The notes beneath the pieces are model-generated. The model saw only the letters and a list, made by a program, of their open reading frames with translations, was not told where the DNA came from and ran no database searches. Of a stretch of 32,061 nucleotides of DNA, positions 1 through 32,061 are shown one piece after another. Both the position numbers and the translations under genes were made by a program. This DNA is from Candidatus Nomurabacteria bacterium (GTDB taxonomy: Bacteria; Patescibacteriota; Minisyncoccia; Phycocordibacterales; UBA2100). Within the stretch, counting starts at the first letter, position 1; every line of letters begins with the position of its first letter. The DNA is taken from assembly GCA_943356775.1 (NCBI GenBank), contig CALRFU010000010.1, positions 1-32,061 on the forward strand. The letters run 5' to 3'.

Positions 1-1345
1 GCGAACGTGCGGAAGAAATATGTGAGCCAGAAATATTTCCGCCGTTCAACGTTGGATTCGTCAGGTCGAGCCCGTCGAGATGTTCTATTCTGCCCACGGC
101 GGCGGCGGACGAATATATATTGGTGATATTTGTGGTGTTTGCGGCAGAAGAAACGAGCATTCTCGAAGAGATTTGCCTGTCGAGTGCGGCAAGCTTTTTA
201 TCAAGCATTTCCTCGCTAATTCCACCGACACTGAGGAGACGGGTCGTCTCCGCAATGCGCTCTATGACCCGTTCGACACGCTCAGGGTAAACGGGATTCG
301 TGATGATTGTTGTAGGTCCGCTTGGCCGCCCTGTGGTCGCAACGGCACGAATGTCGCTCTTCGCGACATTCGCATCATTCGTATACGGTACGACGGACAC
401 CGTGACGGAACCTTTTTCATTTCGCGCGGCGATACCGCGCGAGCTCACAAGGTCGAGAGGAAACGCGACCGCATACACAAAATCATTCACGCCTGAATTC
501 ACGGCGCGGGCGAATGATGCAAACATAGTTGGAATATTTTCCATGAACGCAGCCTGCACCGAAGCGAGTGCAGCTTCCGGATTTTCTGCGGCGGCGGCGA
601 CTTGTGTCTGTGCGCGATTTGCAAACTCGTTCAGTCCCCCGCCTGTCGCCGCGTGATACGAATAGAAAGCAGCATCCACATGCTCTCGCACAGAGTCCGC
701 AGCGAATCGTGCGTATGATGGATCGACCGCAGCATAGGTACCGAAGGTGAGCATGAATGCGAGCGCGAGTGCCACGACCTTGTGGAAAAATTCCATAAGC
801 GGCGTGAGCGTGTAGGCCGGCACATTCGACAGGCTCAGTGCAGGCACATGCGCTCCTGAAAGTGCGGCGTGGGCGAGCCCACCCGGTGTATTCAAAAAAT
901 GTTTTGCGTGCCCGAATCCTTGACGTGTCTGCCCAGCGACCGCAGCCGCCATTTTATTTTTTATTTCATCGGCCCGGCTTGAGATGACGCGGGAAATTTG
1001 GGCAGCCACCGGCGCGGCCACTACGGGCGCCACACTGCTCATCAGCGCGGAAGGCGACTGGACGGAGGGTGTTTTTTCTATGAATTGATTTCCCGTCGCT
1101 TCCTGATACTGTCGCGCCCGCTCGGTGGCGAGGGATTCGCTGCGGAGAGTTTTTGCATATTCTTGAGTGACGAGGAAATTCTTGAGCGACTCCTGTTCAA
1201 CGTACCAATGTTTGCCGACTCGCCTACCTGAGATTTTTCCGTCTCTGCAAAGCCGGGCGACATAGTCTCGAGTGAGGTCGGCTGAGGCAGCCGCATCATT
1301 TGCGGAAATGTAGCGTTTACCGTCAAAAAAGATTTCGTCACTCAT
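1..1345 (-). CDS. HTH-transmembrane-surface repeat protein (partial, C-terminus beyond left edge)
   Basis: This ORF is absent from the track because it has no stop in the window; I translated 448 codons from ATG at 1345. Residues 1-58 form an excisionase/MerR-like helix-turn-helix (ISANDAAASADLTRDYVARL, then RRVGKHWYV). A low-complexity linker follows, and one hydrophobic segment at about 186-206 (VVALALAFMLTFGTYAAV). Beyond it lie a possible coiled coil at about 355-395 and, at the edge, Asn/Gly/Ser-rich repeat-like sequence (GLDLTNPTLNGGNISGSHIS) of the kind seen in beta-helical fibre proteins. The likely topology is DNA-binding domain inside and repeat region outside. The same HTH unit occurs twice in the protein encoded at 1816-2808. 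Function is unknown; a surface fibre with a regulatory head, or a membrane-tethered one-component regulator, would fit. The reading frame is secure, the role is inference. Confidence 0.85.
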   Translation of the reverse strand, partial: MSDEIFFDGKRYISANDAAASADLTRDYVARLCRDGKISGRRVGKHWYVEQESLKNFLVTQEYAKTLRSESLATERARQYQEATGNQFIEKTPSVQSPSALMSSVAPVVAAPVAAQISRVISSRADEIKNKMAAAVAGQTRQGFGHAKHFLNTPGGLAHAALSGAHVPALSLSNVPAYTLTPLMEFFHKVVALALAFMLTFGTYAAVDPSYARFAADSVREHVDAAFYSYHAATGGGLNEFANRAQTQVAAAAENPEAALASVQAAFMENIPTMFASFARAVNSGVNDFVYAVAFPLDLVSSRGIAARNEKGSVTVSVVPYTNDANVAKSDIRAVATTGRPSGPTTIITNPVYPERVERVIERIAETTRLLSVGGISEEMLDKKLAALDRQISSRMLVSSAANTTNITNIYSSAAAVGRIEHLDGLDLTNPTLNGGNISGSHISSARS

Positions 1346-1368
1346 GCATGTTCGGATGCCCGATATAT

Positions 1369-1383
1369 CTAGTATTTTACTAG
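1369..1383. promoter_or_regulatory. Perfect palindrome upstream of the HTH-surface gene, possible operator
   Basis: The sequence CTAGTA-TTT-TACTAG is a perfect 6+6 inverted repeat ending 24 bases upstream of the ATG at 1345. On the minus strand its centre contains TAAAAT, a possible -10 element, and TATATC follows closely. An operator overlapping the promoter of a gene whose product has an HTH domain would fit autoregulation. No convincing -35 was found, so this is inference. Confidence 0.4.
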
Positions 1384-1459
1384 TTATTCTGGATATCCTG
1401 TGGACATCGAGTGGAGAAACGTGTGGATAAGCGAAACCGCCGCGAGGCGCCCGTAGGGG

Positions 1460-1487
1460 CATCATGTCGGCTAATGTCGACATGATG
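1460..1487. repeat. Hairpin with 10-bp perfect stem
   Basis: CATCATGTCG and CGACATGATG flank an 8-base spacer. The right arm also overlaps the self-complementary ATGTCGACAT. It abuts the left repeat unit of the covarying hairpin pair at 1489-1520. Confidence 0.6.
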
Positions 1488-1488
1488 A

Positions 1489-1569
1489 GTTTCGGGCACG
1501 AACGAGCACGTTCGGGCCGCCGCGAGGCGCACGAGGAGTTTCGGGCACGCATGAGCACATGCGGGCCGC
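1489..1569. repeat. Tandem pair of hairpin units with compensatory stem changes
   Basis: Two units share the frame GTTTCGGGCA - 6-bp stem - AGCA loop - stem - GGCCGC. In unit 1 (1489-1520) the stem is CGAACG/CGTTCG; in unit 2 (1538-1569) it is CGCATG/CATGCG. Flanks and loop are identical while the middle stem bases differ on both sides and still pair. That pattern is expected if the folded structure, not the primary sequence, is kept. Both units are followed by ACGAGGAGT-like sequence (about 1531-1539 and 1570-1578). What it does is unknown: an RNA element, a protein-binding cruciform or a REP-like mobile palindrome are all possible. Confidence 0.65.
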
Positions 1570-1612
1570 ACGAGGAGTCAACGCTACCTCGCGAGGTCGC
1601 CCGCAGGAGCCG

Positions 1613-1634
1613 GCCGGCACACGCTTGTGCCGGC
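1613..1634. repeat. GC-rich hairpin, 8-bp stem
   Basis: GCCGGCAC and GTGCCGGC flank a 6-base spacer (ACGCTT). It is very stable, but no T run follows on either strand, so it does not look like an intrinsic terminator. Confidence 0.55.
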
Positions 1635-1685
1635 ACAAACCTCTCGCATCGGCCTTCGGCGGACACACTCTCGTGCGGGTTTAGA

Positions 1686-1705
1686 TATCTCGGCATTCCG
1701 AGATA
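1686..1705. repeat. Hairpin TATCTCGG/CCGAGATA, copy 1
   Basis: An 8-bp stem TATCTCGG/CCGAGATA closes over CATT. The same stem with loop CAT recurs as the secA terminator at 4545-4563, and a half copy CTATCTCGG lies at about 1719. The shared stem suggests a small repeat family in this genome. Confidence 0.5.
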
Positions 1706-1768
1706 CGTATTCACAACCTATCTCGGCCAATAGTTCATGGCCGGGAACCGCACCAGGTATCTTGTTCC

Positions 1769-1793
1769 ATGTTCGACTTCGTAAGTCGAACAT
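1769..1793. terminator. 11-bp hairpin downstream of the second HTH gene
   Basis: ATGTTCGACTT and AAGTCGAACAT enclose a CGT loop, about 22 bases after the stop of the minus-strand gene at 1816. The stem is perfect, but the minus-strand sequence after it has no T tract. It could be a transcript-end stabilising hairpin or a weak terminator, or one more member of the intergenic palindromes. Confidence 0.4.
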
Positions 1794-1815
1794 ATACGAG
1801 CTCAAAGACCAACAC

Positions 1816-2808
1816 CTACTGTACCCTCTTGTAGATGAGTTCTTTTACCAAGAAATTCTGCAGGAAATTCTCAATCCGTTCGAGGGCACCGGCCGCACCG
1901 GCTGTAAACATATTCCTTTCAATAGCTACTCCCCCCCGTATTGTATTCGTGCCATACACTGAACTATTCTTCAGCGTGACGAAGCCGAAGGAGAGGACAA
2001 TGACGATTGTCAGTGCTGCGACTCCAAGAGTCCGGAATGTCCCTTTATATATAGTCTTTCCGGATGTCCGGACTCTCGCTGGGATATGTTTCTCGGTACT
2101 TCTATCCCCAGAATAAGGGTGCGTAGAAGTGGTCATTGTTCGTACCTTACGAATTGGAACCACATACTCTTTATCCAAATCCTCCTCTTGAAAATGAATG
2201 CTTTTTACTTCTTCGTTCTCTGGAATCTCCTTAGCTTTTGGCATTACAGGCAAAAGGTCTCTATTATCACTTGTATAGTTTAAAAATGGTCCTGGGCCAT
2301 TGTAGTGGCTTTTATGGGGCTCTTCCGCGGGGATTGAAACATCATTATTCCTAGAAATACCGACAGATTCTGCCTGTACAGCTCCTAAAAGGTTGTCTTT
2401 TTCTTTTTTATGGGCAAGAATGCCTTCCCTGTCGATATACCATCGATTGCCTACCTGACGCGAGATTATGGCTCCGGAGCGCGCAAGTTGCCCCACGTAA
2501 TCAGGGTGGTATCCCGTTATACTTGCGGCACGGGAGGCAGAAATATGGTCCTTCCCGTCGAACGTGACGAGAGAATCAGCTTCAGGGGCGGTTTTTCTTT
2601 CCGGCTGAGGAGGTACATAGGTATCAGCGTTTGATTTATACTCTGTAAGTGAGACCATCGAGACAAACCAGAGGCCGCCGACTCTTTGAGCATCGATGAG
2701 TCCTTTTCTTGCAAGTTGTCCGATATAATCCTGAGCATAACCGCTTAACTGCGATGCTCGTTTAGACGATATGTACTCCTTACCCTCTAACCACATGGCA
2801 TCAGACAT
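1816..2808 (-). CDS. Double helix-turn-helix membrane-anchored protein
   Basis: The 330-residue product has two excisionase/MerR-like HTH units, at about 9-58 (ISSKRASQLSGYAQDYIGQL ... RVGGLWFV) and 84-133 (ISASRAASITGYHPDYVGQL ... QVGNRWYI). The shared core is GYxxDYxGQLARxGxI. A long polar linker (about 135-255) leads to one membrane segment at about 258-279 (TLGVAALTIVIVLSFGFVTL) and a short C-terminal tail of about 50 residues. Predicted topology is N-in, with the DNA-binding part in the cytoplasm. It begins 64 bases after gatB and may be read from the same transcript. It is related to the HTH protein at 1-1345, which has only one unit. No substrate or target is known. A membrane-tethered transcription factor is the simplest reading. 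Confidence 0.85.
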   Translation of the reverse strand: MSDAMWLEGKEYISSKRASQLSGYAQDYIGQLARKGLIDAQRVGGLWFVSMVSLTEYKSNADTYVPPQPERKTAPEADSLVTFDGKDHISASRAASITGYHPDYVGQLARSGAIISRQVGNRWYIDREGILAHKKEKDNLLGAVQAESVGISRNNDVSIPAEEPHKSHYNGPGPFLNYTSDNRDLLPVMPKAKEIPENEEVKSIHFQEEDLDKEYVVPIRKVRTMTTSTHPYSGDRSTEKHIPARVRTSGKTIYKGTFRTLGVAALTIVIVLSFGFVTLKNSSVYGTNTIRGGVAIERNMFTAGAAGALERIENFLQNFLVKELIYKRVQ

Positions 2809-2826
2809 CCGAGAAGTGTACCTCGG
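2809..2826. promoter_or_regulatory. Hairpin abutting the start codon of the double-HTH gene
   Basis: CCGAG (2809-2813) and CTCGG (2822-2826) flank an 8-base spacer directly upstream of the ATG at 2808. The GAGG that could act as ribosome binding site lies in the distal arm, so the hairpin could mask translation initiation. The stem is only 5 bp, so this is tentative. Confidence 0.3.
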
Positions 2827-2872
2827 GGTGCCAATATCGGTTAATGAAACTGTGGATAATGATGGGGATTGC

Positions 2873-4306
2873 TTAGGAGGCTATTTTCTCCTTCAGGAGT
2901 TCCCTAAGCTTCTCAGGATTACCGGCTCCTTTGAGGGCTTTCATGCATTGTCCCAAAAGAAATTCAAGAGCTGCACCCTTACCAGCCTTGAAATCTTCCA
3001 CCACTGAGGTGTTTTTCGTCAGGACGTCATCTACTATCGTTCCGATATCTGCGCCTGTAAAACTGAATAATCCCCTCTCTTCCGCCAGGACATCCGGATC
3101 CTTACCACTCCGCATAGATTCAATCAACAAATCCTTTGCCGCCCGCGAAGAAATTCTCTTACCGGCAACCATCTCGATTATCTTTTTGAAATTCTCCGCT
3201 GATATTGTGATTTTGGATTGATATCCTGTATCTCGTTTCTCGATATCTCGCACAATCTTTACGAGGTCATTAGCAATGTAGTTACTCGCGAGAAGTATGC
3301 CCGCACTGTCTGATTTCATCAAGGCTATAACGTCCTCAAAGAAGCTCCCAAGCGCTGATTCCTGAACATACAGCTGCGCATCGTCAGCCTTGATACCGAT
3401 TGCCAGATATCGCTCCCGTCGCTCCCACGGAAGCTCTGGCATCGTTGCGTTGAGAGATTCCTTGCTGAATTCTGGCACTTCCGAGAGCTTAAGCGATGGC
3501 AAATCAGGATCAGGGAAAAACCGATAGTCAGCGCTCCCCTCCTTGATACGCTGAGAGAACGTGGCCTGCTTACCGTCATCCCAGCCGCGCGTCTCTTTCA
3601 CGATCAACCCGCCACTTTCCAATTCGTCTATCTGGCGCTGTATCTCGTACTTTACGGCGCGTTCCATGGCGTTAAAAGAGTTTATGTTCTTGAGCTCTAC
3701 ATATGCCTGCGCTCGCGATCCATCTTTGCTCACGGAGACGTTGGCCTCCACGCGCATCTCCCCTTTCTCCATATTTGCGTTACTCGCTCCCAAATATTTG
3801 AGGAGCAACTGCAATTCACGCGCAAATGCCCCAGCCTGTTCTGCACTCTTTATCACGGGCTCAGTCACGAGTTCCATGAGTGGTACTCCCGCGCGATTGT
3901 AATCAATCGTCGTGCCTACCCCCTCCTGATGCATAGAGCTTGCTGTATCTTCTTCGAGATGGATACGTGTGATTTGTACACCTGCGAGTTCTCCGCCTGA
4001 AACAAGAGGAAATTCAAATTGGCTCAGCTGATAGCCTTTTGGGAGGTCGGGATAGAAATAATTCTTGCGATCAAACTCCGTGTAATCAGCGAGCTCAGCG
4101 CCAAGAGCAAGGCCAACGCGCAAAACCTGTCGCACGGCTTCCCCGTTGATTACAGGTAACGTACCCGGATGTGCCATGCACACGGGGCAGATATTTACAT
4201 TGGGCTCTGTTGCGTCTGCATCGTTCTTGGAGCAGCAAAACATCTTGGTATGCGTCTTGAGCTCTGCGTGTATCTCCAAACCGATTGTGGGCTCGTATAT
4301 CGCCAT
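2873..4306 (-). CDS. gatB: Aspartyl/glutamyl-tRNA(Asn/Gln) amidotransferase subunit B
   Basis: GatB is the tRNA-binding subunit of the GatCAB amidotransferase. It phosphorylates mischarged Glu-tRNA(Gln) (or Asp-tRNA(Asn)) and transamidates it with ammonia from GatA. The product shows the family N-terminus EPTIGLEIHAELKT, the paired cysteines of the zinc site (MFCC, CPVCMAHPGTLP), DRKNYFYPDLPKGYQLSQ, and a C-terminal YqeY-like helical domain. From ATG at 4306 the length is 477 residues, normal for the family. The track start at 4342 is a TTG and would add a Gly/Val-rich extension not seen in GatB, so I prefer 4306. gatA and gatC are not in the window. The double-HTH gene follows on the same strand. 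Confidence 0.96.
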   Translation of the reverse strand: MAIYEPTIGLEIHAELKTHTKMFCCSKNDADATEPNVNICPVCMAHPGTLPVINGEAVRQVLRVGLALGAELADYTEFDRKNYFYPDLPKGYQLSQFEFPLVSGGELAGVQITRIHLEEDTASSMHQEGVGTTIDYNRAGVPLMELVTEPVIKSAEQAGAFARELQLLLKYLGASNANMEKGEMRVEANVSVSKDGSRAQAYVELKNINSFNAMERAVKYEIQRQIDELESGGLIVKETRGWDDGKQATFSQRIKEGSADYRFFPDPDLPSLKLSEVPEFSKESLNATMPELPWERRERYLAIGIKADDAQLYVQESALGSFFEDVIALMKSDSAGILLASNYIANDLVKIVRDIEKRDTGYQSKITISAENFKKIIEMVAGKRISSRAAKDLLIESMRSGKDPDVLAEERGLFSFTGADIGTIVDDVLTKNTSVVEDFKAGKGAALEFLLGQCMKALKGAGNPEKLRELLKEKIAS

Positions 4307-4446
4307 ATGGGCGTACTCTACCACCCCAACACCCCCAACCAAAAACCTCGAAGGGGCGGCGTTCGAGAGGGCTCAGAGAACCTCGCGCAGCAAACAAAGA
4401 AGCGTGAAAGAAATCGCGCAGTGGTGATGCGCGTTGGAAACACCAT

Positions 4447-4459
4447 GAACATTATGTTC
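4447..4459. promoter_or_regulatory. Small perfect palindrome in the gatB upstream region
   Basis: GAACAT-T-ATGTTC is a perfect 6+6 inverted repeat about 140 bases upstream of the gatB start. On the minus strand it includes CATAAT, a possible -10. It could be an operator or chance. The rest of the 4307-4544 stretch shows no gene I can support. Confidence 0.25.
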
Positions 4460-4544
4460 GGTTGAGTTCTCTCGAGCGCCGCCCAATCATCAAATGCTAC
4501 CGTCTCGCACATTCGAGAATCCGAGATTCTATGAAAAATAAGCC

Positions 4545-4563
4545 TATCTCGGCATCCGAGATA
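4545..4563 (-). terminator. Intrinsic terminator of secA
   Basis: On the minus strand the stem TATCTCGG/CCGAGATA closes over a 3-base loop immediately after the secA stop codon and is followed by GGCTTATTTTTC. A stem plus U-rich tail in the right place makes this a good rho-independent terminator. Its stem is identical to the hairpin at 1686-1705. Confidence 0.75.
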
Positions 4564-4564
4564 A

Positions 4565-7075
4565 TTATTCTTTGGCAATTTGCCACTCGCCGCTCGCAAG
4601 CAAAGGCTCTGCTTTCTTAAATTTCATCTCACGTCGCTCAGTACCATTCGTGATTGTTACCTTATCATTGCGACCGTGTCCGGTATTCGAAGGCACCCCC
4701 GAAGGTGCAGAAATCGTCCGTACCGCCTTGTGGATAACCTGCTCGGCTTTCGGTGCCCGTACTCCCCCCGTGGTCATGTTCGGCAGCACATTTGCAACCT
4801 GCGCCATATACGAATTCTCCATCGTCTGAAATAGTTTGAGGCCTTCTTTTTTGTACTCAACAAGCGGGTCACGTTGACCATATGCGCGAAGATTCACCGA
4901 GTTGCGGAGATACTCCATCGCCTCCAAATGTTCTACCCAAAGAAAATCTACTGTTTGCAAAAGGAATCGCCGCGTCATTGGATAGAACCCGTCTCCCAAT
5001 TCTTTTTTCTTCGATTCAATCATCTCTGCGAATCCTTCGTTCGATTCTGCAATACGCGTGAGCTCTTCGTCTATCGCGGAAATATCCCCGGTGAGGAGCG
5101 CACGACGACGCGTGTATATGCTTTGGCGTTGGATATTGAGAACGTCGTCGTACGAGAGTACGTGTTTGCGTGCATCAAAATTTAACTCTTCGATGCGCGT
5201 TTGCGCCTTCTCGAGCGCACGCGTTATCATCGAATTATAAATAGGCTCATCCTCGGGAATCTTAAACGTGCCCATGACACGCTTGATGACATCTGAGGCA
5301 AAGACACGCATGAGTGAATCCTCGAGCGAGACGAAAAACTGCGTCTCCCCTGGGTCTCCCTGTCGCCCGCTTCTTCCTCGCAGCTGATTGTCTATGCGAC
5401 GTGCTTCATGGCGCTCGGTGCCCAAGAGGAAGAGTCCGCCAGTCTTTTTTACTTCTTCAGACGCCTCATCACTCCCCGGATTCCCACCGAGCTTGATGTC
5501 GACACCGCGACCAGCCATGTTGGTCGCGATGGTGACGCCCCCCCTCTTCCCTGCCTGTGCGATGATTTCACCTTCTCGTTCGTGATTCTTCGCATTCAAT
5601 ATTTCGTGCGGGATTCCTTCCTGTTTAAAATGCGCTGAGAGGATTTCATTCTTCTCGACGGATACGGTACCGACCAAGACAGGCTGCCCTTTCTCATGCA
5701 ATTCGCGCACATGCCGCGCAATGGCCTTCATTTTTCCAGATTCGCTTTGGAAGATAAGGTCCTCGTGGTCTTTTCGCACCGCTACTTTGTTGGTCGGGAC
5801 GACGACGGTATTGAGCCCATAGACCTTGTAAAACTCCTCTGAGGAGGTCACCGCTGTACCTGTCATGCCCGCAAGTTTTTTATATAGACGGAAGTAATTC
5901 TGGAAAGTAATCGAAGCAAACGTTCTCGATTCTTGCTGCATCTCTACCCCCTCTTTTGATTCGATCGCTTGATGCAAGCCTTCAGACCAGCGTCTGCCCG
6001 GTTGTAAGCGGCCGGTAAACTCATCCACGATAACAATTGCGCCATCCTTCACGACATATTCCTTATCCCGCGCAAAAAGCGCCTTGGCACGGACGGCAGT
6101 CTCCAGGTGGTGCACGTACTTGATACCCGCATCGGTATAGATATTCTCAACACCGAGCGCACGCTGCGCCTTCTCGATGCCGCTATCGGTCAAGGATATT
6201 TGCTTGTGCTTGTGCTCAACCTCATAGTCTTCGTCTTGTATGAGCGACGCTGCTATCTGAGTGAAGCGTCCGTAGAGGGATTCAGCGTCGGAAACGGGAG
6301 CAGAAATGATGAGCGGCGTACGGGCTTCATCGATGAGGATGGAGTCTATCTCGTCGACGATAGCAAAGTGATAGGTATGCTGTCGTAAATTCCCTGATTC
6401 GTATTCCAGATTATCGCGCAGATAGTCGAAGCCGAATTCGTTGTTGGTACCGTAGGTGATATCAGCGGCATACGCCTCCCGTCTCGTACAAGGCCTGAGA
6501 AAATCCTGCATGACCTTGAATGCGCCCATCGTATCCCTTTCCGCATCCTCCTGCGCCAAAACTTCAGAGGACATGTGCGTGGGGTCATAGATGAATGATG
6601 CTTCGTGATTAATGATGCCCACCGAGAGCCCGAGCGCGTAGTAAATCTCGCCCATCCAGACTGCGTCGCGTCGCGAGAGGTAGTCGTTGACGGTAACAAT
6701 GTGCACGCCCTTCCCCGAAAGTGCGTTGAGGTACGCGGGGAGAGTCGCGACGAGAGTCTTTCCTTCTCCGGTGCGCATCTCGGCAATATCGCCGCGATGA
6801 AGTATCATGCCTCCTATAAGCTGAACGTCGAAATGTCTCTGACCCAAGGTACGCCGCGACGCCTCCCGCACCGCAGCAAAGGCTTCCGGGGCAATCTCAT
6901 CCAAGGTGGCACCCTCAAGAAGCCGCCCCTTGAATTCAGCGGTCTTTTCTTTCAGCGCCAGGTCGGAGAGCGCTTTCATTCCCTCCTCCTGCGCATTGGT
7001 GACCGCAACGATAGGCTCGGCGGCCCGTAGAGCTGCGAGATTCTCATCCCCAAATAGCCTCTTCCAAAATGTCAT
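4565..7075 (-). CDS. secA: Preprotein translocase motor ATPase SecA
   Basis: SecA drives unfolded preproteins through SecYEG at the inner face of the membrane using ATP. The product has Walker A MRTGEGKT (about 100-107), the DEAD-type VDEIDSILIDEARTPLIISA, the preprotein cross-linking domain, motif MAGRGVDIKLGGNPG, QLRGRSGRQGDPG, and the helical scaffold with FLWVEHLEAMEYLRN. It is 836 residues long. The usual C-terminal cysteine-rich zinc motif that binds SecB is missing; the protein ends in EWQIAKE. That is common in lineages without SecB. ATG at 7075 gives the normal SecA N-terminus, with a possible AGGA ribosome site 8 bases upstream. It is flanked by terminators on both sides, so it is probably transcribed alone. 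Confidence 0.97.
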   Translation of the reverse strand: MTFWKRLFGDENLAALRAAEPIVAVTNAQEEGMKALSDLALKEKTAEFKGRLLEGATLDEIAPEAFAAVREASRRTLGQRHFDVQLIGGMILHRGDIAEMRTGEGKTLVATLPAYLNALSGKGVHIVTVNDYLSRRDAVWMGEIYYALGLSVGIINHEASFIYDPTHMSSEVLAQEDAERDTMGAFKVMQDFLRPCTRREAYAADITYGTNNEFGFDYLRDNLEYESGNLRQHTYHFAIVDEIDSILIDEARTPLIISAPVSDAESLYGRFTQIAASLIQDEDYEVEHKHKQISLTDSGIEKAQRALGVENIYTDAGIKYVHHLETAVRAKALFARDKEYVVKDGAIVIVDEFTGRLQPGRRWSEGLHQAIESKEGVEMQQESRTFASITFQNYFRLYKKLAGMTGTAVTSSEEFYKVYGLNTVVVPTNKVAVRKDHEDLIFQSESGKMKAIARHVRELHEKGQPVLVGTVSVEKNEILSAHFKQEGIPHEILNAKNHEREGEIIAQAGKRGGVTIATNMAGRGVDIKLGGNPGSDEASEEVKKTGGLFLLGTERHEARRIDNQLRGRSGRQGDPGETQFFVSLEDSLMRVFASDVIKRVMGTFKIPEDEPIYNSMITRALEKAQTRIEELNFDARKHVLSYDDVLNIQRQSIYTRRRALLTGDISAIDEELTRIAESNEGFAEMIESKKKELGDGFYPMTRRFLLQTVDFLWVEHLEAMEYLRNSVNLRAYGQRDPLVEYKKEGLKLFQTMENSYMAQVANVLPNMTTGGVRAPKAEQVIHKAVRTISAPSGVPSNTGHGRNDKVTITNGTERREMKFKKAEPLLASGEWQIAKE

Positions 7076-7135
7076 TGGACAATCCTACATCAAATCGACT
7101 CCTATTGCGATTCAAGTAAACACTCTGAAATGAAA

Positions 7136-7159
7136 ACGACCCCCCTTGCGGGGAGTCGT
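7136..7159 (-). terminator. Intrinsic terminator between the Lys-rich mini-ORF and secA
   Basis: On the minus strand ACGAC-T-CCCC, loop GCAA, GGGG-G-GTCGT forms a strong GC stem with one mismatch and is followed by TTTTCATTTC. It ends a minus-strand transcript coming from upstream of 7160. The only candidate there is the mini-ORF at 7200-7250 or an RNA in its place, because the next operon has its own terminator at 7443-7462. Confidence 0.7.
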
Positions 7160-7199
7160 CTTGAAGAAGTACCCACATCCAAGGGATGCAGGCAGCACG

Positions 7200-7250
7200 C
7201 TATCGGTGCTTCTTTGCCGTCTTCTTTGTTGCCTTCTTTTTCTTTGCCAT
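7200..7250 (-). CDS. Lys/Ala-rich 16-residue basic peptide (candidate)
   Basis: ATG at 7250 opens MAKKKKATKKTAKKHR and ends at TAG. It is below the track's length cut. The peptide is almost entirely Lys, Ala and Thr, like the tails of bacterial histone-H1-like proteins, and could bind nucleic acid. Support comes from context: a short isolated unit with a strong terminator 40 bases downstream (7136-7159) and another terminator upstream (7443-7462). No clear Shine-Dalgarno site precedes the ATG; the upstream is AT-rich. A small regulatory RNA occupying the same interval is an alternative. The 236 bases from 7251 to 7486 hold only the upstream terminator and AT-rich sequence that may contain its promoter. 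Confidence 0.45.
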   Translation of the reverse strand: MAKKKKATKKTAKKHR

Positions 7251-7442
7251 ATAAATATTTTTTGTTTGAGTGTTAAGCTCGACCCGCACTTGCGCAGTGA
7301 TGCGAAGGTGCGATTACTATTTCATTATTGCACTCAAGCGCTCACACATCACAAACATCGCAGAGGAATGTGGATAACTTTTCTTTTGTTTTCTTCGAAG
7401 TGTCGACAAAAAAATCTAGAGAAAAAAATATTGTACGCTCAG

Positions 7443-7462
7443 AAAAAATCCTGTACGACAGG
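7443..7462 (-). terminator. Intrinsic terminator of the polymerase/ligase operon
   Basis: On the minus strand CCTGT-CGT-ACAGG is followed by ATTTTTTCT, 24 bases after the stop of the O-antigen ligase-like gene. The stem is short, but the U run is clear. Confidence 0.65.
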
Positions 7463-7486
7463 AAGCGGGGTCTAAAACGGCAATGG

Positions 7487-9715
7487 TTATTGGAGCTGGA
7501 GTGTGCCGTTGCGTATTTGTTCGATAAACCTTGCTGCTTGGAGCGCGACATCGGTAGAGAGCTTCGATGCGGCTTCGAGCGCCGCGATGGCTTTCGTGCG
7601 CTCACCCATTCCATAGTAGGCAGCCGCGAGCGTGAAATATCCTTGGACATCTTCTGGATGCGCTTTCACGTATGGCTCCCAGATGGCAGCTATTTTGTCG
7701 TATCGTTTTTGTGCAAGGTAGGCGCTTGTGATGCGTGCGTCTGCTGCCTCGCCCGTCGGAATAATAGGTGCGATCAATTCATTCGCGAGTGCGTCGTTCT
7801 TGGTAGCCAACGCTGCTGCTGCATACAAAATGCGAGCTTGTACATTCTCTGTTTCCAATTCGTAGGCCGAACTGAGATATCGCATCATGCCCGAGACATC
7901 CCCTCGCATCTGCGCATTGCGCGCCAATTCATACAAAATGGATTGCTTTGTCGGAGAAAGAGCAAGTGCATGCTTGAGCGCCTCAGCTCCCGCAACGTAA
8001 TTTCCGAACGAATCGTGGAGAAGTCCCAGGAAGAGCGCCGGTCGCGCATCGAGGGGTGATGCTTCTTGTTGGAGTTTTATTTCTGCCACCGCAAGGTCAT
8101 AGAACGCCTGCTTGGTCTTCACATCGACTCCGGAGATGGAGGATATCTTCGTCGCCATTTGCACGAGCTGCTCCCGCGCTTCCTGCGTGCCCACCGAGCC
8201 TTCAGCTATCGCCTTTTTAATATATTCGAGATTCTTCGAGACTCCTTCGGTGTGAGGACTAATCGCTTGAATGAGTAGACGATTCTGCGCCAAGGCCGAA
8301 GCATTTATCCACGAGGCGGCTCCCCATACGATAAGCGCCGCGACAACGGCGACGACGGGCATGCTCTGCTCTGGCAACGACACGCTCCAGAGGGGGCGGG
8401 CTCCGGCGCTCTTGCGCCACGCGATATAAGCAATAATGAAACCAAAAAGAATATAGCTCATCACGTTGTCGAACACGAACAGGTTGTGGAAAAAGTACCC
8501 AGCCAAGACTCCCGTCAGGATGCTGCTCTCGACAACCGTGAAAGCGGGCGCGACCTTGGCATCCCGTGAACGGCGCCACAGTGCGAGAAGTGCTGCCGCA
8601 AAAATGCTGAGATAGCTGAGGAGGCCGAGAATGCCGCCCGCGACAAGCCAATCGAAGACGACGTTATGCACGCGGTCAAACCATGGCTCTGCTGAATACA
8701 TGCGCGGGTCGTAGTATTTGTCGAATACGACGGCATAATTCTCCTGCCCCCAGCCGAGGAGCGGACGCTCCTTTACCCCTTCCCACGCCATTCCCCAATT
8801 ATAGAAACGAGCTTTGGTCGTACTGTCTGATGCGGAAATTGTCCCAAGACGCTGCAAGAAACTCACATGCTGCACCCATGCTGCGTCGCGCACCAAGAAA
8901 AATCCTCCCGCGAGCACGACGAGACCTACCGTAATACCGAGTGCTGCGCGAGCGAGTTTCTGATGAGAATCGCGCGCAAAGAGCGCAATGAGGACAGCCG
9001 AAATAAAAGCCCCTCCAATAAGCCCGAGAATCGTTCCGCGCGTCGCTGTCAAAAGTAAAACGATACAATCGATGACAAGTACCGAACCATACGCGAAGGA
9101 AAATCCAGATCTCGAACCAGGACGGCTCGCGCCCCAGGCCTGCGCCCACAAGAGAGCTGCAATGAATACGTGGAAGAGCATATACACCGCCAAGTAGATA
9201 GGGTTGCCGAAGGTCGCATCAAGGCGGGAGAGCGACGAGAATCCTGCGGTAAGGCTCGCGACCCCGAAGAGCTGGAGGAAACCATACCCCGCAACTGCGA
9301 TAGAAACCCCGAGCGTGCTCTGAAAGAAAGCGCGCCAGAGCTTCTCGGTATTCAGCATCGAAGAGGCGACGACGACGAGCGTAAAGAGGTGCGCAAGCGT
9401 CACCCACCCATCCATGCGCTCGTAATTGCTCCAAAAACTTTTGAACGGATACGCGCCGAAGGCGTCGGCGAGTGCGATGATGAAGACGAAGAGCGCGAAG
9501 GCAGCGAGTATCCATGACCGGCGCGGACGATACTGCGGATATACGAGCGCGAGCGCGAGCCAGCCCCCCGCCATCACTTCGACGAGAATACGGAAGGCGA
9601 AGTTCTTGCCGGTGATGAATGGGAAGAAGAGTGTCTGTGGAACCAAGAACGGAATAAGAGTGAGGAGGAATAGAAGAGCGATGACGGTCCAGCGGAGAGT
9701 CTTCTCAAGTATCAT
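7487..9715 (-). CDS. O-antigen polymerase/ligase family membrane protein with TPR tail
   Basis: The first about 440 residues hold roughly ten or more membrane segments and the Wzy/WaaL/PglL superfamily signatures: SFWSNYERMDGWVTL (93-107), RLDATFGNPIYLAVYM (164-179), LTATRGTILG (222-231), RPLLGWGQENY (317-327) and DRVHNVVFDWLVAGGILG (347-364). The conserved Arg and His (R226, H350) match the residues these enzymes use to transfer undecaprenyl-linked glycans. The last about 190 residues form TPR-like helical repeats (for example ILYELARNAQMRGDVSGMMRYL, split by loops). It could polymerise a surface glycan or transfer it to lipid or protein. The track start at 9958 lies far inside the upstream gene; ATG at 9715, 13 bases after that gene's stop, gives a normal first membrane helix, so the protein is 742 residues. 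Confidence 0.88.
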   Translation of the reverse strand: MILEKTLRWTVIALLFLLTLIPFLVPQTLFFPFITGKNFAFRILVEVMAGGWLALALVYPQYRPRRSWILAAFALFVFIIALADAFGAYPFKSFWSNYERMDGWVTLAHLFTLVVVASSMLNTEKLWRAFFQSTLGVSIAVAGYGFLQLFGVASLTAGFSSLSRLDATFGNPIYLAVYMLFHVFIAALLWAQAWGASRPGSRSGFSFAYGSVLVIDCIVLLLTATRGTILGLIGGAFISAVLIALFARDSHQKLARAALGITVGLVVLAGGFFLVRDAAWVQHVSFLQRLGTISASDSTTKARFYNWGMAWEGVKERPLLGWGQENYAVVFDKYYDPRMYSAEPWFDRVHNVVFDWLVAGGILGLLSYLSIFAAALLALWRRSRDAKVAPAFTVVESSILTGVLAGYFFHNLFVFDNVMSYILFGFIIAYIAWRKSAGARPLWSVSLPEQSMPVVAVVAALIVWGAASWINASALAQNRLLIQAISPHTEGVSKNLEYIKKAIAEGSVGTQEAREQLVQMATKISSISGVDVKTKQAFYDLAVAEIKLQQEASPLDARPALFLGLLHDSFGNYVAGAEALKHALALSPTKQSILYELARNAQMRGDVSGMMRYLSSAYELETENVQARILYAAAALATKNDALANELIAPIIPTGEAADARITSAYLAQKRYDKIAAIWEPYVKAHPEDVQGYFTLAAAYYGMGERTKAIAALEAASKLSTDVALQAARFIEQIRNGTLQLQ

Positions 9716-9728
9716 AGCGGCAAGTATA

Positions 9729-10595
9729 TCACTGGGTTTTCCGTTTTCTATTTGGGACGCGACCGTGGTCATCCTCGAGCCGGACGATGTCTTCTTCACT
9801 AAATGTCCCGTATGCGACTTCGACAATAACTCCGCCCCTCTTAGAAGACAGCCGGTGTACCTGCTTTTTTCCGACACGGAATACTTCCCCCTTGCGAAGA
9901 GGTATCGTGAGTTCTTCTTTGCCTTCGTGCACTGTTGCGGTCGCGTCGCCCTCGACAAGCAGCCACCATTCTTCGCGATGATGGTGGTACTGCAAGCTCA
10001 AGCGCTTCCCCGGCTTCACATAAATAGTTTTAAGGTTCCATTCTTCGCCTTGATCCCATCCGTAATATTCCCCCCACGGACGGACGCTCTTAGATGCGGG
10101 ACGTCGCGAATTACTAATCATCCATGAAGACGATTGCACCTTGCCTCCCTGTCCCACATTAAAAACCATTTTGATTCCCAGCTTCTTGCACACAGCGACT
10201 TCTGGGACATTTTTTGAGAATCTGTCGCCGCCATTCGCGAAAATATCCGGTCGTACCTTTTCGAGCGTCCGCGAGACGCTTTTGTCGGCATCACCTTTCT
10301 TGTGGTCGGTAAATACGACTTTATCAACGAACGGAAGGTGGCGAATTATTTCTGCACGCTCTTTCTGCGGCATAAATGTAAAGCCCTTCTTGCTGCGGAG
10401 CCAATTGTCATTGTTCATAATGACGACGAGCTTGTCACCGAGCTGCCTCGCTTCGCGAAACATCCGTATATGCCCGATGTGAATCGGGTCAAAGCCGCCC
10501 GATACCGCTACCCAGACGGGACTGCGATTTGTAGCCGCGCTCAGCGCGGACAAATCGGGAGCCCAGACAGGAGATTTCTTCTTCTGCTTCTGCAT
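9729..10595 (-). CDS. Nucleotidyltransferase-cupin fusion (HxGH transferase plus mannose-6-phosphate isomerase type II-like domain)
   Basis: Residues about 27-150 are a cytidylyltransferase-fold domain with GGFDPIHIGHIRMFREAR (33-50; HIGH at 39-42), NNDNWL, and NGGDRF. This resembles sugar-phosphate or glycerol-phosphate nucleotidyltransferases (RfaE C-domain, TagD). Residues about 172-278 match the cupin that ends ManC/type II mannose-6-phosphate isomerases: RPWGEYYGWDQGEEW, KTIYVKPGKRLSLQYHHHRE, VHRL, and SEEDIVRLEDDHGR. Metal ligands H203/H205 and H247 are present. The ManC guanylyltransferase domain is absent, so the cupin is attached to an unrelated transferase. It may isomerise a sugar phosphate and activate it, or only sense it. 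I start at ATG 10595; the longer track ORF begins at TTG. It is followed after 13 bases by the ligase gene. Confidence 0.82.
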   Translation of the reverse strand: MQKQKKKSPVWAPDLSALSAATNRSPVWVAVSGGFDPIHIGHIRMFREARQLGDKLVVIMNNDNWLRSKKGFTFMPQKERAEIIRHLPFVDKVVFTDHKKGDADKSVSRTLEKVRPDIFANGGDRFSKNVPEVAVCKKLGIKMVFNVGQGGKVQSSSWMISNSRRPASKSVRPWGEYYGWDQGEEWNLKTIYVKPGKRLSLQYHHHREEWWLLVEGDATATVHEGKEELTIPLRKGEVFRVGKKQVHRLSSKRGGVIVEVAYGTFSEEDIVRLEDDHGRVPNRKRKTQ

Positions 10596-10657
10596 TGGCA
10601 GAAGTATGCACTTCCCGGCCTTCCCGTGCAACCAAATCTCCCGTCCGTCCTTATTCT

Positions 10658-10888
10658 TTATTTACCCAGAAGTCTCAGGAAATCCTGCAGGCTAATTCCC
10701 GCTTGTTTCAATATTGTCGCAACCATTTTTCGTGATAAATCGCCCGCATGCATTGGTAGCGTGACCAATTTCTTCGTCAGAGGGTTCTCGAGCCTTAGGT
10801 GGCTACCGACTTGGCGTACAACGAAAAAGCCGGCCCTTTGGAGTACCCGCAGCATAATGCGTACTCCGATTATCGGAATGATGCTCAT
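10658..10888 (-). CDS. hicA: HicA-family mRNA interferase toxin
   Basis: The 76-residue product has the HicA (YcfA) double-stranded-RNA-binding fold signature: LRVLQRAGFFVVRQVGSHLR, the catalytic-type His in GSHLRLENP, VTLPMHAG, and DLSRKMVATILKQAGIS. HicA toxins cleave mRNA when freed from HicB. Its start overlaps the stop of the upstream hicB by four bases (ATGA), so the two are translationally coupled in antitoxin-first order. The pair sits between two blocks of the glycan locus and has no obvious part in glycan synthesis. Confidence 0.85.
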   Translation of the reverse strand: MSIIPIIGVRIMLRVLQRAGFFVVRQVGSHLRLENPLTKKLVTLPMHAGDLSRKMVATILKQAGISLQDFLRLLGK

Positions 10889-11130
10889 GCTACCTGGTAT
10901 TTATTATTCTTTACGGCAACAGACAGCGGAGACTCGATGGCAGTCGTCTCGATCATGAGCTCAAGCGCTTCTTTGGCCATCGCTTTCGCATGAGTCAAAT
11001 TCTTACCCCACGTCACGACACCTTTGATATCTTTTGCTACCACGACGTATCCTTTTGTATCCTTTTCGAACACGCAGACGTGAGATCCGAATCGAGTCTT
11101 GATTATGTGGTTCTCCTTCTTAATAGCCAT
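10885..11130 (-). CDS. hicB: HicB-family antitoxin
   Basis: From ATG 11130 the product is 81 residues with the HicB partial-RNase-H-like fold: HVCVFEKDTKGYVVVAKDIKGVVTWGKNLTHAKAMAKEALELMIE. It would bind and neutralise HicA and may repress its own promoter. There is no additional C-terminal HTH or ribbon-helix-helix domain visible, so autoregulation, if any, would need the short tail (SPLSVAVKNNKYQVA). The 127-residue track version adds an unrelated N-terminus reading through the divergent promoter region toward gmd. I prefer the internal ATG because it starts the domain. Confidence 0.8.
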   Translation of the reverse strand: MAIKKENHIIKTRFGSHVCVFEKDTKGYVVVAKDIKGVVTWGKNLTHAKAMAKEALELMIETTAIESPLSVAVKNNKYQVA

Positions 11131-11131
11131 A

Positions 11132-11160
11132 AGTATATTATCAGGATAGCTTTCACGCAA
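11132..11160 (-). promoter_or_regulatory. Possible hicBA promoter
   Basis: On the minus strand TTGCGT (11155-11160) and TATACT (11132-11137) are 17 bases apart, a typical sigma-70 spacing. The overlapping GATAAT (11137-11142) is an alternative -10 that would place the transcript start at the hicB ATG, giving a leaderless message. The two options conflict, so this is tentative. Confidence 0.3.
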
Positions 11161-11239
11161 TACACTGAAGGCGGGGTCCGATGACTGATTTCCCTTGCGA
11201 AATAAGCCCGCCGAGGCTACCATGCACAGACAAATCACT

Positions 11240-12280
11240 ATGAAAAAAGCCCTTATAACAGGAATCACCGGCCAAGACGGCTCCTACCTCGCAGAATTGC
11301 TGCTTGAAAAGGGCTATGAGGTGCATGGAATCATTCGCCGTTCCAGCAGCTTCAACACCGGTCGCATCGAGAATATCCTGCAAGATCCTCACGAGAAGGA
11401 TGTCCGGCTGTTTCTCCATTACGGCGACCTATCTGATACAAGTAGTTTGAACCGCATCCTCGAGAGAGTGAAGCCGGATGAGATATATCACCTCGGCGCG
11501 CAAAGCCATGTGCGCGTAAGCTTCGACATCCCCGAATATACCGCCGATGTGGATGCGCTCGGTACGTTGCGCATGCTCGATGCGATTCGTGAGACCGGAA
11601 TCAAGACGCGTTTCTATCAGGCCTCATCTTCCGAGATGTTTGGCAAGGCTGCGGAGGTTCCGCAAAAGGAGACAACCCCATTCCATCCGCGCTCACCGTA
11701 TGGATGCGCGAAGGTTTTCGGATTCTGGATTGCGAAGAATTATCGCGAGAGCTACGGGCTCTTTGCAGTCAACGGAATCCTCTTCAATCACGAATCACCT
11801 CGTCGTGGCGAGACATTCGTCACACGCAAAGTGACCGCAGGAATGTCGCGGATCAAGTGTGGTATGCAGGAAAAGATCTACCTCGGCAATCTCGACGCAA
11901 AACGAGATTGGGGCTACGCAAAAGATTATGTGGAAGGTATGTGGCGCATGCTTCAGCAGAAAACGCCCGATGATTACATCCTTGCGACGGGCGAGACACA
12001 CTCCGTCCGCGAGCTCGTCGAAGAGGCGGGGAAGATTTTGGGATTTGATATCGTGTGGAAAGGAAAAGGTAAGGAAGAAAAAGGTATCGACAAGAAGACA
12101 GGCAAGACGCTCGTCGAAATAGACCCGCACTACTACCGCCCCGCAGAAGTCGACATCCTCCTCGGTGACGCAACGAAGGCGAAGAAAAAACTCGGCTGGA
12201 AGCCGAAGGTCAAATTCAAAGAGCTTATCCGCATCATGATAGAAGCTGACCTCGCGAGTTTGGACAAAAAAGACGCATGA
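11240..12280 (+). CDS. gmd: GDP-mannose 4,6-dehydratase
   Basis: Gmd converts GDP-D-mannose to GDP-4-keto-6-deoxy-D-mannose, the branch point to GDP-fucose, perosamine, colitose and others. Seen here: Rossmann GITGQDG (8-14), [19 protein letters not shown] (127-135), catalytic YGCAK (Y154, K158), [15 protein letters not shown] and [16 protein letters not shown]. The length is 346 residues, as in the family. The usual active-site Thr of QASTSE is Ser here, a conservative change. The in-frame ATG at 11222 has a better ribosome site (GAGG, 5 bases upstream), so translation may start six codons earlier. It overlaps the next gene by 4 bases. A paralogue lies at 13789. Confidence 0.93.
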
Positions 12281-12753
12281 GTGAAAAACGTGTAGGAGGA
12301 ATGGTGCCGCTTGAGCGCTACCGCGCTGCGATGGAGGAGTTCCCTATCGTTACCGTCGACGTCGTCTTCCTGAGCGCGGACAAGAAGAAGATTCTTCTAG
12401 GCAAGCGCCTCAATGAACCGTACGCGGGAATGTTCTACAGCTTTGGCGGACGCTTCTATAAGAACGAAAGTTTCTTGGAAGCTGCAGAACGCATTCCGAA
12501 GCAGGAACTTGGCCTTTCGGTTCCTCCAGAGAGACTTTTATTTGCGGGCGTTCTGAACGAGATAAACGACTCTTCAATCTTTGAAGGGGTGAACTACCAC
12601 GCCGTCGATGTATACTTTGTATGTATTCTCGAAGACGAGGCAGTGACACTCGACAGTCAGCACAGTGAGGTGCAGTGGTTGCCTATCGACGCGCCCGACC
12701 TGCACCCCAACGTCCGTGCCCGCATTACCGGCGCACTTGCGGCACTCAAGTAA
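12277..12753 (+). CDS. gmm: GDP-mannose mannosyl hydrolase (Nudix)
   Basis: The 158-residue product matches the Gmm/NudD family, which hydrolyses GDP-mannose or GDP-glucose to the free sugar and GDP. The Nudix box is of the reduced Gmm type: GRFYKNE (58-64), then [10 protein letters not shown] in place of the canonical REUxEExGU, so one metal-binding Glu is missing as in the E. coli enzyme. [18 protein letters not shown] and the downstream HAVDVYFVC also fit. Its place between gmd and fcl, with a 4-base ATGA overlap with gmd and 3 bases before fcl, matches the gmd-fcl-gmm grouping of colanic-acid-type clusters. It probably limits the GDP-mannose pool feeding this locus. Confidence 0.87.
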
Positions 12754-12756
12754 GAC

Positions 12757-13692
12757 ATGGAGAAAGATGCAAAAATTTATGTCGCAGGGCACCGCGGACT
12801 AGCGGGCTCTGCCATCGTGCGCAATCTGGAGAAAAACGGCTATACGAATATAGTCGCACGCACGCACGAGGAGCTCGAACTCATGGATGCGGAAGCGGTC
12901 CGACTCTTTTTCGAGACTGAGAAACCCGAGTATGTCTTCCTCGCAGCCGCTCGCGTTGGTGGCATTCTTGCCAACAATACGTATCCAGCGGATTTCTTCC
13001 GTGAGAATATCATCGTTCAGACCAACGTGCTGCATCAGGCGCATCTCTCTGGCGTAAAAAAACTCCTTTTCCTTGGCAGCTCCTGCATCTATCCCAAACT
13101 CGCTCCTCAGCCGATAAAAGAGGAATACCTCATGACAGGGCCTTTGGAGGAGACGAACAGTGGCTATGCGCTAGCCAAGATTGCCGGCATAGAGATGTGT
13201 CAGGCCTACAGACGCCAATTCGGTTCCAACTTTATCGCCGTGATGCCGACGAATCTCTATGGTCCCTACGACAACTTCTCTCCCGAGCGCGGACACGTGC
13301 TGCCAGCCCTCTTGAGACGTTTCCACGAAGCGAAAAACTCGGGCATCTCTTCGGTCACCGTGTGGGGCACAGGCGCGCCGAAACGGGAGTTTTTGCATTC
13401 TGAAGATCTGGGGAACGCCTCTGTATTCCTCATGGAAACGTACAATGACCCCTCAATTATCAACGTCGGCGCGGGCACTGACGTATCAATCAAGGAATTG
13501 GCCGAGCAGGTAAAGGATACGGTGGGATACTCCGGAGATATCATGTGGGACACCTCGAAACCCGACGGAACACCGCGCAAGCTTCTCGACGTGAGCAAGC
13601 TTCACGCTCTCGGCTGGCATCACTCCATAGAGCTGCCGGAGGGCCTCAGAAGTACGTACGAATGGTACGTGAAGAACGTGGCAGAGAAATAA
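12757..13692 (+). CDS. fcl: GDP-L-fucose synthase
   Basis: Fcl (WcaG) epimerises C3 and C5 of GDP-4-keto-6-deoxymannose and reduces C4 with NADPH, giving GDP-L-fucose. The product has [12 protein letters not shown] (11-22), [34 protein letters not shown] with the catalytic Cys (C110), YALAK (Y137, K141), [24 protein letters not shown] and [17 protein letters not shown]. All the hallmark residues are present. Length (311) is normal. It is the third gene of the gmd-gmm-fcl unit. The 96 bases that follow it include the promoter-like element in front of the second gmd. Confidence 0.95.
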
Positions 13693-13745
13693 TCTCACTA
13701 AAAACTGCCCGCACCGAAGTCATTCTAAGAGGATTCGAAGATGGG

Positions 13746-13773
13746 TTAAAAACTCACTAATGTGTGATATTAT
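13746..13773 (+). promoter_or_regulatory. Promoter-like element before the second gmd
   Basis: TTAAAA (13746-13751) and TATTAT (13768-13773) are 16 bases apart, with TG one base before the -10 (extended -10 type). The start codon at 13789 is 15 bases after the -10, so the leader would be under 10 bases. There is no Shine-Dalgarno site, which agrees with a very short leader. Confidence 0.5.
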
Positions 13774-13788
13774 GTTGGTCTTTCCCAT

Positions 13789-14760
13789 ATGAAAAAAGCG
13801 ATCATTAGCGGAGTAACTGGTCAGGATGGTTCATATTTGGCGGAGCTTCTTCTCTCAAAAGGATACGAGGTGCACGGGATAATGCGCCGCCTCTCTTCTT
13901 TTGCCTCAGCTCGGATAGATCATCTCATTGTCGGAAATCCAAATTTTCACACGTACCACGGTGATCTTACCGACAGCCCATCAATATCCGGCATAATTTC
14001 AGAAGTTAAGCCTGATGAATTCTATAACCTCGGGGCCATGTCTCACGTAAAAGTATCCTTCGAGGTGCCGCAATACACCCTCGAGTCGAACGCGGTCGGT
14101 GTATTAAATGTTCTTGAAGCCCTAAGGAAATTATCCCCTCATACCAAATTTTATCAGGCGTCGAGTTCGGAAATGTTTGGTGTGCCGGGGACGCCTGCTC
14201 CATATAACGAAAATACTCCGATGATACCCCAGAGTCCTTATGGACTCTCGAAACTGGCGGCCTTTCACCTCACGAGACAGTACAGAGATGGGTATGGCAT
14301 GTTTGCCACCACGGGAATACTCTTCAATCACGAGAGCCCGAGACGTGGGGGTACGTTCGTCACAAAAAAGGTCAGCAAGGCGGTGGCAAAGATTAAGCTC
14401 GGTCTACAAGATTCTCTCGTATTAGGCAATTTGGACGCCAAGCGCGACTGGGGATGGGCGCCCGAGTTTGTGGAGGCTATCTATCTGATAATGCAGCAGG
14501 AAAAGCCTGATATCTACGTCGTGGCGACTGGAGAGACTCATACAATAAGAGAGTTCGTCGAAGAAGCGTTCTCATATGTGGGGCTTGAGTCGAAAAAGTT
14601 CGTACGAATAGACGACAAATACAAACGACCCAACGAAGTGCCCTTGCTTTTGGGAGATGCCTCGAAGATAGAGAAGCTTGGATGGAAACCGAAAATGAAG
14701 TTCCACGAAATCGTCCGAGCAATGGTGGATTATGACCTAGCGCACCCAAATGAGAACTGA
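13789..14760 (+). CDS. GDP-mannose 4,6-dehydratase paralogue
   Basis: The 323-residue product is clearly homologous to the gmd product just upstream. It keeps GVTGQDG (8-14), [14 protein letters not shown] (Y151, K155), [17 protein letters not shown] and [18 protein letters not shown]. It is shorter because it lacks a Lys-rich insertion found in the first protein near [16 protein letters not shown]. The residues for catalysis and for the GDP-sugar are retained, so it is likely an active 4,6-dehydratase on GDP-mannose or a close analogue. It has its own promoter-like element and is followed by a cupin and a C-methyltransferase gene (11-base and 4-base overlaps). This suggests the product enters a different branch from the fcl one. 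Confidence 0.88.
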   Translation: MKKAIISGVTGQDGSYLAELLLSKGYEVHGIMRRLSSFASARIDHLIVGNPNFHTYHGDLTDSPSISGIISEVKPDEFYNLGAMSHVKVSFEVPQYTLESNAVGVLNVLEALRKLSPHTKFYQASSSEMFGVPGTPAPYNENTPMIPQSPYGLSKLAAFHLTRQYRDGYGMFATTGILFNHESPRRGGTFVTKKVSKAVAKIKLGLQDSLVLGNLDAKRDWGWAPEFVEAIYLIMQQEKPDIYVVATGETHTIREFVEEAFSYVGLESKKFVRIDDKYKRPNEVPLLLGDASKIEKLGWKPKMKFHEIVRAMVDYDLAHPNEN

Positions 14761-15139
14761 AATTAAATCGGGAGGAGAAATCTTTGCAGTTATCGTGGAC
14801 CTTGCATCAATCCAAGAGGGCGCGTTTCCTGCCACGGATCCGGCGTGGTCCATCCAATTACTCCTCATGAACCGCAAGAAAGACCATGTGGTCGCAAAAC
14901 ACACCCACAAAAAAATCGCGAAGACTACCCAGCAACCTCAGGAGGCTATCGTTGTGATGAAGGGTGCGATCGAGGCCAGTATTTTTGATGAGAAAGGAGA
15001 CCTGATTGAGAAGAAGAACATTACGGCTGGCCAATGTCTGCTCATGATACGGGGTGGTCACGAAGTGGGGATCATCGAAGATGCCCTCATGTACGCATTT
15101 AAAGATGGTCCCTTTATCGAAGATACAATCACCCTATGA
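14750..15139 (+). CDS. Small cupin-fold protein in deoxysugar operon
   Basis: The 129-residue product looks like a single-domain cupin: KHTHKKIAKTTQQPQEAIVVMKGAI, then IFDEKGDLIEKKNITAGQCLLMIRGGHEV. Possible metal ligands are the two His of HTH, the Glu of QEA and the His of GGHEV. It overlaps the second gmd by 11 bases and the C-methyltransferase by 4, so the three are translationally coupled. In such a setting a small cupin may be a 3,4-ketoisomerase (FdtA-like) or a 3,5-epimerase-like enzyme, but the sequence does not show their signatures clearly. Function is therefore not assigned beyond a likely role on the nucleotide sugar made by its neighbours. Confidence 0.75.
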   Translation: MRTEIKSGGEIFAVIVDLASIQEGAFPATDPAWSIQLLLMNRKKDHVVAKHTHKKIAKTTQQPQEAIVVMKGAIEASIFDEKGDLIEKKNITAGQCLLMIRGGHEVGIIEDALMYAFKDGPFIEDTITL

Positions 15140-16341
15140 AGGTCACGAATTGTCATCTGTGCGGCTCTAGCGAGCTGGAGAAGGTCCTCGACCTTGGATT
15201 CCATCCGCTCGCGGACTTCTTTCTCAAAGAGAGTCAGCTTCAAGAAGCGGAGAGACGCTATCCTCTTTCCGTACTTCTCTGCCGGAATTGCGGACATGGG
15301 ATGAACAGTTTCGTCGTCCCCGCAGAAGTCCGCTATCAAGAAAACGACTACAGCTACGACTCCGGCAATTCTAAAATCTCAGTAGGACACTTCACCGATA
15401 TGGCGAAGGAGGTAAGCGAGCGAGCGGGAGTACAGAAGGGAGAACTCGTAGTGGATATCGGCAGCAACATAGGCACTCTCCTCGGTGCATTCAAAGATCT
15501 TGGGGCATCTATCCAAGGAGTAGATCCAGCTCCAAACATCGTAGCGCTTGCCGAGAAGAATGGCATTCCTACGATCAACGATTTCTTCAACGATTCGTCC
15601 GCCAAAATGATCTTGAAAAAAGGTCGTGCAAAAGCAATTACGATAACGAACGCATTCAATCACATTTCCCCTCTCGATGAATTCATGGAATCCGTAGTTT
15701 CCGTCTTGGACAAAAGCGGCAGCTTCGTAATTGAACTTCCTTACTTCCTAGAAGTCATCAGGAAAAAACATTTTGACGTCGTGTACCTTGAGCACGTCTC
15801 GTATGTCGCGGTGAAGCCTCTCGTACCCTTTTTCAAAAAGTTCGGTCTTTCTATAACCCATCTTGAGGAAAATGACTACATGAGCGGATCGATACGGATC
15901 TTTGTCGGATATGGTGAGGAAAGTCCGCTGGTAAAAAAGCAGATCGCGCTCGAACAGGAGTCGGGACTCTACGATGTGGACACTTGGAAGAAATTCGCGG
16001 CAAGCGTTCGAGACTGCAAGATACATTTGCTGAAAGAATTGGTTGATGCTCGATCAGGAGGCGGGAAAGTTGTCGCGATAGGTGCAGCTGCAAAAGGAAA
16101 TACGCTTTTAAACTACTGCGGCATAGACACCACATTGATCGACTTCGCCACCGACGCATCCCCATTAAAAATCGGCAAATATACTCCCGGTTCACACCTT
16201 CCGATACGCTCTGACGACGCTATAAGCGAAGAGGTCACTCACGCTCTCATTCTCGCTTGGAATATCGCAGATTTCTTGAAAAGCAAAATCTCTCCCAAAT
16301 TTCCCCACTTGAAATTCATCACCCCTCACGTCGTAGAGTGA
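15136..16341 (+). CDS. Nucleotide-sugar C-methyltransferase (EvaC/TylCIII/NovU-type)
   Basis: The 401-residue product has the three-part layout of the sugar C-methyltransferase family. First is an N-terminal zinc-binding part with CHLCG (C6, C9) and CRNCG (C49, C52). Next comes a SAM-binding Rossmann domain with VVDIGSNIGTLLGAF (105-119) and GVDPAPN. Last is a C-terminal domain with VVAIGAAAKGNTLLNYCGI. Family members methylate C3 of 4-keto deoxysugars. It is the last gene of the gmd2-cupin-methyltransferase unit, which implies a branched-chain sugar derived from a GDP-4-keto-6-deoxyhexose. It ends 6 bases before the stop of a convergent glycosyltransferase gene. A paralogue lies at 20731. 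Confidence 0.88.
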   Translation: MKVTNCHLCGSSELEKVLDLGFHPLADFFLKESQLQEAERRYPLSVLLCRNCGHGMNSFVVPAEVRYQENDYSYDSGNSKISVGHFTDMAKEVSERAGVQKGELVVDIGSNIGTLLGAFKDLGASIQGVDPAPNIVALAEKNGIPTINDFFNDSSAKMILKKGRAKAITITNAFNHISPLDEFMESVVSVLDKSGSFVIELPYFLEVIRKKHFDVVYLEHVSYVAVKPLVPFFKKFGLSITHLEENDYMSGSIRIFVGYGEESPLVKKQIALEQESGLYDVDTWKKFAASVRDCKIHLLKELVDARSGGGKVVAIGAAAKGNTLLNYCGIDTTLIDFATDASPLKIGKYTPGSHLPIRSDDAISEEVTHALILAWNIADFLKSKISPKFPHLKFITPHVVE

Positions 16342-16347
16342 CCGGCT

Positions 16348-17448
16348 CTAGTGGATTCCCGTGAAATCCAGAACTTTGTTCGTAAACTGAGCCCACCCGT
16401 GTTTCTCTTCCGCAATCGCCCGGTGAGCTTTCGCTTGCATAAGTAGTTCTGCCTCATTCACTTCCTGTAGGTGCTGTAGAACGCGGATATTGTGCTCCGT
16501 ATCGTTGGTGCGCAGAGTTGCGAGGGCTGGATAGTCGTACCCCGTTTCCGGCGTACACGCAATCGCAAGCCCGAAACACATCTGTTCCACGATGGTCGTC
16601 GCCTGAGGGTCAGCAGTGCTGACATTCACAAAGATGTCGTACTCGCTCGCAAGCTTTTTCATATATTCAGGCGTGAGCGTTGCAAAGTTCGCAAGCTTCT
16701 TCCACCCCGCTACCTCGCCACCGCCTATATGAGCAAATTCGTACTGCGGCATTGCTGCTGCAATCCGCTCTAATTCAGCAGTATTTTTGTACCACGCTGT
16801 ATGGCCGATATAGAGATACTTGCGCTTGCCCTTTGGATTGAAACTCTTTTTGACGAGCGGATACTCTGATGCGTCAATACCCATGCGGGTTACGTGGATT
16901 TTCTTAAGTTGTCCGAGATCCGCAAACGGTGATTTTTTCTCCCAATCACGCTCCCAAATCTCCCCACCTATGAAAACAGCTCCACCGCCTGCGACATTGT
17001 TATCCCGCAACAAATCCTTCCAGAAGAGTGAGTATTGGGCATCGTGCGAGTAGGGCATCATCAGAAAGTTTCGAGCGCCCGGGTACTTGCGTATGGTCCT
17101 CGAGGTCACCGACTCGGTGTCGTCTGTATCCGCTCGTGTGACACCGAAGCCGCCGCGTGGCACGGGCTGCCCGATAAATATATCCCCCGGCATAAGACGC
17201 GCGACTGTGTGCTCATACAAACTATAGAGCCGGACATCGTATCCGCGTGCGCGAATGGCGTCGAGAAGGTTGTGCGTGATGCTATGCGGCGCACGTATCG
17301 GGTGCTGCCACGGAATGAGTGCATCGTGTGCAAACCGATGGAGCGGAGTTATGTGCATCAGTCGAAGCGCTTTGTCGAGCGCGCGCCTGGCGCGCGTTCG
17401 ACCGAATGGGATCGTATACGCGAGATGCACGATGGGCTTTCGCGACAT
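16348..17448 (-). CDS. GT4-like (GT-B fold) glycosyltransferase
   Basis: The 366-residue product has the second-half signatures of a GT-B glycosyltransferase: KYLYIGHTAWYKNTAELERI (a nucleotide-sugar domain start), AHIGGGEV, LTPEYMKKLASEYDIFVNVS, and TTIVEQMCFGLAIACTPETGYD, which stands in the place of the E-x7-E loop. The N-terminal half is atypical (HLAYTIPFGRTRARRALDKA). It has no membrane helix. It starts one base after the stop of the upstream membrane glycosyltransferase-like gene and would act in the cytoplasm on the lipid-linked glycan. Donor and acceptor cannot be read from the sequence. Confidence 0.75.
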   Translation of the reverse strand: MSRKPIVHLAYTIPFGRTRARRALDKALRLMHITPLHRFAHDALIPWQHPIRAPHSITHNLLDAIRARGYDVRLYSLYEHTVARLMPGDIFIGQPVPRGGFGVTRADTDDTESVTSRTIRKYPGARNFLMMPYSHDAQYSLFWKDLLRDNNVAGGGAVFIGGEIWERDWEKKSPFADLGQLKKIHVTRMGIDASEYPLVKKSFNPKGKRKYLYIGHTAWYKNTAELERIAAAMPQYEFAHIGGGEVAGWKKLANFATLTPEYMKKLASEYDIFVNVSTADPQATTIVEQMCFGLAIACTPETGYDYPALATLRTNDTEHNIRVLQHLQEVNEAELLMQAKAHRAIAEEKHGWAQFTNKVLDFTGIH

Positions 17449-17449
17449 A

Positions 17450-18634
17450 TTAAATCGGTAGATTTACGTAATCGAGAATGAAGGAATCCATCGTGAGAGC
17501 CGCAAGCACGTAGAGAATGACAACGGGTAAGAACGCATACCAATATCGTTCGAAGCGTTTGATAAAGAGTCCTGCAAGGAGGATAAGCCCCGGTACCGCC
17601 AAGAAAAGGACGCGCTGCGTGATAGCCGGCCAGAGTGCTGCAGGAATCGCGGATATAAGGACTGAAACGAGAAATACCTGTTTTTTGGTTCCAAAAGATG
17701 GGTCAAAAAACCTCCGAACAAATTCATAGGCTCCAAAGAGTGAGAGTGGCGCGAGCAACGTGAGGAGTGAGCCAAAGCTTTTGAAATACTCGACGAGGAC
17801 AGAGTCGTATTCGTAAAAATCTTGACTTAAATTTACCCAATATGAGTACGTGTATCCATACTCACGATAAATGTGGATATGCTGTACCACTGCCGGCAAG
17901 ATGACGATTAAAGCGAGAGGCACTGATCGTGCGAGAAAAGCGAGTGGTGTGCGGTAGTGTTGAAACAACAATATTGTCCCGATCGGGATACACGCCATAT
18001 ACGCATTTTCCTTAAAAAGACCACCGCACGCGATAATGAGCGCTGCGATTACGAGCATCCGGTAATTGGAAGATTCTATGTAGAGATAGACCAGAAGGAG
18101 GGCGAGGAGGTAGAAGAACCATCCTCCGATATCCATGAAATACCCCATTCCCTGCGAAAGCATTGAATAATTCCCAGCGAAGAAGAGGCCGCCGATAAAT
18201 GCCACGCTCTCACTTTCGTAGAATCGCGCAAGGAGCAGATACAGTACGATGCTGCCGCCGAAGAGCAGGAATGTATCCATGACAAGCCACCCCACCTCAA
18301 ACGAACCCGTAATCCACGCGAAGAACCGTAATATCTCAATACCTAACGTCGAGGTAAGCATGCGATGCACCGAGACGATCTCGGGAGTAACGGTCTCACG
18401 GGTCAGGGGTCCGGGGGGAAGGTCGATATTTAGATGGACATTTCCTGCATACGCCTTCGCTGCATCGACATAGCTAATTGCATCACCCTGAAGGACATGC
18501 GGTAGAAGGTAGAGCGAGAGACTTGCGATGACAATGAGGCAGGAGATGTAGGCGACAAAAAAAGGCTGTCGCAAAGTCGTACTGATGGAATTCCCCGCCC
18601 GTGATGAGGTGGTCACACCTACGACATCATTCAT
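17450..18634 (-). CDS. Multi-spanning membrane protein, GT-C-like
   Basis: The 394-residue product has about ten hydrophobic segments, starting with PFFVAYISCLIVIASLSLYL. An acidic first periplasmic loop holds QGDAISYVDAAKAYA, and a later one TRETVTPEIVSVHR. The Asp in the first loop and the layout resemble polyprenyl-phosphate-sugar dependent GT-C transferases (GT39/GT83, PMT-like), but the usual HPPL-type motif is not evident. It could also be an unrelated integral membrane protein. ATG at 18634 precedes the first helix. A TACAAT with an upstream TG (extended -10) lies about 15 bases before it. It is adjacent to, and probably co-transcribed with, the GT4 gene that follows. Confidence 0.68.
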   Translation of the reverse strand: MNDVVGVTTSSRAGNSISTTLRQPFFVAYISCLIVIASLSLYLLPHVLQGDAISYVDAAKAYAGNVHLNIDLPPGPLTRETVTPEIVSVHRMLTSTLGIEILRFFAWITGSFEVGWLVMDTFLLFGGSIVLYLLLARFYESESVAFIGGLFFAGNYSMLSQGMGYFMDIGGWFFYLLALLLVYLYIESSNYRMLVIAALIIACGGLFKENAYMACIPIGTILLFQHYRTPLAFLARSVPLALIVILPAVVQHIHIYREYGYTYSYWVNLSQDFYEYDSVLVEYFKSFGSLLTLLAPLSLFGAYEFVRRFFDPSFGTKKQVFLVSVLISAIPAALWPAITQRVLFLAVPGLILLAGLFIKRFERYWYAFLPVVILYVLAALTMDSFILDYVNLPI

Positions 18635-18647
18635 ACGTGCGGGATTG

Positions 18648-18661
18648 TATCATACGTGATA
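18648..18661. promoter_or_regulatory. Divergent promoter region with inverted repeat
   Basis: Between the divergent starts at 18634 and 18693 lies TATCA-TACG-TGATA. On the minus strand TGATACAAT reads as an extended -10 for the membrane protein gene. A TATTAC on the plus strand could serve the flippase gene. No good -35 was found for either. Confidence 0.3.
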
Positions 18662-18692
18662 TTACTGGCACGCAGAGAGCTTTCACTGTAGC

Positions 18693-19973
18693 ATGGACGG
18701 AATGTTTAGGTCGCTCAAACATGGGCTTTATAAAGCACTTCGCTGGAGCGAGACGTATACCAAGACCGACATGCTCTACATGGTGCAGGGAGGATTTTGG
18801 CTTACGCTTGCAAAGGGTGTCGGAATGTTCTCCTCGCTTCTTCTCGCCGCCGCGATGGCTAATCTTATTCCCCCCGAAGTATTCGGTACGTATAAGTTCG
18901 TGCTCGCGGGAGCGGGCGTTATCGCAGCCTTCGCTCTCACGGGGATGAGTACCGGAATTACCCAAGCTGTTGCGCGCGGTTATGAAGGCGCACTGCGCTC
19001 AGGCATCTCCGCATACATGAAATGGGGACTGGGTATGACGGGAATCTCGTTAGCAGTCGCTTTGTATTACTTCGTCAATGGCAACAACGTACTTGCGATT
19101 TCGTTCCTTGTTGTCGCCCTATGCAATTCGCTTCTTACGGGATCCTCCTTCTTCAGCCAATTCATCTCAGGGAAAAAAGACTTCAAGACACAATCGATAT
19201 TCGACAGTATTGCTGATTTCATTCCGGCTCTCATATTGATAAGCTCCCTCTTTCTCACACAAAACCCGATACACCTGATACTCGTGTATTTTGTCTCTGG
19301 CATAGCGGTAAACCTTATACTTCACTACTTCACAGTACAGAAATACCGGCCGAACCACTCCGTAGATCCCGAGACTATCCCCTTCGTAAAACATCTCAGC
19401 TTTATGGGAATACTCGGGAAAGTCGGCGAAAACATCGACAAGGTTCTCGTCTTCCATTACTTGGGTGCCGCACCGCTCGCGCTCTACGCCTTCGCGCAGA
19501 CCCCTATCGCGCAACTCAAATTGCTCGTCGATATTCCCGTGAAGCTCGCCTTCCCCAAACTAAGCGAGCGCAATTTTTCGGAGCTGCAAAAATCTCTTCC
19601 GAGAAAAATACTGTTCCTCGTGGGTGTGATGCTTGCCATTGTCGTCTGCTACATCCTTCTTGCGCCTCTCCTTTTCAAGCTTCTCTTCCCCGCGTACGTC
19701 GGAGCAGTCATCTATACCCAAATACTGGCTCTTTCTCTCGTACTCACTCCCGTTTCGATATTGAGCAGTGCCTTGGTGGCGCACATGAAGAAAAAGGAGC
19801 TCTACATCTCGCAAGCGATACTGCCTATCGTGAAAATCGCTCTTTTTATCCTCCTCCTTCCGCCCTTCGGTATTTGGGGAGCTATATGGGCTACTATCAT
19901 CTCCCAAGCAATCACGTTTATAGTCTTCGGGTACCTCTTTTGGCAAGCGAGACAGGAGGCAATAATCGTATGA
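18693..19973 (+). CDS. Wzx-type oligosaccharide flippase
   Basis: The 426-residue product has twelve or more membrane segments and the MOP/polysaccharide-transport layout, with an N-terminal GGFWLTLAKGVGMFSSLLLA segment and the PPEVFGTYKFVLA loop typical of Wzx proteins. Later come the ENIDKVLVFHYLGAAPLALYAFAQ helix and PFGIWGAIWATIISQAITF at the end. Such proteins flip undecaprenyl-diphosphate-linked repeat units across the inner membrane. With the polymerase/ligase at 7487 it supplies the export part of the locus. Specificity cannot be read. It overlaps the following methyltransferase gene by 4 bases. Confidence 0.88.
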   Translation: MDGMFRSLKHGLYKALRWSETYTKTDMLYMVQGGFWLTLAKGVGMFSSLLLAAAMANLIPPEVFGTYKFVLAGAGVIAAFALTGMSTGITQAVARGYEGALRSGISAYMKWGLGMTGISLAVALYYFVNGNNVLAISFLVVALCNSLLTGSSFFSQFISGKKDFKTQSIFDSIADFIPALILISSLFLTQNPIHLILVYFVSGIAVNLILHYFTVQKYRPNHSVDPETIPFVKHLSFMGILGKVGENIDKVLVFHYLGAAPLALYAFAQTPIAQLKLLVDIPVKLAFPKLSERNFSELQKSLPRKILFLVGVMLAIVVCYILLAPLLFKLLFPAYVGAVIYTQILALSLVLTPVSILSSALVAHMKKKELYISQAILPIVKIALFILLLPPFGIWGAIWATIISQAITFIVFGYLFWQARQEAIIV

Positions 19974-20734
19974 TGAAGCCTATGGAGACAAAAAAATTCT
20001 TTCGACTTTTGAAGGTGCGTGGGGGTAAGAAACTTCTCCACCTCCTCTACTCTCCCCTGTGGCTAATATTCAAGCTCAGGAATTTGGGCTTTACCTACGC
20101 TCAGAAAAACGCGGGAGAAGATCCGAGGGTGAGCAAAGAGAGGAGCATCAGAACATTGCTTGAAGGTATATCGGGCGGGAAATTTCTAGAAATCGGTATC
20201 GGGGAATTCCCCCACTTCGAGCGGTTGAAGTTCGTGGGTGAAAAAAATATCTCTTACGTCGGTTGTGACTTCAAGAGTGTGTGCGAGGCTCACAAAGAGG
20301 AGCTCGCCATCAAAGAATTGGATACGAAGAACATTTCTTTCGCGATGAACTCCACTGGCACGTATTCGTGGACGCTTTTTGAGATGCTCCAAAGGGGCGA
20401 GCAGTTCGACGTCATTTACGTCGACGGTCATCACACCTTCTATATAGACCTCCCCGCAATAGTGCTCGCGGACAAACTCTTGAAACCGGGCGGCCACCTC
20501 TTGCTCGACGATATGCAATGGACGCTATCCTTCCTCAAAGGAAATATGCTCAGGAGTCTCAGCCAGTGGTACTTCTACCGCACGATGTACAACTTCTCTG
20601 ACTACACGAAAGCTCAGCAATCTCTGCCGCATATCAGAATGATAGCGGACGAGCTTCTCATAAAACACTCGAATTATACAAAAGAAGAGAGCCTCTCATT
20701 CCCCCACTGGTGGGTACTGCGGAAGAAAGCCTAA
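19970..20734 (+). CDS. Class I SAM-dependent methyltransferase
   Basis: I start at ATG 19970. It overlaps the flippase stop (ATGA) and has a strong AGGAGG ribosome site 10 bases upstream; the track start at 19874 is inside the flippase. The 254-residue product shows FLEIGIGEFPHFERL (SAM motif I), YVGCDFKSV, FDVIYVDGHHTFYIDLPAIVLADKLLKPGGHLLLDD. This resembles the Methyltransf_24 / class I family found in surface-glycan loci. It may methylate a sugar hydroxyl. The 3' end overlaps the convergent gene at 20731 by 4 bases. Confidence 0.8.
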   Translation: MMKPMETKKFFRLLKVRGGKKLLHLLYSPLWLIFKLRNLGFTYAQKNAGEDPRVSKERSIRTLLEGISGGKFLEIGIGEFPHFERLKFVGEKNISYVGCDFKSVCEAHKEELAIKELDTKNISFAMNSTGTYSWTLFEMLQRGEQFDVIYVDGHHTFYIDLPAIVLADKLLKPGGHLLLDDMQWTLSFLKGNMLRSLSQWYFYRTMYNFSDYTKAQQSLPHIRMIADELLIKHSNYTKEESLSFPHWWVLRKKA

Positions 20735-21993
20735 CCTAATCGCTCCTCGCCGTTTTTGGTGACCACGTGCGGGTACGGCATCGGGAAGAATAATTTCCCG
20801 CCATCTTCAAGATACTGTCGCTCCCGCTTTAAAAGTTCCTCTTTGAAGAACCATATGAGTACGAGCATTGCCGATGGCTTCATGTCGCGCGCTTCCTCCT
20901 CGGATACGACGCGGATATCCGTGCCAAGCGTGCGCAAGCCTACCTTCTCCGCATACCGGTCCGAGATGACGGGGAGCGTATCTTTCGTGATACCGAAATA
21001 TTGCAGGAGCACGTTGCCCTTGGTCGACGCACCGAGTCCGACGACGAGACCACCGTTTTTTCTCTCAGCCTCTATGAAATCAAGCGTGACGCGCTTGAGG
21101 TCTTGAATCGACGCATTAAAGCGCTCGTACGTGGCGGGCTCGCCAAGACCAAGTGATTCCTCCGCCTTTTCAATCTCGCGGAAAGCGGGCGAGGCTGCCC
21201 GCGGGTCGTCATCGTGAACCGCAAAGAATCGCAGACTTCCCCCGTTCACCTCATTGAGTGAAGCGTCGATTATCTTGAGCCCGTGTTTCTCCATGAGGAA
21301 CTTGAGCGTCCGTAAGGAATAGTACAAAAGATGTTCGTGGCAAATGTCGTAGAAATTCATCGTCTGCACCGTCGTCGCAAGGTAGCTCAGTTGTACACAC
21401 CACGTCCCACCCGGAGCGAGGACAGATTTCACTTCAGCGACGAATGCATTCGGATCATCGAGGTCATAAAACATCGCCACGGATGAAACTGACTGAAAAA
21501 GGCCTCCGTTGTTCGCGGCACTCGCTTTCTCCGCGGAGAAGTAATCCTCGATAACGGTAATTGAGGAATCGAGCGCGTGCCTGTTGATGTTCTGCGCGGG
21601 GTCCATGCCGATGCGGCGCATGGTTATCGGGAAGTACGTAAGCATCGTTCCGTCATTGCAGCCGATATCAAGTACCGAATCCCCTTCTTTAAGAGAAGCG
21701 TGTGCTTTGATATCCCGCGTCACGTCGGCGAGTGCATCCCGCATCATCGGATTAACTCCCGAGCGATAGAAGTAGCTTCGGTACATCAAATCGCGGTCTA
21801 CCGTTTCCCTCAGTTGGACCAAGCCGCAGGTATCACACAAAAGGAGCGTAAGCGGGACGCGAGTCTTTGAAGTCTCACCGACTTCGTCGTTGCTCTTCAC
21901 AAAAGAGGAGGAAAGATACTGCTCCCCGAGATCGAGGACTTGTTTCAGCTCTGTATTGCCGCAGATGCGGCAGCTGGAAATGTTCTTATACAT
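20731..21993 (-). CDS. Nucleotide-sugar C-methyltransferase, second copy
   Basis: The 420-residue product has the same three parts as the protein at 15136. The zinc site is CRICG (C8, C11) and CDTCG (C53, C56). The SAM domain carries VLDIGCNDGTMLTYF (107-121), and the C-terminal domain VVGLGASTKGNVLLQYFGI. It is the last gene of an operon with an SDR (22669) and a GT2 (21998), with a gap of 4 bases to the latter. The two copies differ throughout, so they likely act on different sugars or carbons. HEHLLYYS fits the His-rich catalytic region of TylCIII-like enzymes. Confidence 0.87.
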   Translation of the reverse strand: MYKNISSCRICGNTELKQVLDLGEQYLSSSFVKSNDEVGETSKTRVPLTLLLCDTCGLVQLRETVDRDLMYRSYFYRSGVNPMMRDALADVTRDIKAHASLKEGDSVLDIGCNDGTMLTYFPITMRRIGMDPAQNINRHALDSSITVIEDYFSAEKASAANNGGLFQSVSSVAMFYDLDDPNAFVAEVKSVLAPGGTWCVQLSYLATTVQTMNFYDICHEHLLYYSLRTLKFLMEKHGLKIIDASLNEVNGGSLRFFAVHDDDPRAASPAFREIEKAEESLGLGEPATYERFNASIQDLKRVTLDFIEAERKNGGLVVGLGASTKGNVLLQYFGITKDTLPVISDRYAEKVGLRTLGTDIRVVSEEEARDMKPSAMLVLIWFFKEELLKRERQYLEDGGKLFFPMPYPHVVTKNGEERLG

Positions 21994-21997
21994 ACTA

Positions 21998-22666
21998 CTA
22001 GTATAGAGTACAACGCTCCTTGATGAGTGTCTTCAGTATCCGCACGCCGGTCTGAAATGGCCGCATCTTGCGCACCCCGCCGATACGCGCGGGCTCGATT
22101 GCGGGAATATCTGCGACGCGCAGTCTTTTTTTTCTGAACTGTATCGGCATCTGTATAGACCAGTCGAGTCCCGTTGCCGTCATGTCGAGTTTCGCGTAGG
22201 CGCCCTTCCGGTAGCCACGAAAGCCGACAAGCACGTCGGTATACCTGCTTCCAAAGAGAATGTTGGTCAGGAGCGTAAATCCCCAATTCCCTATCGCAGT
22301 CAAGAAATCATCATCATCGCTTCTCGCTCCCGGCGCGTAGCGCGAGGCGATAACGAAGTCATACCCTTCCTGTAATTTCTTGATGACGTCGGGAACTTTC
22401 TCTGGAAGTGAATTGCCGTCGGGCGGAAACTCTATCACCAGTTCCCCTTGCGCCATCGCCCCCGCCTCTTTCATCGCGGCTCCGTAGCCACGCTCTTTTT
22501 GAGTAAATACGGTATAGCCCTGCGACTGACAGAATTCCACCGTGCCATCGGTCGAACCGCCGTCTACGACGATAATTTCGTCCACCCACTTCCGGTCTAT
22601 GCGCGGCAAGACGACCCTCGCGGCCTCAAGCTCATTCCACGTCGCTGCGATGAGTGTTACAGACAT
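21998..22666 (-). CDS. GT2 glycosyltransferase, DPM-synthase-like
   Basis: The 222-residue product is a short GT-A enzyme with LIAATWNELEAARVVLPRI, IIVVDGGSTDGTVEF (31-45), and GYGAAMKEAG. The place of the metal-binding DxD is FPPDGNS (80-86), so only one Asp is kept; this variant occurs in some polyprenyl-phosphate glycosyltransferases. No membrane helix is obvious, unlike the long DPM or GtrB forms. I start at ATG 22666, two bases after the SDR stop, because it begins the conserved strand; the track start is inside the SDR. It probably charges a lipid phosphate or adds a sugar in the cytoplasm. Confidence 0.82.
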   Translation of the reverse strand: MSVTLIAATWNELEAARVVLPRIDRKWVDEIIVVDGGSTDGTVEFCQSQGYTVFTQKERGYGAAMKEAGAMAQGELVIEFPPDGNSLPEKVPDVIKKLQEGYDFVIASRYAPGARSDDDDFLTAIGNWGFTLLTNILFGSRYTDVLVGFRGYRKGAYAKLDMTATGLDWSIQMPIQFRKKRLRVADIPAIEPARIGGVRKMRPFQTGVRILKTLIKERCTLY

Positions 22667-22668
22667 GT

Positions 22669-23640
22669 TTACTTGTGCGCTTGGTACCACTCGATGCTTT
22701 TCTTCAACCCTTCGCGCAAGGGCATTTGCGAACGGAAGCCCGTCTTTTCAAATGCCTTTGTTGTGTCCGCGCTCCGGCGGAGCGGGCCATCCGGTTTTGA
22801 TGTATCAAATTTGACCTCCACATTCTTTCCGGAAAGTTCAATGAGAAGGCGCGCGAGGTCGGCGATAGATATCTCCTCATCACTCCCGATATTGAGCGGG
22901 TCGGCGACAGCGTATTTCTCGCATACGTCGAGTACTCCGCGCGCAAAATCGGTAGCATAGACAAAAGAGCGCGTCTGCGTGCCCGTCCCCCACACGACGA
23001 GCGGATTCTCGCCTTCGAATATCCGCTTGATGAGACCGGGAATGACGTGACTATATTCGGCAAAAAAATCGTCTCGCGGACCGTATCCGTTGTACGTGCG
23101 CGCGATAGCGATCTTCATACCGAATTCCTCTGCGTATGCTTGGCCCATATATTCCTCCATGCGCTTGGACCACCCGTAGCCGGCATTGGCCGCTTCCGGA
23201 GTGCCCAAAAATCCTTCCGATTCGAGGGCGTGATTGCTCGCATCACGCGAATACACGCAGGCTGAGCTCACCACCAAAAATCGCTCGACACCGGCTTCAC
23301 GAGCCGAATCAAGGACTTGTAAAAAAGGCTGCATATTATCGCGGAAGAGGCTGCCATGATGCTTCATGCTATGCGCGATGCCCCCGCCCTTGGCGGCGGC
23401 GAGGTTGAATACAATTTCCTGTCCTTTCATGATTTCATCGACGCGCGGCCGGTCGCGTAGGTCCGCTTCGACGAGAGAGATTCGGTCACGTACGGAGTCC
23501 AAGAAATTCGTCTTGGTAGTTGAGCGTACCGGGACAGTTATTCGTGCGCCTCGCTCTACCAGCATTTCGACGACGTGACTGCCGATAAAACCGGCCCCGC
23601 CGGTCACCAGCACCTTTTTTCCTTCATAAAAATCAGACAT
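22669..23640 (-). CDS. NAD(P)-dependent SDR epimerase/reductase on a nucleotide sugar
   Basis: The 323-residue product is an extended SDR with GGAGFIGSHVVEML (14-27), EADLRDRPRV, NLAAAKGGGIAHSMKHHG, SSACVYS, and the YGWSK catalytic pair (Y155, K159). The C-terminal block FDTSKPDGPLRRSADTTKAF is shared with Fcl. It is therefore near GDP-fucose synthase, GDP-mannose 3,5-epimerase and ColC (GDP-colitose synthase) enzymes, but the Cys of the Fcl SSCIYP motif is displaced (SSACVYS). It is first in the SDR-GT2-C-methyltransferase operon. A TATAGT box lies 29 bases upstream. Reductase or epimerase for a modified GDP-6-deoxyhexose is my best guess. Confidence 0.8.
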   Translation of the reverse strand: MSDFYEGKKVLVTGGAGFIGSHVVEMLVERGARITVPVRSTTKTNFLDSVRDRISLVEADLRDRPRVDEIMKGQEIVFNLAAAKGGGIAHSMKHHGSLFRDNMQPFLQVLDSAREAGVERFLVVSSACVYSRDASNHALESEGFLGTPEAANAGYGWSKRMEEYMGQAYAEEFGMKIAIARTYNGYGPRDDFFAEYSHVIPGLIKRIFEGENPLVVWGTGTQTRSFVYATDFARGVLDVCEKYAVADPLNIGSDEEISIADLARLLIELSGKNVEVKFDTSKPDGPLRRSADTTKAFEKTGFRSQMPLREGLKKSIEWYQAHK

Positions 23641-23668
23641 AGACTACTGTAAGAGCGTTTAGGGGTAC

Positions 23669-23674
23669 ACTATA
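23669..23674 (-). promoter_or_regulatory. Likely -10 element of the SDR operon
   Basis: On the minus strand TATAGT stands 28 bases before the ATG at 23640, which would give a leader of about 20 bases. I see no good -35 at 17 bases, so the assignment is weak. Confidence 0.35.
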
Positions 23675-23716
23675 CCATCGGGTGAAATGCGGAGCTAGAA
23701 CAAGATTCTAAGCCAT

Positions 23717-24205
23717 ATGCTACACTTCGGCCTACGTATGGTTGCCAACCTCTTGCTCCTGATCAAAGAGGCTCGCGCTCGCGCCAACACCCTCTACCCA
23801 TCACCGATGCGCATCGCCCGATTCTGTATCTCTGGAGGTATTGCGACTCTCGTGAACCTCAGTACTCTCTTTTTGCTTACGCACTTCTTGAGCGTCTGGT
23901 ACGTATTTTCATCGATAGTTGCATTTTTACTCGCTTTTTGGGTAAGTTTCTCGCTGCAAAAACTCTGGACCTTTAAGGACGCGTCTCGGGATCATCTGTA
24001 CGCTCAGGCTCTTACATTTTTGACCATTGTGCTCGTTGGGCTCGGAATCAATACGACACTCGTCTTTGTGCTCGTGGAATACGGAAGTGTGCACTATCTT
24101 GTCGCCCAGCTCATAAGCGGCGTCTTCATTGCGATCATGAACTATTTCAGCTACAAGCACCTCGTCTTTAGAGATACGGGCACTCAGGAGAATTTCTTGG
24201 CGTAA
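23717..24205 (+). CDS. GtrA-family membrane protein
   Basis: The 162-residue product has four membrane segments and the GtrA signature: FCISGGIATLVNLSTLFLL, SFSLQKLWTFKD and MNYFSYKHLVFRD. GtrA proteins help move undecaprenyl-phosphate-linked sugars for side-chain addition or glycan modification. The N-terminal about 30 residues before MRIARF are not conserved-looking, so a start at 23738 or 23807 is possible; none has a clear ribosome site. It sits alone on the plus strand between two minus-strand operons. Its natural partners are the DPM-like GT2 at 21998 and the GT-C proteins. Confidence 0.85.
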   Translation: MLHFGLRMVANLLLLIKEARARANTLYPSPMRIARFCISGGIATLVNLSTLFLLTHFLSVWYVFSSIVAFLLAFWVSFSLQKLWTFKDASRDHLYAQALTFLTIVLVGLGINTTLVFVLVEYGSVHYLVAQLISGVFIAIMNYFSYKHLVFRDTGTQENFLA

Positions 24206-24240
24206 GAAGTTTGAAGGAACTGTTCCGTCGGGCGCGTATA

Positions 24241-25221
24241 TTATCGCTTGAGAACACGCACAAATCTAAGAAGACTTCTGCCTCGCTGAGCCTGGCGCCT
24301 CATAACGCGACGCATCCTTTCGTCGCTCCATCGTAGAGTGAAAACGATGTTGGAAACAATAAGATGACGTCGAAGAGCCGAGCGATTAAACCCCTTGGGA
24401 TAATCTATTTCGCTTTCCGGAACAATGCGATCTTCCGAGTGCGATTCTTTTCTCTCGAAGTGACCCGCGTGGTCTGCGCGAATACGATCGATGTTGCGTA
24501 CGCGATTACCACTCTCATTCATGGTCGAATCCTTTGATTTGGACTTGCTCCATGACGGCTTCGAGAGGTAATCGATCCAATAGAGCCCACTACGGAGACC
24601 GAATTGCTCCCACGCACGCATCTGTATATCCGCTTCGTCGAGCGTGCTCGGCGCATATGCTTCATTCAGGTAATTGAGTTTTCTCAAATAGTCCGCGCGA
24701 AACGCAACAGGACTTCGCATAGCGATATCGCGGATATATAAAACGCCGCGACGGGCATTAAAATATTTTCGTCCTCGCGCATTCCTGTATTGTTCGACCG
24801 GCGGCCTAAAATACTCGAAATCTGGATCATGCCCAATGTACGCACCTGTAGAAAATACGTCGTCGAATTTCCGTATGGGGTACGTCATTCTCACCTCCCA
24901 CCCGGGCTCCTGTATCTCCATGTCGTCCTGCATCGTGATGATGTAGTCCTCCTTGCCGAGCCTAAGACCGATATTTGTTGCCTTCGTCTCATACACGTTC
25001 GGCGCGTCTGTCGTAACGAGCTCCAGCATAGAGCTGGGCCGGTTCTTTTCCAGCCACGCGAGGGCTTTGGGCTTCGTTTGATCAACACATCCGTCGAAGA
25101 CAAGGATGAGATTGAATGGCGTAAGGGTATTGCGGCACACACCGGCGAGTATACGCTCGATGATTTTCTCTTGATTGAAAATGCTTATGACGATGTCGAT
25201 TCGCTCAAGCGGCTTTACCAT
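24241..25221 (-). CDS. GT2 family glycosyltransferase
   Basis: The 326-residue product is a GT-A enzyme with IDIVISIFNQEKIIERIL near the N-terminus, LVFDGCVDQT, ETKATNIGLRLGKEDYIITM and the DxD-like QDDMEIQEPGWEVRM at about 97-111. An acidic site LDEADIQMRAWEQFGLRSG matches the ED/Q-x-x-R/W region of GT2 enzymes. The C-terminal about 90 residues are basic and low in hydrophobics (HFERKESHSEDR, RRVMRRQAQRGRSLLR) and may bind membrane lipid head groups. It is the last gene of the long minus-strand operon, 11 bases after the DegT-fold gene. Confidence 0.82.
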   Translation of the reverse strand: MVKPLERIDIVISIFNQEKIIERILAGVCRNTLTPFNLILVFDGCVDQTKPKALAWLEKNRPSSMLELVTTDAPNVYETKATNIGLRLGKEDYIITMQDDMEIQEPGWEVRMTYPIRKFDDVFSTGAYIGHDPDFEYFRPPVEQYRNARGRKYFNARRGVLYIRDIAMRSPVAFRADYLRKLNYLNEAYAPSTLDEADIQMRAWEQFGLRSGLYWIDYLSKPSWSKSKSKDSTMNESGNRVRNIDRIRADHAGHFERKESHSEDRIVPESEIDYPKGFNRSALRRHLIVSNIVFTLRWSDERMRRVMRRQAQRGRSLLRFVRVLKR

Positions 25222-25232
25222 ATCCGTATATA

Positions 25233-26489
25233 TTACCGCTTCTTAGCCGAAACGTTATGTTTTTTCTCCCATTTCTTGAAATACTCACTGAACGTGCGGA
25301 CGATGTACGCAAGTTCCGGTAAGCCGATTTTCTGGTGGCACCCGATGTAAAAGCCGTTACCATTTATCCACTCAGCGACTGGATAGTCGCTTTCTTTCAA
25401 CTTGTACAACTTCTTCAGATACGGCTGGTTGATGAGCGGCATGAGATCACGCGTCTCGATACCCCTTTCCTCGAGATAGTTCACGAGATCCTGTTTGTCG
25501 ATGCCGCTTCCTTTTTGCACAACGATGGGATACATCATGAATGCGTGGTTCGAGTGCGCGGGAAACCAAGGCAACTGGATATAATTTTCGAGGTGCTTTA
25601 GGTGCTTCGTGAGATACGTACCGTTGCGTTTCCGGACTTTCATCATCCCCGGCGCCGTCTCTAATGCTGCGCAGCCGAGTGCTCCTTCAAATTCTGTAAC
25701 GCGAAAACTGTATCCCGGCCGTACGAAACGAAATCGACGCGCAATGATTTGTTTAAAAAGCTTCCCCTTTTTATTATCGTCGTCGTCGATGCTGATATAG
25801 ATATTATCGCGTCCGTGATTGGCAAGACTGCGCAACACCTCGGCATACTTAGGATTACTCGTCACCGCGAGACCCCCGACTCCGGCAATGATGAGGTGCG
25901 CTATATAGGTGGAGAAACACGAGATATCGCCGAAGCTGCCCACGACCTGACCTCGGTCTTTCGTAAACATCGTTTCGCAAGAGTCCTCAACTACTTTCAG
26001 CTTGTGTTTCTTCACGAGCTTCATGATAGGCGCCATGTCGCACGGTTGTCCCATCATGTGCACAGGAACGATGGCACGGGTTCTTTTTGTGATCTTTTCT
26101 TCTATTTTTTTGGGGTCAATATTGTAGGTTCGCGGATCCACGTCGACAAAAACGGGTTTGAGACCATTGCTGATAATCGTGTTGACGGTCGCGACAAAAG
26201 TGATGGTCGGTACAAGGACTTCGTCACCGTCTTTCCATCCTTCGACTTCTTTGAGACAGGCAAAGGCGATGCGGAGCGCCGAGGTGCCGCTGTTGACCAT
26301 CACTGCGTATTTTGAATCGTGCGCTCTGGCGAACTTCCTCTCGAAACGCTGTATGAAAGGCCCGTACGTGAGCCGTCCGCTTCTGAGTACTTTGAGGACG
26401 TACTGCTCAGCCTTCTTTGTCGGCTCGAAACATCCGACACCGAGATTTTCCTTATTCATCGCCAGTGGATAATAGCCGAGGGGAGGCAT
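25233..26489 (-). CDS. DegT/DnrJ/EryC1 fold enzyme with His at the PLP-lysine position
   Basis: The 418-residue product has the sugar-aminotransferase fold: SGRLTYGPFIQRFERKFA, VNSGTSALRIAF, PTITFVATVNTI, FVDVDPRTYNID, VEDSCETMF (Asp for the PLP pyridine). In the loop that normally carries the Schiff-base Lys it reads CFSTYIAHLIIAGVGG. Aligned with the ordinary SFxxxKxxxxGEGG, residue H198 replaces the Lys. That change is known from ColD (GDP-4-keto-6-deoxymannose 3-dehydratase) and the E1 dehydratase, which remove a hydroxyl instead of transaminating. The Gmd product made in this locus is the ColD substrate. I therefore favour a 3-deoxygenase, though a wider family with this loop may have other roles. 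ATG at 26489 is preferred because YYPLAMNKENLG aligns with the usual PLAxPxxG start; 26459 is the alternative. Confidence 0.85.
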   Translation of the reverse strand: MPPLGYYPLAMNKENLGVGCFEPTKKAEQYVLKVLRSGRLTYGPFIQRFERKFARAHDSKYAVMVNSGTSALRIAFACLKEVEGWKDGDEVLVPTITFVATVNTIISNGLKPVFVDVDPRTYNIDPKKIEEKITKRTRAIVPVHMMGQPCDMAPIMKLVKKHKLKVVEDSCETMFTKDRGQVVGSFGDISCFSTYIAHLIIAGVGGLAVTSNPKYAEVLRSLANHGRDNIYISIDDDDNKKGKLFKQIIARRFRFVRPGYSFRVTEFEGALGCAALETAPGMMKVRKRNGTYLTKHLKHLENYIQLPWFPAHSNHAFMMYPIVVQKGSGIDKQDLVNYLEERGIETRDLMPLINQPYLKKLYKLKESDYPVAEWINGNGFYIGCHQKIGLPELAYIVRTFSEYFKKWEKKHNVSAKKR

Positions 26490-26516
26490 TCTAACAAGTT
26501 GCCGCTTATCCCGTCG

Positions 26517-27185
26517 CTAGCGCTTGAGTACCCAGTACACGACGAAGCCAAGACGGCGCAGGAGTGGCGAGCGGTGGAAGCGTGCGTTGATCCAGTCCGA
26601 TCCCGGAATCTTCTTGGGGACAAGGAGCCGGAAACCCCGTTCGGCGAGCGTAAATCCGCACGCACGAAAGATGCGTTCGGTCTCTTGTATTGAATCGCGA
26701 GTATGCGGGCCTTCGGGCATTTTCATATGCAGCTTCTCGGCGAGCATGAGGACGGGCTCCCACAGCGGGTTGGCGACGGAGATAACGACAGTGCTACCGG
26801 AGTCCGTGCGAGCGGCAAGTTGTTGCACAAAATTCCCCAAGTCTCCGACGTGCTCCAGTACGTCCGCGAGAAAGATGTACGGGTATCCGAATGACTTCGT
26901 GCTTTCGAATATATCCTCGCGCTCGAACTGGAGATTTGGTTTTCCAGCATATTTTTGTCGAGCAATCTCTACCATCTCCTCGCTCACGTCAACTCCCCTT
27001 CCTTCTCTCGGTTCGAGACGGGCGAGAATGTCTCCCGTACCACAACCTATCTCTAAGACTCGCTCGCCTTTCGGTATATAGCTCCCGTATAACGCTTTTA
27101 GATTTTCGTGATAGTACGCATTCTTTTTCTTCCAGTAATCGTAATCCTCCGCGATTGCGTCAAAATGTCCTTCTGAATAGGTCAT
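26517..27185 (-). CDS. Class I SAM-dependent methyltransferase
   Basis: From ATG 27185 the product is 222 residues with all standard motifs: VLEIGCGTGDILARL (43-57), GRGVDVSEEMVEIARQKY, FEREDIF and YIFLADVLEHVGDLG. It overlaps the upstream gene's stop by 4 bases (ATGA); the track version starts inside that gene. Its N-terminus (WKKKNAYYHENLKALYGSYI) and C-terminus (RLGFVVYWVLKR) match those of the methyltransferase-like half of the upstream fusion, so the two are paralogues. It keeps the SAM motif that the fused copy has lost. Probable role is O- or C-methylation of a glycan or its lipid intermediate. Confidence 0.85.
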   Translation of the reverse strand: MTYSEGHFDAIAEDYDYWKKKNAYYHENLKALYGSYIPKGERVLEIGCGTGDILARLEPREGRGVDVSEEMVEIARQKYAGKPNLQFEREDIFESTKSFGYPYIFLADVLEHVGDLGNFVQQLAARTDSGSTVVISVANPLWEPVLMLAEKLHMKMPEGPHTRDSIQETERIFRACGFTLAERGFRLLVPKKIPGSDWINARFHRSPLLRRLGFVVYWVLKR

Positions 27186-28597
27186 ATGAATTTTATTTTG
27201 CGCATTGCGAAGACTACCATTTTGAGAAGCAACCATCCGTGTCGCCACCGCTGGATGTTGGTCGTGCCGTAGGTGCGCTCGCCGTAATGCACCGGCATAT
27301 CTACGATCTTGCGATTCAGCTTGGCCGCTCCGAAGAGCAAGTCAAAATCACCGAATGGGTCGAAGTCGCCGAAAAATGCTCGGCCTGTTTGTATCTCGTG
27401 ATAATCCTCCCGCCAGAGCATCTTCGTGCCGCAGAGCGTGTCTTTGAGTCGCGAGTTCAAAAGCCAGCTGAATGCGAGGCTGAAGAATTTGTTGCCGAGG
27501 AAATTCAAAAAACGCATTGATTGTTTCTCGAGCGGGTACACGAGTCGCGAACCGTTGATGAAATCGCCTCTGTTCTCCACGATTGCACGATAAAACTTCG
27601 GCATATCGGCCGCAGGTACAGTCATGTCTGCATCGAAGATTGTAATGATATCGCTCGTCGCCATATCAAATCCTTTCCGCACGGCATCTCCCTTCCCCTT
27701 TCCCGTCTGCTTCGCGTAGAGGATCTTTTTATCACCCTTGTAACTCGATACCGCACGCTCAATCGCTTCATACGTTTCGTCGCTCGAATGTCCCTCGACG
27801 AAAATAAGCTCGGTCATGCAATCGAGCACTGTGAGGTCACGGAGAATCGTATCAATCATCCCCGCTTCGTTGCGTGCCGGCACAACGATAGAAAGCGACG
27901 GATTCGATAGAGGCGAGCGCGCATCCTGCTTGCGCAGGACGACATAGTGGTAGAGGCCGAGGCGTGTAAATGGAAACACGTTCGCGAGGTACGTATTGAA
28001 GAAAGTACTGAGGAGTGGAACGTGCTTGGGAAGAAGCATTCGCGTACCGCTTCGTACCGCCTCAAGCCCCGCGAGGTGCGCGAGATTCTCGAGGTCGGCG
28101 CGTGATATCCAGTTTTCCGTGCGATACGGCACGCGGAGCCCGAGCGCCGAGGCGAGCCGCAGTACGGGGCCCCAGAGCGCGCTATGCTGTGTCACCACAA
28201 CGCGTCCGCGCCACGAGATACGCTCAGCAGCCTCACGCAAGAGCGTTTCGACATCGTCTACATACCCGAGCAAATCCGAGATTACTGCATAGTCGAATAC
28301 TCCTTCCACATCAGCGAGTTCTGCCTGCTTGAAAGAAAGCCTCGGCAATACCCCCTGCTTATTGACTTGCTCGATGACCTGCGCGCTCGCGTGAATACCT
28401 AGGCCCCGCTTCGGGGCGAGTAGATTGAGGAGCGAAGGAGAGTCCGCGCCGATGTGGAGTACGGAGCTTCCGCGCGGCACGAGAAATCCGATGAAGGCTT
28501 GGAGTGAATCGTGATAGTAGCTATTGTGGCGCTGCCATATAAGGCGCTCGCCTGCTTTCGTATCAAAATACTCGCGTGCTGCAGGACTGAGGTGCAT
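27182..28597 (-). CDS. Fusion: decayed methyltransferase-like domain plus GT2 glycosyltransferase
   Basis: Residues 1-222 resemble the methyltransferase encoded next door (WQRHNSYYHDSLQAFIGFLV, LGLYHYVVLRK), but the SAM motif reads VLHIGADSPSLLNLL instead of VLEIGCGTGDILARL. The acidic residue after motif I is GIHAS instead of GVDVS. SAM binding is therefore doubtful. Residues about 234-471 are a complete GT2 domain: LSIVVPARNEAGMIDTIL, FVEGHSSDETYEAI, GKGKGDAVRKGFDMATSDII, IFDADMTVP (DxD at 322-324), DTLCGTKMLWREDY and VHYGERTYGTTN. This resembles undecaprenyl-phosphate or dolichol-phosphate type glycosyltransferases. The first half may serve as a substrate-binding or partner-binding domain. 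The gene starts 13 bases after the upstream one ends. Confidence 0.85.
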   Translation of the reverse strand: MHLSPAAREYFDTKAGERLIWQRHNSYYHDSLQAFIGFLVPRGSSVLHIGADSPSLLNLLAPKRGLGIHASAQVIEQVNKQGVLPRLSFKQAELADVEGVFDYAVISDLLGYVDDVETLLREAAERISWRGRVVVTQHSALWGPVLRLASALGLRVPYRTENWISRADLENLAHLAGLEAVRSGTRMLLPKHVPLLSTFFNTYLANVFPFTRLGLYHYVVLRKQDARSPLSNPSLSIVVPARNEAGMIDTILRDLTVLDCMTELIFVEGHSSDETYEAIERAVSSYKGDKKILYAKQTGKGKGDAVRKGFDMATSDIITIFDADMTVPAADMPKFYRAIVENRGDFINGSRLVYPLEKQSMRFLNFLGNKFFSLAFSWLLNSRLKDTLCGTKMLWREDYHEIQTGRAFFGDFDPFGDFDLLFGAAKLNRKIVDMPVHYGERTYGTTNIQRWRHGWLLLKMVVFAMRKIKFI

Positions 28598-28610
28598 ACC
28601 TGATTGTAGA

Positions 28611-31358
28611 TTACTTTATAGCGTATGGATCGCTCCCTGCACAGTCATATACATGCGCTTGAATAACGCCGGATGAAGTCGCGAAGACGGGAGTGCATGT
28701 CTTGAAAAACTTTGCATAAAAACTTTCGTCGTTCAAATGCGGCACGTCAACGACTAGGTACTGCCCCGTGTGCTTCGCAAAGAGTACCCGATGACCCTCT
28801 TCGTAGCCCGGAACCGCATAGAACCTCCCCGCGAACTTCCCCATCCCCCGAAGCTCGTACGCGCCAGCTTCCCCATGAGAGATGACGCTCTTTACATCGC
28901 TATCTGCGATATACGCGAGGCTCGCTCGGAGCGCATCAGGCGCACTGCCGTTGATGCGACCAAAAAGGAGCTCCTCGATGAATACCGCGTTGGACGCAAT
29001 GCCGACCACAATAAACGCGACGAGGAATGCGCGCCGCGCTCGCGGCATGAGTCGTGCTGCAAAAACGAGAATCCCCGAAATGAGGTACCCACCCGCGAGG
29101 AAAATGAATGAGACATAGACGCCTATCGGCCCGTCGCCACCGGTAAATGGAAATAGAATGTTCCAATTCCCGTGCGCTATAGCAGAGAGCCACTCCGTCT
29201 TCGGGTAGAGCGGCAAGACTTGGGGCGAGAGGAAATTGAGCGCTACGAGCACTGCCGCGCATCCGAGGCCGAGGAGAGTCCCGAGGGCGAGCGTTCGCAT
29301 AGTGAGTCCTCGTAATGCGTCTGCCAAAATCGTCCCGACAAGCGCCGCAAGTGGCACGATGGTATACATTAAATATTTATCGAGTGCCCCTTGCGAGAAA
29401 TCAAACAGGACGAAATAAAAGAACGCGCCGAGGGCAAGGTACACGACAAATATCCGATTCTTCGCGAGTGAGTCTTTCGACATAAACACGAGGGGGACGA
29501 GAAGCAACGGCGATAGATAGAAGACCGCTTTGACAGCCTGTATCAGGATTTGCAGATATCCCCGTCCCTCAAAACGCACATAGTAAAGCGCGTGCATCAC
29601 CGTCTGGCTCACGTCGAAAGAAGGAAGAAAAAAGTGAGCGCTCGCGATGGCGATCAGTCCAACGCCTCCGCAGGCAAGAACGGCGAACGACGCACGAATG
29701 ACGAGCGCGCGAGTGAGTCTGTGGCGCACTTCTAAGAGGTAATCGATAATCAAAGCACCGAGAACAAGTACGAAACTAAGCTTGGTTAAAAATCCGACGA
29801 CGAGGGCGAGGGCGAGCAGAGAGAGCCATACGTACGAATCACGCGAGGATGCGGCAGTACGGAAACGGTCGTATGCGTACACCGCAGCGAGAAAAAGTGT
29901 GGGTAGTACCGCTCCGTCCGTATCTACCATCAGAGAGGCAAATACGCCGTACATACAGATAGCGTAGAGGGATAGTGCGGCGAGAGCGGCATGTACGCCC
30001 GCTCTTCGCCGTACTATCGCGTACAAAAGAATTGCCGACAAAACTCCGAACGCGAGCGGTATAAGTCGCAAATGGTCTGAGCCGACTATGTCGCCGGCAG
30101 AGAGGTATAAGAGCTCCGTAAGGGGTGGGTGTCCGGAGAGTGCCCCGACCATGTGCGAGCGGACGAGTTCACCGATTTTCGCTTCGTCTTGGTGATACGG
30201 AAGAGAAAGGCCGGGAATGCGAATCGCGATGAATGCCGCAAGCAAGACTAGTACGACCGCCACCTCGCGTTTCCCGATCCTCTGAAAGCTTCGTGTGACC
30301 GGCTTTTGCTTTACTTCGATGCATGCGGCGGAGATAGCGGTAATTGCGGAAGAAATAACACGGGCCGATGCACGTGATTCGTACACCACCCGCGCCTTCT
30401 CCGCGAGCCGCTTTCCAAGCGGGCGGTCATCTCTTAGCCGCTCAAGAGCCGCTTTGATTGCATCTGAATTCTCGAGCGGCACCATAAGACACGACACCTC
30501 ATCCTCAAGAAGTTCAGATATCCCCGGTACTCGTGCCGTAAGATACGGAATGCCCATAGAGATCGACTCATATGCTTTGTGCGGTATGTTGCGATCCGAG
30601 CGCGCATTATCCCCAAACTGACCGAGACTCACGTCCGCATCAAGCGTCAAGCGGCGCATTCTCTCAAAAGAAATGTGCTCCGAGATCAATTCTACATTCG
30701 ATAATCCGCCGGCACGCTCACGCACGGCCTTAAGCAATGGACCATATCCGATAATCCGGAATGCGAACCGTTTGTCGTTTTGTAAACTTTCTGCGGCGTC
30801 CAATACGTGCATGATGCCCGACTGGGGAATCAGCCTGCCTCGGAACAACACAACAAACGGCTCAGTATGCGTAACGTCCCGCTCCCCGCGCGGTCCGAAT
30901 ACCTCTTCATCCGCCCCTGTGTAGACAACCCGATATTTATTCCCGCTACCAAAGCGCCTCTGTAAATACTCCTTCTGAAGTTCACTGTCGACGAGAACGG
31001 CATCTGAGAGAGCGATTGCGAGACGATCTACCCATGAGTACCACGTCCGCACAAAAAATCCGGCATCGTACGTATGCTCCGCAGCGTCCGAAAGAGAGCC
31101 GAGAAGATCGGACACAACTGGAGCCGCGCCAAAGAGCCGCGCAAGAGGCACGACGATGTGACCGGGATATCCGACAATAATCGCGTCATACGAACCTTCC
31201 AGTGATCTCAATCGCCATGCGAGACGGATGTACTTCATCGGGCCGCGCGATGTATCGCGACATTCGGAGACGGTGTGCCCCGCACCCCGAAGCGCGCGCA
31301 TATATATCCGGTTGCGTGAAAATTCAGGATCGTAGATGCCGAAATAGCAGAATCGCAT
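28611..31358 (-). CDS. Fusion: GT4 glycosyltransferase plus GT39-type membrane glycosyltransferase
   Basis: Residues 1-about 350 form a GT-B enzyme: LFRGRLIPQSGIMHVLDA, RIIGYGPLLKAV, ADVSLGQFG and the sugar-binding IPHKAYESISMGIPYLTA. Residues about 365-915 form a GT-C membrane part with roughly ten segments, the DEAKIGELV loop (D391, E392) after the first helix and HPPLTELL (410-413). These are the hallmarks of ArnT/PMT-like transferases (GT39/GT83) that use polyprenyl-phosphate sugars on the outer face. The first half acts in the cytoplasm with nucleotide sugars and the second outside, so one chain could serve two steps of one pathway. There is no internal start or frameshift. It is 8 bases from the upstream GT4 gene. 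Confidence 0.85.
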   Translation of the reverse strand: MRFCYFGIYDPEFSRNRIYMRALRGAGHTVSECRDTSRGPMKYIRLAWRLRSLEGSYDAIIVGYPGHIVVPLARLFGAAPVVSDLLGSLSDAAEHTYDAGFFVRTWYSWVDRLAIALSDAVLVDSELQKEYLQRRFGSGNKYRVVYTGADEEVFGPRGERDVTHTEPFVVLFRGRLIPQSGIMHVLDAAESLQNDKRFAFRIIGYGPLLKAVRERAGGLSNVELISEHISFERMRRLTLDADVSLGQFGDNARSDRNIPHKAYESISMGIPYLTARVPGISELLEDEVSCLMVPLENSDAIKAALERLRDDRPLGKRLAEKARVVYESRASARVISSAITAISAACIEVKQKPVTRSFQRIGKREVAVVLVLLAAFIAIRIPGLSLPYHQDEAKIGELVRSHMVGALSGHPPLTELLYLSAGDIVGSDHLRLIPLAFGVLSAILLYAIVRRRAGVHAALAALSLYAICMYGVFASLMVDTDGAVLPTLFLAAVYAYDRFRTAASSRDSYVWLSLLALALVVGFLTKLSFVLVLGALIIDYLLEVRHRLTRALVIRASFAVLACGGVGLIAIASAHFFLPSFDVSQTVMHALYYVRFEGRGYLQILIQAVKAVFYLSPLLLVPLVFMSKDSLAKNRIFVVYLALGAFFYFVLFDFSQGALDKYLMYTIVPLAALVGTILADALRGLTMRTLALGTLLGLGCAAVLVALNFLSPQVLPLYPKTEWLSAIAHGNWNILFPFTGGDGPIGVYVSFIFLAGGYLISGILVFAARLMPRARRAFLVAFIVVGIASNAVFIEELLFGRINGSAPDALRASLAYIADSDVKSVISHGEAGAYELRGMGKFAGRFYAVPGYEEGHRVLFAKHTGQYLVVDVPHLNDESFYAKFFKTCTPVFATSSGVIQAHVYDCAGSDPYAIK

Positions 31359-31366
31359 ACTTAGTA

Positions 31367-32061
31367 TTATTTTGAGGACATTTCCGCAGCCAGCCGCTCT
31401 CCGAGGATTTTCAGGCTTTGTCCCACGAGTACTTTCTCCCGTAATTGAGCTGCAAGAGCCGTACGCTCGCCCGCAGGCAACACGAGCGTCTCGCGGAGCT
31501 TCTCCGCTACCGTCGGCGCGTCTTCGGCATCCGTAAGACGAAAACGCTTTCCCGCGACAGTCTCAAAGTCCTCACTTGCCGCAAGGACGAGACATCCACA
31601 GGCGGCAGCTTCAAAAATAGCCTTGTCATAGGTACCGCTCGAGGACAGATTCACGTATATCTCATACTGACTGAAAATGCTGGGAGCTTGCGCATGTGGA
31701 ACGCCTTCAAAAAACTTTACTTTGTCGTCGAGAGCAAGCTCCGAACTGCGCCTCATCACCTCCTCACGATACTCGGCATCTGTCGAAAGCGAAGCGCCAT
31801 AGAATGACGCTCTAAATTCCACGCCTTCGCGCGCAATCATTCCAAGCGCCTCAAGAAGAACGTGGGGGCGCTTGGCTGGGGCAAAGCGGCCGAAGAATAG
31901 TACTGAGCGTGGCATCCGCTCAATCCGCTGCTGCGGTGCAAACAGGCGCGTATCGATGCCGACAGGCATGAGAATCGTGTTTTTATACTTCGCGGTATAA
32001 GAGAATTTGGAGGTGCAAAATACCTTCTCACAAAACTTTGCTGCCATATCGGTCAGCAATC
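31367..32061 (-). CDS. GT4 glycosyltransferase (partial, N-terminus beyond right edge)
   Basis: The visible 231 residues are the C-terminal half of a GT-B enzyme: ILMPVGIDTRLF, SVLFFGRFAPAKRPHVLLEAL, ASFYGASLSTDAEYREEV, VKFFEGVPHAQAPSIFSQYEIYVNLSSSGTYDKAIFEAAACGCLVLAAS. The last stretch contains the E-x7-like nucleotide-sugar loop. The frame stays open to the window edge; the track's TTG start at 32059 is artificial. It heads the visible part of the long operon that runs down to 24241, and the real first gene lies further right. Confidence 0.85.
   Translation of the reverse strand, partial: LLTDMAAKFCEKVFCTSKFSYTAKYKNTILMPVGIDTRLFAPQQRIERMPRSVLFFGRFAPAKRPHVLLEALGMIAREGVEFRASFYGASLSTDAEYREEVMRRSSELALDDKVKFFEGVPHAQAPSIFSQYEIYVNLSSSGTYDKAIFEAAACGCLVLAASEDFETVAGKRFRLTDAEDAPTVAEKLRETLVLPAGERTALAAQLREKVLVGQSLKILGERLAAEMSSK

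Follow-up and report, generated by a model that had tools for sequence, protein, structure and literature searches.

A candidate self-regulating surface fibre in Patescibacteria: an excisionase/MerR-type winged HTH joined to a membrane helix and fibre, with a conserved dyad at its own promoter

Overview

The window considered here (the whole stretch analysed, 32,061 nucleotides of contig CALRFU010000010.1 of Candidatus Nomurabacteria bacterium, from a genome that falls in the Kaiserbacteria group of Patescibacteria) encodes two neighbouring proteins, P1 and P2, in which excisionase/MerR-type helix-turn-helix (HTH) domains are joined to a single predicted membrane helix and an outside part. We propose, with a probability of about 0.58, that P1 is at once a surface fibre and a membrane-tethered autoregulator binding a dyad at its own promoter, and that P2 is a second membrane-tethered regulator. 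Computation over relatives establishes that the domain layout is conserved, that the dyad, which is a new element from this analysis, is specific to P1, and that it changes with the HTH encoded by the adjoining gene.

Gene order and distribution

P1, which consists of an HTH, a predicted membrane helix and then the base of its surface fibre, occupies positions 2..1345 of the minus strand and runs past the contig end after 448 visible residues, and P2, which comprises two HTHs, a membrane helix and a short outside tail, occupies 1816..2808 of the same strand (330 residues). Both open reading frames (ORFs) are thus as described in an earlier note on this DNA, which had the first begin at position 1; all features given below lie on the minus strand unless marked otherwise. 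The window ORFs place secA and gatB upstream of P2 and P1 on the same strand, and secA-gatB-P2-P1 is the order in most of the loci read from relatives, with exceptions such as that of genome G001.

Matches to P1 and to P2 were each found in 28 of 41 related genomes (those with names being mainly Candidatus Kaiserbacteria and other Paceibacterota), and because both recur so widely, the motif and layout are not the product of chance, it being understood that the species compared are related rather than independent samples and that all of the evidence is computational. Within the family, 61 of 70 genomes match, with frames of up to 5,980 residues; in the sample of the order, the HTH domain occurs in 141 of 297 genomes and, among the matches listed, more than 30 lie inside open frames above 1,000 residues. 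P2 is usually single per genome and adjoins P1. An origin of the P1 architecture as an assembly-error fusion was ruled out, since the open frame recurs across many independent genomes; it is also found in the complete chromosome CP066682.1 (L121).

Fold and structural relatives of the HTH domains

The reading of one excisionase/MerR-like HTH in P1 and two in P2 is borne out by Pfam and by AlphaFold2 models built from fetched relatives. The winged HTH of P1 covers residues 4-58 (1172..1336; recognition helix TRDYVARLCR; HTH_17 E 2.2e-5; pLDDT about 97), the Pfam HTH_17 (PF12728) match on residues 12-58 reaching 25.1 bits (E 2e-5), just below the curated cut-off of 27, and it is followed by a helix with a conserved L...R..EY pattern (residues 51-85; 1091..1195), which is seen in family conservation and in the model. 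In P2, HTH_17 is matched twice (31.5 bits, E 2e-7), exceeding the cut-off of 27; the first winged HTH (residues 4-60; 2629..2799; helix QDYIGQLAR) is supported by the AlphaFold2 model and by structure and conservation comparisons, and the second (residues 81-139; 2392..2568; helix PDYVGQLAR) by these and by Pfam. The two P2 domains are near-identical and strongly conserved, and the core proposed to be common to all three HTHs, GYxxDYxGQLARxGxI or its variant, does recur, as GYAQDYIGQLARKGLI and GYHPDYVGQLARSGAI in P2 and as the variant DLTRDYVARLCRDGKI in P1.

All three domains are modelled with pLDDT of about 96-98 and with the same order of elements (strand-strand-helix-helix-strand-strand-helix), and their recognition-helix and wing residues are strongly conserved. 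The closest solved structures are excisionases, BldC, MerR-type regulators and RacA, with Z scores of 5-7 over about 55 residues, which therefore indicate a shared small fold and not family membership; the DNA-bound structural relatives are Xis, BldC, MtaN, SoxR and RacA, and the top Foldseek match of the P2 tandem is the tandem winged-HTH DNA-binding protein TraN. Searching the solved structures by sequence turned up no relative. Pfam matches up to E 10 consisted only of HTH_17 and a weak MerR_2, with no OmpR-type winged HTH and no RodZ-type HTH_25, though for the latter weak matches can be filtered out. The domains are almost charge-neutral, with mean K+R versus D+E of 10.0 versus 8.1 in P1 and 7.6 versus 7.5 in P2.

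Membrane segments, outside parts and the fibre

The predicted membrane segment of P1 lies at about residues 186-206 (728..790), where hydropathy, model and conservation coincide on the family pattern E..HK..AL..A..LTFGTYA.VDP, and that of P2 at residues 253-280 (1969..2052), from AlphaFold2 and hydropathy; the helices modelled at these hydrophobic segments span residues 177-207 in P1 and 253-280 in P2. Among fetched relatives, 94% of the P1-type and 98% of the P2-type proteins show a membrane-like window beyond the HTH, versus 23% of control ORFs of similar length, as scored by hydropathy window and AlphaFold2 helices only. The earlier note had claimed one membrane segment in each protein and had named a missing HTH fold or buried hydrophobic segments as grounds for giving up its reading. 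Neither was seen: the models give the HTH fold at high confidence, and the hydrophobic segment occurs throughout the family. In P2 the positive charge lies clearly on the HTH side of the segment (4.4 versus 1.9 K+R per 20 residues); in P1, whose segment shows only moderate hydrophobicity, this bias is weak (2.6 versus 1.8). Truncated sequences account for several of the lowest scores in the membrane-window comparison.

Beyond the membrane, P2 has a short tail with the conserved ending EL.Y.R (1819..1968; family conservation and model), and P1 has a helical neck, a conserved Q/NPV.ER..ET....GGIT region and the start of the fibre (2..727; from the model, with the fibre from relatives). The repeat-rich, fibre-type sequence ascribed to P1 is seen in relatives and is hardly visible in the window itself, which reaches the contig end with the neck and the first beta-like residues. 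Complete P1 relatives have 1,366, 1,959, 2,256, 3,115 and 4,051 residues, another of about 5,390 was read across two stretches, and the relatives, which are tail-fibre-like, extend to about 5,400-6,000 residues, with a recurring layout of an N-terminal HTH, a single membrane-like segment at about residue 165 and a fibre-like body. Two of them match PHROG tail-fibre or virion-structure families; three (L071, L075 and L162) carry Peptidase_S74 near the C-terminus, L067, L121 and L149 have other C-termini, and that of the window P1 lies off the contig.

A dyad at the P1 promoter

Motif scans identified an operator-like dyad, CAGAATAACTA-GTAAAATAC-TAGATATATCG, at 1361..1391, over the predicted -10 box (TAAAAT) and 15 nt before the P1 start, with two mismatches to the consensus CGAnnTAnCTA-N8/9-TAGnTAnnTCG, the spacer of which holds a -10-like TARAAT. 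In relatives the dyad is usually 10-50 nt from the P1 start codon, in otherwise dissimilar upstream DNA. The suggestion that the palindromes in 1346-1815 are HTH targets survives for this element: only 1361-1391 is conserved across species, and most of the others are local repeats.

With up to three mismatches allowed, the dyad precedes 46 of 96 genes in the single-HTH set, which takes in distant-family genes with a P2-like recognition helix (DYxGQL), the corresponding figures being 1 in 59 for P2 genes, 4 in 393 for other ORFs and 1 in 960 for shuffles. The single P2 case is in fact the G001 gene of P1 type, which its two HTHs placed among the P2 genes. The fetched loci (1.44 Mb) contain 31 sites with at most one mismatch; 27 are upstream of family genes, and a 28th lies at a contig end, exactly where P1 would begin. 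Scanning 25 whole genomes for the exact core pattern gave six matches, all upstream of P1, and in a less strict scan with fixed spacing over 26 genomes, nine genomes showed a single place each, mostly at P1, with a few likely due to chance; a match in G032 was set aside, there being no P1 gene nearby. For P2, an unbiased inverted-repeat scan revealed no conserved upstream dyad, the result being only slightly above control.

The association has its exceptions. Some P1 genes with the usual HTH show no dyad within 130 nt, L013 and L251 have an altered outer half-site though their HTH is usual, and in G008 and G014 an inserted ORF puts about 500 nt between dyad and start codon. The conserved right half of the dyad could in part be core promoter.

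The dyad and the HTH change together

Within the single-HTH set, the dyad or its right half precedes 53 of the 70 genes lacking a DYxGQL helix versus 1 of the 26 that have one (Fisher 7e-11). A second comparison is between paralogs within one genome. L207 (in G022) and L236 (in G340), from different species and with HTHs 50% identical, both have a helix of the form ..NYISK[LM]C and a wing GTKLV, and in place of the usual dyad they carry TGGAAAAACTA-N9-TAGTTTTTCCA and TGGAAAGACTA-N9-TAGATTTTCCT, with the half-site TAGnTTTTCC common to both; G022 and G340 each also hold a P1 with the usual HTH and the usual dyad, together with an ordinary P2. In a third paralog of G022, L075, the HTH differs again and a third dyad is present. 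HTH distance correlates with dyad distance across 49 genes (Mantel r 0.34, reached in 3 of 2000 permutations), a figure that is confounded by descent, and the within-genome contrast, which consists of two paralogs and a few supporting cases, is the better argument.

Other upstream motifs are also distributed by HTH class. CCGAGAT or its complement occurs upstream of 27 of 59 P2 genes, 8 of 26 DYxGQL genes, 3 of 70 P1-type genes and 12 of 393 other ORFs, and the palindrome TATCTCGG-CATT-CCGAGATA (1686..1705, without strand) matches this motif of the DYxGQL class. That the HTH classes each tend to their own motif is expected if each class regulates itself. ATCC[AC]CA is more widely shared (47 of 70 P1-type, 12 of 26 DYxGQL-type single-HTH and 36 of 59 P2 genes, versus 8 of 393 other ORFs), and motif searches place a TTATCCACA element upstream of both P1 (1422..1430) and P2 (2851..2859). 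We rejected TTATCCACA as a plain DnaA box: the genome has ten exact copies, four of them in the P1/P2 locus and none found near dnaA. In G318, a relative with a complete genome, they lie scattered.

These patterns bear directly on an unlikely alternative, in which P2 is the sole regulator, a tethered one-component sensor that binds the P1 dyad in trans, and the P1 HTH is an anchor or interaction surface. It would suit a protein that is usually present once per genome beside P1 and that has two near-identical, conserved HTHs, like the two-winged-HTH repressor TraN (PMC10877727), and CadC is a working single-membrane-helix DNA binder of P2-like layout (PMC6320335). However, where paralogous P1s share a genome with one P2, their dyads follow their own HTHs; G001, which is 99% complete and has no detectable P2, keeps a perfect dyad before its two-HTH P1; and genes with a P2-type helix lack the dyad, CCGAGAT being commoner there instead.

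Proposed mechanism and its alternatives

From these data we infer that DNA is bound by the HTHs, with P1 and not P2 as the binder of the dyad, and that the N-terminus lies inside the cell. The N-terminal winged HTH of P1 would stay cytoplasmic while the fibre is anchored in the membrane, and would bind, at its own gene, the dyad that overlies the -10 box, such that fibre already made, or in the making, would limit further P1 transcription; this autogenous, membrane-tethered control would be repression because the dyad covers the -10 box. P2 would add a second input to the locus, in the manner of CadC and ToxR but with excisionase/MerR-type HTHs. Of the functions suggested in the earlier note, the coupling of fibre synthesis to the gene that encodes the fibre gains support, at the level of sequence, from a dyad that overlies the predicted -10 box and changes with the HTH, and a one-component sensor suits the layout of P2 (HTH, membrane helix and small outside part, as in CadC/ToxR). 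A tentative extension, to which we give somewhat less than even odds, is that the fibres count themselves, each being its own tethered factor with a private dyad, so that paralogs are regulated separately and the locus is held to the membrane at the site of export.

Processing of P1 is a rather improbable alternative: a signal peptidase would cut near ..GTYA|VDP, and a cut after ..GTYA would part the HTH from the fibre, so that a short regulator, equimolar with the fibre, would stay in the membrane. The small residues that are conserved past the hydrophobic segment (LTFGTYA.VDP) are compatible with such a site, which was read by eye and is not program output, whereas the joint conservation of the membrane segment and the neck that follows it speaks for an uncut chain. 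Somewhat less probable again is that the HTHs are protein-protein or scaffold modules that do not bind DNA, in which case some other factor would read the dyad, as a promoter feature specific to P1. The near-neutral charge of the domains would fit this, and RodZ offers a precedent, its HTH serving as a protein-protein module for MreB; conserved recognition-helix and wing residues, nearest folds that are DNA-bound and the covariation of dyad and HTH argue against it. That many fibres hold DNA at the membrane as a chromosome or nucleoid tether, with regulation a by-product, is very improbable despite the MerR-type DNA-binding RacA among the structural matches, as the searches made place the sites at one or a few per genome and at fibre promoters, not dispersed in the way expected for a tether; under autoregulation by P1, tethering would instead follow as a side effect of anchoring a DNA binder in the membrane.

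Transcription factors that are held at the membrane and carry small sensors are already known. If the proposed autoregulation by P1 is true, it would be a one-protein means of controlling the copy number of very costly surface proteins in small-genome bacteria, would be common across the sampled order (HTH domain in 141 of 297 genomes, as above) and would supply natural HTH-operator pairs for reading DNA recognition by excisionase/MerR-type domains. It also provides a concrete and testable handle on Patescibacteria surface proteins that may touch hosts.

Comparison with known systems

Limited searches of the open-licence literature found no earlier description of an HTH-membrane helix-fibre architecture, and the known systems each share part of it. 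CadC and ToxR likewise have a cytoplasmic DNA-binding domain, a single membrane helix and an outside part, and CadC locates its target site from the membrane (PMC6320335); they differ in having an OmpR-type HTH, whereas that of P1 and P2 is excisionase/MerR-type (PF12728) and in tandem in P2, and in having a compact sensor where the P1 family has a fibre that can reach thousands of residues. TraN of plasmid pIP501, a repressor of transfer genes that controls its own gene as well (PMC10877727), resembles P2 in carrying two MerR/excisionase-like winged HTHs in one chain, but is cytosolic, with neither membrane helix nor fibre neighbour, whereas 98% of P2 homologs have the membrane helix. The eukaryotic membrane-bound transcription factor MYRF, with its phage-type S74/ICA self-cleaving chaperone (PMC3742443), combines a DNA-binding head, a membrane helix and S74/ICA in one chain as the S74-bearing P1 relatives do, in the order DNA-binding domain, ICA/S74, membrane helix, as opposed to HTH, membrane helix, fibre, S74. 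Since the membrane helix here sits between HTH and S74, the head cannot be set free by S74 cleavage.

Giant membrane-bound candidates for host contact have been reported in Absconditicoccaceae, also Patescibacteria, and the sections of that report consulted do not mention a DNA-binding head (PMC13059738). Phage tail fibres and endosialidase-type trimeric fibres share with several P1 relatives the fibre part and the C-terminal S74, but P1 is cellular, membrane-anchored and headed by an HTH. Our proposal would unite two known principles, the tethered regulator that finds its site, as in CadC, and autoregulation by tandem winged HTHs, as in TraN; its novelty lies in the fibre and the tethered regulator being one protein.

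Repeated elements around the secA-gatB-P2-P1 locus

The exact sequence TTATCCACA occurs in 10 copies in the genome, 4 of which lie within 6 kb at the secA-gatB-P2-P1 locus, each on the strand of these genes (window 1422-1430, 2851-2859, 4729-4737, and 7369-7377), and the motif ATCCACA is enriched upstream of HTH-family genes. The gap between gatB and secA carries a TATCTCGG/CCGAGATA palindrome (window 4545-4563) that resembles the one at 1686-1705 between P2 and P1; TATCTCGG itself is found 5 times in the window, against 1.1 expected. The P2-P1 intergenic stretch also contains a pair of direct repeats (window 1481-1569; 40 nt each, 85% identity, spacing 49 nt), each of which encloses a small hairpin.

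P1-type genes of relatives

In two related genomes, G008 and G014, the operator-like dyad is located about 500 nt from the P1 start codon, with an extra ORF inserted between them (L063:3903-4490 and L077:1070-1558), and in another P1-type gene (L124:12763-21477) the HTH unit of about 60 residues is duplicated in exact tandem. In several giant relatives of P1 (L073, L074, L075, and L071), the short motif LC..D.CV/IT..QL recurs at the C-terminus, ahead of a tail rich in Pro, Glu, and Thr.

Probable surface polysaccharide genes

The long run of genes at window 9729-32059, whose products, judged by sequence alone, look like nucleotide-sugar enzymes, glycosyltransferases, and a flippase, including a GDP-mannose dehydratase-like gene at 11195-12280, is probably a surface polysaccharide cluster. 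The ORF at 9729-10631 appears to be a fusion of a cytidylyltransferase-type domain with a mannose-6-phosphate isomerase-like cupin.

Follow-up and report, generated by a model that had tools for sequence, protein, structure and literature searches.

A five-helix intergenic repeat family in Candidatus Kaiserbacteria, probably a non-autonomous mobile element

Architecture of the element in the window

The window (the whole stretch of 32,061 nt that was analysed, contig CALRFU010000010.1) begins with two neighbouring minus-strand genes, complement(2-1345) and complement(1816-2808). The protein encoded by each matches the helix-turn-helix family HTH_17, the match in complement(2-1345) being just under the curated cut-off, and both appear by eye to contain a hydrophobic, possibly membrane-spanning stretch. 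The intergenic stretch between them (1345-1815) folds far better than its shuffles, with z of about -7 on either strand. Here the original prediction placed two hairpin units with identical flanks, an AGCA loop and different 6-bp stems that nevertheless pair. These are present letter for letter: both 32-nt units (1489-1520 and 1538-1569, spaced 49 nt) carry the described flanks and loop, and their differing 6-bp stems are perfect. While the hairpins are real, the units were drawn too short, each of them being P5 and one P1 strand of an element with five helices.

The full element 1 occupies 1429-1521 on the plus strand, about 92 nt. It is supported by its fold, by 88.2 bits with the covariance model R2 and by 100.2 bits with R1, a model built from three copies of which this sequence is itself one. 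The element proper begins at about 1432 with CGA, the equivalent of TGA. Helix P1 closes a four-way junction with P2, P3 and P4, in which nearly every base is paired, and hairpin P5 follows. According to the alignment, the 5´ strand of P1, CGAAAC (1432-1437, plus), pairs with 1489-1494. The sequence there, GTTTCG, which opens what had been taken for a conserved flank, is the 3´ strand of P1 on the plus strand, as pair counts and the fold indicate. P2 (1438-1449) is a hairpin CGCC-GCGA-GGCG with a GNGA tetraloop, P3 (1450-1458) a mini-hairpin CCC-GTA-GGG with a GNA triloop, and P4 (1460-1487) a long hairpin; all three lie on the plus strand and are backed by pair counts and the alignment, P4 by the fold as well. 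P5 (1496-1517, plus), with the core CGAACG-AGCA-CGTTCG, is the hairpin of the first predicted unit and shows two-sided changes in 8 of its 8 pairs.

Across the copies, the consensus of P1 is TGANNC for the 5´ strand and GNNTCA for the 3´ strand. The P2 loop is a GNGA tetraloop or GAAGA, P3 is a short hairpin with a C(GNA)G triloop in some copies and longer in others, and the AGYA loop hairpin of P5 is usually followed by GGCC(A). In most copies P4 contains tandem G.A pairs (CGA/GAG) and a conserved G.T wobble; that of element 1 is mostly Watson-Crick.

By reading of the sequence, a truncated tandem copy of element 1 lies at 1518-1569 on the same strand. It consists of a P2 copy (1518-1529), ACGAGGA, the 3´ strand of P1 (1538-1543) and P5 (1545-1566), the last being the second predicted unit. 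Directly after it comes a further plus-strand remnant, ACGAGGAGTCA (1570-1580). Element 2, a diverged and shorter variant, is found on the minus strand at 1609-1686 (R1 38.3 bits, E=2.9e-5; R2 38.4 bits). The 5´ end of element 1 is abutted by a box, TGTGGATAA (1422-1430, plus), which reads TTATCCACA on the minus strand.

Distribution, covariation and the folding strand

A free-stem pattern allowing up to 3 mismatches has three matches in the 811-kb genome, and its reversed control has none. Besides the two units it hits C6:25331-25362 on the minus strand, where the stem CGCGCC/GGCGCG is again perfect, different and paired. The similarity between this locus and the window reaches about 60 nt further 5´, GAACACGCCTGAAGAAGGCGCCCGTAGGGGCCGAATGTCGGCTACTGCCGATATGAGGCTGTTC against GAAACCGCCGCGAGGCGCCCGTAGGGGCATCATGTCGGCTAATGTCGACATGATGAGTTTC, and the conserved flank GTTTC is therefore one strand of a helix. 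That helix, P1, co-varies (GAAAC/GTTTC against GAACA/TGTTC). The core GGCGCCCGTAGGGG gave two further copies; a short pattern, GAGGAGTTTCGGGC, was dropped, its matches being mainly chance ones in coding sequence.

In its own 811-kb genome, R1 has ten strong matches; eight copies there have E<=2.1e-8, and diverged ones come in addition. Of the 52 genomes covered in the genus Candidatus Kaiserbacteria, 7 carry the family, with 2-11 copies per carrier, about 39 in total and E values as low as 1e-20. Among 146 relatives searched with R1, copies occur in this genus only and in none of the other genera sampled. R2 agrees: across 379 genomes of the phylum, and with a tight first-look filter, it detects the same genus only, so we reject a broad distribution. 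A pattern scan of named genomes returned 11 contig stretches of Candidatus Kaiserbacteria, one MAG of an unclassified bacterium and one Ruegeria halocynthiae; in the last (contig NZ_FNNP01000002.1) a single exact match to the 21-base core pattern may represent chance or a distant copy. A viral origin was rejected, the exact core pattern having zero matches in viral contigs. When the window and five loci with other copies were compared with Rfam, none exceeded the gathering threshold and only sub-threshold chance matches were seen; nor was anything like it described for these bacteria in the open-access literature that was searched. The five-helix repeat family is thus absent from Rfam, and within the same literature scope no description of it was found.

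The original prediction anticipated further copies with compensatory changes in relatives, and the seven carrier genomes supply them. In an alignment fitted to the structure, 97.5% of cells are paired. Two-sided change affects 27 of the 32 pairs, 5 of the 6 in P1 among them, and amounts to 161 cells; none of 500 shuffles matched the pair count. This alignment having been fitted to structure, the cells were counted again on a MAFFT alignment blind to structure. There, 1086 of 1126 cells (96%) are paired and 162 are two-sided, against 7-9 when partners are slid by one base, which bears out the claim of selection on folding. A compensatory step can also be seen between orthologous copies behind the same upstream gene, GAACA/TGTTC in one genome (L032, G000) and GACCA/TGGTC in another (L053, G011).

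The same MAFFT alignment points to the strand that folds. Leaving out one conserved G.T pair, G.T outnumbers A.C by 23 to 8. The tandem G.A pairs would become T.C if the opposite strand folded, and the GNA and GNGA loops exist on the modelled strand only. Given the G.T excess and the G.A tandems, the modelled strand is likely the folded one. Outside the conserved pair, G.U/G.T is rare (23 of 1091, about 2%). C(GNA)G triloops form unusually stable DNA mini-hairpins, and GNA mini-hairpins are used in aptamer work. The triloops together with the scarcity of G.U/G.T lean towards DNA as the folding molecule, short of proof.

Genomic sites, the adjacent box and candidate enzymes

The copies sit between genes, as judged with neighbours called by a simple coding model, and their orientation is unbiased: 14 have both neighbours co-directional and 11 have both opposite. 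Orientation even switches at one and the same site. Between pilC and the pilin gene the element is sense in G003, G037 and G020 and antisense in G000, and the site is empty in G011, G033, G002, G006 and other relatives. At a second pilin-like site it is sense in G000 and G011 and antisense in G003, G037 and G036, and at the MVRTANPALLKP site different species likewise carry it in opposite orientations. Some of the shared sites could hold ancestral copies altered by inversion or conversion. Two near-identical copies (95.9% over 97 aligned nt), one behind groEL in G037 and the other behind an unrelated gene in G011, have their few differences at the outermost bases. Elements are nested within elements at four loci (L051, L059, L062, L030), and remnants of the 3´ half are common, also beside full copies in relatives. 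In two species lacking the element (L131 in G021, L134 in G045), the interval from the pilC stop codon to the box holds unrelated long hairpins.

At least 10 copies start a few nt past the stop codon of an upstream same-strand gene, and the element's own TGA often doubles as that stop codon. Often the 5´ end adjoins the box TGTGGATAA instead, which is no more than 45 nt away in 13 of 36 copies (0.8% background, p=1e-18), and AA[GC] stands directly 5´ of 10 of 28 non-nested copies (2.8%, p=3e-9); the box background takes in coding DNA and is lenient, and both p-values are optimistic, as orthologous copies were not collapsed. No signal of target-site duplications above shuffles was detected around the copies, as expected of HUH elements.

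The box has a life of its own. A TATCCACA-like box precedes a -10 hexamer by 35-38 nt in the pilC-pilin regions of 19 of the 24 species read, and box plus spaced -10 motif occurs 51 times in 52 genomes against 3 for the reversed control. The box is therefore associated with promoters and occurs also where the element is absent. In the window, CAGAAT (1391-1386, minus) is 38 nt from the 1422-1430 box. The DnaA-box consensus TTATCCACA is present in the window at 1422-1430, 2851-2859, 4729-4737 and 7369-7377, and also in the pilC-pilin regions (L109-L137). No element accompanies the box at 2851-2859, which lies between gatB and the following gene; in G003 and G037 that intergenic region contains an element. 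In many Kaiserbacteria TTATCCACA keeps a fixed distance of 35-38 nt to the -10 hexamer downstream of it in the pilin promoter, and is possibly the site of a DnaA-like activator.

RAYT-type Y1 transposase genes occur in 45 of the genus's 52 genomes, with as many as 16 in one genome (for example G000:C1:160808, C1:69346 and C5:29884, with many relatives). The Y1_Tnp genes read in the carriers have short flanking inverted repeats of their own, such as GGTGTCAGGAACC ... GGTTCCTGACACC, and no single ortholog cluster is common to all seven carriers. The element model has no match at any of the 28 Y1_Tnp loci in these seven genomes, 86 kb of sequence altogether, and on this ground we reject the REPtron hypothesis. 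RAYT proteins with a DnaA-like C-terminal domain exist (PMC6006769), and such a protein was considered as the source of the box preference; it was rejected, three scanned RAYTs being Y1_Tnp only.

Origin of the element and its relation to known systems

In our view the hairpins are probably parts of a mobile element of about 92 nt, non-autonomous and specific to its lineage, which inhabits a subset of Candidatus Kaiserbacteria and moves as a folded single strand. Its copies fold, co-vary, are dispersed, switch orientation and nest in one another. From this we infer mobilisation of the folded strand in trans by an HUH-type enzyme. The moving form would most likely be ssDNA; the presumed enzyme (Y1/RAYT-like or related) would recognise the fold, cut and join ssDNA in trans, and attach the 5´ end behind a short target resembling AAG or AAC. 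The fold would then be kept because copies unable to form it are not mobilised, and effects on nearby transcription, such as insulation of promoters from read-through or stabilisation of mRNA 3´ ends, would be secondary. More tentatively, the element might represent a miniature mobile element of a new type. Its substrate would be a compact single-stranded four-way junction plus hairpin, and a so far unrecognised enzyme would join its 5´ end next to stop codons or to promoter boxes that resemble DnaA boxes.

Covariation of this great strength, the GNGA tetraloops, the strand-specific wobble and the tandem G.A pairs would also suit a new structured RNA class, an mRNA 3´-UTR or 5´-UTR element or a small RNA that is multi-copy by happenstance, and the copies just past same-strand stop codons would indeed be transcribed. 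We nevertheless regard this as unlikely. No conserved promoter precedes the element, the stop-codon copies have coding sequence upstream, G.U is rare and no Rfam family exists. Orientation to the neighbours is unbiased and flips between species at one site. Among the three guesses offered by the original prediction, a REP-like mobile element fits best; a cis-acting RNA motif is less favoured, since the element has no conserved orientation to neighbouring genes.

The element recurs in the gap from a stop codon to the box that precedes the next promoter, where G021 and G045 have their unrelated hairpins. This would also suit hairpin clusters, of DNA or RNA, that are recruited as terminators, promoter insulators or protectors of mRNA 3´ ends, with the sites under selection. 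Such a reading is rather improbable: many species have nothing at the site, no consistent T-run follows the element, and downstream of several copies there is a terminator-like hairpin distinct from the element. Strand-specific details and near-identical copies at unrelated sites would be left unexplained. The second unit is a local partial tandem copy, yet chance or simple duplication in a GC-rich spacer as the whole explanation has a negligible probability, refuted by the distribution of the covariance-model copies over seven genomes.

Genomes of Patescibacteria are tiny and streamlined, and a persistent moving element with a detailed strand-specific fold is unexpected there. The alignment supplies the fold, the element ends and the target context, all open to biochemistry. 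Judging by its preferred sites (pilus genes, groEL, promoter boxes), the element could influence how host-dependent bacteria regulate their surface machinery.

Large structured intergenic repeats of about 100-150 nt, whose secondary structure is conserved and which are presumably mobilised in trans, are represented by bcr1, BOX and ERIC. By their general description they are alike in being intergenic and structured, but have a different fold and belong to a different phylum. A classical TIR-type MITE has terminal inverted repeats and target-site duplication, whereas P1 leaves the ends of the Kaiserbacteria element unpaired, with P5 outside, and a duplication signal is missing. CGTC-tagged REPs and Rickettsia RPE (PMC3733652) are likewise palindromic repeats without an adjacent dedicated transposase despite genomic RAYTs. 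The CGTC-tagged REPs are, however, single stem-loops of 20-40 bp with an unpaired CGTC, in contrast to 92 nt, five helices and no tag.

Closest in character are REPINs and REP-BIMEs, mobilised by the Y1 transposase RAYT (TnpA_REP; PMC3116915, PMC2817692, PMC6006769). Both they and the Kaiserbacteria element are short, dispersed, non-autonomous intergenic palindromic units with mosaic and inverted arrangements and compensatory hairpin changes, and RAYT-type genes are common in the genus. Like a REPIN, the Kaiserbacteria element is dispersed and non-autonomous and keeps its structure by compensatory change. REPINs, on the other hand, are inverted pairs of REPs, while a four-way junction and a 3´ hairpin make up a single 92-nt unit here. 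The REPIN 5´ foot is GT[AG]G (GTAG/GTGG); that of the Kaiserbacteria element is TGA/CGA, and its P5 is preceded by P1 strands of the GTGTCA, GGGTCA or GGTTCA type. About 10 or fewer copies are present per genome, and none lies beside any RAYT examined. On the best reading, the Kaiserbacteria element thus departs from REPINs and REPtrons in RAYT proximity and in its 5´ foot, yet is REPIN- or MITE-like in its workings.
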